Shown: piece after piece, positions 1 through 64,000 of the stretch | Numbering within the stretch: position 1 is the stretch's first letter | How the letters are laid out: the number at the start of each line of letters is the position of its first letter | Assembly: GCF_002283365.1 (NCBI RefSeq) | Contig: NZ_MQWD01000001.1 | Location: 129,948-193,947 of the forward strand | From: Rubrivirga marina | GTDB taxonomy: Bacteria > Bacteroidota > Rhodothermia > Rhodothermales > Rubricoccaceae | Length of the DNA: 64,000 bases | Reading direction: 5' to 3' | Made by a program: the position numbers and the translations under genes | The notes under the pieces: model-generated | What the model saw: only the letters and a program-made list of their open reading frames with translations | Told to the model about the DNA's origin: nothing | Database searches by the model: none

Positions 1-774
1 GCCGCAGGCCGAGCTCGTACTCCGGTGAGCCGTAGGGGACCGTCTGCTCCCCGGCCATCTGCGCCATCATGGTGCCGCCGTCGGCCTCCCCTCCCCCATC
101 CGGCGTGGGTGCCTCCGCGCCTCCGCCGAGGCCGGCGAGGACGTTCCGGAGAAGCTGGACGGTCCGGACGTGCCGCAGTCTCAGGTACACGTTGACGAGG
201 CCGCGGAACCGACCCAGCGACTCCGCCGAGCCGACCCCGAGCGCGCCGTAATACTCGTTGTGGCCGGCGTAGATCAGGACGGCGTCCGGCTCCTGGGCCA
301 CGATCTCGTCGGCGAGGTCGAGGAGCGTGTACGAGCTCACGGCGTCCATCGCCGTGTTGATGACCTCGATCGTCCGGTCGGGGAAGGTGTCCTGGAGGCG
401 CCGCTCCAGCATCCGCGAGAACGCGCCGCCGCCGTAGAAGGGGAAGCCGGCCGCCGTCGAGCCGCCCTGCACGAAGACGCGGTACTCGTCGTCGCCCTTC
501 TGGGCGGCGAACACGTCGTGGAGCGGCGCGGGGACGCTCGCCTGCTGCGCGAAGTAGCGCCGCGCGATGTCGGCGTTGCGAACGAGGTACTGTGGGTTCT
601 CGTCGAGCGGCTCGAAGAGCGGGTAGTCGTCGCCGTAGTCCGCCAGCCGGAGCCCGCCTTCCAGCACGGCGAAGAACAGGACGGGGATGAGCAGCATCAC
701 CCCGGTGAACACGATCCGCCGCCGCCGCGAGAGGACGGGGGCCGGAGGCGGGGCGGGGGCGGTGCGAGCGCTCA
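1..774 (-). CDS. Membrane-anchored SGNH/GDSL-type hydrolase, 3' end outside window
   Basis: The first 258 codons are present and the C-terminus runs off the left edge. After a proline-rich tail and an arginine cluster (SRRRRIVF) there is one hydrophobic segment at about residues 22-42, so a single inner-membrane anchor with a periplasmic enzyme domain is predicted. Block I of the SGNH fold is visible as VFVQGGSTAAGFPF (likely Ser nucleophile in GGST) and a later block as YAGHNEYYGALG. In other Bacteroidota this family often continues into TPR repeats, which cannot be checked here. The ATG at 774 lies 16 nt after the stop of the upstream PPIase gene, so the two are probably co-transcribed. The substrate is unknown. 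Confidence 0.8.
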
Positions 775-790
775 TCCGGTCCGGGTCGCG

Positions 791-2530
791 CTACTGCGGC
801 CCGCCGAGGACGCGCGCCCAGAGCGCCTCGTCCACCTCGACCGCGTACCGCTCGCGCAGTTCGGCCTCGACCTCGGCCGCCAGCCGCTCGCGGTGGTGCT
901 CGGTGAACGCCTCGACCACGCGCTCGCGGACCTCGTCGAAGCCCAGTTGGCGCTCGTCGAGCCGCCGCGTGGCCTTGACGACGGCGTACCGCCGGCCCTC
1001 CGGCGTATCGTAGGCGACCGGGCCGGTCACCTCCCCTTCCCCGAGGCCGAACGCGACCTCGCCGAGGTACGGCGGCTCCTGGATAAAGCGGGCGACGATC
1101 TCGCCGTCTCGCGTCCGCCCGAAGGAGCGGCGGAGCCGACGGTCAGAGGCGTCTTCGAACGGCGTCCCAGCCTGGAGCCGCGCCCAGACGTCGTCGGCCT
1201 CGGCCTCGGTCTCCCGCTCGATGACCTCCGTGTACACGGTGGGCAGCTGGTAGAACAGCGAGTCGGCGTGGGCCTCGTAGAACGCGCGGAGCGCGGGCTC
1301 CGTGGGCTCTGGGAGGCGCGCCTCGATCCGCTTCCGGTCGTAGTACTGCTCGAAGGCCTCGGCGAGCACGGGGCTCGGCGTGCCGGGCCGCATCAGCTCC
1401 TCGTCCAGCCCGAGCTCGAGGGCGACGTCCACCATCCGGTCGGCCCGGACGGCCTCGAGCAAGTAGTCGCGCACGAAGAGCACGCTGTGCCGTCCGGAGG
1501 AGCGGCTCACCGCCAGGACCTCCCCGATCAGCCGCGGGAGCTCGCTGAGCCGGAGCTCGCCCGCGCTGTCGGTAAACACGACGGCGTCGCCGCTCTCGGC
1601 GACGTGGGCGCGGACCGTCTCGGCGTAGTCCGTCTCGAAGAACCCGGGCGTCCGCGCCCACTCGACGATCTTCGAGACCACCTCGTCATTCCAGCGCACC
1701 GTCGTCGAGTCGACCGTGGCCTGCCGCTCCTCGTAGTACGCCTGGTTGGCCTGCTCGGAATACCGCCCGCGCTGGACCTCGACGATCCGCGGTCGGACCT
1801 GCGCGAGCGGCGGGACCGGGACCTCCTCGACGCGCTCGCCGACGACGATGACGAAGGCGTCTCCCCGGTCCAGGCTCAGGGCCTCGCCGGGCTCGAGACG
1901 AAACGTGACCGCCATCATCGGCGACCGGGTGCTCCGCTCCCAGGTGACGGGGGCCATGAGCCCGCCGGTCCGGACAGAGGCCTCGTCCTCGGAGTACCGC
2001 GCGACGAGGGCCTCGACCGACGCGCCCTCATCGAGTTGGCGTCGGACCTCCTCGACCGTCTCGCGGAGCGCGGCCAGGGTCGCGGGCGTCGCGCCGGGCG
2101 GCTTCCGGAGCACGATCTGGCGGTAAAAGACGACTCGGCCCATGGCCTCATGTTGGGCCCGGATCGCGTCCTCGTTCAGGAACGGCTCCTCGTACGTCTG
2201 CTCGTAGTACGCGACGAGGAGCTCCTCCGCGTACCGTGGGCCGAGGCCGGCGAGGAACGCCGGCTCCTCGTCGTAGCCGAGGCGGAAGAAGTCCCGGCCT
2301 TTGAGCCGTTCGAGCGTCGCCTCCTTCAGCGCGATGCGGAGCTGCTCGGTGGGGTCCATCACCCCCCGGTAGAAGATGCGCTCCGCGCGGTCGCGGAGCT
2401 CGCCCATCGTGACGTCGACGTCGTCTTCGACCGTGGCGACGACGGCCTGTCGGCCGGCCGGCTGGCCGAGGGCGGGGACCGTCCCGAGCACGACGAGCAG
2501 GCCGAGCGCGAGCGAACGAGAGAGGCGCAT
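791..2530 (-). CDS. SurA-like peptidylprolyl isomerase (two parvulin-type domains)
   Basis: 579 residues. The start at 2530 gives a normal signal peptide (MRLSRSLALGLLVVLGTVPALGQ); an ATG 30 nt further upstream would put charged residues in front of it. A first parvulin/rotamase-type domain lies at about residues 140-240 (FYRQIVLRKPPG, YSEDEASVRTGGLMAPV, FVIVVGERVEE). A second, more divergent one lies near residues 410-520 (YTEVIERETEAEADDVWARL ... RYAVVKATRR). This domain order resembles SurA/PpiD-type periplasmic chaperones that fold outer-membrane proteins, which suits a genome rich in TonB receptors and T9SS cargo. It is followed closely by the SGNH hydrolase gene and separated from the upstream T9SS gene by a strong hairpin. 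The isomerase activity itself is inferred. Confidence 0.85.
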   Translation of the reverse strand: MRLSRSLALGLLVVLGTVPALGQPAGRQAVVATVEDDVDVTMGELRDRAERIFYRGVMDPTEQLRIALKEATLERLKGRDFFRLGYDEEPAFLAGLGPRYAEELLVAYYEQTYEEPFLNEDAIRAQHEAMGRVVFYRQIVLRKPPGATPATLAALRETVEEVRRQLDEGASVEALVARYSEDEASVRTGGLMAPVTWERSTRSPMMAVTFRLEPGEALSLDRGDAFVIVVGERVEEVPVPPLAQVRPRIVEVQRGRYSEQANQAYYEERQATVDSTTVRWNDEVVSKIVEWARTPGFFETDYAETVRAHVAESGDAVVFTDSAGELRLSELPRLIGEVLAVSRSSGRHSVLFVRDYLLEAVRADRMVDVALELGLDEELMRPGTPSPVLAEAFEQYYDRKRIEARLPEPTEPALRAFYEAHADSLFYQLPTVYTEVIERETEAEADDVWARLQAGTPFEDASDRRLRRSFGRTRDGEIVARFIQEPPYLGEVAFGLGEGEVTGPVAYDTPEGRRYAVVKATRRLDERQLGFDEVRERVVEAFTEHHRERLAAEVEAELRERYAVEVDEALWARVLGGPQ

Positions 2531-2566
2531 GGGAAAAGTCGAGTGGGATCGGAACGTCACAACAAA

Positions 2567-2604
2567 CCCGGGGCCCCGGCCGACATTGTGACCGGGGCCC
2601 CGGG
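2567..2604 (-). terminator. Rho-independent-like terminator after the beta-helix gene
   Basis: A perfect 13-bp inverted repeat (CCCGGGGCCCCGG at 2567-2579 with its complement at 2592-2604, 12-nt loop) lies 22 nt downstream of the stop at 2626. On the minus strand it is followed by the T-rich stretch TTTGTTGT. It would end transcription of the beta-helix gene before the PPIase gene. Confidence 0.75.
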
Positions 2605-2625
2605 AGGGTGCCGATGCGTCGGAGT

Positions 2626-4557
2626 TTACCGGACGATCACCATCCGGCGGGACTCGACGGAGTCGCCAGCGCGGAGCGTGTAGACGTACACGCCGCTGCT
2701 GAGGGACCCGGCGTTCCAGTCGGCGGTGTGCGCGCCGGCCGCGAGCTCGCGGTCGACGAGCGTGGCCACGCGGCGGCCGAGCGCGTCGAAGACCTCGAGG
2801 GTCACGTCGCTCGCCGTCGCCAGCTCGAACTCGATCGTCGTCGCGGCGCTGAACGGGTTCGGCCGGTTCTGGCCGAGCTGACCGATCAGGGACGGCCCAC
2901 GCTCGTCGGCCGTGATCAGCGTCGAGCCCGTCGCGAGCGCGTTGTCGATCGCGGCGTACTCGGCGTCACGGGTCGCCATCCAGGCCGACTTCTCCGCCGG
3001 GAACCAGTTGAGGTCACCGACCGGGTAGCCGTTGTAGCCACCGGAGAGGTACGTGTCGTTCGAGTACGAGAGGTCGAGCGGGATCGGCCAGTCGAAGACG
3101 ATCCAGTTGTTTGTGTCCTCGGTGTCGATCTCGTTGCCGGCCTCGTTGCCGGCCGTCCGGATCTTCGGGAGGAGGTCGGAGACGGCGACGTCGCTCGAGG
3201 CCGAGGCGAAGCCCCAGTCGTAGAGCTCGTCGACGCGGCCCGGGCCGTTGGCGAAGCCGGGGGCGCCGGCCTCGTACCACGTGCCCCACGTGATGAGCGG
3301 GTACGTGGCGTCGTCCATGAAGACCGACATCGTCCGGTCGTTGGCGAGGATCGCCTGGTCCGACCACTGGAGCGACGCGTCGCCCTCGAGGCAGCCGTCA
3401 CCGGCGCAGACGTCGCCCTCGACGCCCTGCGCGTTGAGCGCGTCGTCGATGGTGAGGAGGCTCTCGTCCCAGTACGCGGCGTTCGCGTCGACGAGCACCT
3501 GCCGGTCCGCCTCGGTGAACGGCTCGCTGTCCGGGTACGCCGCCGAGGTCGCCGCGATGGGCTGGCCGGCGTCGTTCGTCGGGAGCGGCGCGAGGTTGAT
3601 GATGCCGTGCGGCTCGAACGCCGACGCCGGCAGCTCGTCCGGGTTGAGGTACATCTCACCCGCGTCCAGGCCGGGGTAGTACGGCTGGTAGTTGCTGTTG
3701 ACGATGAGGTTGTTCGTCGCCGCGAAGTTGGTGAAGTAGCCGTTGCTCAGGAAGACCTGACCGGCCGCGTTCACGAACGTGTTGTGGTTGAACTTGACCT
3801 CCGAGGGGGAGAAGTTCCGGAATTTGTACTGCATGCCCGCGTTCTGGACGTGCGTCGTGTTCTCGACCCACATGACGTCCGTCGGCGCCTGCACGTTGTC
3901 GTACACACCGCCGTTGCGCCGCGAGGGCTGGTCGGTCGCGTTGGCGAAGTAGCTGTTCGAGACGTAGAAGCGGGTCCCGACGTTGTCGTTGGAGTTGATC
4001 ATCGTCCAGCGGTTGTGCTCAGCCAGGACGTTGTCCCACACGATGTCAAGGTTGTTGCCGTCGACGTTGACGAAGCTCCAGCCTGCCTGCCCCTCCGTGC
4101 TAGCGCTCGTGAAGTGCAGGTTCTTGAGCGTCAGGTCCTGGTCGACGCTGATCGACGGGTTCACACCCGTGCCCGAGGCGTCCGTGTAGCCCGAGATGGT
4201 CGGCGGGCGGCAGTTCGGGTCGTCGCCCTGGACCATGATCCCGCAGTTCTCACCGACGATGGTGAGCGGGCGGCCCTGCGCGCCGATGGCGGCGTCGAGG
4301 AGGTACAGCGCGATGTTGCCCGATTCGAGGGAGCCGTTGGACCCCGCGTGGAGCATGTAAACGCGGCCCGCGGGCGCGCCGGTGTCGGCCGCGATGACGG
4401 CGCCGAGCGTGCTGGGCACGCCGCCGGCGTCGAAGAAGTCGGCGATGACGAGGGTGTCGCCGCGGGTCTCGAGGACGTAGTCGCTCAGGGGGTCCTGAGC
4501 GTTCGCCCCGTAGGCCACCAGCGCGACCACCCCGAGGGTGAGTAGCGTTCGAGTCAT
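2626..4557 (-). CDS. T9SS-exported parallel beta-helix protein of unknown activity
   Basis: 643 residues with signal peptide MTRTLLTLGVVALVAYGANAQ. The middle has the short N/D/G-rich strands typical of right-handed parallel beta-helix (pectate lyase-like) proteins, for example LTLKNLHFTSAS, VDGNNLDIVWDNVLAEHN and NGYFTNFAATNNLIVNSN. The last 80 or so residues are a T9SS sorting domain (GQLGQNRPNPFSAATTIEFE, LGRRVATLVDRELAAGAH, ending MVIVR), so the protein is expected on the cell surface or outside. It lies beside the TonB receptor gene, separated by a terminator. No lyase catalytic triad was identified, so it could be a polysaccharide lyase, a hydrolase or a glycan-binding protein. Confidence 0.75.
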   Translation of the reverse strand: MTRTLLTLGVVALVAYGANAQDPLSDYVLETRGDTLVIADFFDAGGVPSTLGAVIAADTGAPAGRVYMLHAGSNGSLESGNIALYLLDAAIGAQGRPLTIVGENCGIMVQGDDPNCRPPTISGYTDASGTGVNPSISVDQDLTLKNLHFTSASTEGQAGWSFVNVDGNNLDIVWDNVLAEHNRWTMINSNDNVGTRFYVSNSYFANATDQPSRRNGGVYDNVQAPTDVMWVENTTHVQNAGMQYKFRNFSPSEVKFNHNTFVNAAGQVFLSNGYFTNFAATNNLIVNSNYQPYYPGLDAGEMYLNPDELPASAFEPHGIINLAPLPTNDAGQPIAATSAAYPDSEPFTEADRQVLVDANAAYWDESLLTIDDALNAQGVEGDVCAGDGCLEGDASLQWSDQAILANDRTMSVFMDDATYPLITWGTWYEAGAPGFANGPGRVDELYDWGFASASSDVAVSDLLPKIRTAGNEAGNEIDTEDTNNWIVFDWPIPLDLSYSNDTYLSGGYNGYPVGDLNWFPAEKSAWMATRDAEYAAIDNALATGSTLITADERGPSLIGQLGQNRPNPFSAATTIEFELATASDVTLEVFDALGRRVATLVDRELAAGAHTADWNAGSLSSGVYVYTLRAGDSVESRRMVIVR

Positions 4558-4594
4558 GGAAGGGTCCCTATGGGAAATGATGGTGAGAGAAACA

Positions 4595-4625
4595 ACGCTG
4601 GGGGAGCGAGGGGCTCCCCCAGCGT
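4595..4625 (-). terminator. Terminator after the TonB receptor gene
   Basis: A perfect 13-bp stem (ACGCTGGGGGAGC at 4595-4607, complement at 4613-4625, 5-nt loop) begins 8 nt after the receptor stop at 4634. On the minus strand it is followed by TTGTTTCTCTC. It separates the receptor from the downstream beta-helix gene, which therefore needs its own promoter or read-through. Confidence 0.8.
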
Positions 4626-4633
4626 GACAGGCC

Positions 4634-7627
4634 CTACAGGCCGTATCGGAGGCCGAGTTGGAATCGGCGCGGGTAGTAAGCGATCTGAGTGATGGCGTTC
4701 GACGGGGCCTCGGCGTCGGGCCCCACCACGAGGCTCCGGTTGTTGTTCTGGGCCGGGTGGCTCAGGTTCACCCCGTTGAGGAACAGCGAGAGCCCGTCGA
4801 TCGGGAGCCGCTGGCGGAGCGAGAAGTCCCAGCCGTAACGCGGCTCGGCGAACGTGTCGAGCGCCGGGTCGCGCTGGTCCAGCCCGACGAGGATGTCGCC
4901 CTGGTAGCGGAACGAGACGCGGCCGGAGAACCCGCCGATGTCGGCGCCGAGCGCGACGTTCAAGACGTCCTCGCCCTGCTGGAAGAGGCGGCCCGTCCGG
5001 ACCGTGTCGACCTGGACCTGGGGCGAGAACGGCCCGGTCCGCTCGAGGAAGATCGACTGGTAGTCCATCTCGGAGTTCAGCCGCGTGTAGTTCACGTTGA
5101 ACACGATGCTCCGGAGCACGCCCGGGAGGTACCAGAAGTTGGTCTGCCAGTCGACCTCGAAGCCGGTGAGCAGGGCGTCGTCCGGGTTGTTCACGAAGGT
5201 CGAGATCAGACCGACCGGGTTGATGTCCGGCACGGCCTGGCCGTCGGGGGACCCGTTGCCATCCACGTCTTCGCAGGACCGGCGGACGCGGCCGTCGTCA
5301 CACGTCGGGTACCCGATGGCGACCGGCGCCCAGAAGGTCCCCTCGAACAGGTCGAGCGTCTGGCGCTGGATGCTCACGCCGCGGATCACGTTCGAGAGGT
5401 TCTTCGCGAACACGCCGACCGTGAAGAGCCCGATCCGGTTGTTGTGGAAGGAGAGGTAGGCGTCGTAGTTGTCCGAGATCGTCGGGAGGAGGTTCGGGTT
5501 GCCGGCCGCGCCGTCGCTGCCCTGGTTGACCCAGGAGCTGGCGAGGAGCGACTGGTAGTCCGGGCGCGAGGTCGTCTTGGTGTACGCGAGCCGGATGTCG
5601 AACCAATCCGTCGGGCGGATCTGAGCCTGGATGTTGGGGAACCACTGCCCGATCGAGCGATCGACGCTCACCGTGTCGAACACGGCGCCCTGCCCGTCAT
5701 ACAGCGTCTGGTTGACGAACGGGGCCGTGTTGCCGAAGCTGAAGTTCTCGTATCGGACGCCGCCCAGGAGGTTCAGGAACCGGCCGAAGTCGAGGTCGGC
5801 CATGAGGTACCCGGCGGCGATCTCCTCGTTCGCGGTGTAGTCGAAGCGGTTGGACTGGGCCACGGCCGGCGTGGGCCACCCGGTCTGGGCGTCGCGGAAG
5901 TACCGGTCGAGGTACTCAATGTTGAGCGCGCCTGAGAACGCCCGGCGACCGCTGAGGAAGTACTGCCCACGCCCCTCGTCGTAGTCGGGGTCGAGGAACG
6001 GCTGGAGCTGGAGCGACGGCGTGGGGTCGAGGCCGATGCTGCGGAGGAACTCGGCCGCCCCGCTGTTCTCGCCGGAGTCGGCGAGGCGACGGTAGTACTG
6101 GAGCAGGTCCCGGTCCCGGTCGAGTTGGGTGTACTTGCCGCCGCCCTTGAACTCGCCCGTGACGAGGCCGACCGTGACGGGGACCGTCAGGTTGAGGGCC
6201 CCCGCGAGACGGCGCTCGCCGAAGTCCTCGTAGGTCGTAATCCCCTCATTGACGCCGCCTGGAGAGCCTGTGCTCAGGAACTCGATGTCGAAGATCTGCT
6301 CCTCGGAGGTCCAGTTCTCGAGCCGCTGCCCCTCGAAGTAGCCCGTCCCGGCAAAGTCGATCTGGTACCCCAGGTCGTCCTCCCGGCGGCTCCGCGAGTG
6401 CGAGAGGGACCAGTCGATACCGAACCGCTCGAACAGGTGCTCGCCCTGGAGCGAGTTCACGAGGAGGAAGCGGCTCCCGACGGTCCGGTTGAGGAGGAAC
6501 GTCCGGTTCCCCGACTCGAGGAGAAGGCGGTCCGTGAGCGTCGCGTTGTCGAATTCCTCCGCCGAGTACGCGTTCTGAAGGATGAGCTTGCCGCCCGGGA
6601 GGCGGAAGTCGAGGAGGAGGCTCCCTCCCACCTCTTCGTCGACGTTGACCTGGTCCTGGAAGTTGTACTGCTGGATCCCGTACGGCCGGCGACCGCCGAC
6701 GACGTCGGCCTGCGGGAGCGGGGCCCACGTGGCCGAGCCGATGTCGCCGCCGCCGTTGAACCGGCGGGCGTTGCCTTGGACGAACACGCCGAGGCGCTCG
6801 CCGAGGAACCGGTTGCTGACGCTGGCCCAGGCTCGGTAGTTGTCGGCCGTGTTGTCCTGGTCGTTGTAGTCGCCCTGCAGCATCGTGTCGAAGTGGAGCC
6901 CCTCGGGCGCCTCCTGGAGCCGGAGGTTCACGTTGCCGCCGATCGAGTTGGCGTCCATGGCCGGCGTGACGGCCTTGGACACCTCGATGCCCGCGAGCAT
7001 GTTCGACGAGATGAAGCCGAGGCTCGTTGAGCGGTCCGTCGTCGTCGACGGGAGCTGAATGCCGTTGACGGTGATCGTGTTGTACTTGGCCTCGATGCCG
7101 CGGACGACGATCTGGTCGCCGTTCTGGAGCGAGACGCCCGGGAGCCGGCTCACGGCCGTGGCCGCGTTCTCGTCAGGCAGCTCCCGGATGCGCTCCGCCG
7201 ACACGACGTTCGTGATGGTCTGCGCGTTGAGCTGCTCGTTGATGGCCGTCTGCTGGCCGAGCGCCTGGCCCGTGATCTCGATCTGGATGCCGCCGTCGCC
7301 GTACGAGAGCGAGAGGTCGACCTCGACCTCGCCGCCGGCCGGGACGGTCACCTGGGCGGAGTCGCTCTGGAACCCGACGAACGAGGCCACGATGGTCTGC
7401 TCGCCCGCGGGCGCCCCGACGATCGTAAACCGGCCGTTGACGTCAGTCGCCGCGCCGATCGTCGTGCCGGCGACGACGACGTTGGCGCCGGGGAGAGTGT
7501 TGCCGCCGCCTTCCGTGACGGTCCCCACGACGCGACCCGACTGGGCCGCAGCGACGCCGGAGAGCGCGAGGAACAGGACGAAGAGCGACGCGGATCGGAG
7601 TCGGCGGGTCGCGTTCATGAGAGGCAT
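4634..7627 (-). CDS. TonB-dependent outer-membrane receptor (TIGR01782 type)
   Basis: About 997 residues. The start at 7627 (MPLMNATRRLRS, then a signal peptide ending GVAAAQ) is preferred; the frame stays open to 7711, but that stretch contains a large hairpin. A carboxypeptidase-regulatory-like domain (GRVVGTVTEGGGNTLPGANV) at about 25-105 is followed by the plug, with RGIEAKYNTITVNGIQLPST, IEVSKAVTPAMDANSIGG and then NVNL. This pattern is that of the TIGR01782 (TonB-Xanth-Caul) receptors, not SusC. The rest is a 22-strand-type barrel. Receptors of this class import oligosaccharides with TonB/ExbBD energy. No SusD gene accompanies it. Its position next to the GH10 xylanase suggests xylo-oligosaccharides as ligand, which is inference. 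Confidence 0.9.
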   Translation of the reverse strand: MPLMNATRRLRSASLFVLFLALSGVAAAQSGRVVGTVTEGGGNTLPGANVVVAGTTIGAATDVNGRFTIVGAPAGEQTIVASFVGFQSDSAQVTVPAGGEVEVDLSLSYGDGGIQIEITGQALGQQTAINEQLNAQTITNVVSAERIRELPDENAATAVSRLPGVSLQNGDQIVVRGIEAKYNTITVNGIQLPSTTTDRSTSLGFISSNMLAGIEVSKAVTPAMDANSIGGNVNLRLQEAPEGLHFDTMLQGDYNDQDNTADNYRAWASVSNRFLGERLGVFVQGNARRFNGGGDIGSATWAPLPQADVVGGRRPYGIQQYNFQDQVNVDEEVGGSLLLDFRLPGGKLILQNAYSAEEFDNATLTDRLLLESGNRTFLLNRTVGSRFLLVNSLQGEHLFERFGIDWSLSHSRSRREDDLGYQIDFAGTGYFEGQRLENWTSEEQIFDIEFLSTGSPGGVNEGITTYEDFGERRLAGALNLTVPVTVGLVTGEFKGGGKYTQLDRDRDLLQYYRRLADSGENSGAAEFLRSIGLDPTPSLQLQPFLDPDYDEGRGQYFLSGRRAFSGALNIEYLDRYFRDAQTGWPTPAVAQSNRFDYTANEEIAAGYLMADLDFGRFLNLLGGVRYENFSFGNTAPFVNQTLYDGQGAVFDTVSVDRSIGQWFPNIQAQIRPTDWFDIRLAYTKTTSRPDYQSLLASSWVNQGSDGAAGNPNLLPTISDNYDAYLSFHNNRIGLFTVGVFAKNLSNVIRGVSIQRQTLDLFEGTFWAPVAIGYPTCDDGRVRRSCEDVDGNGSPDGQAVPDINPVGLISTFVNNPDDALLTGFEVDWQTNFWYLPGVLRSIVFNVNYTRLNSEMDYQSIFLERTGPFSPQVQVDTVRTGRLFQQGEDVLNVALGADIGGFSGRVSFRYQGDILVGLDQRDPALDTFAEPRYGWDFSLRQRLPIDGLSLFLNGVNLSHPAQNNNRSLVVGPDAEAPSNAITQIAYYPRRFQLGLRYGL

Positions 7628-7638
7628 GGGGGGAGCGT

Positions 7639-7680
7639 AGGCCTCCGGCGCCGGACGGGTTGTCCGGCGCCGCGAGGCCT
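7639..7680 (-). other. Large intercistronic hairpin between GH10 and TonB receptor genes
   Basis: The stem CGGCGCCGGAC (7646-7656) pairs exactly with 7662-7672 around a 5-nt loop, and an outer AGGCCT/AGGCCT pair (7639-7644 with 7675-7680) extends it. It lies between the GH10 stop (7717) and the receptor start (7627). No T-run follows on the minus strand, so it may serve as an mRNA-stability or processing element rather than a simple terminator. Confidence 0.6.
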
Positions 7681-7716
7681 GTCGGGGAACGGGAGTGTAG
7701 GCGGTGACCATGCGGG

Positions 7717-10155
7717 CTAACGCGCGACCACGACGGGGACGGCGGTGACCGCGTCACCGGCCTGGAGCCGGACGAGGTACGTCCCGCTGGCGAGCCCGCG
7801 GGCCTCGAAGGTGGCCGTGTGCGCACCGGCGGCCTCGGGGCCGTCGGCGAGTACGGCCACGCGGCGACCCAGGAGGTCGTAGACGGCGAGGCTCACATCG
7901 GCCGCCTCGCGGAGCTCGTAGGAGACGCGCGTCGAGGTCGAGAACGGGTTCGGCGCCGTGCTGAGGAGCCGGACCGCCCCATCGACCTCGGCCTCGTTCG
8001 CCACGCGGAACTGGGGGAGGTACTCGTCCTCGAGCCAGTCGAGCGCGGGCCGCTGCTCGCCGTTGGACCGGACGAGGTACGCCTCCTCCTCGTTCCGCCA
8101 GAGGCCGGGCCGCCAGCCCCAGAACGTGATGCCTTCGACCGACGGGTGCTCCCACAGCAAGGGGAAGATCCGCTGCATGTCGCGGAGCTGGTTCGCGTCG
8201 GACTGGGCCTCCGTCACGAACGCGCTCCTGTTCGGGTTGCCGTCGACGTCGAACTCGGTGACCTGAATCGGGAGCCCGGTCTCGCCGAGGAGGTCGAGCA
8301 CGGCCGTGATGGGCGCGCCGGACCGCGTCGAGAACGCGTGACCCTGAACGCCGATCACGTCGATCAGCCCCTCGGCCTGGAGGTCCTCGATGATGCCGCG
8401 GTACTCCTGCGCGGCCTGGATGCTGCTCAGGATGCCGTAGTCGTTGAGCATCAAGCGCTGGTCGTCACCAAAGACCTCGCGGGCCATCCGGAAGATCTCG
8501 ATGACCCAGTCGTAGCCGGTATCGCCGTCGCCTCCGAAGGCGTCCTTGTAGTCGGCCCGGCCGTTCTGGCCGTCCGGCGGGTTGTGGGTCCGGAGGACCT
8601 CGTTGGACACTTGGACGACGTCCATGTCCGGGTAGCGCTCGGCGACGGCCTCCATCCACTCGCGGATCTCCTCGCGCTGCTCGGCCGGCTCGAGGCCGGA
8701 AATCCAGTCCGGCTGCTGCGCGCCCCACGTGAGGACGTGGAAGTTGTAGTCGAGCCCGTTCTCCTGGGCCAGCTCGTACGAAGCGTCGAGGCCGCCCCAG
8801 TTGAACTGGTCGCGGGTGCCCTCGACGGAGCCCCACTTCCCGGCGTTCTCAGCGATGACGTAGTTCCAATAGAACTCGAAGTCCTCGGTCTGCGCCGGGC
8901 TGTAGATGTTGCCGATGAACTTCTCAAGGCCAGCCCCGAGCGGCTGCTCCGGGAGCTCGATCGGCTCCCCCGCGTCCACCGACCCGGGCTCGCCGTTGTC
9001 GAGGTTGGTGACGGTGTAGAACAGGTCGGAGCGGCCGAACGCGAGCTTGTCGATCAAGAGGCCGTTCTCGCGCGCGCCGATGGTAAACGTGTGGGTGAGC
9101 TCGCCCGGAGCGACGTAGAAGGAGTCGGCGGGGACGTCGTTGAAGTTGTTCTCGGAGAGGTTCACCCACTTCCAGACCTCGGCGCCCTCGGCGCCCAGCC
9201 CGGACACGAACTCGTCGGGCGTCGTGAAGCCAGCCGCGGCGAGTTGGTTGGCGACGATCCAGCCGTCGGCGACCGACGGGTCTTGGTCGCCGAAATCGTT
9301 GGCGTAGAAGAAGCTGTCGTCGTCGAACGTCGAGGCGCCGACGTAGACGCGGGCGAAGAGGTCGTACCAGCCCGGAGCGTCGAACGTGACCTCGTAGGTC
9401 GCCGTGCGGTTGGCGCCCGGGAAGCCGGCGCCGCCCGTCGTCTCCGTGACGTCGGTCGTGATGTCGATGTAGTCGACGCCGGCGTCGGCGTCGGTCGCCG
9501 TGGCGTACTCGCTGCCGAGGTCGCCGTCCTCCGCCTCGACGACGATGGGCGTCGCGCCCGCCTCGGGGTCGACGATCGAGAGCCCGTCGATGTAGATCGC
9601 GTTGCCGACGTTGGCGGCGTAGCTGAAGTGGACCGGCGCCCGGACCTCGGTCTCCTCGTCGGTGATCGTGAACTCGAACGTGAACTCCTGCCACTCCGTC
9701 GTCAGGTCGACGTTGTCGCGGAGCGCGGCGTACTCGTTGAACGCCTGGTTGCCGACCGAGAAGGTCGCCGTCGCGCCGTCCTCGTCGGCCTTGGCCCAGA
9801 TCGAGAACTGGTACGTCCCGTCCGGCATCACGGTGACGGGGAAGGCCGTCGCCTCAATGTGCCACGGGTTCGCCCCGGACGCGGCGACGGTGACCTTAAG
9901 CGCCTTCTCACCCTCCTGGGCGTCGTCGACGATCTCGAAGACGGCGGGCGGGTCGACGTCGGCGTTCACCGTCAGCTGCCAGCCGTCGATGCTGGCGAGG
10001 TCCTCGATGACGCCGAGGTCGGCGGATTCGAAGCCGCCGTTCGTGACCTGGGCTGAAGCGCTTCCGGCTCCAAAGACGGCGGCCAGGAGAAGGCCGAAGA
10101 ACGTGCGGACCAGCGCGGAACGGCCGCGCGTGGCATTAAAGTCGGTGGAGATCAA
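7717..10155 (-). CDS. Secreted modular GH10 endo-1,4-beta-xylanase with CBMs and T9SS tail
   Basis: Hydrolyses internal beta-1,4 bonds of xylan. The order is: signal peptide (ending AGSASAQ), a CBM4/9-type module (VTNGGFESADLG to about residue 175), a second beta-sandwich region (VVEAEDGDLGSEYATATDAD, about 185-370) that looks carbohydrate-binding, the GH10 barrel (about 390-725) and a T9SS domain (STAPNPFSTSTRV, LLGRRVAVLADGPEAAGAH, ending VVVAR). The acid/base Glu is in VVQVSNEV (about 519) and the nucleophile in IQVTEFDV (about 634). The frame is open to an ATG at 10320, but only the TTG at 10155 puts a signal peptide at the N-terminus, and one operator-like palindrome lies in the excluded part; the start is therefore uncertain. 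LacI-like palindromes upstream suggest substrate control. Confidence 0.93.
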   Translation of the reverse strand: MISTDFNATRGRSALVRTFFGLLLAAVFGAGSASAQVTNGGFESADLGVIEDLASIDGWQLTVNADVDPPAVFEIVDDAQEGEKALKVTVAASGANPWHIEATAFPVTVMPDGTYQFSIWAKADEDGATATFSVGNQAFNEYAALRDNVDLTTEWQEFTFEFTITDEETEVRAPVHFSYAANVGNAIYIDGLSIVDPEAGATPIVVEAEDGDLGSEYATATDADAGVDYIDITTDVTETTGGAGFPGANRTATYEVTFDAPGWYDLFARVYVGASTFDDDSFFYANDFGDQDPSVADGWIVANQLAAAGFTTPDEFVSGLGAEGAEVWKWVNLSENNFNDVPADSFYVAPGELTHTFTIGARENGLLIDKLAFGRSDLFYTVTNLDNGEPGSVDAGEPIELPEQPLGAGLEKFIGNIYSPAQTEDFEFYWNYVIAENAGKWGSVEGTRDQFNWGGLDASYELAQENGLDYNFHVLTWGAQQPDWISGLEPAEQREEIREWMEAVAERYPDMDVVQVSNEVLRTHNPPDGQNGRADYKDAFGGDGDTGYDWVIEIFRMAREVFGDDQRLMLNDYGILSSIQAAQEYRGIIEDLQAEGLIDVIGVQGHAFSTRSGAPITAVLDLLGETGLPIQVTEFDVDGNPNRSAFVTEAQSDANQLRDMQRIFPLLWEHPSVEGITFWGWRPGLWRNEEEAYLVRSNGEQRPALDWLEDEYLPQFRVANEAEVDGAVRLLSTAPNPFSTSTRVSYELREAADVSLAVYDLLGRRVAVLADGPEAAGAHTATFEARGLASGTYLVRLQAGDAVTAVPVVVAR

Positions 10156-10229
10156 AACAGGTCTGGAGCAAGAGACAGAAAGAAGAGCGGGCTGTGCCGT
10201 CGGTACGAGAAGGCGGTGGCCCAAGGCCC

Positions 10230-10239
10230 GAAGCGCTTC
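10230..10239. promoter_or_regulatory. GAAGCGCTTC palindrome, LacI-family-like operator
   Basis: A perfect 10-bp palindrome with a central CG, as in LacI-family operators that share an AGCGCT core (for example the known CelR site TGGGAGCGCTCCCA). It lies about 75 nt upstream of the preferred GH10 start. The same 10-mer also occurs at 10055-10064 (within the signal-peptide codons) and at 10759-10768. Confidence 0.45.
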
Positions 10240-10758
10240 CGTGACGGTGGGAAAACGAGGCGCCTTCACGGCGTCCAGGGGCTGAAGGCGGAGGCACTCG
10301 GCCCGGAATGGTAACGTCATATGACGAGTCGGTGTAGAGGCTACGAAGGGCGGCTCGCCATGTCAAGGCACCACGGAGTGGCCCACACAGTGTTGCCACA
10401 TACAAAAAACGTGGCGGTACTGCTCAACTGGGGGCGGTTCCTTCGTCTCGGGGGCCGGAGGGCGAGGCGGCGAGCGAGTCCAAGGGCAGGGGCTCTTCTC
10501 ATTCCACGTCGGCGCGTCGACTGAAACGCTGAACACATGGACAGCGGCGCGTGGGCCTCGGAGGCATCCATTGTCGTCCGACCCTGGTCCCCACCGACAG
10601 ACCGGGGCGCCGAGGTCGGGACAGGGCCATTGGCGGCCGCCCACCGGAGGGCGACGCGACGCGACTCGGAGCGTGGGCAGGAAAGGGAACGCACGGGAGC
10701 GCGAGGCGGAGGGGTCGGAGGGGATGACGGCGAGGCCGCTCGGACCACCAAGGGGTCG

Positions 10759-10790
10759 GAAGCGCTTCTCTAATCTAATGAAACGTTTCA
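10759..10790. promoter_or_regulatory. Double operator upstream of xylanase: GAAGCGCTTC plus TGAAACGTTTCA
   Basis: Two perfect palindromes with CG centres lie 21 bp apart centre to centre (10759-10768 and 10779-10790), about two helical turns. Read on the minus strand, the second continues as TTGAAACGTTTCATTAGATT and matches the elements at 21214-21237 and 43041-43064 (TTGAAACGTATCAATA) at nearly every core position. This links the xylanase to the same predicted regulator as the two divergent CAZyme promoters. Confidence 0.65.
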
Positions 10791-10819
10791 AACATCCGAG
10801 GTTTCCTCGCCCCGTCTAG

Positions 10820-10851
10820 AAAAAAGAGGAGCGGGACGCCCGGGTCTCTGC
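10820..10851 (-). terminator. Weak terminator candidate after the GH2 gene
   Basis: Downstream of the GH2 stop (10860), the minus strand reads a short GC stem around CCCGGGCGTCCCG followed by CTCCTCTTTTTTC, with six T at 10820-10825. The stem is short, so the call rests mainly on the T-run. Confidence 0.4.
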
Positions 10852-10859
10852 CGATCGCG

Positions 10860-13598
10860 TCAGCGATCCGAGGGGTGGATCTCCACCGTCGCCGGTGCCA
10901 GCCCGTCGCTCGAGATCGTCACCGTGAGCGGCGCCGTCGCCCCCGGCGCGAGCCGGACGATCCCGAGCGCGAGCCCGTTGAACGCCTGCCGGCTGGCGGA
11001 CTGAAACGGCTCGAAACTCGTCGGGTCCCCGTTGTCGGTCGCCACGACCTCACCTGGGCCGTCGACTTCGAAGCGGACGCGATTCGACGCCTCGGGCACG
11101 ACGCGTCCTTCGGCATCGAGCACGCGGACCGTGAGGAACGACAGGTCGCGGCCATCCGCGGCGATCACGGCCCGGTCCGCCTCGGCGTCGAGGCGGGCGG
11201 GCGCGCCGGCCGTCTCGACGCGGTCGCGAGCCCACACGTGGCCGCCCTTATACGCGACGACCTCGAGGGTGCCGGGCTCGTACACCACGTCGTCCCAGCG
11301 GAGGCGGTATTCGTACTCGCCCTTGCGCTTGCGGCCGAGCGACGCGCCGTTGAGGAACAGCTCGGCCTCGTCGCCCGAGGTGAACACGTGGACCGGCGTG
11401 ACCTCCCCCACGCGGCCCGGCCACGTCCAGTGCGGCAGGATGTGGGCCATCGGGTGGTCCGGCCGCCACTCCGACTGGTAGAGGTAGAACCGGTCCTTCG
11501 GGAAGCCGGCCAGGTCGATCACGCCGAAGTACGAGCTCCGCGCGTCGTAGTAGGGTGTCGGCTCGCCGAGGTAGTCGAACCCGCTCCACACGAACCCGCC
11601 GCCGACGTACGGGTGCTGGTCGAGCGACCGGAACACCTTGTCGGCCGACGACCCGAACGGCGCCGTGTACAACTCGTACGCGCTGACGTAGTGGCGGACC
11701 GGATCGCCGCCGGTCGAGTCGCTGACGGGCGCGCTGATGCCGGGCGCGACCGGGAAGACGTAGGTCCCGCGGCTGCTCACGGCCGCCGCGTTCTCACTGC
11801 TCACGATCACCTTGTCGGGGTAGGCCGCGTGGAAGGCCGGGTACAGCGGCGACGTCGTGATGCCCTGGAGGTGCGAGTACGCCGGGGCGTCGCGGATCCC
11901 CTCGCCCTGGTAGTTCAGGTTGATGAGGTCGGTCGCCGTGGGGAACGCCATGTCGGGCTTGGCGAAGTTCATCGACGCCGTCGTCGGGCGGCCCTGCGGG
12001 TCCTCCTCGTGGACGATCGCGCTCAGCCGCCGGCCCACGTCCGCGCCGGCCTCCTCGGTGTACTGCTCGCCGACCTCGTTCCCGATGCTCCACAGGATCA
12101 CCGACGGGTGGTTCCGGTCGCGGCGGACCAGCGCGCGGGTGTCGGGCTCGCCCCAGTCGGGGAAGATGAGGTGGAAGTCGAGCGGCGTCTTCCGGCGCTC
12201 CCACACGTCGAACGTCTCGTCGACCACGAGGAAGCCCATCCGGTCGGTCAGTTCGAGGAGTTCCGGCGCCGGCGGGTTGTGGGCCATTCGGATGGCGTTC
12301 GTCCCCATCTCGCGGAGGATCTCGAGCTGGCGCTCCGCCGCGCGCACGTTGAATGCCGCCCCGAGCGCGCCGAGGTCGTGGTGCTGGTTCGCGCCCCTCA
12401 GGTAGACGTGCTCGCCGTTGACCACCACGCCCCGGTCCGGGTCGAACTCGAGGCTACGGATGCCGAACGTCGTCTCGACCTCGTCGACGGGCACGCCGTC
12501 GCGGGAGACGGTCGTCACGGCGACGTAGAGGGTCGGCGTTTGCGTCGGCGGCGGGCCCCAGAGGCGCGGGCTCTCGACCACGGCCGCGCCCTCGACCGTG
12601 GCGCTCCCGCCCGCCTCGACCGTCGCCGTCAGCGGGTCGAACCGCGCGACGGCCGGGCCGACCCGGTCGCCCTGGGCGTCGAGGCGGACCACCTCGGTCA
12701 CGACCTCCACGCTCGCGTCCGCGTCGCCGTCGTTGTCGACGGTCACCGCCAGCTCGACCGTCGCCGCGTCCTCGGACACGTCCGGCGTCGCGACGGCCGT
12801 GCCCCACTGGGCGACGTGGACGGGGTTCGTCTTGACCAGCCACACGTTCCGGTACAGGCCGCCGCCGGGGTACCACCGCGACGAGTTCGGCGGGTTGTCG
12901 AGCCGGATGACGAGCTGGTTCTCGCCGCCGAACGCCACGTACGGCGTCAGGTCCACGCGCCATGAGGCGTAGCCGAACGGCCAGCCGCCGACTAGCTGCT
13001 CGTTGAGCCAGACGGTCGCGTACGACATCGCGCCGTCGACGTCGAGGAAGATCTGCCGGCCGGCGTCCTCTGCCGCGAGGTCGATCGCCTTTCGGTACCA
13101 GCCGACGCCCCAGCTCGGCAGGCGGCCCATCCCACCGTACGGGCCCTCCTCCAACCACGGGCCCTCGATGGCCCAGTCGTGCGGGAGGTCGACGCGCTCC
13201 CAGCCGGAGTCGTCGAAGGCACGCTGGACGTACGACACGTCGGCGCCAGGGTGGCCCGGCGGGCGCTCGTGCCGCTCCGCCGGATCGTCGAGGAAATCGT
13301 TGGCCGTCGGGAGGACCCACGGCTTGAGGACTCGTTGCTGGGCCTCGACGTCGACGGCCGCTTCGGGCTCGGCGTCGGCCGGCCGGTCGTCCTGGGCCTC
13401 CGAGTCGTCGGGGCGGACGTCGTAGAGCAGGCGTCCCTCCGCGTCGACCGGGTCGCCCATCGTGAACCGCCAGCCGTCGTTGATCGACACGCGCTCGCGG
13501 CCGGCGCTCGGACTCGCCGTGGCGGCTGGGGCTTGAACGGACGGCCCCGAACTGCACGCGGCGAGCACGGTGGCGAGGAGGAGGAGAGACTGTCGCAT
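10860..13598 (-). CDS. GH2 beta-galactosidase-like lipoprotein (DUF4982-type C-terminus)
   Basis: 912 residues. The start at 13598 gives MRQSLLLLATVLAACSSG, a lipoprotein signal with lipobox LAAC, so the enzyme is probably membrane-tethered facing the periplasm. The usual GH2 order is seen: N-terminal sugar-binding jelly roll with PHDWAIEGPW and WYPGGGLYRNVWL, an immunoglobulin-like domain, then the TIM barrel. The acid/base Glu is in ILWSIGNEVGEQ (about residue 507) and the nucleophile in VSSENAAAV (about 601). After the barrel, VHVFTSGDEAELFLNGASLG is typical of the DUF4982 domain found in many GH2 enzymes of polysaccharide loci. Galactosyl side chains of xyloglucan or arabinoxylan are the likely substrate, but beta-glucuronidase or other GH2 specificities cannot be excluded. 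It is the last gene of the minus operon starting at 21152. Confidence 0.9.
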   Translation of the reverse strand: MRQSLLLLATVLAACSSGPSVQAPAATASPSAGRERVSINDGWRFTMGDPVDAEGRLLYDVRPDDSEAQDDRPADAEPEAAVDVEAQQRVLKPWVLPTANDFLDDPAERHERPPGHPGADVSYVQRAFDDSGWERVDLPHDWAIEGPWLEEGPYGGMGRLPSWGVGWYRKAIDLAAEDAGRQIFLDVDGAMSYATVWLNEQLVGGWPFGYASWRVDLTPYVAFGGENQLVIRLDNPPNSSRWYPGGGLYRNVWLVKTNPVHVAQWGTAVATPDVSEDAATVELAVTVDNDGDADASVEVVTEVVRLDAQGDRVGPAVARFDPLTATVEAGGSATVEGAAVVESPRLWGPPPTQTPTLYVAVTTVSRDGVPVDEVETTFGIRSLEFDPDRGVVVNGEHVYLRGANQHHDLGALGAAFNVRAAERQLEILREMGTNAIRMAHNPPAPELLELTDRMGFLVVDETFDVWERRKTPLDFHLIFPDWGEPDTRALVRRDRNHPSVILWSIGNEVGEQYTEEAGADVGRRLSAIVHEEDPQGRPTTASMNFAKPDMAFPTATDLINLNYQGEGIRDAPAYSHLQGITTSPLYPAFHAAYPDKVIVSSENAAAVSSRGTYVFPVAPGISAPVSDSTGGDPVRHYVSAYELYTAPFGSSADKVFRSLDQHPYVGGGFVWSGFDYLGEPTPYYDARSSYFGVIDLAGFPKDRFYLYQSEWRPDHPMAHILPHWTWPGRVGEVTPVHVFTSGDEAELFLNGASLGRKRKGEYEYRLRWDDVVYEPGTLEVVAYKGGHVWARDRVETAGAPARLDAEADRAVIAADGRDLSFLTVRVLDAEGRVVPEASNRVRFEVDGPGEVVATDNGDPTSFEPFQSASRQAFNGLALGIVRLAPGATAPLTVTISSDGLAPATVEIHPSDR

Positions 13599-13674
13599 GG
13601 GTGGGGTCCGCGAGTCGGAGGACGCCGCATCCGTCGGGGACGAGCCCGCTGAGGCGTTCGCCAGTCTACCCCCG

Positions 13675-13704
13675 CCCCACCCCGGCGTCGACGCCGGGGT
13701 GGGG
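13675..13704 (-). terminator. Perfect 30-bp palindrome between GH9 and GH2 genes
   Basis: The 15-bp arms CCCCACCCCGGCGTC (13675-13689) and their complement (13690-13704) meet without a spacer, 11 nt after the GH9 stop. No T-run follows on the minus strand. It could attenuate transcription into the GH2 gene or stabilise the upstream mRNA. Confidence 0.55.
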
Positions 13705-13714
13705 GCGTCGGGGG

Positions 13715-16306
13715 CTACTCGGCGAGCAGCTCGTTCGCCGCGTGAACGAGGTAGACGTAGGACGCGCTGACGTCCAGGACGTACTCGTTCTCTCCCCAGA
13801 AGAACGGCCAGTCCTCCTTGTTCTCGAAGAAGTCCGGCTCGAACATCAGCACGCCCGGCACCACCCCGCCCGCGATGAAGCCGAAGTCGGCGCGGTTGAT
13901 GCCGTAGGCGACCTCCTTCGACACGGTCCCCACGGCCGAGACGAACGAGACGTTCGAGTACGGGTGGCGGCCCAGGACGTAGTGGAGCCCGTTCAGGACG
14001 TCCTCGCGGCCGACGAGGTCGGGGTAGTGCTCGTGGGCGTGGAAGTTCGTGATCGCGAAGTCGACGATCTGGCTGTTGCCGGCCCAGCCGCCCGTCGAGA
14101 TCGGGACGCCGTACGGGTTCTCGTCCGCGATCTCGGCGAGCTGTTCGCGGTAGGCCTCGACGTGGGGGCGCAGCCGGGCCTTGTAGTCGTCGCCGAGGTG
14201 GGGGACGGCCTCCAGCGCGATGCCGATCGGGCTCCAGCGGCCCGGCGTGTTCTCCATGGCGGGCCACAGCAGCGCCTCGAACCGCTCGGCGTAGGCCTCG
14301 TCGCCCGTCGTGCGGTACATCTGGAGCGCGGCGGCTAGCTCGCCGCGGGCTCCGAACCACCGCGCGGGGCCGTCCGCCTCGGGCGCCTCGCCGGCGTTGT
14401 CGTCGAGGAGCTTCTGCGCCGAGGCCATCGCCCGCCGGGCGAGGTCCGGGTTGAAGTCGCTCAGCACGCGGGCCGCCGCCGCGAGGGCGCTGACCGTCGA
14501 GAACTCGCGGCTTCGCGAGCGGCCGGTGAAGGCCCAGCGGTCGTCGGGCGTCCCGCTCGAGACGCCGTCGGTCTCGTAGGGCGCGAGGTCCGGGTTGTAC
14601 GGGAGGTTGTCGGTCTCGGTGCTCGCGTCGCCGAGGTGGTGGTACTGGTGGAGGTTCGGGACGATGATCCCGCGCGTCGGGTGGCCGATGTTCTCGATTT
14701 GGGCAACGAGGTTGAGCGTCCCGTGCTCGATCTGCTGGAGCAGGTCGGGCTGGCCGTCCGGCCGGTGGATGTCAACGTAGCGGGTCTCTTGATCGATGAA
14801 CGTCTGGTCGCGGTCCACCTCGAACCGCTCCCAGAGGGTCGTCATCGTGCGGACGACCTCGTTGTGCCGCTCGGTCTGGATGTCGAAGTCGCCGGCGTCG
14901 AACCACCCGCCGACGTCGAGCCCCGGGATCCGCTCGAGCGCCTCGTACTCGGTGTCGGTCGTCGGGCCCATCTCGTAGCCGTCGAAGTGCTCGATGTTGG
15001 GCGGCGCCTGGAGCGCGTCGTCGAGGTACGGGACGCCGTGCCACAGCCGGTAGCCCTCGTTGACCGCCATGTGGTCCATCTGGACCGGGAAGAACACGTC
15101 CATCGTCGGGTGCCACGCGTCGGCGTAGACGTCGGGCTTGATGACGAACGGGGTCGTCGTCTGGTCGCCGTACCGAATGGCGTAGACGCCGGGCTCGGTC
15201 ACCGACGAGAAGTCGAACGTGAGGTAGCGGTACCGCGTGAACGCGCCCCACTCCGTCGCCGGCCCGGCGAACGCCTCGACGTGCTCCCCGTCGGCCGTAA
15301 TCCGGTGGAGCGTCGCCGTCGCGAGCGGCGCGTCGTTGGCGTCGAGCTCGACGATGGCCACTTTCTCCTGGCCCGGCGTGTACCCGACCTGCGAGAACTG
15401 GACGACCGGCTCGCGCGTCCAGCCCGGCGTCGCGTTCGGCGTGACGGTCCACTCCAGCACGCGGCCCGTCCGGCCCTCGGGGAGCAGGCTCCGCACGACG
15501 TACCACCCGTTCTGGGCCAGGAGGCGGCCGTCGAACAGCAGGAGGTCGGCGTCCTCGGACCGGATCACGACGCGGTGCGCGGGGTCCTCGGGCGCCAGCA
15601 CGAGCGTCCGGCCCTCGGCGATGGGCTCGGGCACGATGAACTGGCCGAGGCCGCGGTCGTCGAACGTCGTCTGGCCGTTGTACTGCGGCACCTTGTCCGC
15701 CAGCGGCGCGACGCGGCTCGGGCCCGACGGGTGGCGGGGGAACACGTTCGGGACGCCGTCGACGAGGTACGTCTTGCGGAAGTAGGCGGAGGGCAGGAAC
15801 TCCAGGTTGAACCCGGCCTTGCCGACGAGCGCGGCCGGCACCGGCTCGTCGAGGTCGACGCTGAGGCGGAGGCCGTCGCCCTCGGGGACGGCGTGGACGT
15901 CAGCTTCGAATCCGTAGTCCTCGTACCGCAGCGTCACGTCGATCGCGCCCGTCTCCGGATCGACGGTCCGGGAGACGACGTCGGGGATGAGGTCCCACTG
16001 CTCCGGCGTGTTCTGGAGGCGGACACCCCCGTTCGTCGCCGTCCGGATGCCGTGGTGGATGATCTCGATGCCGGCGTTCTTCTCGTCGTAGAACATCCCG
16101 TCGTACTGGTTGCTGAACACCAGGACGTTGACGCCGTCGGCCTCGTAGTACTCGCGGTCGTTGAGTTGGAGCGTCTGGGCCGAGGCCGGGACGGCGAGCG
16201 CCAGACCGAGGACCGAGGCCGCCGCCGCTCGCGCGAGCGCGCTCCGAAGTCGGCGGGACGGGGTGCCCGCACGCGACGCGCAGGCTCTAGTGGGGGACGT
16301 GGGCAT
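13715..16306 (-). CDS. GH9 family glycoside hydrolase (cellulase/exo-glucosidase type)
   Basis: 863 residues, with signal peptide MPTSPTRACASRAGTPSRR followed by a hydrophobic stretch ending AVPASAQ. About 300 N-terminal residues form a beta-rich region, then the Ig-like CelD_N domain (VVQFSQVGYTPGQEKVAIV), then an (alpha/alpha)6 barrel. GH9 hallmarks are the catalytic base region LDVGGWFDAGDFDIQTERHN (near residue 470) and, at the C-terminus, WGENEYVLDVSASYVYLVHA, whose second Glu (about 841) matches the GH9 proton donor. There is no T9SS tail, so it is probably periplasmic. In a hemicellulose cluster it may act on the beta-glucan backbone of xyloglucan or on cello-oligosaccharides; an exo-type GH9 is equally possible. 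It lies 54 nt downstream of the GH97 gene in the same operon. Confidence 0.88.
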   Translation of the reverse strand: MPTSPTRACASRAGTPSRRLRSALARAAAASVLGLALAVPASAQTLQLNDREYYEADGVNVLVFSNQYDGMFYDEKNAGIEIIHHGIRTATNGGVRLQNTPEQWDLIPDVVSRTVDPETGAIDVTLRYEDYGFEADVHAVPEGDGLRLSVDLDEPVPAALVGKAGFNLEFLPSAYFRKTYLVDGVPNVFPRHPSGPSRVAPLADKVPQYNGQTTFDDRGLGQFIVPEPIAEGRTLVLAPEDPAHRVVIRSEDADLLLFDGRLLAQNGWYVVRSLLPEGRTGRVLEWTVTPNATPGWTREPVVQFSQVGYTPGQEKVAIVELDANDAPLATATLHRITADGEHVEAFAGPATEWGAFTRYRYLTFDFSSVTEPGVYAIRYGDQTTTPFVIKPDVYADAWHPTMDVFFPVQMDHMAVNEGYRLWHGVPYLDDALQAPPNIEHFDGYEMGPTTDTEYEALERIPGLDVGGWFDAGDFDIQTERHNEVVRTMTTLWERFEVDRDQTFIDQETRYVDIHRPDGQPDLLQQIEHGTLNLVAQIENIGHPTRGIIVPNLHQYHHLGDASTETDNLPYNPDLAPYETDGVSSGTPDDRWAFTGRSRSREFSTVSALAAAARVLSDFNPDLARRAMASAQKLLDDNAGEAPEADGPARWFGARGELAAALQMYRTTGDEAYAERFEALLWPAMENTPGRWSPIGIALEAVPHLGDDYKARLRPHVEAYREQLAEIADENPYGVPISTGGWAGNSQIVDFAITNFHAHEHYPDLVGREDVLNGLHYVLGRHPYSNVSFVSAVGTVSKEVAYGINRADFGFIAGGVVPGVLMFEPDFFENKEDWPFFWGENEYVLDVSASYVYLVHAANELLAE

Positions 16307-16360
16307 GGATCGGGATCGGGTGGGGATGAACTGCAGAGGAGAGAATGGGCGGGAGCAGGC

Positions 16361-18292
16361 CTACTCCGGCGGCTCGACGATCACGACGAACCCGCCGGCC
16401 GGGCGCATCTCGACGACGTCGCCCGCCTCGGTGTCGTGCTGGCGGACGTCACGGGCGCCGTCGCCGTCGGCGATCAGCGCGCCCCGCCAACCGGCCGGGA
16501 GGAACGGGAGGTCGAGGCGGACGGACCGGGCCGCCGCCGTGCCGTTGAGCCCGCCGACGTACCAGCGGTCGCCCTTCCGGCGGGCAATCACGACGGTCTC
16601 GCCGGGGAAGCCCTCCACGAACCGCGTCTCGTCCCAGGCCGTCGGCACGGTCGACAGGAACTCGGACACGAAATCCGGGGCCGCCGCGAGGTCGGCCGGC
16701 GTGACGCCGAGGTGCTGGACGCCCGACTCGAACACGACCATCATGGCGAGGTCGTAGGCGTCGCTCGTCCGCCGGACCGAGCCGCCGACCGTGTCGGTCA
16801 GCATGACCGGCGTAAAGTCCATCGGGCCGACGACATTGCGGGTGAACGGGAGGACGGCCCCGTGCTGTGGCGCGGCGTCGGCGATGCCCTGGCTGAACGT
16901 GATGTACTCGTAGCCCATCACGGCCTCGGCCGTCACGAAGTGGGGGTACGTCCGGCTCCACCCGCGCGGCAGCGTGGCCCCGTGGACGTTGACCATCAGC
17001 CCGTAGTCGGCCGCGTCGCGGAGGATGTCGAGGTAGAGCCGGATCACCGACTGCTTGTCGCCGCCGAAGAAGTCGGCCTTGATGCCGCGGACGCCCATCT
17101 CGCGGAGGCGGGCGAACTCGGCGCGGCGGGTCTCGGGGTCGTTGAGCTTGTCCTTCGGCGTCTGCGGCGCTCCGTTGTACGGGCCGTTGCTGTTGTACCA
17201 GACGAGGAGGTCGACGCCCCGGCTGGCGGCGTGGTCCGCCAGCTCCGCGAGGCCGTCGTAGCCGAGCTCTACGTCCCAGTTGGCGTCGACGAGCGTGTAG
17301 GGGAAGCCGCGGTCCGCTGCGAAGTCGACGAACTCGCGCTGCTCGGCGGGATTCATCGAGGGGTCCTTGAGTGGGAGCCAGCTCCACGTGGCCGAGCCGG
17401 GCCGGATCCAGCTCGTGTCCTCCACCACGGAGGCCGGGCTCACGTCCGTCACCAGCGTCGACTCGACGATCGGTGCCAGCGTCTCGCCCACGATCACGAC
17501 GCGCCACGGTGACCCGAACGGGAGCGCGAACGTCGGGTCGACGGGGTCATCGGGGCCGGTCCCCTCGCCCGCGTCGGGAAAGGCGATCCGGTAGAGCCCG
17601 CGGTCGGCGTCGGCGTCGAGGCGGCTGCCGACGTACGAGCCGTCGAGGCCGGCCTCGGTCACGAGCGCCCACCCGGCGGCGGTCTGGAACAGGCCCGGGA
17701 ACGCCCAGCCCACCTCGTTCGGCGCCTCGCCGCCGACGGGCTCGCCCTGCGTGTAGAGCGCCTCGTACGACGGGTTCGTGTTCATCCAGCCCGTCTGCGG
17801 GTGCGTCATCGGCATGAGCCAGCTCCGCGTGGCGGGGTCGAAGCGGAAGCCGGTGACCTCGCGCCGCGCCGTGACCTCGCCCGCCTCGGCCTGCTCGGGG
17901 ATCCGGTACCGGAAGGCGACGCCGTCGTCAGACACCTGGAAGACGACCTCCAGCACGCGCCCCGCGGCGTCCCCGAGGCGGACGGAACGGCGGTTGGCCG
18001 TGTACGTCACGTCGCTCTGCTTGCCGTGGACGAGCCGGTAGCGGTCCTCGACGGATTCGACCTCGCCCGCCTCGGCGACCGTGAGGTCCCGGTCCCACCG
18101 CGCCAGCGTGGTCACGAGCCCGAGCGGCGACGGCTCGAGGATCGGCTGCCCGCCGAGGTCGACGGCGTACGTCGGTGCCCCCACGTCGTCGAGGCCGAAG
18201 CGGACGGCGACGCGGCCGTCGGGGCTGCTCACGAACACGGGCTGGGCGACGGCGGGCATCGCCAGCAGGAGGCAGAGGAGCGTTCGGGTCAT
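16361..18292 (-). CDS. GH97 glycoside hydrolase (alpha-glucosidase/alpha-galactosidase)
   Basis: 643 residues with a short signal peptide (MTRTLLCLLLAMPAVAQ). The N-terminal beta-super-sandwich (FVSSPDGRVAVRFGLDD) and the TIM barrel of GH97 are recognisable: PGSATWSWLPLKDPSMNP, FPYTLVDANWDVELGYDG, VRGIKADFFGGDKQS and TAEAVMGYEYITFSQG. GH97 contains inverting SusB-like alpha-glucosidases and retaining alpha-galactosidases; the Asp in IKADFF lies where retaining members have their nucleophile, which favours a retaining alpha-galactosidase, although this rests on family knowledge rather than an alignment. No T9SS tail, so periplasmic. The stop of the upstream SGNH gene is 6 nt away, which makes co-transcription nearly certain. 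Confidence 0.9.
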   Translation of the reverse strand: MTRTLLCLLLAMPAVAQPVFVSSPDGRVAVRFGLDDVGAPTYAVDLGGQPILEPSPLGLVTTLARWDRDLTVAEAGEVESVEDRYRLVHGKQSDVTYTANRRSVRLGDAAGRVLEVVFQVSDDGVAFRYRIPEQAEAGEVTARREVTGFRFDPATRSWLMPMTHPQTGWMNTNPSYEALYTQGEPVGGEAPNEVGWAFPGLFQTAAGWALVTEAGLDGSYVGSRLDADADRGLYRIAFPDAGEGTGPDDPVDPTFALPFGSPWRVVIVGETLAPIVESTLVTDVSPASVVEDTSWIRPGSATWSWLPLKDPSMNPAEQREFVDFAADRGFPYTLVDANWDVELGYDGLAELADHAASRGVDLLVWYNSNGPYNGAPQTPKDKLNDPETRRAEFARLREMGVRGIKADFFGGDKQSVIRLYLDILRDAADYGLMVNVHGATLPRGWSRTYPHFVTAEAVMGYEYITFSQGIADAAPQHGAVLPFTRNVVGPMDFTPVMLTDTVGGSVRRTSDAYDLAMMVVFESGVQHLGVTPADLAAAPDFVSEFLSTVPTAWDETRFVEGFPGETVVIARRKGDRWYVGGLNGTAAARSVRLDLPFLPAGWRGALIADGDGARDVRQHDTEAGDVVEMRPAGGFVVIVEPPE

Positions 18293-18298
18293 CAGGGG

Positions 18299-19516
18299 TT
18301 AGTCGGTAAAGAGGTCGAGGTCGACGGCCTCGGCCATCATGCGGTGGCCGGCCACGCTGGGGTGGAGCCCGTCGCCGTCGTCGGCGGCCGGGAGGAGGGT
18401 GGTGGGCGCGTCGGGGTTCTGGATCGCGGCGTCGAGGTCGATGACGGCGTCGAAGGCGCCGCTCGTCCGGATCCACGCGTTGACGGTCTGGCGGGCGGCC
18501 TCGTGCTCGGGCGAGTCGTAGAACGAGCCGCCGAACGGCGTGATGGTTGCGCCGTAGACCCTGATCCCCGCGGCGTGGGCTCGGTCGATCATCGTCCCGT
18601 AGGCTGCGATGAGGTCCTGCGCGACCTGCGCCGACTCGTCCGGCGCCGAGCCGCCGATGTCGTTGACGCCCTCGAGGATCACCAGCCACTCGACGCCCGC
18701 CCGCTCCAGCACGTCGCGGTCGAACCGATCGAGCGCCGCCGGGCCGAGGCACGCCCGCAGGACGCAGTTGCCGCCGATGCCCATGTTGAGCACGGCCACG
18801 TCTTCGGTCGCCGGGTTCGCGCCGAGGCGGGCCGCCAGCACGTCGGGCCAGCGGTTCTGTGCGTTCGTGGTCGACCCGCGGCCGTCGGTGATCGAGTCGC
18901 CGAGGATCGCGACCGCGGCCCCGTCGCGCTCGACGTCGAGCCCTTCGATGCCGTACCAGTGGTCGGTCCGCTCCGCCTCGGGGAGCGCGGCGGCCGAGAC
19001 GGCGTCGCCCGCGACGATGTACGAGGTCGTCCGCGAGCCGGGGTGGCCGGTGACGACGCTGTCGGAGATGGCCTCGACGTGCATCGTGACCGCGAGGTCG
19101 GTACGGGGTGGGAGGTCGTAGTCGAGCGGGTCGGAGACGACGGACCCGCCGGGCGGGATCGTGACGCCGGGCCGGCCGCCGAAGGAGAGCGCGGCGTCGG
19201 TCGCCGGGTCGATGGCGCCCTCCCCCAGGGATGCCGCAAGGCGGACGGCCCCGATCACGATCGGCGCGTCGCCGAACCGATTCGACAGGTGAAGGCGCAC
19301 GCGGTCGCCGCCGACGGACGGGCGGACGACCTGCCGGAGCGTCGTCCCTCCAAGCGCGACGGGCGGGAGGTTGCGCGGCTCCGTGAGCTGGACGGCCGTG
19401 CCCCACGTCCCGAGCCAGTCAGAGTCGGTGCCCCCGTTCCCAGAGGCACCGAGGCTGGCGCAGCCGCCCATCGTGGCGGCAAAGAGGAGGACGACGAGCG
19501 AAGCGAACGGTCGCAT
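18299..19516 (-). CDS. SGNH/GDSL esterase lipoprotein, likely carbohydrate acetyl esterase
   Basis: 405 residues. The ATG at 19516 gives MRPFASLVVLLFAATMGGCA, a lipoprotein signal with Cys 19; an upstream ATG at 19543 would only add a polar tail. SGNH blocks are clear: VAILGDSITDGRG (Ser nucleophile), NMGIGGNCVLR, ILEGVNDIGG and GDGLHPSVAGHRMMAEAV (Asp/His). The N-terminal part (LGTWGTAVQLTEP, LRQVVRPSVGGDRVRLHLSN) is the beta-domain often found before the SGNH domain in secreted esterases of polysaccharide loci. It lies between GH43 and GH97 genes in one operon, so deacetylation of hemicellulose fragments is the likely role. Substrate is inferred from context only. Confidence 0.85.
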   Translation of the reverse strand: MRPFASLVVLLFAATMGGCASLGASGNGGTDSDWLGTWGTAVQLTEPRNLPPVALGGTTLRQVVRPSVGGDRVRLHLSNRFGDAPIVIGAVRLAASLGEGAIDPATDAALSFGGRPGVTIPPGGSVVSDPLDYDLPPRTDLAVTMHVEAISDSVVTGHPGSRTTSYIVAGDAVSAAALPEAERTDHWYGIEGLDVERDGAAVAILGDSITDGRGSTTNAQNRWPDVLAARLGANPATEDVAVLNMGIGGNCVLRACLGPAALDRFDRDVLERAGVEWLVILEGVNDIGGSAPDESAQVAQDLIAAYGTMIDRAHAAGIRVYGATITPFGGSFYDSPEHEAARQTVNAWIRTSGAFDAVIDLDAAIQNPDAPTTLLPAADDGDGLHPSVAGHRMMAEAVDLDLFTD

Positions 19517-19592
19517 GAGAGGGAGTCGGTTCGACGGAGGCACCTGGCCCGCCCCGCCTCGGGCGTGGCGTCGCCAGACCTGTGCGGTCGGG

Positions 19593-21152
19593 TTACGGCG
19601 CGGGGTCGAGGCGGAAATAGTCGAAGTCGGCCGTGCCGCCCGGCGTCTCGGTCGCGTAGGCGAACAGCGCGAACCGGTAGCCCATGAAGTGCTCCAGCGT
19701 GTACCGCATCGCGAGCGTGTCGCCGATGGGCGTCCACGCCTCGCCGTCGAGGCTGTAGAAGAACGTCCCCTCGTCGCGCTGGTCGCGGAAGTCGGCGTGC
19801 GCCCGTAGGTGGACGACGTCGCCCTCGACCGGAACGCGCTCGACGACCTGCGCCTCGCCGTCGCGATACGCCACCATCACGACCGACGTCCGCTCGTCCT
19901 CCTTCATCACGCCGACGTACCCGTAGTCGGCCGCGAGGAGCCCGAGGCCGGCAATATCGCCGTCGTTCAGGCCGCTCACGTCGAGCGCCGTCTCGGCCCC
20001 GCTCTCCGGCCCGAAGGTCCGCTGCGTCAGCGAGTTGCGGGCGTCGACGAAGCTCCGGTCGCGCCGGCCCGTGCGGATCCGGAAGTAGCCGGGCCGCTCG
20101 GTGAGCGACCACAGCCGGCTCTCGGGGTTGTGGTTGAACTGCCACTCGGGGCGGAGCTCCGGCCCGTCGAACGCGTCGGAGGCCACGATGCCGGAGGCGC
20201 CCGTCCCGTCGGAGACGATGTCGAGCGTCTCCGGGACTCCACCGTCGACGCCGAGGACCGGCCAGCCGTCGTCGCTCCACGTCACCGGGATGAGGTATGG
20301 GATCCGCCCGACGGCGCCGCGGTCGCCGAACATCAGCGCGTACCAGTCGCCGTCCGGCGTGTCGACGATCCCGCCCTGCGCCACGCCGTCGTCCTGGAGC
20401 ACGGCGCGGCCCTCCCACGGGCCGTCGAGGCTCTCGGCCCGCTGGACCACGACCGTCCGCATCCCGCCACGCGGCCACGCGATCAGGAAGAGGTAGTACG
20501 TCCCGTCGACCTTGAACAGCTGGGCGCCCTCGCCGTGGAGCCCCAGATCGTCGCCCGCCGGCGAGCCCACATCCTGCACGAGCACGCGGTCGACGCCGCC
20601 CCGCTTGACGGCGCTCGCGTCCGCTTCGAGCTCGAGGATCTGGAAGTCGCCGCCGCCGCCGTAGATCAGGTAGACGCGCCCGTCGTCGTCGAAGAACAGC
20701 GACTGGTCGTGGTAGAGGTCGCCGAGCGACTCTTTGTGCCACGGCCCGTTCTCGACGTCGCCCGTGGTGTAGATGTACGTCTCGCCGGTCGTGTACGAGA
20801 ACACGGCGAGGTAGAACGTCCCGTCGTGGTAGCGGAGGCTGCTCGCCCACGAGCCGCGGCCGTACGCGTTCTGGCCCTGCCGCTGGAAGAGCGCGTCGGC
20901 GTTCGCGAGTTCGTCGTAGACGTACCCCGCCAACTCCCAGTCGACGAGGTTCGGCGACTTCAGGATGGGCACGCCCGGCGCCATGTGCATCGTCGTGCTC
21001 GACATGTAGTACGTGTCACCGACGCGGATCGTCGAGGGGTCGGGCACGTCGGCCCAAATGATGGGGTTGCGGGCGAGGTCCTGCGCCGCAGCGACCGGCC
21101 CGAGGGGGCCGACGAGGAGTGCGAGGATGAGCAGACAGAGGGGACGGGGCAT
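19593..21152 (-). CDS. GH43 beta-xylosidase/alpha-L-arabinofuranosidase with C-terminal beta-sandwich
   Basis: 519 residues with signal peptide MPRPLCLLILALLVGPLGPV ending AAAQ; the frame extends upstream to 21197, but that start would precede the signal. The five-bladed propeller carries the GH43 base in WADVPDPSTIRVGDTYYMSS, the pKa-modulating Asp in YHDQSLFFDDDG and the acid in LHGEGAQLFKVDGTYYLF. VDTPDGDWYALMFGDRGAVG is typical of the long two-domain GH43 enzymes with a GH43_C2/DUF1349-like sandwich, which follows (about residues 325-515). It removes xylose or arabinose from xylan fragments, probably in the periplasm. It is the first gene of the minus operon and has the conserved operator 62 nt upstream of its start. 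Confidence 0.9.
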   Translation of the reverse strand: MPRPLCLLILALLVGPLGPVAAAQDLARNPIIWADVPDPSTIRVGDTYYMSSTTMHMAPGVPILKSPNLVDWELAGYVYDELANADALFQRQGQNAYGRGSWASSLRYHDGTFYLAVFSYTTGETYIYTTGDVENGPWHKESLGDLYHDQSLFFDDDGRVYLIYGGGGDFQILELEADASAVKRGGVDRVLVQDVGSPAGDDLGLHGEGAQLFKVDGTYYLFLIAWPRGGMRTVVVQRAESLDGPWEGRAVLQDDGVAQGGIVDTPDGDWYALMFGDRGAVGRIPYLIPVTWSDDGWPVLGVDGGVPETLDIVSDGTGASGIVASDAFDGPELRPEWQFNHNPESRLWSLTERPGYFRIRTGRRDRSFVDARNSLTQRTFGPESGAETALDVSGLNDGDIAGLGLLAADYGYVGVMKEDERTSVVMVAYRDGEAQVVERVPVEGDVVHLRAHADFRDQRDEGTFFYSLDGEAWTPIGDTLAMRYTLEHFMGYRFALFAYATETPGGTADFDYFRLDPAP

Positions 21153-21213
21153 GCGACGAGGCGATAGGGACCCGGGACGACCCCCGATGAGGAGCACCTG
21201 GACGAGGTCCCGA

Positions 21214-21237
21214 TTGAAAAATATTGATACGTTTCAA
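21214..21237. promoter_or_regulatory. Conserved 24-bp operator/promoter element, copy A
   Basis: Read on the minus strand it begins TTGAAACGTATCAATA and ends TTTTTCAA. The core TTGAAACGTATCAA is a near-perfect palindrome with a CG centre, and the following TATTTTTC resembles the Bacteroidota -7 element TAnnTTTG. It differs at only one of 24 positions from 43041-43064. It lies in the 233-nt gap between the divergent GH43 (minus) and SASA esterase (plus) genes, so it could control both. Confidence 0.75.
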
Positions 21238-21250
21238 TCGGCGAGGGCGC

Positions 21251-21258
21251 AAGCGCTT
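21251..21258. promoter_or_regulatory. AAGCGCTT palindrome next to operator A
   Basis: An 8-bp palindrome (extended CAAGCGCTTC) 24 bp centre to centre from operator A. It repeats the pairing of an AAGCGCTT box with an ACGT-centred box seen upstream of the xylanase at 10759-10790. Confidence 0.45.
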
Positions 21259-21385
21259 CCTGTCGAGTTGCACCCGGGCGGCGCTGGAGTCCACCAGAGC
21301 GACCACGGGCGCTGTAGCGTCAGGAAACCGCTTCCGATACCTTCAGTCCGCAAGTCATCAAATCTATTCTCGAGCCCCCGCCCCG

Positions 21386-23356
21386 ATGCGCCTTTCTCTC
21401 CTCTCGGTCGCCGCCTTCGCTCTCGGCGCACTCCCCGCGGGCGCACAGGAGGCCCCGCTCCACCTCGGCGACCTGTTCCACCACCACGCCGTCGTCCAGC
21501 GCGACGCGCCCGTGCCGGTCTGGGGCACGGCGACGCCCGGCGAGACGGTCGCCGTCGAGCTGGCCGGCGAAACCGCCGAGGCGGCCACGGACGCCGAGGG
21601 CCACTGGTCCGTCCGCCTCGAGGCGCTCCCGGCCGGGGGCCCGCACACGCTCACGGCCCGCGCCGGCGGCGCCACGGCGACGGCCGAGGACGTCCTCGTG
21701 GGCGACGTCTTCCTCTGCACGGGCCAGTCGAACATGCAGTTCACCGTCGGCCGGTCGACGTTCGGGCCGTTCGTGGCGCGCGGGATGGGCGACGAGCAGG
21801 TGCGGATGCTGACCGTCCCCAACGTCTCGAGCCCGGAGCCGCTGGAGGCCTTCGCCGACACGGTCGCCTGGGAGGTCGCCACGCCGGAGACGGTCCCCGG
21901 GTGGTCCGCCGCGTGCGCGTTCTTCGCCCGCGACCTCCGGGCGGGCCCGCTCGCCGACGTCCCGGTCGGGCTGATCACGTCGGCCTGGGGCGGCTCGGCC
22001 ATCCGCGCGTGGACGCCCGCCAGCGCGCTCGAACAACTCGGCGGCTACGAGGCCGACGTCGAGGCGCTCCGCCTCTACACCACCGACGAGCGGCGGGCCC
22101 AGCAGGCGTTCGGCGCGACGTGGGAGGACTGGTGGCGCGACCGGACCGGCGTCGCCGCGGGCGCCGGGCCGTGGCAGCCCGCGACGGGCGCCGACTGGGA
22201 CGCCGCCCCCGCCGGCCTCGGCGACTGGACGCAGTGGGACGGCCTCGCGGGCTACACCGGCATGATTTGGTTCCGCACGACCGTGACCCTCACGGCCGAG
22301 CAGGCGGCCCAGGGCGCCGACCTCGCCCTCGGCGCCATCGACGAGGTCGACCAGACGTGGCTCAACGGACAGGTCGTCGCCAACACGTTCGGGTACGGGA
22401 CGGAGCGGACGTACACGATCCCGGCCGAGCTTCTTCAGGAGGGCGAGAACGTCGTAGTGGTCAACGTGCTCAACACGTACGCCGCGGGCGGGATGACGGG
22501 CGACCACACCCTCCGCGCGCTCCACCTCGACGACGGCACCCGCATTCCGCTCACGGACTGGCAGTACCGCGTGGCGCGTGAGCGGACCGGCCCGCCGCCA
22601 CGGGCTCCGTGGGAGTCGGTCGGCGGCCTCGCCACGATCCACAATGCGATGGTGGCGCCGCTCCGCAACATCGGCCTCCGCGGCGTCCTGTGGTACCAGG
22701 GCGAGTCCGACACCGAGCGCGGCGACGTCTACGAGGGGCTGCTGCGCGCGCTCATCGGCGGCTGGCGGGCCCAGTTCACCTCGCCGACGGGCGACCCGAT
22801 TCCGGCGCTCATCGTCCAGCTCCCGAACTACGGCCCGTGGCCGACGGCGCCCGGCCCGTCCGGGTGGGCCGAGGTCCGGGAGGCCCAGCGCCTCGCGACC
22901 GTCGGCGACCCGTTCGCGGCGACCGTCGTCACGATCGACGTCGGCGACCCGCGCGACCTCCACCCGACCCACAAGCAGCCCGTCGGCGCCCGGCTCGCGC
23001 GGGCGGCGCGGCACGTCATCTACGGCGAGGACGTCGCGCCGAGCGGCCCCGTCCCCGTCCGCGCCGAGCGCCGGGGCGACGCCGTCGTGGTGTCGTTCGA
23101 CGACGTCGAGGACGGGCTCGTGGCCTACGGCGGCCTCGGCCCCATCGGGTTCGAGCTGTGCGGCGCCGACGCCGAGAGCTGCCGCTACGTCGAGGCCCGC
23201 GCCGAAGGATCTGAGGTCCGGATCCCGCTCGACGGCGAGCCCGCCGCGCGCGTCCGCTACGCCTGGGCCGACAGCCCCATCGTCACGCTCTTCGACGGCG
23301 CGGACCTCCCGGTCGTCCCGTTCGAGCTCTCCGTCCAGCCGGCCGGCACCGACTGA
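21386..23356 (+). CDS. SASA-family (sialate O-acetylesterase-like) carbohydrate esterase
   Basis: 656 residues. The start at 21386 gives MRLSLLSVAAFALGALPAGAQ, a standard signal peptide. The SGNH fold is split: block I CTGQSNMQFTV (Ser about 115) lies near the N-terminus and the second half has GVLWYQGESDTERGD, IDVGDPRDLHPTHKQPVG (Asp/His). Between them, at about residues 255-400, lies a GH2-like jelly roll (WDGLAGYTGMIWFRTTVTL, DQTWLNGQVVANTFGYG), as in known SASA esterases. In plant-polysaccharide loci this family removes O-acetyl groups from xylan or xyloglucan side chains; sialic acid is an unlikely substrate here. First gene of the plus operon; operator A is about 150 nt upstream. Confidence 0.88.
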   Translation: MRLSLLSVAAFALGALPAGAQEAPLHLGDLFHHHAVVQRDAPVPVWGTATPGETVAVELAGETAEAATDAEGHWSVRLEALPAGGPHTLTARAGGATATAEDVLVGDVFLCTGQSNMQFTVGRSTFGPFVARGMGDEQVRMLTVPNVSSPEPLEAFADTVAWEVATPETVPGWSAACAFFARDLRAGPLADVPVGLITSAWGGSAIRAWTPASALEQLGGYEADVEALRLYTTDERRAQQAFGATWEDWWRDRTGVAAGAGPWQPATGADWDAAPAGLGDWTQWDGLAGYTGMIWFRTTVTLTAEQAAQGADLALGAIDEVDQTWLNGQVVANTFGYGTERTYTIPAELLQEGENVVVVNVLNTYAAGGMTGDHTLRALHLDDGTRIPLTDWQYRVARERTGPPPRAPWESVGGLATIHNAMVAPLRNIGLRGVLWYQGESDTERGDVYEGLLRALIGGWRAQFTSPTGDPIPALIVQLPNYGPWPTAPGPSGWAEVREAQRLATVGDPFAATVVTIDVGDPRDLHPTHKQPVGARLARAARHVIYGEDVAPSGPVPVRAERRGDAVVVSFDDVEDGLVAYGGLGPIGFELCGADAESCRYVEARAEGSEVRIPLDGEPAARVRYAWADSPIVTLFDGADLPVVPFELSVQPAGTD

Positions 23357-24303
<947 letters not shown>

Positions 24304-24304
<1 letters not shown>

Positions 24305-25620
24305 TGACCCGGCCCCTCCTCGCGCTCTCGCTCCTCTGCGCCGTCGGCGCCGCGGCCCAGAATCCGCTCATCACCGACCAGTTCACGGCCGACCCGACGG
24401 CCCGCGTCTTCGGCGACCGCGTCTACGTGTACCCGTCCCACGACGTAAACTGCGGGACCGACTGGTTCTGCATGAAGGACTACCACGCGTTCTCGTCCGA
24501 GGACCTCGTGACGTGGACCGATCACGGCGAGATCCTCCACCAGGACGACGTGCCGTGGGTCGACGCGTCGCAGAACGCGATGTGGGCCCCCGACGCCGTC
24601 GAGAAGGACGGCCGGTACTACTTCTACTTCCCCGCCATCGGCGACTCGACGACGGACGCCCGGGGCCGGCGGATCGGCGTCGCGACCGCAAGCGCGCCCG
24701 GGGGCCCGTTCACGCCCGAGCCGATGCCGATGGAGGGTGTCGGGGGGATCGACCCGAACGTGCTCATCGACGATGACGGGCAGGCCTACCTCTACTGGTC
24801 GGGCCGCGGCCTCTCCGGCGCCCGCCTCTCCGACGACATGATGTCGCTGGCCTCCGAGCCCGTCCGCCTCGATGCGTCGTTCCCGGAGGGCTTCAAGGAG
24901 GGGCCGTTCGTGTTCAAGCGCGACGGGACCTACTACTTCACGTTCCCCCACGTCATCCACGAGACCGAGGCGCTGGCGTACGCGACCGGCCCCTCGCCGC
25001 TCGGGCCGTTCACGTACCGCGGCGTGTTCATGGAGGAGCACGCCTCGGGCTGCTGGACGAACCACCACTCGTTCGTCGAGCGCGACGGCCAGTGGCTCCT
25101 GTTCTACCACCACAACGACCTCTCGCCGGACTTCGACAAGAACCGCTCGATCCGCGCCGACAGCGTCTTCTTCAACCCCAACGGCACCATCCAGAAGGTC
25201 ACTCCCACGCACCGCGGCGTGGGGCTCGTCGACGCCCGCGAGCCGATCCAGGTCGACCGGTACAGCCACACGAGCGGGGCCGGCGTCAACGTGTCGTTCC
25301 TCGACCCGGACGACCCGCACGAGGGCTGGAGCGTCGCGCTCGCGCAGAACGGCGCGTGGGTCCAGTTCGACGCCGTCGACGTCGGCGCGGCCCCGCCCGC
25401 CTCGGTGCGCCTCCGGGTCCGGTCGGAGAGCGGCGGGACGGTCAAGGTCCGCGTCGGGCGCGACGGCGCCTACACGACCGCCGACATCGAGCTCGACGCG
25501 GGCGACGGCTGGCGGACCGTCGAGGCGCCCATCGAGAACGTGCCGACGGGCGTTCGCGACGTGTGGGTCTCGCTCCGGTCCGACGGCATGGTCGAGGTCG
25601 ACTGGGTCCGGTTCGAGTAG
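24304..25620 (+). CDS. GH43 enzyme with C-terminal CBM6-like module
   Basis: 438 residues with signal peptide MTRPLLALSLLCAVGAAAQ. GH43 propeller features are TDQFTADPTARVFGDRVYVY (base Asp), MWAPDAVEKDGRYYFYFPA, GIDPNVLIDDDGQAYLYWSG and FKEGPFVFKRDGTYYFTFPH (acid Glu). After about residue 315 comes a CBM6-type module (YSHTSGAGVNVSFLDPDD, SVRLRVRSESGGTVKVRVGR, ending VEVDWVRFE). Unlike the GH43 at 43205 there is no T9SS tail. Members with this architecture are alpha-L-arabinofuranosidases or beta-xylosidases acting on xylan. It starts within the stop codon of the CE1 gene and ends the operon before a strong bidirectional hairpin. Confidence 0.9.
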
Positions 25621-25647
25621 GGCGCCCGTCTCCTGGCGGCGGGCGCC
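25621..25647. terminator. Bidirectional terminator hairpin
   Basis: GGCGCCCG (25621-25628) and CGGGCGCC (25640-25647) pair perfectly around 11 nt. The hairpin starts directly after the GH43 stop and lies 11 nt from the stop of the convergent alpha/beta hydrolase gene, so it can serve both. Confidence 0.65.
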
Positions 25648-25658
25648 GCGGCCCGCCG

Positions 25659-26576
25659 TCAGTCGAGGTTCTTCGTCTCGATCCGCCAGTCCGGCGACGC
25701 CGCGAGGCCGGGCGGGTCGCCGGTGAACAGGGCGCCGGCCTCCTCGTCACCCGTCAGCTGCCACAGGTACCACGCCGTGGCGACGCGGGCGAACTCGCCG
25801 CCGTGGGGCTGGCGGTAGGTCCCGCCGTGGCCCACGTCCATGTTCGCCACGGCGACCGGGACGTGGTCGATCCGCCGGTAGTCGTCCATCCCGTTGCCGT
25901 AGGCGATGTCGGACTCGCCGCCGAGGAGGTAGAGCGTTGGGGTGTGGAGGTCGGCGAGCCGGTCCTTCGTGAGCGCCGGCATGCCCGGCATCCCGCCCGT
26001 CGGGGTTGGGAGGATCCCGCTGTTGAACACGCCGACGGTCGTGACCCGGGGGTCGCCCGCGACCTCGAGCGTCTGGAGCCCGCCGCACGACATCCCGCTG
26101 ACCGCGACGTGCGCCGTGTCCACCTTGCCGTAGTAGTCGCTCCCCTCGTCCTCGTTCTGCGCGACTGCCCAGTCGATGGCGTCGGTCAGCTGGGACGACG
26201 TCGACCGCTCGTACGGTTGCTCACCCTCGCCCGCCGGCATCGGGCCGATGGCGACGACGAGGAAGCCGTGCGACGCCACCTCGTTGAGGAAGTTGACGTG
26301 CTCCCACGGCGAGTTGGCGCAGGCCCCGTTGCCCCAGGCGATGACCGGGAGCGCGCGGTCGTCCCCGAACGCGCCGAGGTCGGCGGGCCGGAAGACCGTA
26401 TGGGTGGGCAGGCTCGCCTCGGAGAGCATGAGGGCGGGGTACGGGCCGGTCCCACCGTCCTCGACCGTCCTCGACGTCGTCTGCGCGAGCGCTGCGGGCG
26501 GGAGGGTCCAGGCCGCGCACGCCAGCGCCACCGTGAGGACGTGGAGGCGGGGTCGTGCGAAAGGAGTCGTTTCCAT
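25659..26576 (-). CDS. Secreted alpha/beta hydrolase (dienelactone hydrolase/PETase-like fold)
   Basis: 305 residues. The ATG at 26576 gives METTPFARPRLHVLTVALAC and a signal peptide ending ALAQ; the open frame further upstream is not protein-like. The fold is indicated by LPVIAWGNGACANSPWEH (oxyanion region), the nucleophile elbow HVAVSGMSCGGLQTLE (Ser followed by Cys), YLLGGESDIAYGNGMDD (acid) and VANMDVGHGGTYRQPHGG (His). This arrangement is seen in secreted polyester/lipase-like and dienelactone-type hydrolases. It stands alone between two plus-strand operons, so its link to hemicellulose is only positional; an ester of cell-wall material is a reasonable guess. Confidence 0.75.
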   Translation of the reverse strand: METTPFARPRLHVLTVALACAAWTLPPAALAQTTSRTVEDGGTGPYPALMLSEASLPTHTVFRPADLGAFGDDRALPVIAWGNGACANSPWEHVNFLNEVASHGFLVVAIGPMPAGEGEQPYERSTSSQLTDAIDWAVAQNEDEGSDYYGKVDTAHVAVSGMSCGGLQTLEVAGDPRVTTVGVFNSGILPTPTGGMPGMPALTKDRLADLHTPTLYLLGGESDIAYGNGMDDYRRIDHVPVAVANMDVGHGGTYRQPHGGEFARVATAWYLWQLTGDEEAGALFTGDPPGLAASPDWRIETKNLD

Positions 26577-26857
26577 GATCGGGTCGCTGAGTTGAGAGCG
26601 GACGAAGTCCGTCGAGCATGACGCCGAGGCGGGCCGAGCCCTCCCCCCGACGGCCACAACGTACACGTCCGGGTCCGGGACCGCTTCCGCCGTGCCTCCT
26701 CGACGGGCCGAGCTCCACGATGGAGACACGGGCGTCACCTCCACGTTCACGGGCGGTTTGCCCAGGGTAGCCCCCCGGCGTACGCTCCCTCAGGCCACGC
26801 GCGCGACCCGCCGGCGGAAGCGCGGCCGAGGCTCCCCTTTCCTCCCCTCCCGCTCCC

Positions 26858-28051
26858 ATGCGACCCGATCTCTCGCGCGCTCTCGCCACCGCCGGGCACC
26901 TGCTCCTCCTTGGCCTCCTCCTGGCGAGCGTCGGCCACGCGCAGGACGCGTTCGTCCCCGCCTCGACGAACGTTGGGGGCGCCGAGTACCCCCGCGTGAG
27001 CGAGGACGGGCGCGTCCAGTTCCGCCTCGAAGCCCCCGAGGCGACCGCCGTCCGGGCCAACTACTGGAGCGGCCCGAAGGAGGACATGGAGAGGGACGCC
27101 GAGGGCGTCTGGACGGTCACGGCGCCCGCCGTCGCGCCCGGCCTCCACTACTACACGTTCATCGTGGACGGCGTCGAGTTCGCCGACCCGAGCAGCCGGT
27201 CGTTCTACGGGGGCAGCCGGTACGTCAGCGCGGTCGAGGTCCCGGAGCCCGGGGTCGACTACTACGCCGTCCGCGACGTGCCGCACGGGCAGGTCCGCGA
27301 GGTCTGGTACGACTCCGACGTGACCGGGTCGTGGCGGCACGCCTTCGTCTACGTCCCCCCGGGCTACGACGCGGACCTCGACACCCGCTACCCGGTCCTC
27401 TACCTCCAGCACGGGGGCGGCGAGGACGAGACCGGCTGGGTCCGCCAGGGGAACGTCAACTTCATCCTCGACAACCTCATCGAGGCCGGCGAGGCCGAGC
27501 CGATGCTCGTGGTCATGGCCAGCGGCTACGCCCGCCGCGCCGACGCGGCCGACGAGCCCCCGCCGGCGAACCGCTGGGAGGGCCTCCAGCGGATGTTCTC
27601 GGTCTTCGAGGACGACGTGACGCAGGAGCTCATCCCGTTCGTCGACGAGACGTTCCGGACGATCCCGGACCGCGAGCACCGGGCGATGGCCGGCCTCTCA
27701 ATGGGCGGGATGCAAACGTTCCACACGACGCTGAACCACCTCGACCTCTTCTCCTACATCGGTGGGTTCAGCGGCGCCGCCATCCCGGGCGGCGCGAACG
27801 GCCTCGACCTCGCGACCGCCTACGGCGGCGTCTTCGCCGACCCCGACGCGTTCGCCGACCGGGTGAACCTGCTCTGGATCGGGATCGGGACGGACGAGCC
27901 GGAGGGGATGTACGCCGGCGTCAACGGCGTCCACACCGCGCTCGCCGAGGCGGGCATCGACCACGTCTACTACGAGTCGCCCGGGACCGACCACGAGTGG
28001 CAGACGTGGCGCCGGTCACTCCACGACTTCGCCCCCCGGCTGTTCCGGTAG
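26858..28051 (+). CDS. CE1 esterase with N-terminal E-set (CBM48-like) domain
   Basis: 397 residues with a signal peptide ending ASVGHAQ. An N-terminal Ig-like E-set/CBM48-type domain (VQFRLEAPEATAVRANYWSG, GLHYYTFIVDGVEFADPSS) at about 35-125 precedes the CE1 hydrolase: RHAFVYVPPGYDADLDTRYP, LQHGGGEDETGWVRQG, nucleophile elbow MAGLSMGGMQTF (Ser about 281), Asp in LLWIGIGTDEPE and His in ESPGTDHEWQTW. This two-domain layout is that of many feruloyl and acetyl-xylan esterases in Bacteroidota xylan loci. It is the first gene of the plus operon ending at 32384. It resembles the CE1 at 23420 but is clearly a separate branch because of the extra domain. Confidence 0.9.
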   Translation: MRPDLSRALATAGHLLLLGLLLASVGHAQDAFVPASTNVGGAEYPRVSEDGRVQFRLEAPEATAVRANYWSGPKEDMERDAEGVWTVTAPAVAPGLHYYTFIVDGVEFADPSSRSFYGGSRYVSAVEVPEPGVDYYAVRDVPHGQVREVWYDSDVTGSWRHAFVYVPPGYDADLDTRYPVLYLQHGGGEDETGWVRQGNVNFILDNLIEAGEAEPMLVVMASGYARRADAADEPPPANRWEGLQRMFSVFEDDVTQELIPFVDETFRTIPDREHRAMAGLSMGGMQTFHTTLNHLDLFSYIGGFSGAAIPGGANGLDLATAYGGVFADPDAFADRVNLLWIGIGTDEPEGMYAGVNGVHTALAEAGIDHVYYESPGTDHEWQTWRRSLHDFAPRLFR

Positions 28052-28245
28052 CGGCGGACGATCGGCCCCCTCGCAGAGACCGCCTCCCCCCTACCCCACG
28101 AGCCGGGCCGACGGCGTCGCCAGCGGCACGGGGTGGCGCACGAGCCGCTTGCTCTGCGTCGGGCGCGCACTCATCTTATCTCTCCTCAACGAAAGCGCTC
28201 CCGGAGGGTCTGGGGGCGCTGCCCGTCGTCCCCTCCCCGACGCCC

Positions 28246-29139
28246 ATGCGCCTCCCGAGACTCTTCGCGCCCGCGCTTCTCACTGGGCTCCTCTTCGGCT
28301 TCGGGACGGCGCCCGCTTCGGCCCAGACCGGTGACGTCGTGTTCCTCGCTGGCCCGAAGGACCACGGCTGGCCGGGACGCCACGAGTACGAGAAGGACCT
28401 CCGCGCGCTCGCGTGGTCGCTGGAGCACGCAACGAACCTCGACGACGTCACGACGCGCGTCTACGTGGGTGAAGCGCCGCGCGACCTCTCGGTGTACGAG
28501 GACGCCGCGGTCATCGTCATCAACAGTTCGTCGGACCGGACGGAGCGCGAGACGCACCCGCTCTTCCCGCCCGCCCCCGAGACCGACTACCACGGCTACG
28601 ACGAGGAGACGACGGCCTTCCTCGACGGCCTCGACTCGCTCATCGCCGAGAAGAACATCGGCGTCGTCGTGCTCCACTACGCGACGTGGGTCGAGAACTG
28701 GCGGGCCCGCGAGGCCTACATGGACTGGCTCGGCGGGATGTGGGTCCAGATCGGCTCGAAGAACCCGACCGACACCTGGACGATGACGCCCCAGAACACG
28801 GGCCACCCGATCAATTACGGCGTCCGCCCCTGGACATACCGCGACGAGGTGTTCTGCCGCTTCTTCCTGCCGGACGACCCGCGGCGGACCGACCTGCTCC
28901 TCGGGACGCCGGCCGAGCACCCGGTCGGGCCGCAGATCGCGTCCTGGGCCTACCAGCGCGACGACGGCGGGCGCGGCTTCGTGATGGGCGGCGTCGACTT
29001 CCACGACAACATGCGGAGCGTGGACGACTACCGCCGGTTCCTCCTCAACGGGATCGTGTGGGCCGCCGGGATGGACGTGCCCGACGGCGGCGTCCAGGCC
29101 CCGGCGCTCCCGCCCGACGAGACCGCCGAGGCGGACTGA
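28246..29139 (+). CDS. Exported ThuA-like (glutamine-amidotransferase-fold) protein
   Basis: 297 residues with signal peptide MRLPRLFAPALLTGLLFGFG ending APASAQ. The ThuA domain is recognised by VVFLAGPKDHGWPGRHEYEK, DAAVIVINSSSDRT, AEKNIGVVVLHYATWVENW and GRGFVMGGVDFHDNMRSVDD. ThuA of rhizobia acts with ThuB in the utilisation of trehalose and sucrose through 3-keto sugars. Exported homologues are frequent in polysaccharide loci but few are characterised. The stop at 29139 is 3 nt from the start of the PQQ dehydrogenase gene, so the two are co-expressed and may act on the same oxidised sugar. Catalytic role here is inferred. Confidence 0.82.
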   Translation: MRLPRLFAPALLTGLLFGFGTAPASAQTGDVVFLAGPKDHGWPGRHEYEKDLRALAWSLEHATNLDDVTTRVYVGEAPRDLSVYEDAAVIVINSSSDRTERETHPLFPPAPETDYHGYDEETTAFLDGLDSLIAEKNIGVVVLHYATWVENWRAREAYMDWLGGMWVQIGSKNPTDTWTMTPQNTGHPINYGVRPWTYRDEVFCRFFLPDDPRRTDLLLGTPAEHPVGPQIASWAYQRDDGGRGFVMGGVDFHDNMRSVDDYRRFLLNGIVWAAGMDVPDGGVQAPALPPDETAEAD

Positions 29140-29142
29140 GCC

Positions 29143-31467
29143 ATGCGCCGCTCCCCCCACACGCTCCGCCTCGGCGGCCCGACGGGCGGGCTCGCCTCCG
29201 CCCTCTGCGCCCTCCTGCTGGCGGGCTGCCTCGATGCCGAGTCGCGCCCCGGCGACCCCGCGGCGTACGCCGACCAGCACCGGACGTGGGAGGACTACGG
29301 CGGCGGCCCCGACATGTCGCGGTTCGTCGAGACGTCGGCTCTGACGCCTGAGACTGTTGGCGACCTGGAGGTCGCGTGGAGCTACCAGACGGGCGACGAG
29401 AACGTCTACCAGTTCAACCCGCTCGTGGTCGACACGACCATGTACGTGCTGGCGAAGGACAACTCGCTCGTGGCGCTCGACGCGCGGACGGGCGAGGAGA
29501 TCTGGATCCACGCCCACCTCCGCGGCATCGCGCGCCGCGGGATCAACTACTGGGAGAGCGCCGACGGGACCGACCGGCGGCTGCTGTTCCAGATGAACGA
29601 CTACCTCCAGGCCATCGACGCCACGACCGGCCAGTCGATCCTGAGCTTCGGGACGGACGGTGTGGTCGACCTCAAGGAAGGCCTCGACCGCGACCCGACG
29701 ACCATCTCGCGCGTCCAGTCGGGGACGCCGGGGAAGGTGTTCGAGAACCTGATCCTCCTCGGGTCGTCGCCCGGCGAGAGCTACCTCTCGGCGCCGGGCC
29801 ACATCCGGGCCTACGACGTCGTCACCGGCGAGCGCGTCTGGACATTCCGCACGATCCCGCAGCCGGGCGACGTCGGCTACGACACGTGGCCGGAGGACGC
29901 CTACCGCTACGCCGGCGGCGTCAACACGTGGGGCGAGATCTCGGTCGACGCCGAGCGCGGCATCGCCTTCGTCCCGACCGGCTCGCCGACGTACGACTAC
30001 TACGGGGCCGACCGGCACGGCGCGAACCTGTTCGGCAACTCGCTGCTGGCACTCGACGCGCGGACCGGCGAGCGGCTGTGGCACTTCCAGCTCGTCCACC
30101 ACGACCTCTGGGACTACGACCCGGCCGCCGCGCCCCAACTCGTCACGATCCGGAACGACGGGCGAGAGATCGACGCCGTCGCGGTCGCGGGCAAGACGGG
30201 CTTCCTCTACGTGTTCGACCGGGTGACGGGCGAGCCCGTGTGGCCCATCGAGGAGCGGCCGGTGCCCCCCAGCGACGTGCCCGGCGAGCAGGCGTGGCCC
30301 ACGCAGCCGTTCCCGACGGTCGTCCCGCCCTTCGCCCGCCAGTCGATGGGCGTCTCGGACCTTTCGCCGTACCTCATGGACGACGCCGAGCGGGCGCGGT
30401 GGACGGCCAAGCTCGACTCGCTCGAACGCGACGGACGGATGGGCCTGTTCACGCCGCTCTCCCACCAGTACGAAACCCTCGCGCTGCCGGGCGCCGTCGG
30501 TGGGGCGAGCTGGGGCAACACGGCCGCGAACCCCGAGGCCGGCACCGTCTACGTCATCAGCATCGACTGGCCGTCGTTCTATCCGAAGCTCGAACGCCAG
30601 GAGGCCGAGCCCGAGGCCTCGAGCGCGCGCCCGGTGCCGGCCCGGTGGCGTGGGCCCGAGCTGTTCGCCACGAACTGCCAGGCCTGCCACGGCGCTGACC
30701 AGGCCGGGACGCCCGTCGGCCCCTCCCTCCTCGGCGTCGAGCGGCGGCTCGGCCTCGCCGACTTCCAGCAGGTCGTCCGTGCGGGGCGCGGCGAGATGCC
30801 CGCGTTCGGCCACCTGTCGGAGGAGGAGGTCACGGCGCTCTACCAGTTCCTCGGCGGGTCGCGCGACGGCGCGGTCGTCCGCCCGCCGGAGGGCAACGTG
30901 GTGGCGACGGGCGGCGCGCCCGCCGGGCTGGCGGCGCGTCCGGTCAGCCGGGCCGGCGGGCGCCTCGGCCCGCCGTACCCCGAGGGCATCGAAGCACCCG
31001 CGGCGCGCTACACCATCGGCGGCTGGGGGCTCGGGCACGCCTACGTCCTCGCGCCGCCGTGGGCCACGCTCACGGCCTACGACCTCAACACGGGCACGAT
31101 CACGTGGCAGCGCGCGCTGGGGCTCGACCGCGACGCCGCCGCCGAGGGCGCGACCGACACGGGCGTCCCGCAGGCCCAGCGGAACGGCATGATCGTGACC
31201 TCGACCGGCGTCGTGTTCGCGACGGCCAAGGACGGCCGGGTCTACGCCTTCAGCGCCGAGACCGGCGACGAGCTGTGGTCGGCCGCCCTCCCGACCGGCA
31301 CCGAGGGCATGCCGACGTACTACGAGATCGACGGCCGGCCGTACCTCGCCGTCGTCGCCACCACGCCGCTCCAGTTCGGGCGCGAGGGGAGCGAGGGCGG
31401 CAGCGGCCCCACGGGCCCCAGCGCGCCCGGCAGCTACGTGGTTTTCTCACTCCCGACGGCACCGTGA
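29143..31467 (+). CDS. PQQ-dependent dehydrogenase fused to cytochrome c (lipoprotein)
   Basis: 774 residues with a lipoprotein signal (LLLAGC, Cys 29). A beta-propeller of PQQ-binding type is indicated by LEVAWSYQTGDENVYQFNPL, LVALDARTGEEIWIH, IRAYDVVTGERVWTF and DGRVYAFSAETGDELWS. A cytochrome c domain is inserted before the last blades, with CQACH (Cys 512, Cys 515, His 516) and the distal Met probably in GEMPAFGHL. This layout is that of quinoprotein sugar/alcohol dehydrogenases, which oxidise substrates in the periplasm and pass electrons through the haem to the respiratory chain. Its GTGA overlap with the following isomerase gene and its closeness to ThuA suggest an oxidative sugar side route in the locus. 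The true substrate is unknown. Confidence 0.87.
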   Translation: MRRSPHTLRLGGPTGGLASALCALLLAGCLDAESRPGDPAAYADQHRTWEDYGGGPDMSRFVETSALTPETVGDLEVAWSYQTGDENVYQFNPLVVDTTMYVLAKDNSLVALDARTGEEIWIHAHLRGIARRGINYWESADGTDRRLLFQMNDYLQAIDATTGQSILSFGTDGVVDLKEGLDRDPTTISRVQSGTPGKVFENLILLGSSPGESYLSAPGHIRAYDVVTGERVWTFRTIPQPGDVGYDTWPEDAYRYAGGVNTWGEISVDAERGIAFVPTGSPTYDYYGADRHGANLFGNSLLALDARTGERLWHFQLVHHDLWDYDPAAAPQLVTIRNDGREIDAVAVAGKTGFLYVFDRVTGEPVWPIEERPVPPSDVPGEQAWPTQPFPTVVPPFARQSMGVSDLSPYLMDDAERARWTAKLDSLERDGRMGLFTPLSHQYETLALPGAVGGASWGNTAANPEAGTVYVISIDWPSFYPKLERQEAEPEASSARPVPARWRGPELFATNCQACHGADQAGTPVGPSLLGVERRLGLADFQQVVRAGRGEMPAFGHLSEEEVTALYQFLGGSRDGAVVRPPEGNVVATGGAPAGLAARPVSRAGGRLGPPYPEGIEAPAARYTIGGWGLGHAYVLAPPWATLTAYDLNTGTITWQRALGLDRDAAAEGATDTGVPQAQRNGMIVTSTGVVFATAKDGRVYAFSAETGDELWSAALPTGTEGMPTYYEIDGRPYLAVVATTPLQFGREGSEGGSGPTGPSAPGSYVVFSLPTAP

Positions 31468-32384
31468 CGCTCTCCCGCCGCGCCTTCCTGAAGTCGTCCG
31501 CCGCCCTCGCTGCCGTCGCCGGCTGCGCCCCGGGCCTGGCCGCCTCGGGCGGCGCCTCGGCCGACCCGATGGACCGGATCGCGCTCACGACGGTCACGTT
31601 CCGCTTCCGTTTCGCGCAGACCCGCCCGGCCGACTACGCCGGGACCGATCCGTTGATGACGCTCCCGGAGTTTCCGGCCTACGTCCGCGACCGGTTCGGC
31701 GTCCGCAATGTGGAGCTGTGGAGCCAGCATGTCGACTCGACCGAGGCGGGCCACCTCGCCGAGATCCGCCGGGCCGTCGAGCGGGCCGGGTCGCGCGTGG
31801 TCAACCTCCAGATGGACCAGCCCTACAATCTGGCCTCATCCGACGAGGACGAGCGGCAGGCGAGCGTGGACCTGGTGAGCGAGTGGGTCGACGTGGCACG
31901 CGCCGTCGGGTCGCCGTCGATCCGCGCGAACGCCGGGACCGGGACGATCGAGACGGCCGTCCGCTCGCTCCGCCAGGTCGCCGACTACGCCGACCGCCAG
32001 GGCGTCCGGCTCCTCACCGAGAACCACGGCGGCATCTCGACCGACCTCGGCGTGCTCCTCCAGATCCTCGACGCGCTCGACGGCGACGCCCGCGCGGTCG
32101 CCGACTTCGGCAACTTTCCGGACGGGACCGACCGCTTCGACGCGCTCGCGCGGCTCATTCCGTACACCGACCTCATCTCGGCCAAAACGCTTCTCTTCGA
32201 CGACGGCGGCGAGCACATGTCGTTCGACTTCGACCGCTGCGTCCGGACGGCCGAGGCGGCGGGGTTCCAGGGGATCTACTCCGGCGAGCAGTGGGACCCG
32301 TCGACGGACCCGCTCGACGCCGAGGCCATCGCGGAGTGGATGGTCGCCCACCTCCGCACGAGCCTCCTCGCCGCACGGGGTTAG
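31464..32384 (+). CDS. Tat-exported sugar isomerase/epimerase-like TIM barrel protein
   Basis: 306 residues beginning with GTG at 31464, which overlaps the previous stop (GTGA) and gives TLSRRAFLKSSAALAAVAGC, a twin-arginine signal that also ends in a lipobox-like AGC. The rest is an AP-endonuclease-2-type TIM barrel: VRNVELWSQHVDSTEAGH, GVRLLTENHGGISTDLG, ARAVADFGNFPDGTDR, DLISAKTLLFDDGGEHMSFD and QGIYSGEQWDP, with Glu/Asp/His positions fitting the metal site of sugar isomerases/epimerases. As an exported protein it cannot act on sugar phosphates; free or keto sugars made by the neighbouring PQQ enzyme are better candidates. Its stop overlaps the stop of the convergent GH95 gene by 4 nt. Confidence 0.83.
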   Translation: MTLSRRAFLKSSAALAAVAGCAPGLAASGGASADPMDRIALTTVTFRFRFAQTRPADYAGTDPLMTLPEFPAYVRDRFGVRNVELWSQHVDSTEAGHLAEIRRAVERAGSRVVNLQMDQPYNLASSDEDERQASVDLVSEWVDVARAVGSPSIRANAGTGTIETAVRSLRQVADYADRQGVRLLTENHGGISTDLGVLLQILDALDGDARAVADFGNFPDGTDRFDALARLIPYTDLISAKTLLFDDGGEHMSFDFDRCVRTAEAAGFQGIYSGEQWDPSTDPLDAEAIAEWMVAHLRTSLLAARG

Positions 32385-34669
32385 GGCCGGATCGTCACCG
32401 GCACGCCCGCCTCGGGGTCGAGTTGGCGGACCTCGTCGCCGAGGCGGACGCGGACGGGACCGCCGCGCTCGGACCGAATCGTCGCCTCGCGGAGCCGGCC
32501 GTCCTCCCACGCGATGTCGACGGTCAGGCCGCCTCGGGCCTTCAGGCCGCGGACCTCGCCCGACGGCCACGCCCCCGGGAGCGCGGGGAGCAGGTGGACC
32601 TCGCCGGCGTGGCTCTGCATCAGCATCTCGACGATGCCGGCCGTCGCGCCGAAGTTGCCGTCGATCTGGAACGGCGGGTGCGCGTCGAAGAGGTTCGGGT
32701 AGACGCCGCCCGTGCCCCGGTAGCCCGTCGACCGCGTGAGCGTGAGGAGGTTCGAGAGGAGCCGGTGGGCGCGGTCGCCGTCGTGGAGTCGGGCCCAGAA
32801 GTTGACCTTCCACGCCTTCGACCAGCCCGTCCCGTCGTCGCCGCGGAGCTCGAGCGACCGGCGGGCGGCGTCGAACAGCTCGGGCGTGTCCCAGCGCGTG
32901 ATCTCGGCGCCCGGGTGGAGGCCCCACAGGTGCGAGACGTGCCGGTGGGCGTCGTCCGGGTCGTCCGTGTCCTGTAGCCACTCCTGAAGCTGCCCGAGGC
33001 GGCCGATCTGGTTCGGCGCGATCCGGCCGCGCATCGTTTGCAGGGTGTCCCGGAGCGCGGGGTCGACGCCGAGGATCTCGGCCGAGCGGATCGTCCTCGA
33101 AAAGAGGTCGCGGATGAGCTGGTGGTCCATCGTCGGCCCCATGACCACGCCCCGGTTCTCCGGTGAGACAGACGGGCCGGAGATCAGATGGCCTGTTTCG
33201 GGGTCTTCGACGAGCGTGGCGACGAAGAACCGCGCGGCGTCGCGCAGGATCGGGTAGGCCGTCTCGCGGAGGAACGCCTCGTCGCCGCCGTACTCGTAGC
33301 GCCACCAGAGGTGCTGCGTGAGCCACGCGCCGCCGGTCGGCCAGAGGCCCCAGAACGGGCCGTCGATGGGCGCCGCCCCGCGCCAGAGGTCCGTGTTGTG
33401 GTGGACGACCCAGCCCGGCGCCGCGTAGTGCTCGCGGGCGACCGCCCGGCCCGTTTCTGACAGGTCCTCGATCAGCGAGAACAGCGGCTCGCTGAGCTCC
33501 GCGAGGTTCGCGGGCTCGGCCAGCCAGTAGTTCATCTCCGTGTTGACGTTGACGGTGTACTTGCTATTCCAGGCCGGCTCGTTGCTCTCGTTCCAGATGC
33601 CCTGGAGGTTGGCCGGTTGGCTGCCGGGCCGGCTCGACGCGATGAGGAGGTAGCGGCCGTACTGGAACAGCAACGCCGCCAGCCCGGGGTCGTCGTTCTC
33701 GCGGTACTGGGCGATCCGGTCGACCGTCGGGAGGTCGGTCCGCGCGGGGCCGAGGTCGAGAGAGACGCGGCGGAACAGGGACCGGTGGTCGGCGAGGTGG
33801 CGCTGGCGGAGCGCGTCGTACGGCGTGCCCCGGACGGCGGCGACGGTGGTGTCGTTGCGGGCGATCGGGTCGCCCGTGACGTCGTCGTAGCGGACGAAGG
33901 TGGTGGCGCCGGCGAGGACGATCGTCGCGGCGTCGGCGCCGGTCACGGTCGCGACCGTGTCGGAGACGGCCACCTCGCCGCCCTCGGCCGTCACCAGCAG
34001 CCGGGCCTCGAAGCGGATCACGCCGTCCTCCACGATCCCCTCCATCGCGATCTCGCCCGGCCCGACCACGCGGTACGAGCGCGTGCCGTGGAGGCTCGTC
34101 GGGGCGACGGATAACGAGACGTGGCCGGGTCGGTCCGCCTCGGTGCGGATCACGAGGACGTCGTCAGGGAAGCTGGCGAACACCTCGCGGGTGTAGGTCA
34201 CGTCGCCGACGCGGAAGGTCGTTCGCACGATGGCCTCGTCGAGGTCCAGCTCGCGGTGGTAATCGGTGACCGCCTCCGCGTCGACGCCGGGCATGGCGAT
34301 CTGGAGGTCGCCGAACGACTGGTACGACCGCTGCCGGAGCGGGGCGCTCATGAACCGGACCGCCGCGAGGTCCGACGCCTCCTGCTTCTTCCCTTCGAAC
34401 AGGAGCCGGCGGATGTCGCCCAGCGCCTCGTGGGCGCCCGGCCGCTCGTACCCGTGCGGGAACCCGTTCCAGACCGTGTCCTCGTTGAACTGGACCCGCT
34501 CCTCGGCCGTGCCCCCGAACGTCATGGCCCCGAGGCGGCCGTTGCCGACGGGGTAGGCCTCGACCCACTCCGACGCGGGCTCGGCGGCCCACAGCGACAG
34601 CCGTCCGTCGGCGGGCTGCGCCGCCAGCGGGACGGCCGCGAGGAGCGTGGCGAACAGGAGACGAGTCAC
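32381..34669 (-). CDS. GH95 alpha-L-fucosidase/alpha-L-galactosidase
   Basis: 762 residues with signal peptide MTRLLFATLLAAVPLAAQ. GH95 hallmarks are WAAEPASEWVEAYPVGNGRL and VQFNEDTVWNG at the N-terminus, NVNTEMNYWLAEPANLAEL with the catalytic-site Asn pair, SGPSVSPENRGV with the proton-donor Glu, HRHVSHLWGLHPG and TGWSKAWKVNFWARLHDGD with the remaining acid. Enzymes of this family invert and cleave alpha-1,2-linked fucose or L-galactose from xyloglucan and arabinoxylan side chains. No T9SS tail, so periplasmic. It follows the GH3 gene at a distance of 57 nt in the long minus operon and meets the isomerase gene tail to tail. Confidence 0.9.
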   Translation of the reverse strand: MTRLLFATLLAAVPLAAQPADGRLSLWAAEPASEWVEAYPVGNGRLGAMTFGGTAEERVQFNEDTVWNGFPHGYERPGAHEALGDIRRLLFEGKKQEASDLAAVRFMSAPLRQRSYQSFGDLQIAMPGVDAEAVTDYHRELDLDEAIVRTTFRVGDVTYTREVFASFPDDVLVIRTEADRPGHVSLSVAPTSLHGTRSYRVVGPGEIAMEGIVEDGVIRFEARLLVTAEGGEVAVSDTVATVTGADAATIVLAGATTFVRYDDVTGDPIARNDTTVAAVRGTPYDALRQRHLADHRSLFRRVSLDLGPARTDLPTVDRIAQYRENDDPGLAALLFQYGRYLLIASSRPGSQPANLQGIWNESNEPAWNSKYTVNVNTEMNYWLAEPANLAELSEPLFSLIEDLSETGRAVAREHYAAPGWVVHHNTDLWRGAAPIDGPFWGLWPTGGAWLTQHLWWRYEYGGDEAFLRETAYPILRDAARFFVATLVEDPETGHLISGPSVSPENRGVVMGPTMDHQLIRDLFSRTIRSAEILGVDPALRDTLQTMRGRIAPNQIGRLGQLQEWLQDTDDPDDAHRHVSHLWGLHPGAEITRWDTPELFDAARRSLELRGDDGTGWSKAWKVNFWARLHDGDRAHRLLSNLLTLTRSTGYRGTGGVYPNLFDAHPPFQIDGNFGATAGIVEMLMQSHAGEVHLLPALPGAWPSGEVRGLKARGGLTVDIAWEDGRLREATIRSERGGPVRVRLGDEVRQLDPEAGVPVTIRP

Positions 34670-34726
34670 GGTGGGAACGAGAATGCGTGGGAGGCGGACA
34701 GGCGATCGGGAGCGGAGGCCGCCGCG

Positions 34727-37321
34727 TCAGTCGGCGACGTCGACGGTCAACCGCTGGCGGACGTCGTCCGAGGCCGCGCCGACCTGGACCTCGACGCGGC
34801 CCGGCTCGACCGCCCACGCGTCCGCCTCGGGGTCCCAGTAGGCCACTTCACGAGCGGTGAGGGGGAACGTGACGGTCTGCGTCTCGCCCGGCGCGAGCGT
34901 GATCCGCCGGAAGCCGCGGAGCTCTTTGACCGGCCGCGCGACCGCCGAGGCGGGGACGGCCACGTAGAGCTGGACGACCTCGTCGCCCGTGACCGCGCCC
35001 GTGTTCGTCACGTCGACCGAGACCGTGATCGAGTCTTCGAGCGTGGGCGCACTGGCGCGGAGGTTCGCGTAGTCGAACGTCGTGTAGCTCAGGCCGTGGC
35101 CGAAGGCGTAGAGCGGGTCGCCCTCGAAGTAGCGGTACGTCCGCCCCGCCATGTCGTAGTCCTCGAACGGCGGGAGGTCGGCGGTCGAGCGGTAGAACGT
35201 GACGGGGAGCCGCCCGGCCGGGTTGTAGCGGCCCGTGAGCACGTCGGCGACGGCCGTGCCGCCGGCCTGGCCCGGGTACCACGCCTGGAGGATCGCGTCG
35301 ACGTTCTCGTCGGCCCACGGCATGGCGACGGCGCTGCCGGAGAGGCTCACGAACACGACCGGCTTTCCGGTCGCCACGAGCGCTTCGAGCAGGTCCTGCT
35401 GGAGCGCCGGGAGCTCGATCGCCAGCCGGTCGCCGCCGTCGAAGCCCGCGTAGTCGACCGGCATCTGCTCGCCCTCGAGCTGGGCCGAGATCCCGCCGAC
35501 GTAGACGACGGCGTCGGCCGCCTCGGCGAGCGCGAGGGCCTCGTCGACGCCCGAGGCGGGCGGCGGCGTGTTCCACTCGAACGAGACCGCCAGCGGCCCG
35601 TCGCCCTGGGTGTACTCGAGGCGGAGCGGGAGCTCGGCGTTGTCCGGCAGCCGCGTCGTGACGCGGACCTCCCGCATCTCGCCCTCTTGGCCGGCCGGCG
35701 CCGTCCACGAGTCGATGACGGCCTCGCCGTCGATCCACAGCCGGAACCCGCCGCGGCCTTTCACGACGAGCTCGTAGTCGCCGTCGAGCGTCGTCACGAG
35801 GTGGCCGTTCCACAGCGCCGAGGCGCCGCGCTCGGGGACGCCCGGCGGAAGCGCGCCGTACCGCTCGCGCGAGCCGACGTCGAAGTTGAGCGGCCGCTCG
35901 GTCCGCGTCGCCGCCGGCTCACCCGCGAGGTCCGGGTTGTCGAAGTACTCGCCGTGGAACCAGCCGAAGGCGATCGGCCGCACCTCCTGCGAGCGATCGG
36001 CGTACTCGACGCCGTGCGCGTAGGTCACCTCGACGCCGGCCGGCTCCAGCGCCGCCCGGAGCCCATCGAGCACGGTGACGGGCGCCGACGGGACGCCGTT
36101 GTAGTTGCCGACGAGGACCGGCACCGACGTCGCGCTCGGCCCGATGACCGCGACGCGGTTCAACTGCGACGGGTCGAGCGGGAGGACGCCGTCGTTTTTC
36201 AGCAGCACGAGGGACTCGCGGGCGGCCTGGAGTGCCAACTGGCCGTGCTCAGGCGCGTCGTTCAGGGAGGGGGCGATGGCGTTGAACGGCACCTGCTCCT
36301 CCGGGTCGAAGAACCCGAGGCGCACCATCGTGCGGAGGAGCGGCGCCAGCCCGGCGTCGATCTCCGCCTCCGTGACGAGCCCACGGCGCACGGCCTCGCG
36401 CAGGTTCCCCGACTCCCCGCCGCAGCGGACGTTCATGCCGGCCTTGAGCGCGAGGGCGTTCGCCTCGGCGCCGTCGGCGGCCACCCGGTACGTCTGATGG
36501 AGGTCGCCGACGGAGCCGCAGTCGGACGTCGTGTGGCCGTCGAAGCCCCATTCGTCCAGCAACCCGTAGAGGAGCGGGCTGATCGAGGCCGGGACGCCGT
36601 AGACCGCGTTGTAGGCCGGCATCACGATCTCGACGTCGGCCTCGCGCACGGCGGCCTCGAACGCCGGGAGGTACGTCTCGTAGAGGTCCCGCTCCGACGG
36701 CGACGCGTCGAAGTCGTGCCGGAGCGGCTCGGGGCCGCTGTGGACGGCGAAGTGCTTCGCACCGGCCGCCGCCAGCAGGTAGTCCGGGTGGTCGCCCTGG
36801 AGCCCACGGATAAAGGCGACGCCGAGGCGGGACGTCAGGTACGGGTCCTCGCCGTACGTCTCCTGCCCGCGCCCCCACCGCGGGTCCCGAAAGATGTTGA
36901 TGTTGGGCGACCAGAACGTGAGCCCGCGGAAGATCTGCCCCTCGAGCGGCGTGCCCTTGTAGCCGTTGAACTTCGCGCGCCCCTCGATCCCGATCACGCC
37001 GGCGATCTCCTCGTGCAGCGGCGCGTCCCACATCGCCGCGAGCCCGATGGCCTGGGGGAAGACGGTCGCGTGGCCCGCGTTCGCGACGCCGTGGAGGGCC
37101 TCGCTCCACCAGTCGTACCTGGGGAGGCCGAGCCGCGGGACGCCGGGCGTCGCGTTGCTCATCAGGTCCGTCTTCTCCTCCAGCGCCAACCGCGAGAGGA
37201 GGTCGTCGACGCGAGCGTCTTCGGCGAGATCAGGATCGCGGTACGGCTGCGCGCTGGCGGTCGCGACAAGCGCGAGGGCAAGCATCAGCGCTCGCACGGA
37301 GTGGCCAGAAACGGTGGTCAT
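34727..37321 (-). CDS. GH3 beta-xylosidase/beta-glucosidase with PA14 insert
   Basis: 864 residues with a signal peptide (VRALMLALALVATASAQ). The GH3 N-domain has GVPRLGLPRYDWWSEALHGV, NIFRDPRWGRGQETYGEDP, AKHFAVHSGPE and the nucleophile in TTSDCGSVGDL (Asp about 267); the SDC form is common in beta-xylosidases. A PA14 domain (GWFHGEYFDNPDLAGEPAAT, GFRLWIDGEAVIDSW) is inserted in the C-domain and a fibronectin-III-like domain ends the protein (VTNTGAVTGDEVVQLYVAVP). It would cleave xylobiose and short xylo- or gluco-oligosaccharides in the periplasm. The start of the downstream GH95 gene is 57 nt away and the stop of the upstream GH127 gene is 12 nt away, consistent with one transcript. Confidence 0.92.
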   Translation of the reverse strand: MTTVSGHSVRALMLALALVATASAQPYRDPDLAEDARVDDLLSRLALEEKTDLMSNATPGVPRLGLPRYDWWSEALHGVANAGHATVFPQAIGLAAMWDAPLHEEIAGVIGIEGRAKFNGYKGTPLEGQIFRGLTFWSPNINIFRDPRWGRGQETYGEDPYLTSRLGVAFIRGLQGDHPDYLLAAAGAKHFAVHSGPEPLRHDFDASPSERDLYETYLPAFEAAVREADVEIVMPAYNAVYGVPASISPLLYGLLDEWGFDGHTTSDCGSVGDLHQTYRVAADGAEANALALKAGMNVRCGGESGNLREAVRRGLVTEAEIDAGLAPLLRTMVRLGFFDPEEQVPFNAIAPSLNDAPEHGQLALQAARESLVLLKNDGVLPLDPSQLNRVAVIGPSATSVPVLVGNYNGVPSAPVTVLDGLRAALEPAGVEVTYAHGVEYADRSQEVRPIAFGWFHGEYFDNPDLAGEPAATRTERPLNFDVGSRERYGALPPGVPERGASALWNGHLVTTLDGDYELVVKGRGGFRLWIDGEAVIDSWTAPAGQEGEMREVRVTTRLPDNAELPLRLEYTQGDGPLAVSFEWNTPPPASGVDEALALAEAADAVVYVGGISAQLEGEQMPVDYAGFDGGDRLAIELPALQQDLLEALVATGKPVVFVSLSGSAVAMPWADENVDAILQAWYPGQAGGTAVADVLTGRYNPAGRLPVTFYRSTADLPPFEDYDMAGRTYRYFEGDPLYAFGHGLSYTTFDYANLRASAPTLEDSITVSVDVTNTGAVTGDEVVQLYVAVPASAVARPVKELRGFRRITLAPGETQTVTFPLTAREVAYWDPEADAWAVEPGRVEVQVGAASDDVRQRLTVDVAD

Positions 37322-37333
37322 GGTGGGGGCGAG

Positions 37334-39784
37334 CTAGTCGGCTTCGAGGATTCGGACGTCGAACACACCGCCGGCCATCGAGCCAGGGTGGGCTTGGAAG
37401 CGCGTCACGAGGACGCCGTCGCTCCGCCGCGCCTCGTCCGGGATTGGGTAGTCGACGTGGAAGAAGGCGTCGGGGTGGCCCGTCGAGGTCACCGTCTCGA
37501 TCCGGACGTCGTTGATGAGGATGTCGAACGTCCGGCCGCTGTCGCCGCCGGAGTAGGTCACGCGGAGGACGGCCGCCTCGGCCTCGGGGTCGGCGAACTC
37601 GTAGCTGAACCAGCCTGAGGCGTGGCGCCAGTAGCCGCCTCGGAAGTAGCCCGACTCGGTCCCTTCGCCCGCGAAGTTGTGCTCGACCTCCGGCTGCTGC
37701 TGGCCCGGCGTCACCTGGTCGACCGTCCGCGCGTCCAGCAGCTCTTGCTCGCGCGCCGCCGCGGCGATCGAGTCGAGGCGGGCCTGGTACTCGGCCTCCG
37801 TCGCCTGCGGCCAGTAGATCACGTAGCGCGAGTCGTGGAGCCGGAAGAACGGGATGAGCGTGAGGGTCTCGTCGGTCCCGCGGAGGCCATCGGGCGCGCG
37901 GAACGTGAGCGGCTCGCCCGCGACCGGCTCGAGGCCCGCGAGGAACGCGTCCGTGTCGCCGACGAACACGGGGGCGGCCGTCGGCGGGCAGAGGGCGCCC
38001 TGCGCGACGTGGCCCATCCGGGAGCCATCGGCCTTGTACTCGAGCCGCTCGCCCTCGAACGGGTCGGTCTTGGCCGCCAACACGACGGGCCCGTGGAGCA
38101 CCGCGTAGTGGCTCGACCCATCGGGCAGCGCCTCCAGCCGCGTGGTCATCGGGAGCGTGACCGTGACCCGGTCGCCCGCCGCCCACACGCGCTCGACGCG
38201 GACGAACCCGCCCGCCTCGGCCCCTCGGCTCCGCTCAGGGGACCCGCCGAGGTCGACCGACTCGCCGTTGACGGCGACGCGCATCGCACCCTCGGTCCAC
38301 GCCGGCCGACGGAGGTTCAGGGCGAAGTGGCCGCCCGCCTCGACCGCGATCGTCACCTCCTCGGCGTCCGGGAAGCGCGTGTCGAGGCGGAGCCGCACCC
38401 CGCGCTCGGCCCAGTCCAGCGTCGAGGGGATGAACAGGTTGACGAAGAGGTCGTCGCCGCGGTGGGCGTAGATCATCTCGCCGTACTTCGCGTGGTTCTC
38501 GATGCCCGAGCCCACGCAGCACCACATCGCGAGGTCGGGCTGCGAGTAGACGCGGTAGTGGCTGGGCCGCATCGGCGTGAAGTAGACGAGGCCGCCCGTC
38601 TCCGGGTGCTGCGAGCCGAGGATGTGGTTGTACAGCGCCCGCTCGTAGTAGTCGAGGTACCGGGCCTGGGGGTCCGACTCGAACAGCAGCTTCGTCAGCC
38701 GGAGCATGTTGTACGTGTTGCACGTCTCGACGCCCTCCGGCTCGGTCACCATCGACGAGAAGTCGTCGGCCGGGTGGAAGTGCTCGGCCACGCTGTTCCC
38801 TCCGATGGCGATCGTCCGCTCGCCCACGACCGTGTTCCAGAAGAAGGCCGCCGCGGCGGCCCAGCCGTCGTAGCCCGCGACGCCGTGCTGGCGGGCCACG
38901 TCGGCGACGCGCTGGAAGCCGATGACCTTCGGGATCTGTGTGTTCGCGTGGAGGCCCGTGAGGCGGTCCTCGTTCGCCTCCAGCGGGTCGAGGATCGCGC
39001 GGTGCGAGAAGCGGTCGGCGAGGCCGAGGTACCGGTCGTCGCCGGTCAGCGCGGCCGCGTCGGCGAACACCTCGTTCAGCCCGCCGTGCTCGGAGACGAG
39101 CATCTGCTGGACCTCGGCGTCGCTCAGGCCGCCGACGAGCGCGAGCGCCCAGTCAGCGAGGGCGACGAATAGGGGCCGGGCCGCCTCGACGCCGCCGTGG
39201 ACGTACGCGTCGCGAAGCCCGGCGTACGTCTTGTGGATGTTATAGAGCGGGACCCACCGGTCGTTCAGCCCGAAGTTGGTCTCACGGATGTCGCCGGCCG
39301 CGACCTCGGCCCACATCGCCTGGCCGTCCGGCAACCCCGCGAGGTACCCGGTCCCGATCGCGTCCTGCGCCCGTTTCAGCTCCGAGACCATGTAGTCCAG
39401 CCGCTCTCGCAACCCCGTATCACCGGTGGAGGCCACCATGAACGCGAGCGCGCTGAGGTAGTGGCCCCCGATGTGGCCGTCGAGGCCGGTCGACTCCCAG
39501 TTGCCGTACGGCTCCGCCTTCGGCTCCAGTCCGGCTTCGCGGAGGTACGGCGCGAGGAGCCGGTCGGGCTCCATCGCCAGGAGGTACTGCCGGTCGAGGT
39601 CCTGGGCCCGCTGGAACGGACCGTCGAGCAGGCGAACGTGGGTGAGCGGGAACGCCTCGACGGGCCCCTCCTGCGCACGCACCGAGGCGACGAGGGTGAG
39701 GCCCGCGAGGGCGAAGGCGGCGAGACGGGGCGTCCACATGGTGCGAGGGGCGATGCGAGCGGAGAGCGGACGAACAGAGGTCAT
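37334..39784 (-). CDS. GH127/GH146-type beta-L-arabinofuranosidase
   Basis: 816 residues from the ATG at 39784, which overlaps the stop of the upstream GH30 gene (ATGA); a second ATG at 39739 gives a shorter leader (MWTPRLAAFALAGL) and may be the real start. The (alpha/alpha)6 barrel shows the cysteine site of this family: GVETCNTYNML (Cys about 355 beside a Glu) and MWCCVGSGIENHAKYG (Cys about 422 and 423), which bind zinc and provide the Cys nucleophile in HypBA1-like enzymes. C-terminal beta domains follow (FFRLHDSRYVIYWPQ, GWFSYEFADPEAEAAVLRVT). GH127 and GH146 cannot be separated here. It would release beta-L-arabinofuranose from arabinan-, arabinoxylan- or extensin-type side chains. Confidence 0.88.
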   Translation of the reverse strand: MTSVRPLSARIAPRTMWTPRLAAFALAGLTLVASVRAQEGPVEAFPLTHVRLLDGPFQRAQDLDRQYLLAMEPDRLLAPYLREAGLEPKAEPYGNWESTGLDGHIGGHYLSALAFMVASTGDTGLRERLDYMVSELKRAQDAIGTGYLAGLPDGQAMWAEVAAGDIRETNFGLNDRWVPLYNIHKTYAGLRDAYVHGGVEAARPLFVALADWALALVGGLSDAEVQQMLVSEHGGLNEVFADAAALTGDDRYLGLADRFSHRAILDPLEANEDRLTGLHANTQIPKVIGFQRVADVARQHGVAGYDGWAAAAAFFWNTVVGERTIAIGGNSVAEHFHPADDFSSMVTEPEGVETCNTYNMLRLTKLLFESDPQARYLDYYERALYNHILGSQHPETGGLVYFTPMRPSHYRVYSQPDLAMWCCVGSGIENHAKYGEMIYAHRGDDLFVNLFIPSTLDWAERGVRLRLDTRFPDAEEVTIAVEAGGHFALNLRRPAWTEGAMRVAVNGESVDLGGSPERSRGAEAGGFVRVERVWAAGDRVTVTLPMTTRLEALPDGSSHYAVLHGPVVLAAKTDPFEGERLEYKADGSRMGHVAQGALCPPTAAPVFVGDTDAFLAGLEPVAGEPLTFRAPDGLRGTDETLTLIPFFRLHDSRYVIYWPQATEAEYQARLDSIAAAAREQELLDARTVDQVTPGQQQPEVEHNFAGEGTESGYFRGGYWRHASGWFSYEFADPEAEAAVLRVTYSGGDSGRTFDILINDVRIETVTSTGHPDAFFHVDYPIPDEARRSDGVLVTRFQAHPGSMAGGVFDVRILEAD

Positions 39785-41331
39785 CGGGCGACGACCATCG
39801 GGCGGGTCACCACCTCTCCGTCCGCGTTCAGACGCGTCAGGTAGAGGCCCGGCGGCAAGCCGGACACGTCGACCACGGCGTCGTGCGTCCCGGCCGGCCG
39901 GACGCCGTCTATGAGCGTCGCGACCTCGCGGCCGAGCGCGTCGATCACGGACAGCCGGACGGGCCCGGCGCCCGCGAGGGTGAAGGCGACGGTCGCCGTG
40001 TGGGCGGCCGGGTTCGGGTAGACCGCCCTGAAGGTCGGACCGTCGGGTGCGCCCGCCTCGGTCGCCACGCCGGCGAGGTCGCCGACGAACGTGGTCGCGC
40101 TCGACGGGCCCAGCGTCACGGCGAGCGCGCCGCCCGACGCCGCGACGTCGGCGAGGCGGACGGCGTCCTGCGTCTCGCTCGTGACGGTGCGACGGAACGT
40201 CCCGGCCGTTCCGCCCTCCAGCGAGAACGAGACGTCCCGCGCCGTGTCGGTCCGGTTGATCGCGACGATCACCAGCTCCCCGTCCCCGGCGTAGGCCGTC
40301 GCGGTGACGCTCGAGAACCGGGTCGGCCGGTCGGTGTGGAGGCGGACGAAGCCGGGGCGGACGAACCGCGCGAACTGGGACATGACGTGCCCCTTCTTGG
40401 TCACCTCCCCCTTGGCGCTGTAGGGGTCGTCGGGGCTCGTCGCACTCGTCTCCCCGTCCGCGATCGGCCCGTAGTAGCGGACGACGTACCACCAGACGTA
40501 GGCGTTCACCCCCGCGAACATGACGTCCTGGATCTCCTCCCCCACCTCCAGCGCGAGCGGCCAGACATCCGCCGACCGGCGACTCTCCGTCAGGTGCTCG
40601 GTCATCCAGAGGTCCTTGCCCTTCTCCTTCGCGAGGGGGTACGGCTCGAGCCCGGAGCCGTAGATGTGCCCGCCGACGATGTCGAGGTTCGCCGCCGCCT
40701 CGGGGTCGTTGAGGGTCGGGTCCGACCAGTCGTGATCGAAGTGGAACGACTCCGGGGCGATGACGCGCGTCCCGATGGCGCCGGCGCTCTCGGCCATGAA
40801 CCGGCGGATCTCCTCCGGCGTCCAGTCGCACGACTCGTACGAGACCTGGATGTCGGGCTCGTTCTGGACCGAGACGGCGTAGATCTCGACCCCGTTCGAC
40901 GCCATGTAGTCGACGAAGGCGTCGAGGTGGGCGGCGTAGGCGTCGTATCGGTCGTCGCGGAGCCGGCCGCCGATGGGACTGCCGTTGGTCTTCATCTCGG
41001 CCGGCGGCGTCCACGGCGACGCGATGATCGTCGCCCCCATCGCTTGGGCCGCCTGCGCCGACGGAACGCTGGCAGCCCAGTCGCTCGGCTCGGGCGCGAT
41101 GCGGAGGCGGAGGATCGAGAAGCCGAGCTCGCCGTCGCCCGTCCCGAACGCCGTCTGGACCTCGGCCTCGGTCATGTCCGGCCGCCACCCCACGATGTTG
41201 GCCGCGCCGAAGCCGCGGACGACCTGCGCCGTGCTGTCGAGGTGGATGCGGAGGGCCTCCTGCGCACGCGGTGCCCGCGCGGTCAGCGTCGTGACCGCGA
41301 TGAGCGCGAGGATCTGGAGGAGCGAGCGCAT
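39781..41331 (-). CDS. GH30 endo-xylanase (glucuronoxylanase-like) with T9SS tail
   Basis: 516 residues, signal peptide ending RAPRAQ. The acid/base is in YAVSVQNEPD (Glu about 158) and the nucleophile in DLWMTEHLTE (Glu about 245); the spacing of 87 residues matches subfamily 8 glucuronoxylanases. FGAANIVGW and WTPPAEMKTNG are further GH30 features. The loop that contacts the methylglucuronic acid branch reads WWYVVRYYGPIADG, with Val where many GH30_8 enzymes have Arg, so dependence on glucuronic acid may be altered. The C-terminus is a T9SS domain (LGREVATLIDGVRPAGTH, ending MVVAR), so it is exported with GH10 as a surface or secreted depolymerase. It lies 11 nt downstream of the GH51 gene. 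Confidence 0.88.
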   Translation of the reverse strand: MRSLLQILALIAVTTLTARAPRAQEALRIHLDSTAQVVRGFGAANIVGWRPDMTEAEVQTAFGTGDGELGFSILRLRIAPEPSDWAASVPSAQAAQAMGATIIASPWTPPAEMKTNGSPIGGRLRDDRYDAYAAHLDAFVDYMASNGVEIYAVSVQNEPDIQVSYESCDWTPEEIRRFMAESAGAIGTRVIAPESFHFDHDWSDPTLNDPEAAANLDIVGGHIYGSGLEPYPLAKEKGKDLWMTEHLTESRRSADVWPLALEVGEEIQDVMFAGVNAYVWWYVVRYYGPIADGETSATSPDDPYSAKGEVTKKGHVMSQFARFVRPGFVRLHTDRPTRFSSVTATAYAGDGELVIVAINRTDTARDVSFSLEGGTAGTFRRTVTSETQDAVRLADVAASGGALAVTLGPSSATTFVGDLAGVATEAGAPDGPTFRAVYPNPAAHTATVAFTLAGAGPVRLSVIDALGREVATLIDGVRPAGTHDAVVDVSGLPPGLYLTRLNADGEVVTRPMVVAR

Positions 41332-41342
41332 TCGAGCGTGGG

Positions 41343-42917
41343 CTACTGGAGGTCGAGGGCGACGACGGACATCGGCGGGAGCGTGACCGTGAGCGTCTGG
41401 CCATCGAGGCGGACACCACCGAACGGGGCCGGGACCACGACGTCCGGGTCCTCGAACGTGTTGTGGGCCGTCATCTCGCTCGCGGTGAGCACGCGGCCGG
41501 AAACGCGCGAGAGGCGGCCGCCGCGCATCTCGGCCGAGACGGTCCGCGCCCGGTGCGGGTCGAGATTCGTCAGCGTCACGTGGACGTGGCCCGTCTCGTC
41601 GCGCGAGGCCGTCGCGCTGACGGCCGGGACGGACTGGCCGCCAAACGCGTACGTCCCCGCGTCGAGCGTGAACGGAAGCCGCTCAGCGTCCTGGTGCGCC
41701 TTGTAGAAGTCGAACACGTGATACGTCGGCGTCTTGACGACGCGCTCGCCGTCGACGAGGAGCATCGCCTGGAGCACGTTGATCGTCTGCGCGATGTTCG
41801 CCATCTTGACCCGCTCGGCGTGGCGGGCGAACACGTCGAGCGTGACCGAGGCCACGAGCGCGTCGCGGAGCGCGTTCTGCTGGTAGAGGAAGCCCGGCGT
41901 GCTCCCCTCCTCGGGTGCGTGCCACATGCCCCACTCGCCGACGATGAGCCACACCCGGCCCTGCGGGTCGTACCGGTCCATGATGGCGGAGACGCGGCGG
42001 ATGTGGCCGTCCATCTCGAGCGCCCGCGCGAACGCGCCGACCCATCGGTCCTCGCCGAACTCCGTCGCCCGCGTCCGGTCGTCCCAGTCGCCGACGATGG
42101 TGTAGAAGTGCATGTCGAGCCCGTCGATCATGCGCCCGGCGTCGCGCATGACCGCCTCGGTCCACTCGGGGACGTCCCGGTTGATCGTGGCGTCGGGCCC
42201 GGTCGCGATCCGGAACGGGCGGACGTCGCCGTAGCCGTGGAGGAACGTGGCGTAGCGCTTGTAGAGGTCGGCGTAGTGCTCGGGCGACATGTTGCCGCCG
42301 CACCCCCAGCTCTCGTTCCCGACGCCCCAGAACCGAACGCCCCAGGGCTCCGGGTGCCCGTTCTCGGCGCGGAGGTCGGCCATCGGGCTCGGGCCGGGGT
42401 GGTTCACGTACTGCCACCAGTCGGCCATTTCGCGGACCGTCCCGCTGCCCACGTTGCCGACCACGATGGGCTCAGCGCCGAGGGCCTCCGCGAGCGCCAC
42501 GAACTCGTGGGTGCCCACCCCGTTGTCCTCCGTCACCCCGCCCCACAGCGTGTTGACGATCGTCGGCCGCTCGCGGGCCGGCCCGACGCCGTCGCGCCAG
42601 TGGTAGACGTCGGCGAAACAGCCCCCGGGCCAGCGGACGTTGGGCGGGTCGAGTGCGCGCATGGCCTCCACGACGGGCGCATTGAGCTCCCACCCGTCGG
42701 CGCCCTCGGTCCAGAAGCCGCCGTAAATCCCGCGTCCGAGGTGCTCGGCGAAGTGGCCGAAGAGGTGCCGGTTGATCGTCGGGCCCTCCGCGTCGAGCGT
42801 GAGGACCATCCGGTGCGCCGCGTCTTGCGCGCTGGCGCCGACGGCCAGCGCCGCGAGCAAGACCAGCCCGAACAGCCGCCCGAGGCGGGCGGACTGGACG
42901 GGACGCTCGGGACTCAC
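41343..42917 (-). CDS. GH51 alpha-L-arabinofuranosidase (copy 1)
   Basis: 524 residues from a GTG at 42917, chosen because it gives a normal signal peptide (SPERPVQSARLGRLFGLVLL, ending GASAQ). In-frame ATGs at 42998 and 43064 would add a long charged N-terminus, and the latter lies in the operator. GH51 features: NRHLFGHFAEHLGRGIYGGF, NVRWPGGCFADVYHWRDGVG, acid/base in FWGVGNESWGCGG (about 202) and nucleophile in LIVGEWGMWHA (about 328). It removes alpha-L-arabinofuranose from arabinoxylan or arabinan and is probably periplasmic since no T9SS tail is present. First gene of the minus operon GH51-GH30-GH127-GH3-GH95; a similar copy lies at 45546. Confidence 0.88.
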   Translation of the reverse strand: MSPERPVQSARLGRLFGLVLLAALAVGASAQDAAHRMVLTLDAEGPTINRHLFGHFAEHLGRGIYGGFWTEGADGWELNAPVVEAMRALDPPNVRWPGGCFADVYHWRDGVGPARERPTIVNTLWGGVTEDNGVGTHEFVALAEALGAEPIVVGNVGSGTVREMADWWQYVNHPGPSPMADLRAENGHPEPWGVRFWGVGNESWGCGGNMSPEHYADLYKRYATFLHGYGDVRPFRIATGPDATINRDVPEWTEAVMRDAGRMIDGLDMHFYTIVGDWDDRTRATEFGEDRWVGAFARALEMDGHIRRVSAIMDRYDPQGRVWLIVGEWGMWHAPEEGSTPGFLYQQNALRDALVASVTLDVFARHAERVKMANIAQTINVLQAMLLVDGERVVKTPTYHVFDFYKAHQDAERLPFTLDAGTYAFGGQSVPAVSATASRDETGHVHVTLTNLDPHRARTVSAEMRGGRLSRVSGRVLTASEMTAHNTFEDPDVVVPAPFGGVRLDGQTLTVTLPPMSVVALDLQ

Positions 42918-43040
42918 CGAGCCTCGGGGATCGAGGCGATGCCCGGAAGGGCTTCGGAACGGTGCCCTGGGAGGGTGGGCGAGACGGCGGCGGGTCATCG
43001 CGGCCGGCACGGGAACGCACATACGGTTTGATTGCGGCGT

Positions 43041-43064
43041 TTGAAACGTATCAATATATTTCAA
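43041..43064. promoter_or_regulatory. Conserved 24-bp operator/promoter element, copy B
   Basis: Reads TTGAAACGTATCAATATA on the plus strand and ends TTTCAA, differing at one position from the element at 21214-21237 in the opposite orientation. It contains the CG-centred palindrome TTGAAACGTATCAA and a TATATTTC box resembling the Bacteroidota -7 element. It lies between the divergent GH51 (minus) and GH43 (plus) genes, 141 nt before the plus start, in the only A/T-rich patch of this intergenic region. Confidence 0.75.
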
Positions 43065-43204
43065 GCCGATCGCATCAGCCGCGTGGTCCCGACCCCGAAG
43101 TCTCGCCCGAGGCGGCCCGGCACAGTATCTCCGGCACCGCTTCCGCCCCGCCCCGCGGTCCGACCCCGCTCGACCTCTCGGCCCCCCGCTTTTCTTCCCC
43201 CGCC

Positions 43205-45505
43205 ATGCCCCGAGCCGCCCGTCTGCTCTCCCTCGCCGCCGCCCTCCTGGCGGCCGGCGCGACTGCCCAGCCGACCTACGTCAACGCCGTCATCCCGGGC
43301 GACCACCCGGACCCCACGCTCACGCGCATCGGCGACGACTACTACACCACCGGCTCGTCGTTCAACGTCACGCCGAAGATCTACCACTCGACCGACCTCG
43401 TCCACTGGCGGGTCATCGCCCAGCCGGTCTCGGCGGCGTGGGAGCTCTACGACGACCGCCCGGCCGGCGGCGTGTGGGGCGGCCACACGGTGTTCCACAA
43501 CGGCCAGTACTGGCACTTCTTCGGGCTCGACCCGAACGGCCGCCAGATGTACTTCGTCACGGCCGACCGGGTCGAGGGGCCGTGGAGCGAGCCGACCCGG
43601 ATGATCGTGCCCCCGGGCGAGCGTGGGTTCGGCGTCGACAACTCCGTCTTCATCGACGACGACGGTCGGTGGTTCCTCCTCACCAAGAACGGCGAGGCGT
43701 TCAACTTCTTGGTCGAGCTCGGCGACGACGGCCAGCCGAACGGGGTCGTCCTCGACCTCTCGTGGCTCAACCCGGAGCCCGAACTGCCCTACGGGTGGGC
43801 CGAGGGCCCCGTCATGTGGAAGCACGACGGGTACTACTACTACAGCTTCGCGCAGCACCTCGTCGGCAACCAGTACGTCATGAAGAGCGCGGTCCAAGGC
43901 GCCCCGCTCTCCGACGACCCGGCCGCCTGGGAGACGCCCCGCATCCTGTTCGAGGGCCCGCGCGGCGCCTTCAGCACGCCGAACCACAGCTCGCCCGCCG
44001 TCACGACCCCGAACGGGACCAGCTGGGTGATCTCGCAGTCGTACGACGCGAGCCGGAGCAGCGAGTGGCAGGCGCTCGGGCGGCAGGGCGTCCTCAGCCA
44101 GATCGGCTACGACGCCGACGGGTGGCCGACAGCCCAGTACCCGAACGGGCCCGAGGACGCGCCCGACCTCCCCAGCAGCGGGATCCCGTGGACCGTCCCG
44201 CGCTCCGACTCCTTCGACGGCGCGGAGGTCGCGCCCGACTGGTCCTTCCTCGGCTACACCCCGGACGACACGTACTCGCTCACGGCCCGGCCGGGCTGGC
44301 TCCGCCTCACGCCGACCGGCGGCCGAACCTTCCCAGCGACTCCAGGCCAGAACACCGTCATACAGAACGCCGCCGAGAAGGCGTACTCGCTCGTCACGCG
44401 CGTCGACTTCGACCCCGAGGACAGCGAGGACGAGGCCGGCCTCTGGACGTTCAACGGGCCCGAGACGCTCGTCGCCAAGGTGTTCGTCTCGTCCGACGTC
44501 GGCGACGTGCCCGCCGTCGTCTCCTTCTTCGACGACGCGTACACGGGCGTCGCCCCGCTCGAGGCCGAGGGCCCGGTCTGGCTCCGCCTCCACCGCAACG
44601 GCCACGACGTCACGAGCGCCTACAGCACCGACGGCCTCACGTGGACCGACCTCAGCACGGTCGACGTCTCGCGGATGGACCGCCACCAGCCGGTCTCGGA
44701 GGGCGGCATGGACTTCAACGCGTTCACGGGCAACCAGCAGGGCCTCTACGTCCGTGGTGAGGTCCCGGCCGACTTCGACCTCTACGTCTACCGCGACGCC
44801 TACGCGCCCATCCCCGCCCAGTACCCGTCGAACTACAACGGCGTGACCCCGTCCGCCTCGGGCGCCCTCGGGGGGATCCACGACGGCGACTGGGCGATGT
44901 ACGCCGGGGTCGAGTTCGGCGGCCCGGGCGACGGCGGCGACGACGTCGACTACCCGTTCGCGCCGGAGGCCCTGACCGTCGAGGCTGCCGGCACCGTCGG
45001 CGGGACCATCGAGGTCCGCCTCGACTCGCTCGACGGACCCCGAATCGCGGAGATCACGGTCGGGCCGACGGGCGGCACGTCGACCTACGAGACCTTCGGC
45101 GCCGAGGTCGACGCGATCAGCGGCCAGCACGACGTGTTCCTGACGTTCTCGGGCTCGGGGACGGGCGCGCTGTTCACCCTCCGGAGCCTCACGTTCACGC
45201 CGCAGGCGCTCGACACCGCGTCGGACGACGCGCCGCGACCGACCGCGTCGCTCGCCCCCAACCGACCGAACCCCTTCGGGATGGAGCCGACGACGATCGC
45301 GTTCTCGCTCGACGCCCCCGGCCGCGTCACGCTGGCCGTCTACGACGTGCTCGGCCGCGAGGTCGCCACGCTCGTCGACGGCGTCCGCCCGGCCGGGACC
45401 CACGCCGTCCCGTTCAGCGGCGCCGGCCTCCCGAACGGGCTGTATGTCTACCGGCTCACGGTCGGCGAGCACACCGAGGCGCGGACCATGACCCTCGTCC
45501 GCTAA
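43205..45505 (+). CDS. Secreted GH43-CBM6 arabinofuranosidase/xylosidase with T9SS tail
   Basis: 766 residues, signal peptide MPRAARLLSLAAALLAAGAT. The propeller shows VIPGDHPDPTLTRIGDDYYT (base Asp), GVDNSVFIDDDGRWFLL and YGWAEGPVMWKHDGYYYYSF (acid Glu). A GH43 C-terminal beta-sandwich (about 340-530) is followed by a CBM6-like module (about 530-660: ALTVEAAGTVGGTIEVRLDS) and a T9SS domain (LAPNRPNPFGMEPTTIAFSL, LGREVATLVDGVRPAGTH, ending MTLVR). It is the longest of the three GH43 enzymes and the only one with a T9SS tail, so it probably works at the surface beside GH10 and GH30. First gene of the plus operon with GH51 copy 2 and CE15. Confidence 0.92.
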   Translation: MPRAARLLSLAAALLAAGATAQPTYVNAVIPGDHPDPTLTRIGDDYYTTGSSFNVTPKIYHSTDLVHWRVIAQPVSAAWELYDDRPAGGVWGGHTVFHNGQYWHFFGLDPNGRQMYFVTADRVEGPWSEPTRMIVPPGERGFGVDNSVFIDDDGRWFLLTKNGEAFNFLVELGDDGQPNGVVLDLSWLNPEPELPYGWAEGPVMWKHDGYYYYSFAQHLVGNQYVMKSAVQGAPLSDDPAAWETPRILFEGPRGAFSTPNHSSPAVTTPNGTSWVISQSYDASRSSEWQALGRQGVLSQIGYDADGWPTAQYPNGPEDAPDLPSSGIPWTVPRSDSFDGAEVAPDWSFLGYTPDDTYSLTARPGWLRLTPTGGRTFPATPGQNTVIQNAAEKAYSLVTRVDFDPEDSEDEAGLWTFNGPETLVAKVFVSSDVGDVPAVVSFFDDAYTGVAPLEAEGPVWLRLHRNGHDVTSAYSTDGLTWTDLSTVDVSRMDRHQPVSEGGMDFNAFTGNQQGLYVRGEVPADFDLYVYRDAYAPIPAQYPSNYNGVTPSASGALGGIHDGDWAMYAGVEFGGPGDGGDDVDYPFAPEALTVEAAGTVGGTIEVRLDSLDGPRIAEITVGPTGGTSTYETFGAEVDAISGQHDVFLTFSGSGTGALFTLRSLTFTPQALDTASDDAPRPTASLAPNRPNPFGMEPTTIAFSLDAPGRVTLAVYDVLGREVATLVDGVRPAGTHAVPFSGAGLPNGLYVYRLTVGEHTEARTMTLVR

Positions 45506-45545
45506 GCTCCCCGTCCTCGTCGCCCCCCTGCCCTCCCCCTCCCCC

Positions 45546-47072
45546 ATGCCCCGCCTCCTCCTCTCCCTCGCCCTGCTGGCGCTCGCCGCCAGCGCGTCGG
45601 CCCAGCCGCTCCGCATGATCGTCGACGCCGAGGCCGGCGAGACCACGATCAACAAGCACATCTACGGCCACTTCGCCGAGCACCTCGGCCGCGGCGTCTA
45701 CGACGGCCTCTGGCGCGAGACCGACGACGGCTGGGAGATCAACGACGACGTCGTCGAGGCGCTCCGCCAGATCCAGATCCCGAACCTCCGCTGGCCCGGC
45801 GGCTGCTTCGCCGACTACTACTTCTGGGAGGACGGGATCGGGCCCGTCGAGGACCGCCCGACCGTCGTCAACAACCTGTGGGGCGGCGTGACGGAGGACA
45901 ACGGGGTCGGCATCCACGAGTTCATGGAGCTCGTCGACCGACTCGACACGGAGCCCATCGTCGTCGGCAACGTCGGGAGCGGGACGGTCCGGCAGATGGC
46001 CGACTGGTGGCAGTACGTGAACCACCCGGGCCCGAGCCCGATGGCCGACCTCCGCGCCGAGAACGGGCGCGCGGAGCCGTGGAACATCCGGTTCTGGGGC
46101 GTCGGGAACGAGAGCTGGGGGTGCGGCGGCAACATGGACGCGGCGTACTACGCCGACCTCTACAAGCGCTACGCCACGTTCCTCCACGGGTACGGCAACG
46201 TCCGCCCGTTCCGGATCGCCGCGGGCCCGGCCGGCGACGACTACGACTGGACCGAGACGCTCATGCGCGAGGCCGGCGGCATGATCGACGGGATCGACGT
46301 CCACCACTACACGATCAACGGCGACTGGACGACCTCGAAGGGCCCGGCCGTCGGGTTCACCGAGGCCGAGTGGTTCGAGCTCATGCAGCGCGCGCTCCAG
46401 ACCGACGACATCATCCGCGGGCACTCGGCCATCATGGACCGCTACGACCCACAGAACCGCGTCTGGCTCATCATGGGCGAGTGGGGCACGTGGCACAACC
46501 CGTACCCGGGATCGAACCCCGGCTTCCTCTACCAGCAGAACACGCTCCGCGACGCGATCGTGGCCGCGGCCTCGCTCAACATCTTCAACCAGCACGCGCG
46601 GCGCGTCAAGATGGCCAACATCGCGCAGACGGTGAACGTGCTCCAGGCGATGATCCTGACCGAGGGCGACCAGATGATCCTGACGCCGACGTACCACGTG
46701 TTCGACTTCTACAAGGCGCACCAAGACGCGACGCTCCTCCCGATGCAGATCGACCGCGGCACGTACACGTTCGAGGGCCAGTCGATCCCGGCCGTCAGCG
46801 CGTCGGCCTCGCGCGACGCCGAGGGCCGCGTCCACGTCACGCTCGCCAACATGCACCCGCGCGACGGGTTCGACATTCAGGCCTCGATCCGCGGGCTCGG
46901 CGACCGCTCGGTCTCCGGCCAGATTCTCACGGCCGACGCGTGGGACGCCCACAACACGTTCGAGGCGCCCGAGACGCTCGTGCCCATGGACTTCGACGGC
47001 GCCCGCCTCGACGGCGAGACGCTCTCGATCGACCTCCCGGCCAAGTCGGTCGTCGCGCTGACACTGGAGTAA
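45546..47072 (+). CDS. GH51 alpha-L-arabinofuranosidase (copy 2)
   Basis: 508 residues, signal peptide MPRLLLSLALLALAASASAQ. NKHIYGHFAEHLGRGVYDGL, LRWPGGCFADYYFWEDGIGP, acid/base in FWGVGNESWGCGG (Glu about 189) and nucleophile in LIMGEWGTWHN (Glu about 312) identify GH51. It is strongly similar to the copy at 41343 over the whole length (for example identical VTEDNGVG and MADWWQYVNHPGPSPMADLR), which points to a duplication followed by divergence. It follows the GH43 gene by 40 nt and precedes CE15. Periplasmic removal of arabinose from arabinoxylan fragments is expected; the two copies may prefer different linkages or chain lengths. Confidence 0.92.
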   Translation: MPRLLLSLALLALAASASAQPLRMIVDAEAGETTINKHIYGHFAEHLGRGVYDGLWRETDDGWEINDDVVEALRQIQIPNLRWPGGCFADYYFWEDGIGPVEDRPTVVNNLWGGVTEDNGVGIHEFMELVDRLDTEPIVVGNVGSGTVRQMADWWQYVNHPGPSPMADLRAENGRAEPWNIRFWGVGNESWGCGGNMDAAYYADLYKRYATFLHGYGNVRPFRIAAGPAGDDYDWTETLMREAGGMIDGIDVHHYTINGDWTTSKGPAVGFTEAEWFELMQRALQTDDIIRGHSAIMDRYDPQNRVWLIMGEWGTWHNPYPGSNPGFLYQQNTLRDAIVAAASLNIFNQHARRVKMANIAQTVNVLQAMILTEGDQMILTPTYHVFDFYKAHQDATLLPMQIDRGTYTFEGQSIPAVSASASRDAEGRVHVTLANMHPRDGFDIQASIRGLGDRSVSGQILTADAWDAHNTFEAPETLVPMDFDGARLDGETLSIDLPAKSVVALTLE

Positions 47073-47157
47073 CGGCCCCGCCCGCCTCGGGCCGATTCCG
47101 GACGCGGGAAACCGGGTGGGGCGAGTCGTATGATGACTCCGCCCCACCGCACCGCCC

Positions 47158-48555
47158 GTGCCTCCTCTCGCCCTCGGCCTCCTCGCCCTGCTCCTGACCC
47201 TGCCCGCCTCGGCGCAGCCCGCGTGGCGGTCGATGTCGCCGGAGGAGCGGCAGGCCTATGTCGCCGAGCTCCAGCGCGAGGCCGAGGCCGATCGCCAGCG
47301 GATGATGGAGCTCCTCGGCGTCGAGACGCCGTCGGGGCTGCCGTCGTGGGAGGACGACCCGAACCGGCCGGCCCACATCGTCCCCCGCGAGGGGACGGTC
47401 AACTGGTACGACGAGGCCGGCAACGTCCACGTCCGCGGCGAGTGGGGGCGGTGGTCGAACTACGTCGAGGCCGAGGCGGGCGGGCCCGAGCCCCTCGACC
47501 CGCTCGTCCTCCGCTCCGGCCGCCGGGTCGAGACGCCGGAGCAGTGGTGGACGCTCCGCCGCCCGCAGATCCTGGAGGACTACGTCGTCGAGCTCTACGG
47601 CCGCACGCCGGCCGGCACGCCGGGGGTCTTCTTCCGAGCCGTCGGCCCCGACTCAACGGCGGGCGGGGCCACCGTCCGCCAGGTCGTCGGGCGGATCGAG
47701 GACGCGCGCCTGCTCCCGACCGCGCCGCGGATCGAGATGACGCTCTACCTCCCCGAGGGCGCCGAGGCCGTCCCGGTCGTCGTCCAAGTCGGCGGGTTCT
47801 GGGGACAATCCGATGAGCTCCCCGAGCCGGTGCGGCAGGCGCTCGACCGCGGCTGGGCGTTCGCGACGGTCGAGACCGGGCCGATCCAGATGGACAGCGG
47901 CGCCGGCCTCGACGAGGGCGTCATCGGATACATGAACGGCGGTCGGCCGCGCGACCCGGACGACTGGGGCGTCCTCGCGGCCTGGGCCTGGGGCCTAAGC
48001 CGCGCGCTCGACTACCTCGATCAGGCGCCCGAGACCGACGCCGCCCGGGCCGCCATCACGGGCCACTCGCGGAACGGCAAGGCCGCCCTCCTCACGGCCG
48101 CGCTCGACACGCGCTGGGCCGCCGCCTGGCCGTCGTGCGCCGGCGCGATGGGCACGTCGCTCGAGAAACGGGACTGGGGCGAGACGATCGACAACGTGGC
48201 CTCAGCGGGCGGCTACCACTGGATGGCCGGGACCTTCCTCACCTACGCCGGCCGCTGGGACGCGATGCCCGGCGACGCCCACTTCCTGATGGCCCTCGTC
48301 GCCCCGCGCCCCCTCTTCGTCACCGGCGGCACGACCGACCAGTGGTCGGACCCCCACGGCGAGTTCCTCGCGGCCGTCGCCGCCGACCCGGTCTACGAGC
48401 TCTTGGGCGACCCGGGCCTCCCCACCACGGAGATGCCTGCGCCCGACGTCGCCCTCACGAGCGGCGCGCTCGCCTTCCGCAACCACGAGGGCGGCCACAC
48501 ACCGGCCCCCGACTGGCCCGTCTTCTACGACTGGCTCGGCCGCTACGTCGAGTAG
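47158..48555 (+). CDS. CE15 glucuronoyl methylesterase-like hydrolase
   Basis: 465 residues starting with GTG at 47158, which directly gives the signal peptide PPLALGLLALLLTLPASAQ. The CE15 nucleophile motif is AAITGHSRNGKAALL (Ser about 304; the family form is G-C/H-S-R-x-G-K), followed by WPSCAGAMGTSLEKRDWGET and the His in FRNHEGGHTPAPDW. Glucuronoyl esterases cut ester bonds between lignin and the 4-O-methyl-glucuronic acid branches of xylan. This fits the GH30 and GH10 xylanases, although no alpha-glucuronidase is present in the window. It is the last gene of the plus operon; a putative regulated promoter for the next gene begins about 95 nt downstream. Confidence 0.87.
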   Translation: MPPLALGLLALLLTLPASAQPAWRSMSPEERQAYVAELQREAEADRQRMMELLGVETPSGLPSWEDDPNRPAHIVPREGTVNWYDEAGNVHVRGEWGRWSNYVEAEAGGPEPLDPLVLRSGRRVETPEQWWTLRRPQILEDYVVELYGRTPAGTPGVFFRAVGPDSTAGGATVRQVVGRIEDARLLPTAPRIEMTLYLPEGAEAVPVVVQVGGFWGQSDELPEPVRQALDRGWAFATVETGPIQMDSGAGLDEGVIGYMNGGRPRDPDDWGVLAAWAWGLSRALDYLDQAPETDAARAAITGHSRNGKAALLTAALDTRWAAAWPSCAGAMGTSLEKRDWGETIDNVASAGGYHWMAGTFLTYAGRWDAMPGDAHFLMALVAPRPLFVTGGTTDQWSDPHGEFLAAVAADPVYELLGDPGLPTTEMPAPDVALTSGALAFRNHEGGHTPAPDWPVFYDWLGRYVE

Positions 48556-48648
48556 CCGACCTCCGTGCCGGTCCCGGAGGGGAGCCGACGCCGGGCCGCC
48601 GACCTCGCCGGCGCCCTGCAGAAGGGCCCACGAGTGGTGGAGGCGTCC

Positions 48649-48698
48649 CATATGGGCAGGTCCGCCCAGACACTGAGCGGTAGGAGTCGAGTAGCGTG
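48649..48698 (+). promoter_or_regulatory. LuxR-box-type promoter of the FAD monooxygenase gene
   Basis: The palindromic box CATATGGGCAGGTCCGCCCA (48649-48668, TGGGC-N6-GCCCA) is followed after exactly 23 nt by TAGCGTGAG (48692). The same box, spacing and downstream element occur at three other promoters in the next 6 kb. The start codon at 48750 is about 50 nt further on. Confidence 0.75.
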
Positions 48699-48749
48699 AG
48701 GGCACGCCGGCCCGTTTCCGGGCGGTCCCCCGTCTCTCTTCCAACGCTG

Positions 48750-49934
48750 ATGATCGCCTCCTCCTCTCCTCCACCGTCGTCTCCCCGAGTTCTCGTCGTC
48801 GGCGGGGGCATCGGCGGGCTCGCCGTGGCCGTCGGGCTCCGGCGGGCCGGGCTCCCGGTCGAGGTCGCCGAGGCGGCCCCGGCGCTTGAGCCCGTCGGGG
48901 CCGGCATCGTCCTCTGGCCGAACGCGCTCCACGCGCTGGACCGGCTGGGTCTGGGCGCGGCCGTCCGCGCGGTTTCGCAGCCGAGCGCCGGCGGGGCCAT
49001 CTGGACGCCCGACGGAAGGCCGCTCGTCCGGGTCGACCCGGAGGCGCTCGCCGCCCGCCTCGGCGAGGCCCCGCGCGCCATCCACCGGGCCGACCTCCAA
49101 GCGGTCCTGGCAGACGCGTTCGACGGCCCGCTCCACCTCGGCGCCCGCGTCATCGGCATCGAGGACGAGGGCAAGCGCGTGCGGGTCCGGGTGGCGGACG
49201 ACCGGGAGTTCGAGGCCGACGTCCTCATCGGAGCGGACGGGCTCCACTCGGCCGTCCGGTCGGCGCTCCACGGGGCCGCCGCTCCGGCCTACGCCGGGTA
49301 CACGGCCTGGCGGGGCGTCGCGCAGGCGGACGGGGCGGTGCTGGACGGAGAGGCCGTCGGCCGCGGCCAGCGGTTCGGGCAGGTCCCGCTCCCCGACGGC
49401 CGGGTCTACTGGTTCGCCACGGCGACCGTCCCAGCGGGCGGCCGAGACGCCGCCCGAGACGAGTTGGTCCGCCGCTTCACCGAGTGGCACCCGTCGGTGC
49501 GGTCCCTCGTCGAGGCCACTCCCGAGGGCGCCGTCCTCCGCAACGACGTCTCGGACCGGCCGCCGCTTGGCGTGTGGGGCCGGGGCCGGATCACGCTCCT
49601 CGGCGACGCCGCGCACCCGTCGACGCCCAACCTGGGCCAGGGGGCGGGGCTCGCGCTCGAAGACGCCGCCGTGCTGGCCGACCGGCTCGGCAGCACACGC
49701 GACGGGCTCGCCGCGCTCCGGGACTACGAGGCCGCACGGTCCGGCCGGACGGCCGCCGTCGTTCGCCGGTCACGCCGCGTCGGCGCGCTGATGCAGGCGT
49801 CGAACCCCGTCGCGGTCGCCGCTCGCACCCTCCTCCTCCGGCTGACGCCGCCCCGCGCCGTCCTCGCCCAGACCGCTCGCGTCGGGGCCTACGACGCCTT
49901 CAGAGACGAGCCTCCCTCCCTGCCCGTGACGTGA
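48750..49934 (+). CDS. FAD-dependent monooxygenase (aromatic hydroxylase-like, group A)
   Basis: 394 residues; no signal peptide, so cytoplasmic. The dinucleotide-binding motif VLVVGGGIGGLAVAVGLRRA is at the N-terminus, the DG motif in VLIGADGLHSAVRSAL and the FAD ribityl motif in LLGDAAHPSTPNLGQGAG. Together these define class A flavoprotein monooxygenases (UbiH, salicylate and urate hydroxylase relatives), which use NAD(P)H and O2 to hydroxylate aromatic or similar substrates. A start upstream in the same frame is possible, but the ATG at 48750 fits the predicted promoter spacing. It is separated from CE15 by its own LuxR-box promoter and ends at a bidirectional terminator. The substrate is unknown. 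Confidence 0.87.
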   Translation: MIASSSPPPSSPRVLVVGGGIGGLAVAVGLRRAGLPVEVAEAAPALEPVGAGIVLWPNALHALDRLGLGAAVRAVSQPSAGGAIWTPDGRPLVRVDPEALAARLGEAPRAIHRADLQAVLADAFDGPLHLGARVIGIEDEGKRVRVRVADDREFEADVLIGADGLHSAVRSALHGAAAPAYAGYTAWRGVAQADGAVLDGEAVGRGQRFGQVPLPDGRVYWFATATVPAGGRDAARDELVRRFTEWHPSVRSLVEATPEGAVLRNDVSDRPPLGVWGRGRITLLGDAAHPSTPNLGQGAGLALEDAAVLADRLGSTRDGLAALRDYEAARSGRTAAVVRRSRRVGALMQASNPVAVAARTLLLRLTPPRAVLAQTARVGAYDAFRDEPPSLPVT

Positions 49935-49974
49935 CCGAGGCCGACGGACCCGGCGCGGAGGCCCTACCCCTCAT

Positions 49975-50002
49975 GCGGGACGCCCACCGAGGGGCGTCCC
50001 GC
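49975..50002. terminator. Bidirectional terminator hairpin
   Basis: GCGGGACGCCC (49975-49985) pairs perfectly with 49992-50002 around a 6-nt loop, in the gap between the convergent monooxygenase (stop 49934) and T9SS protein (stop 50049) genes. No clear T-run on either side. Confidence 0.65.
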
Positions 50003-50048
50003 AACGCTCGGACTGGGGAGGGCGGAGACGAGAGGGCGGGCCGGCTCG

Positions 50049-51392
50049 TCACCGAGCGACGGTGAGCGGGCGGGTGACGGCCCCCACGGCGGTCCCCACG
50101 CGCACGAGATAGAGGGCCGGCGGGAGCCGGGAGGCGTCGACCTGGAGCTCGTGGCTGCCGGCCGCCAGCGGGCCCTCGTGGAGGAGCGCCACGCGCCGGC
50201 CGAGCGCGTCGAGCACCTCGGCGACGACCTCGCTCGCCGCCCCCAGGGAGAGGGTGGCGCGGGCCCCCACCGGCGTCGGGTTCGGCCACACGCCCAGCCC
50301 CACCTCCGGCGCCTCGTTCGGCCCGCCCTCGCCCGCCGTGCCGACCGCGAGCCGCGTCTCGACCTCGATCCAGTAGATCGACAGGGCTCCGAACGGGGCC
50401 TCGAAGTCCAGGGTGACCTCCGAGCTGTACGCCCCCGCGTTGCGACGGCGGATCTCCATCGGGCCGTCCGTAGGCACGTGCCGCGCCGAGATCCGGTAGC
50501 GACCGATCGGGACGTCGGCCACCGCCCACCCGTCGCCAGTGTGGACGGCGGCCCGTGTGATCGTCGCGCCTGCGCTCCCATCCACGAGCGGGCCGACCGG
50601 CGCCAGGGTCAGCTCCACGTCCGACTCCGTTATCCCGAGCGGGACGTAGACGAGCACGGGGCTCCCGTAGAACCGGCCCTCGGCCCTCGGCCCGGCGATC
50701 CGCCAGTCGAAGGACCGGACGGCGCCGAGGTTGCCCGCGAGCGGGCCGGCGTCGGGGTGGAGGTCGAACCGGAAGGTCTGCCCGCCGAACTCCCGGTCGG
50801 TCGTCGCCACCACGGACCACGTGGAAGGGATGGGCAGGAGGTCGAGCCGGTAGCACCCGTTGCTCCCCGTCGTCCCCTGGACGGTCGACCCGGGGAGGGA
50901 CTGGCTGTGGGCCGTCACGAGGGCGCCGGCGAGCGGCCGGCCCTGCGTGTCGACGGCCCCGCCGGTGACGACGTACGGAGTCACGCTCGACCCGCATGGG
51001 GGGGCCGGGCCGCCCTCGCCCACGGTGACCGTCGCCCGGTACGCGCCGGTCTCGGCCGGGGCGTAGGACGTGACGACGACCCGGTAGACGCCGGATTCCG
51101 GGGCCACCTCCTCGATGTAGGAGCGGGTCCGGCTCCCCTCGTAGTCGTCGTTCTCCCACGCCCCGCCGTCCGGGCGGACGACGAGGAGGTAGGGGTCGAA
51201 TGCGGTCGAGACGAGGTCGACTTGAACGAGGTGGCCGGCCTCGACGTCGACGTCGTACGCGTCGAAGTACTCGCCGGACGCGAGCGTCGGGTCGCCCGAT
51301 TCGAGGCGGCCGTCGAACGTCTGGGAGGTCGTGGACTGAGCGGCCGAGGCGGTCGTGGTCAGGGCCAGCGCGAAGGCGAGAAGGGCTCGCAT
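50049..51392 (-). CDS. T9SS-exported protein with PPC and carboxypeptidase-regulatory-like domains
   Basis: 447 residues, signal peptide MRALLAFALALTTTASAAQ. Residues 25-125 resemble a bacterial pre-peptidase C-terminal (PPC) domain (VDVEAGHLVQVDLVSTAFDP, GVYRVVVTSYAPAETGAYR). Then comes a carboxypeptidase-regulatory-like fold (GGAVDTQGRPLAGALVTAHS, GSNGCYRLDLLPIP) and a further beta domain. A T9SS tail closes the protein (VWPNPTPVGARATLSL, LGRRVALLHEGPLAAGSH, ending LTVAR). No catalytic domain is visible, so it may be a surface adhesin or binding protein. It is the only exported member of the set of four genes with the LuxR-box promoter, with the box 57 nt upstream of its start. Confidence 0.75.
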   Translation of the reverse strand: MRALLAFALALTTTASAAQSTTSQTFDGRLESGDPTLASGEYFDAYDVDVEAGHLVQVDLVSTAFDPYLLVVRPDGGAWENDDYEGSRTRSYIEEVAPESGVYRVVVTSYAPAETGAYRATVTVGEGGPAPPCGSSVTPYVVTGGAVDTQGRPLAGALVTAHSQSLPGSTVQGTTGSNGCYRLDLLPIPSTWSVVATTDREFGGQTFRFDLHPDAGPLAGNLGAVRSFDWRIAGPRAEGRFYGSPVLVYVPLGITESDVELTLAPVGPLVDGSAGATITRAAVHTGDGWAVADVPIGRYRISARHVPTDGPMEIRRRNAGAYSSEVTLDFEAPFGALSIYWIEVETRLAVGTAGEGGPNEAPEVGLGVWPNPTPVGARATLSLGAASEVVAEVLDALGRRVALLHEGPLAAGSHELQVDASRLPPALYLVRVGTAVGAVTRPLTVAR

Positions 51393-51417
51393 GGGTCGGT
51401 TGGGTTGGGGTGAGCTC

Positions 51418-51468
51418 CGAGGCTACCGGCCGCCGATCCGGGCATGGATGGGCAACCCTGCCCATTTC
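51418..51468 (-). promoter_or_regulatory. LuxR-box-type promoter of the T9SS/PPC protein gene
   Basis: On the minus strand the box GAAATGGGCAGGGTTGCCCA (51468-51449) is followed after exactly 23 nt by TAGCCTCGG (from 51425). Box and spacing match the other three promoters; the downstream element differs slightly (TAGCCTC against TAGCGTG). Confidence 0.75.
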
Positions 51469-51570
51469 CTCCGCACCCGGCCGGAACCGACCCCGAGCGC
51501 CCGACCCGAGCCATCGGCGCCCCAGGCCGGGAAGGCCTCACGACGAGGGGCAGGCGGTGCGGCCCCGCCA

Positions 51571-51620
51571 CAAATAGGCCGTTCTGCCCACGGAGCGCGA
51601 ACGGGCAGACGGGTACCGTG
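51571..51620 (+). promoter_or_regulatory. LuxR-box-type promoter of cupin gene 1
   Basis: The box CAAATAGGCCGTTCTGCCCA (51571-51590) is followed after exactly 23 nt by TACCGTGGG (51614). The cupin start codon lies at 51675. The left half-site is TAGGC in place of TGGGC. Confidence 0.75.
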
Positions 51621-51674
51621 GGACATCGCCGGTCTCCGCGCTCGAGATCGGACGTCCTCTTGCCCCACCCTCTC

Positions 51675-52292
51675 ATGCCCCCCTACCCCTACACCATCGA
51701 CAACGGCCTCGGTGAGCGGCTCACGTTCGTCCGCCGGATCGCGACCCCACGCGGGGCCCGCCTGGAAGGCAAGACCCTCGTCGCCCCAGGCGCCGGGCCG
51801 CCGATGCACGTTCACCACTTCGAGGACGAGGCGTTCACCGTCGCCGAGGGCCGGCTCGGGTACGAGCGGGCGGGCGAACCGCCGGCCTTCGCGGGACCGG
51901 GCGAGACGGTCATCTTCCGCGCGGGCGAGGCCCACCGGTTTTGGAACGCCGGCGACGGCGACCTCCGGTGCTCGGGGTGGATCGAGCCGGCCGGCAACGT
52001 CGAGTATCTCCTCCGTGAGCTGTTCGCGTCGCAGAAGCGGAACGGGGGCAGCCGGCCGGACCCGTTCGACGCGGCGTTCCTCGCGCACCGCTACCGGAGC
52101 GAGTTCTCGATGACGGCGATCCCGGCATTCGTCCGGAGGCTCGTCTTTCCCATCGTGGTCGCTCTCGGACACGTTCTCGGGAAGTACGCGGCGTACGCCG
52201 ACGCCCCCGCCCCGCTCGACCGGCCGGCAGGCCCGTCGCCCGTCACTCCACCCATCGCCGGGCCGAGGCGGGCCGTTACGCCGGCTGCATGA
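51675..52292 (+). CDS. Cupin-domain protein 1 with hydrophobic C-terminal segment
   Basis: 205 residues, no signal peptide. A cupin_2 barrel occupies about 35-115: motif 1 is GPPMHVHHFEDEAFTVAEG (HxHxxxE metal ligands) and motif 2 is GETVIFRAGEAHRFWNAG (His). A hydrophobic stretch (IPAFVRRLVFPIVVALGHVL) near 145-175 could associate with the membrane. Such small cupins may be dioxygenases, isomerases or binding proteins; nothing decides between them. The start at 51675 agrees with the conserved promoter element 60 nt upstream. Its 3' end overlaps the stop of the convergent LuxR pseudogene by 17 nt. Confidence 0.78.
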   Translation: MPPYPYTIDNGLGERLTFVRRIATPRGARLEGKTLVAPGAGPPMHVHHFEDEAFTVAEGRLGYERAGEPPAFAGPGETVIFRAGEAHRFWNAGDGDLRCSGWIEPAGNVEYLLRELFASQKRNGGSRPDPFDAAFLAHRYRSEFSMTAIPAFVRRLVFPIVVALGHVLGKYAAYADAPAPLDRPAGPSPVTPPIAGPRRAVTPAA

Positions 52293-53377
52293 GCCGGGCG
52301 GCGACGGCCGCGCGGCCGGGCACGTCGAGCTTGAGGAGGATGGCCTCGACGTGGTGCCGCGCCGTGTGCTTCGAGACGAACAGCCGCGCGCCCAGCGCCT
52401 CGTTGCTCAGCCCCTCGGCGAGGAGGAGGGCCACCTCGGCCTCCCGCCGCGTCAGCCCGTGCCGCGCGCGGACCGCCTCGTGCGTTGGGAGCGCCGGCCC
52501 GCCCGGCGGGTCGACCGTCACGAGGAAGGCGTCGGTCCCACCGAAGGCGCCCGGCGCGACGAGCACGCCGCGGAGCGTGTAGCGCCCGCAGGCCGTCTGC
52601 ACCTCGCGCACGACCGGCGTGGGCGCCGCGCCGGTCGCCTTGAACGCGAGCGGGGCGAGCGCGCGGGCGACGAGCCGGAGCGCTCCCTCGACCCGCTCGC
52701 GCTCGGGGTCGGCGGCGAGGGCGGCGACGAGCGCGGGGTTGCGGTGCGCCTCGCGCCCGTCGGCGTCGAACGCGGCGAGTGGGTCTTGGACGACGTCGAG
52801 TGAGCGCCGGTGCGCCGCGAGCCGGCCGAGCGCGTCGAGCCCGGCGGTGAGGGCCGGCGCGAGCACGCGCAACAGCGGCACGTGCTCGCCGGGCTCGGGC
52901 GGGCGGCGGAGCTGCGTCGCCGTGAGGTGGACGATCCCGGCGGGCGTGGCGCAGACGATGGACTGCGCGTCGGCCGTGCCGAAGGGGCGGAGCACCTCGT
53001 GGTAGAACAGCGTGTTGAAGGCCGTCCCCGTCGCGCCGAGCAGGTGGTCGACGGTGTGGAGGTCGCCCACCGCCGTCCCCGGCCGCGTGATCAGCCGGTA
53101 CGCCTCGTCGAGGAGCGGGTCCGGCCCGCCGCCCCCTTCGGCGACAGGACCGCAGAACGTGCGCAGCATCTCGGCGTGGGCGTCGTCGTGCCCGTGCACG
53201 AGCTGGGGCCGCGCCGGGGAGGTAGAGCGTGCCGCCCTCGGCGCCGAACGCGTCGGCGACGGTGCGCATGACCTCATGCCCCCACGCCTCGGGCGTGGAG
53301 GCCGCCAGCGGCGAGAGCAGCGCGCGCTGGGCCGCTTCGACGCGGGCGAGGTCGGCCGACGTGAGCGAGAGGGCCAT
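52276..53377 (-). pseudogene. LuxR-type transcriptional regulator, copy 2, with a frameshift
   Basis: Compared with its intact neighbour at 53380, the gene is complete (start 53377, MALSLTSADLARVEAAQRAL; end ARLMQPA) but changes frame near 53205-53208. There the N-terminal frame reads GTLYLPGAAP and the rest continues one base on as QLVHGHDDAH. Removing one base from the run of four C (minus strand) restores a protein of about 366 residues. The C-terminal LuxR helix-turn-helix is intact (RHGLTRREAEVALLLAEG, VSKHTARHHVEAILLKLDVP). It is either a recent pseudogene, an assembly error in a homopolymer or, less likely, programmed frameshifting. Only 2 nt separate it from the upstream paralogue. 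Confidence 0.8.
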
Positions 53378-53379
53378 CG

Positions 53380-54495
53380 TCAGGCGGGCTGGAGGAGCCT
53401 CGCGGCGACGGCGGCCCGGCCGGGCACGTCGAGCTTGAGCAGCACCGCCTCGACGTGGTGCCGGGCCGTGTGGGGCGAGACGAACATCCGCGCGGCGAGG
53501 GCGTCGTTCGTGAGCCCCTCGGTGAGGAGGAGGGCCACCTCGGCCTCCCGCTTCGTCAGCCCGAACCGGGCGCGCAGGGCCTCGGGGGACGGGAAGGCCG
53601 GCCCTCCCGGCACCTCGACCGACACGAGGAGGGCGTCGGTCCCTCCGAACGCCTCGGGCCCGACGAGCACCCCGCGGAGCGCGTAGCGCCCGCGCGCCGT
53701 CGACACTTCGCGGGCGACGACCGGCAGGGCGGGCGCGCCCCCAGCTCGGGGGAACGCGAGGGCGCGGAGGCCGGCCGCGAGCGCGCGGAGCTCGATCTCG
53801 ACGCGCTCGCGGTCGGGGTCGGCGGCGAGCGCGGCGGCGAGCGCGGGGGTCCGGTGCGTCTCGCGGCCGTCGGCGTCGAACGCGGCGACGGGCTGGTCGA
53901 GCGCGTCGAGCGCCCGGCGGTGGGCGGCGTGGCGGGCGAGCGCGTCGAGACCGGCTGCGAACGCGGGGCGGAGCGCGGCGAGCAGGGGGAGGGTCTCGCC
54001 GGGTTCCGGCGACCGCCGGAAGGCGTGGGCGGTCAGCATGGCCGCCCCCGACGCGCCGGGGACGAAGACCGCGTGGGTCTCGTGGGCGCGGCCAGGCGCG
54101 AGGACCTCGTTGTAGAACGTCGTGCCCCACGCGAGCCCCTGTCCGCCGAGCAGCTTGTCGGTCACGTAGAAGTCCCAGACGCCGACGTCGTGACGGACGA
54201 GCGCGTCGTAGAACACGTCCAGGGCGGGGTCGGGCGAGGGGCCGGCGCCGGACCAGGGACCGGACGTGAACGCGTCGATCCCGCGGGCCGTCTGGTCGTC
54301 CAGGCCGTGCGCCACCACGACCTGGGGCTGGCCCGCGAGCGTGAACGTGGCCGTCTCCGCACCGAGCGCGTCGGCGAACGCGCGCATGGCCTCGGCCCTC
54401 CACGCGTCCACGGACGGCGCGGCGAGTGGGGAGAGGAGGGTGCGGGTGGCGACCTCCATCCGGGCCAGGTCGGCCGACGTGAGCGAGAGCGCCAT
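53380..54495 (-). CDS. LuxR-type transcriptional regulator, copy 1 (intact)
   Basis: 371 residues; start at 54495 chosen because MALSLTSADLARM matches the start of the tandem paralogue. The N-terminal 300 residues form an unrecognised sensor region (GAF/PAS-like in length, with VVAHGLDDQTARGI and HDVGVWDFYVTDKLL). The C-terminus is a LuxR/NarL-type helix-turn-helix (FGLTKREAEVALLLTEGLTN, VSPHTARHHVEAVLLKLDVP). It probably binds the TRGGC-N6-GCCCA boxes at 48649, 51449, 51571 and 54615, all within 6 kb; this is inference. The box at 54615 lies 120 nt upstream of its start, and on the minus strand it is followed after 24 nt by GACCGTGGG, so autoregulation is possible. Confidence 0.85.
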   Translation of the reverse strand: MALSLTSADLARMEVATRTLLSPLAAPSVDAWRAEAMRAFADALGAETATFTLAGQPQVVVAHGLDDQTARGIDAFTSGPWSGAGPSPDPALDVFYDALVRHDVGVWDFYVTDKLLGGQGLAWGTTFYNEVLAPGRAHETHAVFVPGASGAAMLTAHAFRRSPEPGETLPLLAALRPAFAAGLDALARHAAHRRALDALDQPVAAFDADGRETHRTPALAAALAADPDRERVEIELRALAAGLRALAFPRAGGAPALPVVAREVSTARGRYALRGVLVGPEAFGGTDALLVSVEVPGGPAFPSPEALRARFGLTKREAEVALLLTEGLTNDALAARMFVSPHTARHHVEAVLLKLDVPGRAAVAARLLQPA

Positions 54496-54614
54496 CGGGG
54501 CGGCGGCGAAACGCGGCGAAAGTAGAGCGTGGCCGGGGCCCCGCCTAGCCCGGCCCCTTCGAAAACGGGAGGCCACCGGATGCGCCCCACGGTCTCTTCA
54601 CGGGGGCCCGGCGG

Positions 54615-54664
54615 GAAATAGGCAACGATGCCCATAAGGCGACCCCCTTCAGCCCGGTAGCGTG
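54615..54664 (+). promoter_or_regulatory. LuxR-box-type promoter of cupin gene 2, possibly divergent to the LuxR genes
   Basis: The box GAAATAGGCAACGATGCCCA (54615-54634) is followed after exactly 23 nt by TAGCGTGGG (54658), and the cupin start is at 54716. On the other strand, GACCGTGGGG stands 24 nt beyond the box, so it may also serve the LuxR genes starting at 54495. Confidence 0.75.
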
Positions 54665-54715
54665 GGGCGTCGGCGAGGGGCCACCCCCCGCCTCCCCTTT
54701 ACCACCCCAACTCCG

Positions 54716-55195
54716 ATGGAAATCGAGGCCCTGCCCACTCTCCTCACCTCCCCCCGCCGCGTCCACTACGTCGGCCCCGAGCGCGTCGAGGTGCTCCTCT
54801 CGACCGACGAGACCGACGGCCAGTTCGGGATGTTCACCTCGGACGTCCCGCCCGCGAGCGGCCCGCCGCCGCACGTCCACGAGCGCGAGAGCGAGACGCT
54901 CTACGTCGCCAGCGGCCGGTTCGAGTTCTGGGTCGACGGCGAGACCGTCGTCTGCGATCCGGGCCAAGTGGCCCACGTCCCGGCCGGCGTGCCCCACACC
55001 TTCCGGAACCTCAGCGAACACGAGAGCCGCCTCGTCGTGGTCGTCGCGCCGGGCGGGTTCGAGGGGTACTTCGCCGCGGTGGGCACGCCCGAGCCGGGCG
55101 TCGTCGACGGCGAGGTCGTCGAGCGGCTGATGGCTGCCGCCCCCGACTTCCACATCGCGTTCCTCCCGCCGCCCTCGGCTGCCGGCGCACGCTGA
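54716..55195 (+). CDS. Cupin-domain protein 2
   Basis: 159 residues, cytoplasmic. A single cupin_2 domain: motif 1 GPPPHVHERESETLYVASGR (HxH...E) and motif 2 GQVAHVPAGVPHTFRNLSE (His). The layout is that of small quercetin-dioxygenase-like cupins, but catalytic activity cannot be concluded. Expression is probably driven by the LuxR-box promoter ending about 52 nt before the start. It shares only the general fold with cupin 1 at 51675. Next to it, with 70 nt in between, comes an OmpA-family gene that lacks the conserved box. Confidence 0.82.
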   Translation: MEIEALPTLLTSPRRVHYVGPERVEVLLSTDETDGQFGMFTSDVPPASGPPPHVHERESETLYVASGRFEFWVDGETVVCDPGQVAHVPAGVPHTFRNLSEHESRLVVVVAPGGFEGYFAAVGTPEPGVVDGEVVERLMAAAPDFHIAFLPPPSAAGAR

Positions 55196-55265
55196 GCGCC
55201 GCCCCCCACTCCGCGCGGGCGGCCCGCCCGAGAGGCCGCCCGCGCCCCTTTCCGACACAAAGACC

Positions 55266-56435
55266 ATGACACGCCTCTCTCTTCTGGCCATCGTCCTCGC
55301 CTTCGCAGTTCCTCCGACCGAGGCGCAGGGCCTCCTCGGCCGCGCCCGCCGGGCCGCCCAGCGCGGGGTCGAGCAGGCCGTCGACCGTGAGGCCGAGCGC
55401 CGCGCCGACCAGGCCGCGACGGACGCCATTGATGGCGCCGTCGGCGCCCCGACCAGCGCCCCAGCCCCAGACCCCGTCGATCCCGCCGGCGGCCCGGCCG
55501 TCGCGGCCGCCCTCGTCAACTACGACTTCGTCCCGGGCGAGCACGTCCTCTTCGCCGACGACTTCACGGCCGAGACGCTCGGCGACTTCCCCCGTCGGCT
55601 CGCGTTCGTTTCCGGCAACATGGAGACGGCCGAATGGCAGGGCCGCCGGTGGCTCCGCGCGACGTCGTGGGCCGAGTTCGCCATCGAGCTGCCCGAGGCG
55701 CTCCCCGAGCGGTTCACGTTCGAGTTCGAGGCGGCCATCCCGCACGGGGCCTCCCAGGACCTGTACTTCAGCGACGACCCCACGCACCACGTCGGGCTCA
55801 GCCTCTACGAGAGCGGGGTCGAGTCGCGGAACCGCTCGGCCGCACGGCCCTCGGCGCTCCCCCAGCCCGACGCGCCGTTCCCGGTGAAGGTGATGGCCGA
55901 CGGCGACTACGTGAAGGTGTACGTCAACGGGACGCGCGTGGCGAACGTCCCGAACGCGGCGCTCGGCCGCTCGCGACGGGTCCGGTTCGTCGTGAAGGCA
56001 GAGCAGGGGAAGCCGGCCTACTTCGGCGACTTCCGCCTCGCCGAGGGGGGGCGCGACCTGCCGGCCGTCGCCGCGGCCGTCGTCGAGGCCGCGCCCGAGG
56101 CCCCGCTCGTGCTGACGGGCGTCGTGTTCGACACGGGCCGGGCCACGCTCCGGCCGGAGTCCGGGCCCGTCCTCGACGCCGTCGCGGCCTCGCTCGCGGC
56201 GCACCCCGAGGTCCGCGTCCGCGTCGAGGGCCACACCGACGCGACGGGCTCGGCCGAGACGAACCGGACGCTCTCCCAGGCCCGCGCCGAGGCCGTCGCG
56301 GCAACCCTCGCCGCGAAGGGCGTGGCGGCCGACCGGCTGGAGGCCCAGGGATTCGGGCCGGACCAGCCCGTCGCCGACAACGCGACGCCCGAGGGCCGCC
56401 AGCAGAACCGGCGCGTCGCGCTCGCCCGCCTCTAA
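55266..56435 (+). CDS. OmpA-family outer-membrane/peptidoglycan-binding protein
   Basis: 389 residues, signal peptide MTRLSLLAIVLAFAVPPTEA. An alanine/arginine-rich helix (ARRAAQRGVEQAVDREAERR) is followed by a concanavalin-like beta-sandwich at about 95-265 (HVLFADDFTAETLGDFPRRL, VKVMADGDYVKVYVNGTRV). A classical OmpA C-terminal domain ends the protein (LTGVVFDTGRATLRPESG, VRVEGHTDATGSAETNRTLS, RQQNRRVALARL), which binds peptidoglycan. Similar sandwich-OmpA proteins are common in Bacteroidota envelopes with unknown specific roles. It is probably its own transcription unit. Confidence 0.87.
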   Translation: MTRLSLLAIVLAFAVPPTEAQGLLGRARRAAQRGVEQAVDREAERRADQAATDAIDGAVGAPTSAPAPDPVDPAGGPAVAAALVNYDFVPGEHVLFADDFTAETLGDFPRRLAFVSGNMETAEWQGRRWLRATSWAEFAIELPEALPERFTFEFEAAIPHGASQDLYFSDDPTHHVGLSLYESGVESRNRSAARPSALPQPDAPFPVKVMADGDYVKVYVNGTRVANVPNAALGRSRRVRFVVKAEQGKPAYFGDFRLAEGGRDLPAVAAAVVEAAPEAPLVLTGVVFDTGRATLRPESGPVLDAVAASLAAHPEVRVRVEGHTDATGSAETNRTLSQARAEAVAATLAAKGVAADRLEAQGFGPDQPVADNATPEGRQQNRRVALARL

Positions 56436-56512
56436 CCCGACACCGCGCAGCCCCGACGGCCCGTGTACGGCGGCCGGGGCCCTCCGTCCAGACGAGCCCC
56501 CCGCCGCCGGGC

Positions 56513-56541
56513 GGGTCCGTCGGCGCCGCGGCGCCGGCGGC
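56513..56541 (+). terminator. GC-rich hairpin after the OmpA-family gene
   Basis: GCCGCCGG (56513-56520) pairs with CCGGCGGC (56534-56541), and a smaller palindrome (GGCGCCGCGGCGCC) overlaps it. It lies about 80 nt after the OmpA stop and just upstream of the cytochrome c gene, with no T-run. Confidence 0.35.
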
Positions 56542-56565
56542 ACGGGTCCCCTACGCCTTCTCGCC

Positions 56566-57513
56566 ATGCCGACCGCTCCGAACACCCCCCACCGCCCGAC
56601 CGCCCGCCGGCTCCTCCGAATCGCCGGGCGCGCCGTCGCCGGGCTGGCCCTCGTCGTCGCCGTGCTCGCCGTGGCCGTCTACGGCCTCAGCGAGCGGCGT
56701 CTCGCCCAGCGGTTCGCGGTCCCCGAGGCCGTGCTCCTCGCCGACGCCGAAACCGACAGCGCCGCCGTCGCGCGGGGCGCCCACCTCGCCGTCACGCGCG
56801 GGTGCACCGGCTGCCACGCCGGCGACCTCGGCGGGAAGGTGATGATCGACGACCCGGCCTTCGCGAGGATCGTCCCGACGAACCTCACGCCGGGCGGTCG
56901 ACTGGCCGGCTGGACGGCGCGGGACGTCGACCGGGCCGTCCGCCACGGCGTCGCGCCGGACGGGCGCGGGCTCCTCCTCATGCCGTCGCACGAGTACCAC
57001 GGGCTCTCGGACCGCGACGTGGCCGACCTCGTGGCGTACCTCCAGACGGTCCGGCCCGTCGAGCGGGCGCTCCCCGCGAGCCGCGTCGGCCCGGTGGGGC
57101 GCGCGCTCTTCCTCGCCGGGCAGGTCCCGCTCCTCCCGGCCGAGACGATCCCGCACGCGGCGCCCCGGGCGGCGGCGCCCGAGGCCGGCCCGACCGTGGC
57201 CTACGGGGCTTACCTCGCCACGAGCTGCCAGGGGTGCCACGGCCCCGACCTCGCGGGCGCCCCGGCCCACGGCCCCGACGGCGTGCCCGCGCCCGACCTC
57301 ACCGCGACCGGCACGGCCGGGCGGTGGACGGAGGCCGCGTTCGCGCACGCCCTCCGCACCGGCCTCCGCCCCGACGCCGCGCCGATGGACTCGCTCGTCA
57401 TGCCGTGGACGATGACCCGGCCGATGAGCGACGACGACCTCCGCGCGCTCTACCTCTACCTCCGCGCGCTCCCCGAACGGCCGGCCGGCGATCCGCTGGC
57501 GGTCTCGCGCTGA
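56566..57513 (+). CDS. Membrane-anchored diheme cytochrome c
   Basis: 315 residues. An uncleaved N-terminal anchor (AVAGLALVVAVLAVAVYGL) precedes two cytochrome c domains with haem motifs RGCTGCHAGDLGG (about residue 80) and TSCQGCHGPDLAG (about 225). Candidate distal Met ligands are in LLLMPSHEYHG and SLVMPWTMTRPM. Diheme proteins of this size commonly serve as electron carriers or as subunits of membrane dehydrogenases. A partner dehydrogenase is not adjacent; the PQQ enzyme at 29143 already has its own haem. The next gene begins 18 nt downstream, so both may be transcribed together. Confidence 0.88.
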   Translation: MPTAPNTPHRPTARRLLRIAGRAVAGLALVVAVLAVAVYGLSERRLAQRFAVPEAVLLADAETDSAAVARGAHLAVTRGCTGCHAGDLGGKVMIDDPAFARIVPTNLTPGGRLAGWTARDVDRAVRHGVAPDGRGLLLMPSHEYHGLSDRDVADLVAYLQTVRPVERALPASRVGPVGRALFLAGQVPLLPAETIPHAAPRAAAPEAGPTVAYGAYLATSCQGCHGPDLAGAPAHGPDGVPAPDLTATGTAGRWTEAAFAHALRTGLRPDAAPMDSLVMPWTMTRPMSDDDLRALYLYLRALPERPAGDPLAVSR

Positions 57514-57531
57514 GCCTTTCCTACCGCTTCC

Positions 57532-59766
57532 ATGCGCACTCTCCACCTTGTCGCCGCCCTCGCCGTTGCGCTCATCGCGGCGTTCGCGGGCCTCGTCTCG
57601 CCCCCGAGCGCGCCCGCCGCGTCGGGCCGGCCGGCCCCACTCCCCGTCCCTCTCGCCGGACCACTCGTCGCCGGGCCGACGGCTGCCGCCAGCGCGGCGC
57701 GGGCCCACGACGGGCGTGCCGGCGGCTCCGACTTCCACGCCGCCGGGTCGGCCGGGACGGGCCAGGACCGCATCATCGCGGGCACCGCGAAGTCCATCTA
57801 CGTGAGCACGAGCGGTCTGGTGGAGACCATCGAGGCGGAAGTCCGCTTCCGCCACACCGAGACCGACGAGATGATCGAGACGTACCGCCTCCTCGACGGC
57901 TCGGCCGTGTGGACGGCGAGCGGGCAGAGCGGCTCGTGCGAATACTCGGGCTCGCGAACGATCTCCCTCCAGCCCGACGGCGACCAGCGGGTCTCCGGGC
58001 AGGTCTTCGTGAACACCGCGGACAGCACGTACGACGCCGGGCTCCTGGTCGACCTCTTGGGATTGGGGGTGAAGGGAACCCGGACGTGCGAGACCCCCAG
58101 CGGGACCCAGGTCTACGAGCACACCGCGAGTGCGCTCGGCCAGGTCCTCAAGAGCTTCAGCACGACCGAGGAGTTTTACATCCGCAACGGCGTGCTCGAG
58201 GGGGAGAACGTCGAGTGGCCGAGTCAGACCATCCCGCAGCTTCACTACGAGTGGCGGCTGACGTGGCAGGGCGCTCCGCAGGAGGTCGAGCTCATCGTCG
58301 AGCCCGACGGGTACGCCACGTGGCTCCCCGAGGCCGGCGCGGACGAGGCCGCCGAGGGCAACTCCATCGCCGTGGCGGCCCGGCTCCGCTCGGCGGGCGG
58401 CGAGCCCGTCCAGGCCGCCCGGTTCCGGTTCGAGCTCGTCGGCACGTCGCGCGAGCCGGGCGTCTCGATGAACTACCCCCGCCCCTCCCTCGCGCGCACG
58501 ACGCTGGACCTCAAGCTCACAGCCGTCACGAACGAGACGGCCCGCGACGGCGAGGACGGCCAGTGGATCGAGGCCGGGCCGGGGACTGACGCCGCGGCCG
58601 ACGTCACGTCGTACGACTGGGGGGGGTGGACCGCGCTCCGCGTGACGGCCACGCTCCCCGGCGGGCGCGAGATCGTCGGCCACCTCATCGGCGAGCCCGG
58701 CGTCGAGGCGGTCCCGCTCCCGAAGCGAGCGCCGGGCTCGCTCGTGGCCGACGCGTGGAAGGCCCGCGTGGGCGGCGGCGGCGACGCCGACGACCTCGAC
58801 GCGCTCCCCGAGGGGGACGGCCACGCGGGCGACGGGCTTACGCTCTACCAAGAGTACCGGGGGTTCGTCGAGAACGGCCGGCACTTCAGGGCCGACCCCC
58901 GCCGGAAGGACCTCATGGTGCTCAACACGATCGGCGGGACCGTCGCCGAGGGCATCTTGCTGTTCGAGGCCATCACCGGGCTCGCCGTCCACCACCAGTT
59001 CATGTGGTGGGAGCTCGACGACACGCGGGTCGTCAACCCGAACCGGGCGGCCGGCCCGCACGCGGTCGTCCAGCACGGACTGTGGCTCCGCCAGGTGACC
59101 TCTGGCCCCGGCGGGGCGGCGGGGACCGGGCCCGGCACGCCGAGGCACACCCGGCACATCGACCTCGCCGACTACGGCTACGCCACGGCCCTGCCCAACG
59201 AGCCCGCCGTGGACCGGCGGTACCGGCTCGCCCACGTCGCGCACGAGCTCCTCCACGGCGTCAACGTGTGGCACCACGGCGAGCGCGACGAGTGGGGCGC
59301 CCGCTGGCTGGTGAAGCTCGGCCCCGACGGGCAGCCGGCCCGAACAGACGACGGCTCGTACGTCTTCCGGGATGGGTCCGGGCGCGACCTCGACGTCCGC
59401 TACGAGCAGGGCGGGCCGTTCATGCCCGTCCTCGCGCAGTTCCCCGACGTCGGCCGGCCGGGGGTCGAGGTGTTCGTCGGGTACGACCACGGCCAGCACA
59501 GCGGCGACGACGACTGCGTGATGCGGTACAAGGTGGCCGAGATCTCGGCGGAGTCGCCCGCGACGACGCTCCGCTACTGGAACGCGACGCCGCAGCACGT
59601 CGGGCTCGGGCTCTGCCGGCTGGCGGCCGGGACGGGCGCGAACGCGCCGGGTCACGCCCCCCGGCCCCGCTACGGCGACGCCGACGCCAACGCCCCCGGC
59701 CGCCGCGTGCGTGGCGGGTGCACGCACCAGCTCTGCGTGAGCGACGCCCACACCCATCCCCGCTGA
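57532..59766 (+). CDS. Exported putative zinc metalloprotease of unrecognised family
   Basis: 744 residues with a hydrophobic leader (LHLVAALAVALIAAFAGLVS). About 350 N-terminal residues form beta-rich domains. A Ca-binding-like segment GDGHAGDGLTLYQEYRGFVE (about 425-445) is followed by HFRADPRRKDLMVLN. The notable motif is VAHELLHGVNVWHHGERDEW (His about 571), which has the HExxH zinc signature followed by GxxxxHH, close to the metzincin pattern but not identical. No other known peptidase family was recognised. There is no T9SS tail; the protein ends Cys-rich (RRVRGGCTHQLCVSDAHTHP). It follows the cytochrome c gene by 18 nt. Function is a hypothesis based on the motif. Confidence 0.7.
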   Translation: MRTLHLVAALAVALIAAFAGLVSPPSAPAASGRPAPLPVPLAGPLVAGPTAAASAARAHDGRAGGSDFHAAGSAGTGQDRIIAGTAKSIYVSTSGLVETIEAEVRFRHTETDEMIETYRLLDGSAVWTASGQSGSCEYSGSRTISLQPDGDQRVSGQVFVNTADSTYDAGLLVDLLGLGVKGTRTCETPSGTQVYEHTASALGQVLKSFSTTEEFYIRNGVLEGENVEWPSQTIPQLHYEWRLTWQGAPQEVELIVEPDGYATWLPEAGADEAAEGNSIAVAARLRSAGGEPVQAARFRFELVGTSREPGVSMNYPRPSLARTTLDLKLTAVTNETARDGEDGQWIEAGPGTDAAADVTSYDWGGWTALRVTATLPGGREIVGHLIGEPGVEAVPLPKRAPGSLVADAWKARVGGGGDADDLDALPEGDGHAGDGLTLYQEYRGFVENGRHFRADPRRKDLMVLNTIGGTVAEGILLFEAITGLAVHHQFMWWELDDTRVVNPNRAAGPHAVVQHGLWLRQVTSGPGGAAGTGPGTPRHTRHIDLADYGYATALPNEPAVDRRYRLAHVAHELLHGVNVWHHGERDEWGARWLVKLGPDGQPARTDDGSYVFRDGSGRDLDVRYEQGGPFMPVLAQFPDVGRPGVEVFVGYDHGQHSGDDDCVMRYKVAEISAESPATTLRYWNATPQHVGLGLCRLAAGTGANAPGHAPRPRYGDADANAPGRRVRGGCTHQLCVSDAHTHPR

Positions 59767-59825
59767 GCCCCCGGCGTGGTCCCCCACCGCGTCGTCCCCT
59801 CCTCTCGTCCACTCCCCCCGCCTCG

Positions 59826-61292
59826 ATGCGCCCCGTGATGACCAGCCACAGCGCCCGCCGCTCCGTGCACCCGCCCCTCCTTTCCTCCATGCTCTGGGCG
59901 GTCCTCCTGTTCGCGGGCACACCGCCGGCCGCCACGCAGGACGCGCCCGTCGTGCTCACGGTCTCCGTCGACCACTCGGCCGACGCCCGACTCGTCCAGG
60001 GGCGGCCCGCCCTCGTCGTCGCGCAGCTCCTCCACCGCCAGGCGTTCACGCCCGAGGCGGAGCCGGTCACCGTGGTGCCGGTCGGCGGCGGGTGGGCCGG
60101 CGCGTTCCGGCTCGATGTCGCCGACGCGCAGGGCCAGCCCGCGCTGTGGCCGTTCGAGGCCGCCACCGCGCCGGCCGGGGCCGTCCAGGTCACGGGGGAG
60201 GAGGGCGCGACGTGGGCGTGGGCGCTCTCGTCCGACGCCACGGCCGCGCTCGTGCCCGGAGCCTACACCCTCCGCCTCACGCTCGATGCGATGGCGCTAG
60301 GGTTGACCGACGACGTCTCCGCGCCGATGATCGAGGTGACGGTCGAGGCCGCGCCGTCGTCGCCGACGGCCGACGACGTGGCCGCGCACGCACTCCGCGT
60401 GGCCGAGGTCGCGGCGGCCCGGGGCCGGACGGCCGAAGCCCTCGCAGCGCTGGAGGCCCTCGTGACCGAGCAGCCGTTCCACGTCGGCGCGCGGCTCCGG
60501 CAGGCGCTCCTGCTCCGGGTCGAGCGCCCGGTCGCCGCGCTCGCGGCGGTCCTGTTCGCCGTCGAAGGCCTCCCCGAGGCGGACGGGGCCGAGCCGCCCG
60601 CCGTCCTCTACGCGCTCCAGAACGAACTCGTCCACGCCGTCGAGACGGCGACCGAGTTCGAGGTCACGCTCGCGGAGAAGCCGCCGACTCACCCGCTCGC
60701 CGGCCGGGGGTCGGCGCAGGCGTTCGAGTTGGACGGGATCTCAGGCCGCGAGGTCGTCCTCCGGCGCGGCGTGACCTACACGTTCCGACTGGCGGGCGTC
60801 CCCGCCGCCACGCCATTCGGCCTCGCCACGGACGAGGCCGGGGCCGCCCCGTACACGGCGGGCGTCGTCGGCGCGCCGGCCTCGGACGGCGACTTGGTCA
60901 CGGTCACGCCGGACGAGGCCACGCCGGCCGTCCTCTACTACGGGAGCCCAGAGGCGCCGTACGCCGGTTGGCGGCTCCACGTCGAGACGGCCACGCCGAC
61001 GGCGGACGAGCCCGACCCGTGGGACCCGACGCAAGGCGCCCTCGCGCTCTCGCCGCCCTCGCCAAACCCGACGCACGGACCGCTCACGCTCCACCTCGCG
61101 GCGCCAGTCGGGCAGCACGTCGAGGTGGCCGTGTTCGACGTGCTCGGCCGCCGCGTCGCCGTCGTCTACGAAGGGGCGACGTCGAATCCGACCCGGCTGG
61201 CCGTCGACGCCTCGGGGTGGCCGGCAGGGACCTACATCGTCCGCGCCCAAGCCCCTGGCGGGTCGGTCTCTCGCCTCGTCGTCAGACGCTAG
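59826..61292 (+). CDS. T9SS-exported protein of unknown function
   Basis: 488 residues; the ATG at 59826 or a later one (MTSHSARRSVHPPL or MLWAVLLFAG) precedes a signal peptide ending PPAATQ. A beta-rich region (VVLTVSVDHSADARLVQGRP, TVVPVGGGWAGAFRLDVADA) is followed by an alanine-rich helical segment reminiscent of TPR (VAEVAAARGRTAEALAALEA, about 185-250), another beta region and a T9SS domain (LSPPSPNPTHGPLTLHLA, LGRRVAVVYEGATSNPTRLA, ending LVVRR). No enzyme motif is seen. It may be a surface partner of the metalloprotease encoded 59 nt upstream, but this rests on position only. Confidence 0.72.
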   Translation: MRPVMTSHSARRSVHPPLLSSMLWAVLLFAGTPPAATQDAPVVLTVSVDHSADARLVQGRPALVVAQLLHRQAFTPEAEPVTVVPVGGGWAGAFRLDVADAQGQPALWPFEAATAPAGAVQVTGEEGATWAWALSSDATAALVPGAYTLRLTLDAMALGLTDDVSAPMIEVTVEAAPSSPTADDVAAHALRVAEVAAARGRTAEALAALEALVTEQPFHVGARLRQALLLRVERPVAALAAVLFAVEGLPEADGAEPPAVLYALQNELVHAVETATEFEVTLAEKPPTHPLAGRGSAQAFELDGISGREVVLRRGVTYTFRLAGVPAATPFGLATDEAGAAPYTAGVVGAPASDGDLVTVTPDEATPAVLYYGSPEAPYAGWRLHVETATPTADEPDPWDPTQGALALSPPSPNPTHGPLTLHLAAPVGQHVEVAVFDVLGRRVAVVYEGATSNPTRLAVDASGWPAGTYIVRAQAPGGSVSRLVVRR

Positions 61293-61489
61293 GCCCTCGT
61301 CCGGCCACGACTTCCGCCCCACGCCCGCTTCCCTCCAGATGGCCGAGTTGTGCTGTGCTGGACCGCGACCGGGTGGGTCTTGTCGAGGCCCTTCGTTCGG
61401 ACCCCCGCCGCACCGTTCCAGACGCAGAGAGCTCGTTCCTGCTTCCCGAAGCGCTCGACAGTAGCGCGCACCCCTCTAGCCCTTGCCAC

Positions 61490-62035
61490 ATGCGTCAGCG
61501 CACTCCCCTGCGGATGCGGGCGGTCCGCCTTGAACTCCTCTCAGCCAGACTCGATCACATGGCCGGCGAACTCGACGCTCCGGAACGGCTCTCCTCGCTC
61601 CTCGATGCGGAGGTGCCGAAGAGTTGCCTCCCGGGGAGTACGATCGCGACGCCGTGGCGTATTTCCATGAGCGGTGGTTCCAGGACGGACCGGCCGCCGT
61701 GGGGTGGTACGGGTGGTATGCCATCTCTCGTCCGGAGGCCGAGGAACCGAGACGCCTCATCGGCGCGGGGGGGCTATCCCGGCCCACCCGAGCCCAACGG
61801 CGCCGTAGAGATCGGATCCTCTACCGCCCCAGAGCGCCAGGGGAACGGATTCGCGACCGAGCTCGCGCAGGCCCCCGTCGAGCGGGCGCTGACGGCCCCC
61901 GAAGTCGCGCGCGTCGTCGCCCACACGACGGTTGAGAACGTGGCGTCGGTCCGAGTGCTGGAGCGGTGCGGGTTTGCGCCGATGGGACCGGGCGCGGACG
62001 TGGGGACGGTGCGGTGCGAGGGGGCGCGGTGCTAG
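61490..62035 (+). pseudogene. GNAT acetyltransferase broken by two frameshifts
   Basis: The N-terminal frame (MRQRTPLRMRAVRLELLSAR to LDAEVP) stops matching near 61616. The protein continues in another frame as LPPGEYDRDAVAYFHERWFQ to RRLIGAGG, and near 61770 it returns to the first frame as YPGPPEPNGAVEIGSS. The acetyl-CoA loop ERQGNGFATEL and the C-terminal NVASVRVLERCGF are typical of RimJ-like GNAT enzymes. The first shift looks like a lost G (GTGCCGAAGAG for GTGCCGGAAGAG) and the second like an extra G in a run of seven, so both may be assembly errors. If they are real, the gene is dead. Confidence 0.78.
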
Positions 62036-62422
62036 GCGGCCTCCCGCTCACCTCGGCCGACGGCGTACGGAAAGACGCGGGGTCGGGAGGGGACCGGACA
62101 CTGTTTCTGAATGGGTTTCCGTACGGAATCGGCCCCACCAGGGCCATTGTGGGAGGACTGCCTCAGCGCCGGCGAAAGGGGCCGTTGTGAGACGGGAGGC
62201 GTGACTGTCGCACCGGCAACGAACCCGCTACAGCGAGGCTCTGCACCGACCACCCCGCTGCCATCGTGCCTCCGCGAGGACGGACCGGTTGTGGGACCCC
62301 TCTGCAAATTGGGCCCGCTCGACGGTTGCCGCGTCAGTTGGGCTCTCCCACAGCACGCCCTACGATCGTCCCCCGAGCTCTGCGCTGGCCGAGCTCTCCG
62401 GAAGCTCGGACCGCTCAGGCCA
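62036..62422. other. Intergenic stretch without recognisable gene
   Basis: About 390 nt between the GNAT pseudogene and the zinc protease gene. Frames here lack protein-like sequence. A small inverted repeat (CCGAGCT/AGCTCGG, 62389-62409) lies just downstream of the protease stop and could be a weak terminator on the minus strand. Base composition is slightly less GC-rich than the neighbours. Confidence 0.5.
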
Positions 62423-63181
62423 TCACGGGTTGAGCTGCGCGAGCCCGATGATCTCTTGGGGGGAGAGCTCCGAGAGCTCCAACACGGTCTTCCCCGAGTT
62501 CGCCATCGCCCGGTGCACGAGGTACCGGCCCGTCCGGTAGCCGATCGCTTCCCGTCCGTCCGGGTGCGCGAACATCCACTCGACGTAGTCCGCGTCGTTC
62601 GGGAGCGCCAGGATCTCGCGGGCCCACTCGTCCACGTCGTCGGGGTACTCGTTGGCCGCGAGCACCCGCCCGGTCTGCTCCTCGGCGAACACCTCGGCCA
62701 GCCCCTCATTGACCGCCGCGACGGCGATCCCCGGCCCGAAGCGGTTCTCGCGGATGGTCCAGCCCCGCGCCTGATGATGGAGCTCGTGGAAAAGCGCGTT
62801 CCGGAGCCCGGCCGCCGCGGCAGGCCCCCCCTCGAGCCGGCGGGAGATCTCGATGAGCACTTCGCCTGGCGCGTCCGCGCGCCCCGACACTCCGCCGACG
62901 CCCGAGAGGTCGCGGTCCACGCGCGCGACCACGACGCGAATCCGTCGGGGGAGGTCCGCCAGGAGCGCGCGGGACCTCGCCTCGACGTCGACGACGACCT
63001 CCGCGATCCGCGCCTTCTCGTCCACCGTGAACGGGGTGGCCGCCAGGTCCGGCGGGGCACTCCCGGCGAAGTCGAACGTGGGGCTCTCGGCGAACTCGAC
63101 CTCCAGGCCGGGCTCCGCCGAGGGCGCCCGCGACGCGACGAGCGACGCGAAGAGGAGGAGCGCGACGCGGTGACAAACCAT
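62423..63181 (-). CDS. Exported DUF2268-like zinc-dependent protease
   Basis: 252 residues with a signal-like leader (VCHRVALLLFASLVASRAPS). The domain has the pattern of DUF2268 predicted Zn-dependent proteases: VDEKARIAEVVVDVEARSR, RNALFHELHHQARGW (HExxH with His about 132 and 136) and VNEGLAEVFAEEQTGR with the likely third ligand Glu (about 160-165). It ends shortly after IGYRTGRYLVHRAMANSGK. In characterised genomes this family is often encoded near stress or sporulation functions, but its substrates are unknown. It stands alone, 234 nt downstream of the LysR gene on the same strand. Confidence 0.78.
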   Translation of the reverse strand: MVCHRVALLLFASLVASRAPSAEPGLEVEFAESPTFDFAGSAPPDLAATPFTVDEKARIAEVVVDVEARSRALLADLPRRIRVVVARVDRDLSGVGGVSGRADAPGEVLIEISRRLEGGPAAAAGLRNALFHELHHQARGWTIRENRFGPGIAVAAVNEGLAEVFAEEQTGRVLAANEYPDDVDEWAREILALPNDADYVEWMFAHPDGREAIGYRTGRYLVHRAMANSGKTVLELSELSPQEIIGLAQLNP

Positions 63182-63415
63182 GAGACGCGAGGAGGGCGAG
63201 ACAGGGTGGGGCGGTAAGCCGTGACGATCAAACTGCTTAGCCGGACGTCGGCCACCCCGCGAAGGTTACAGGGGCGCGGAGAAGCTCGGCGAGGGGATGA
63301 GCATTGCGATGGTGGTCGTGGCCACCTCGTCGAGGTGGTCGCCGGTCGTGAGGAGGACTTCGCTGGGCTCCCTTCCCGCGCGAAGATCTGTGATCTGGCC
63401 CTCAGGCCCGGTTGC

Positions 63416-64000
63416 CTAGGCACGACCACGCCGGCAAGAACTTGTGGGCGCCTCAGGTAGCGCTGGGCGCGCAGAGGGCTCCTTGCTGTTCCCAACGCCC
63501 TCTGAACCTCGCCATGGCGCAGGATCGAGCGCGTCGAGCAGGAGGTCGAGGAACGCCTGCGTCCGCGCCGAGCGGCCGCGTCGGGACCCGAGGAGGGCCG
63601 TGACGTCGGCGGGGGGGAGGGTGTACTCGGGGAGGACGCGGACGAGGCGGCCGGCTCGGACATCGTCGGCCACGTGCCACTCGGATCGAACCATCATACC
63701 GAGGCCGTCGAGGGCCCAGGTCCGCAGCACCTCGCCGTCGTTCGACGCGAGGGCGGGCGTGACGCGCACGGCGTCCTCCCGGCCGTCGCGCGTGAACCGC
63801 CAGAGCGACGTGTCCTCCTCGTTCTCGCGGAGCACGAGGGGGGCATGGTCTACGAGGTCGACCGGGGCGGCAGGCGTGCCGGCGTCTGCGAGGTAGGCCG
63901 GCGCGGCGACGAGCCACCGGTCGTTCGGGGCCAGGCGGCGGCCGACGAGCGAGGTCTCGCGGAGCTCGCCGATGTGGACCCAGAGGTCGTACGCCGCCGC
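63416..64000 (-). CDS. LysR-family transcriptional regulator, C-terminal part
   Basis: The last 194 codons are present; the DNA-binding N-terminus lies beyond the right edge. The sequence is the substrate-binding domain of an LTTR: YDLWVHIGELRETSLVGRRL, RWLVAAPAYLADAG, VDHAPLVLRENEEDTSLWRF, LASNDGEVLRTWALDGLGMM and ADDVRAGRLVRVLPEYTLPP, ending with RSARTQAFLDLLLDAL. This order fits the aromatic- and metabolism-linked LysR regulators that control a divergently encoded gene. A poorly conserved tail of about 35 residues follows. The ligand and target are not visible in the window. Confidence 0.9.
   Translation of the reverse strand, partial: AAAYDLWVHIGELRETSLVGRRLAPNDRWLVAAPAYLADAGTPAAPVDLVDHAPLVLRENEEDTSLWRFTRDGREDAVRVTPALASNDGEVLRTWALDGLGMMVRSEWHVADDVRAGRLVRVLPEYTLPPADVTALLGSRRGRSARTQAFLDLLLDALDPAPWRGSEGVGNSKEPSARPALPEAPTSSCRRGRA

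Follow-up and report, generated by a model that had tools for sequence, protein, structure and literature searches.

Genes and Palindromes of the Locus

The window, i.e., the whole 64-kb stretch of DNA analysed here, carries a gene for a GAF-PAS-LuxR regulator of 371 aa (53380–54495, minus strand), with a GerE HTH at residues 313–364, and a second GAF-PAS-LuxR gene (52276–53377, minus strand) that is frameshifted near 53210: one frame, entered at 53377, encodes residues 1–55, and a different frame the remainder (52276–53277). The sequence-only reading of this DNA had counted two LuxR-type regulator genes within 6 kb; both were located, but only that at 53380–54495 is intact. The frameshifted gene, the product of which is about 61% identical to the intact regulator across its C-terminal part, may be a pseudogene, or the frameshift a sequencing error. 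Four genes around them are the predicted targets discussed below: a FAD-binding monooxygenase (PF01494; 48750–49934, plus strand), an exported protein weakly matching PPC and CarboxypepD_reg (50049–51392, minus strand), the C-terminal tail of which is homologous to the T9SS sorting domains of proteins in other clusters, and two cupins (PF07883; 51675–52292 and 54716–55195, both plus strand). The latter cupin gene is followed on the same strand by an OmpA-domain gene (55266–56435) and a putative cytochrome c gene (56566–57513). Ahead of the cluster, the region 43205–48555 encodes a glucuronyl esterase (PF22244) along with two proteins that, read from their sequence, appear glycosidase-like and arabinofuranosidase-like, which suggests a hemicellulose-degradation locus.

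Only four TRGGC-N6-GCCCA palindromes occur in the window (48653, 51575 and 54619 on the plus strand; 51464 on the minus strand), each with AAAT or ATAT immediately before it and a TASCSTSRG element exactly 23 nt after it. All four are intergenic and aimed at a gene start 57–85 nt away (ATG at 48750, 51392, 51675 and 54716). Candidate operator 1 (ATATGGGC-N6-GCCCA; 48649–48668, core 48653–48668, plus strand) and its -7-like element TAGCGTGAG (48692–48700, plus strand) precede the monooxygenase gene, while candidate operator 2 (AAATGGGC-N6-GCCCA; 51449–51467, core 51449–51464, minus strand) and TAGCCTCGG (51417–51425, minus strand) precede the gene of the exported protein. Upstream of the cupin genes lie candidate operator 3 (AAATAGGC-N6-GCCCA; 51572–51590, core 51575–51590, plus strand) with TACCGTGGG (51614–51622, plus strand), and candidate operator 4 (again AAATAGGC-N6-GCCCA; 54616–54634, core 54619–54634, plus strand) with TAGCGTGGG (54658–54666, plus strand). 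Operator 4 is situated in the divergent region separating the intact regulator gene from the cupin gene, and may additionally serve the promoter of the regulator gene itself. Counted by strand, the palindrome has six matches in the window for 0.16 expected, a number reached in none of 100 shuffles; similarly, the complete 48-nt motif (palindrome-N23-TASCSTSRG) has four matches in the window and none in 100 shuffles. The arrangement first read from the letters, i.e., four palindromes with their AAAT/ATAT flank at an exact distance of 23 nt from TASCSTSRG, is confirmed.

The Regulator Protein

The only Pfam match of the intact regulator is PF00196 (GerE HTH; E-value 2.8e-10, residues 313–364); its profile matches the GerE, NarL and VraR structures, and by sequence the GerE structure 1fse ranks among its best matches. 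The autoinducer-binding family gave no Pfam match at an E-value of 0.001, and no NCBIfam model came near its cut-off. In a structure model computed with 19 family members (mean pLDDT 88), residues 1–197 resemble phytochrome GAF domains (Z 12.0), tied with the AHL-binding domain of CepR2 (Z 11.2, 153 residues, rmsd 3.3 Å), whereas residues 200–295 are PAS-like, a reading based on the secondary structure of the model and on alignments to PAS proteins, and residues 304–368 form the HTH. An N-terminal receiver domain is absent, Pfam giving GerE alone and the model showing GAF-like and PAS-like parts. The GAF-PAS part would sense a ligand or a redox signal; a phytochrome-like cysteine-linked bilin is excluded because the 371-aa protein contains no cysteine.

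Among the genomes searched, the full-length protein is found in this order only, and the family is likewise confined to the order among 395 sampled genomes of the phylum. A genome scan with a seven-row alignment returned, outside Rubrivirga, only HTH-level or short matches.

Distribution of the Motif in the Genome and in the Order

In the following, G000 designates the genome under study, G179, G180 and G181 genomes of the same genus, and G165, G150 and G212 genomes from three other families of the order. Across the 5 Mb of G000, the palindrome followed after 23 nt by TA occurs in eight places: the four of the window, three at C1:3063000–3073000 and one at 517839. The group of three adjoins another paralogue of the window LuxR protein (C1:3063110–3064219), and a search with that protein showed that paralogues adjoin most of these places. 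When the full -7-like element was required, a search of 245 genomes of the class returned only G000 and two genomes of the same genus. LuxR homologues of these relatives are encoded at C3:1303131–1304219 in G179 and at C337:3151–5395 in G180, whereas G181 has neither a full-length LuxR homologue nor the motif.

A wider pattern, WTRGGYN6RCCYAW, has 14 places in G000 against two for the reversed control, and 10 of the 14 are no farther than about 10 kb from a LuxR paralogue (binomial P ~4e-14, the near-paralogue zones amounting to 2.3% of the genome). A third cluster emerged at C1:1390793–1404365, around four more LuxR paralogues. The sequence-only reading had named many copies at random positions as an outcome that would speak against it; the genome-wide search yields few copies, and their positions are not random. 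Sites also adjoin LuxR homologues in G179, G180, G165, G150 and G212. An order-wide search for TRG..CYA and the fixed geometry alone gave 21 matches, among which the near-perfect palindromes are those of G000, G179, G180 (two), G165, G150, G212 and G166. Those in the first six genomes adjoin a regulator of the family, except that one of the two in G180 (C611) adjoins an orthologue of a target gene instead; the G166 site and an imperfect site in G151 have no family regulator at hand.

Some palindromes are distant from any family regulator found (517839, 2839440 and 4066952 in G000; C344 in G151). Conversely, no recognisable operator lies close to several paralogues (L058 and L062–L064, among others), and the palindrome search beside L049, L051, L057–L059, L061–L064 and L066 returned nothing convincing. 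The search of the 245 genomes of the class for strong palindromes gave single matches in other genera, about as often as the reversed control did, and these were left out of the counts.

A few isolated sites deserve mention in their own right. At G166:C1:206644–206691, AAATGGCGGGTTTCCGCCATG is accompanied by TAAGTT at the right distance, with no family regulator detected in that genome. The palindrome TGGGCCATCCRGCCCA, with TACTACCGC 23 nt on, is kept from G000 to G180 between two divergent genes (L065:9839 and L103:11338), one of which is LmeA-like in G000, and no family regulator is near. A TGGGT palindrome stands ahead of a gene resembling group XII secretory phospholipase A2 (PF06951; L098:9441–10123), distant from every LuxR paralogue found. 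Finally, the G180 contig C303 (L102) has a G+C content of 36%, versus 71–77% in the other fetched contigs of that genome, and is possibly a contamination or a mobile element.

Half-Sites and Recognition Helix

The half-site differs by cluster (TRGGC, TGGGY, TGGC), and the difference tracks the recognition helix of the regulator encoded there. Where the helix reads SPHTARHHVE or a close variant, TRGGC is found on both sides, while with APxTARRHTEN (L049/L050) all four sites combine one TGGGT half with one TGGGC half. In G212, the helix SPHTARRHTAN goes with the site TGGC-N8-GCCA. The site in G150 is TAGGA-N6-TCCCA; its helix cannot be read safely since the end of the regulator reading frame departs from the family. 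The consensus RWWTRGGY is that of GerE. LuxR-type PedR has this box too (PMC13421787), and the half-site AAATRGGC fits it (RWWTRGGYNNYY).

Promoter Geometry

Beyond the window, 18 sites were given an orientation from the gene start closest to them and compared with the palindrome as the anchor of the alignment; some had been found with patterns requiring A/T flanks or a downstream TA, most through scans of fetched loci in which neither condition was imposed. TA...T sits at offset 23 in eight of them and at offset 22 in one, and nowhere else between 5 and 80; for.A..[GT]TG, nine sites have it at offset 23 and two at offset 22, and other offsets average 0.08. Since the 23-nt spacing had been defined from the window alone, its recurrence in sites that took no part in the definition is independent support. 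The upstream flank of these sites is A-rich, and TG follows the palindrome in all 18, in contrast to none of the four in the window. The spacing and the palindrome are also retained between homologous promoters, the spacer sequence of which diverges: in TTHB210-like genes (two in G000, one in G180; no literature on TTHB210 was found), AATAGGC...GCCCATGCG and TA are kept over a diverged spacer, and in the T9SS propeller genes, compared between G000 and G180, palindrome and -7 element are kept with a 1-nt indel between them. Loss of the motif from orthologous promoters, the other adverse outcome foreseen at the outset, is thus not what related clusters display. For the cupins of the window, no close orthologue exists in the sibling genomes.

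The -7 elements are degenerate (GACGTTG, GAAGTTG, TAGCGTG; general form nAnn[GT]TG), and a -33 TTG is absent from these promoters. The background upstream of genes in this genome was taken from the larger of two upstream samples, the smaller being too thin for a consensus: TA..TT(G) counts 79 against about 29, TA..TTG 27 against about 8, and TTG-N20-TA...T 12 against 3.5, whereas TA..GTG, the form of the window, is hardly enriched. Set beside the Bacteroidota sigma-A -7 box TAnnTTTG (at -12 to -5), the elements read nearer to TA..TTG, as well as to TAnnTTGY, a box of Flavobacterium promoters that has been ascribed to an alternative sigma factor (PMC9723704). With the Flavobacterium -7 box, located at -12 to -5 (PMC9723704), as a guide, the T of TA can be set at -12; judged by position, the palindrome would then extend from about -51 to -36, with its centre at -43.5, i.e., in the position of a class II activator.

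Predicted Targets Across Clusters

Only two protein families are common to most clusters, the GAF-PAS-LuxR regulators and exported proteins with a T9SS tail, the latter being alike between clusters mostly through that tail. A palindrome lies upstream of each of three homologous genes for small lipoproteins (G000, G179 and G165), and PAS histidine kinases are the predicted targets in L047 and L052. In L047, L050, L053 and L060, the regulator gene has the palindrome shortly after its stop codon. Genes for small exported proteins resembling cytochrome c lie at L047:15959–16495, L053:878–1426 and L055:8971–9435, with CxxCH in L047 and L055 and CNECQ in L053.

Proposed Working and Its Alternatives

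It appears highly likely from these sequence comparisons that the palindrome is a local operator, bound by GAF-PAS-LuxR regulators and serving class II activation of their neighbours; in the four promoters of the window, it is very probably the DNA switch to which these regulators bind. AWWTRGGY-N6-RCCYA would be the operator of a family of one-component regulators, a dimer of which, most likely of the intact protein encoded at 53380–54495, would place each LuxR/GerE HTH on one GerE-type half-site. So bound, the regulator would adjoin or cover the -33 region of a promoter that lacks a -33 TTG and whose -7 element is degenerate, and, from its class II position, could recruit RNA polymerase and activate the genes of the FAD monooxygenase, the exported T9SS-type protein and the two cupins. 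For these four promoters, we infer both the binding and its outcome, activation rather than repression. A LuxR-type operator near -43 controlling the surrounding genes is what the sequence-only reading had put forward, and three independent lines largely support it: the palindromes cluster beside LuxR paralogues and orthologues away from the window, the 23-nt spacing recurs outside the window, and the half-site changes with the recognition helix, its TRGGC form matching the PedR box (PMC13421787). On the other side stand the TG missing from the window sites, the paralogues with no recognisable operator close by, the palindromes distant from the family regulators found, the lack of conservation of the window cupin targets in sibling species, and the near absence of enrichment of TA..GTG.

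The same operator might instead serve a LuxR-type regulator acting as a repressor (or in both ways depending on position), which would block the -33 region until released by a signal. A dimer bound to a palindrome that adjoins or covers -33 could indeed exclude RNA polymerase, and PedR, which shares the box, is both an activator and a repressor (PMC13421787). Yet promoters that combine degenerate -7 elements with the lack of a -33 TTG are what is expected of activator dependence, and a strict spacing of 23 nt fits contact with the polymerase better than steric blocking, so that we regard repression as unlikely. More improbable still is that another transcription factor, e.g., of the CRP/FNR family, binds the palindrome and that the LuxR genes are mere neighbours. 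The CRP/FNR site TGTGA-N6-TCACA does have the same half-site spacing (5-6-5 geometry) and a similar promoter position (class II, near -41.5), but GAF-PAS-LuxR proteins are the sole regulator family common to the clusters, G181 lacks both the full-length LuxR homologue and the motif despite belonging to the same genus, the half-sites vary with the LuxR recognition helix, and the box fits the LuxR-type consensus. As for an RNA hairpin or terminator, to which an inverted repeat with a 6-nt loop just past LuxR stop codons might be likened, it can be given almost no credence: the stem has only 5–6 bp, with no U-tract in the direction of the preceding gene, some palindromes, in the window as well as beyond it, are placed between divergent genes and ahead of both, and the fixed distance to TA...T would be left unexplained. 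Both the hairpin or terminator and the CRP/FNR site were rejected.

Under the preferred reading, activation by a local GAF-PAS-LuxR regulator, the unit described here would be one of several paralogous islands, distributed over this genome and the order, in each of which a regulator has operators of its own, and the half-sites of these islands would have diverged together with the recognition helix. In its fuller form, this becomes a proposal that we hold to be plausible and, on balance, slightly favoured: the islands are confined to the order, their paralogous activators and palindromes have co-diverged into orthogonal specificities (TRGGC, TGGGY, TRGGA, TGGC) within a fixed geometry, palindrome-N23-(-7 element), and each island steers its own targets (exported T9SS proteins, lipoproteins, cytochromes, PAS kinases). 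If true, the islands would offer a set of natural variants from which the DNA-recognition code of the LuxR-type helix could be read, because related regulators and operators can be paired directly while the promoter frame stays constant. They would also amount to a worked-out regulon in Rhodothermia, a group for which (as for Rhodothermales) the literature searched yielded no study of LuxR-type promoters, and would tie a sensory regulator to exported T9SS cargo.

Comparison with Known Systems

Response regulators of the NarL/FixJ type have an N-terminal receiver domain, in place of which the regulator described here has GAF-like and PAS-like parts. With GerE and PedR, it shares the C-terminal GerE-type HTH (PF00196), but these are small proteins devoid of GAF-like and PAS-like domains, and the half-sites here form an inverted repeat with a fixed N6 and a fixed promoter position. 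Lux boxes are likewise palindromes near -42.5. The N-terminal domain of the regulator, as modelled, resembles the autoinducer-binding domain of AHL-binding LuxR proteins (CepR2, SdiA, TraR), although phytochrome GAF domains fit it equally well (Z 12.0, tied); the regulator differs from them by its additional PAS-like domain, by its box sequence and by the lack of a sequence match to the autoinducer-binding family.

The closest in working would be the PAS-LuxR proteins of Streptomyces (PimM, PteF, FscRI), i.e., pathway-specific activators whose 16-bp palindromic site lies in the -35 region of adjacent genes (PMC9774167), a position to which the palindrome here, ending 23 nt before the -7-like element, would correspond. 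The domain make-up and the operator nevertheless place the present family outside this group: PimM has a single N-terminal PAS domain followed by the HTH and no GAF-like domain, in contrast to the succession of GAF-like, PAS-like and HTH parts found here, and its operator, CTVGGGAWWTCCCBAG (PMC9774167), differs from TRGGY-N6-RCCYA, in which the half-sites are 2 bp wider apart and made of other bases. The targets of PAS-LuxR proteins are mostly polyene biosynthesis genes, unlike the monooxygenase, exported T9SS-type protein and cupins predicted here.
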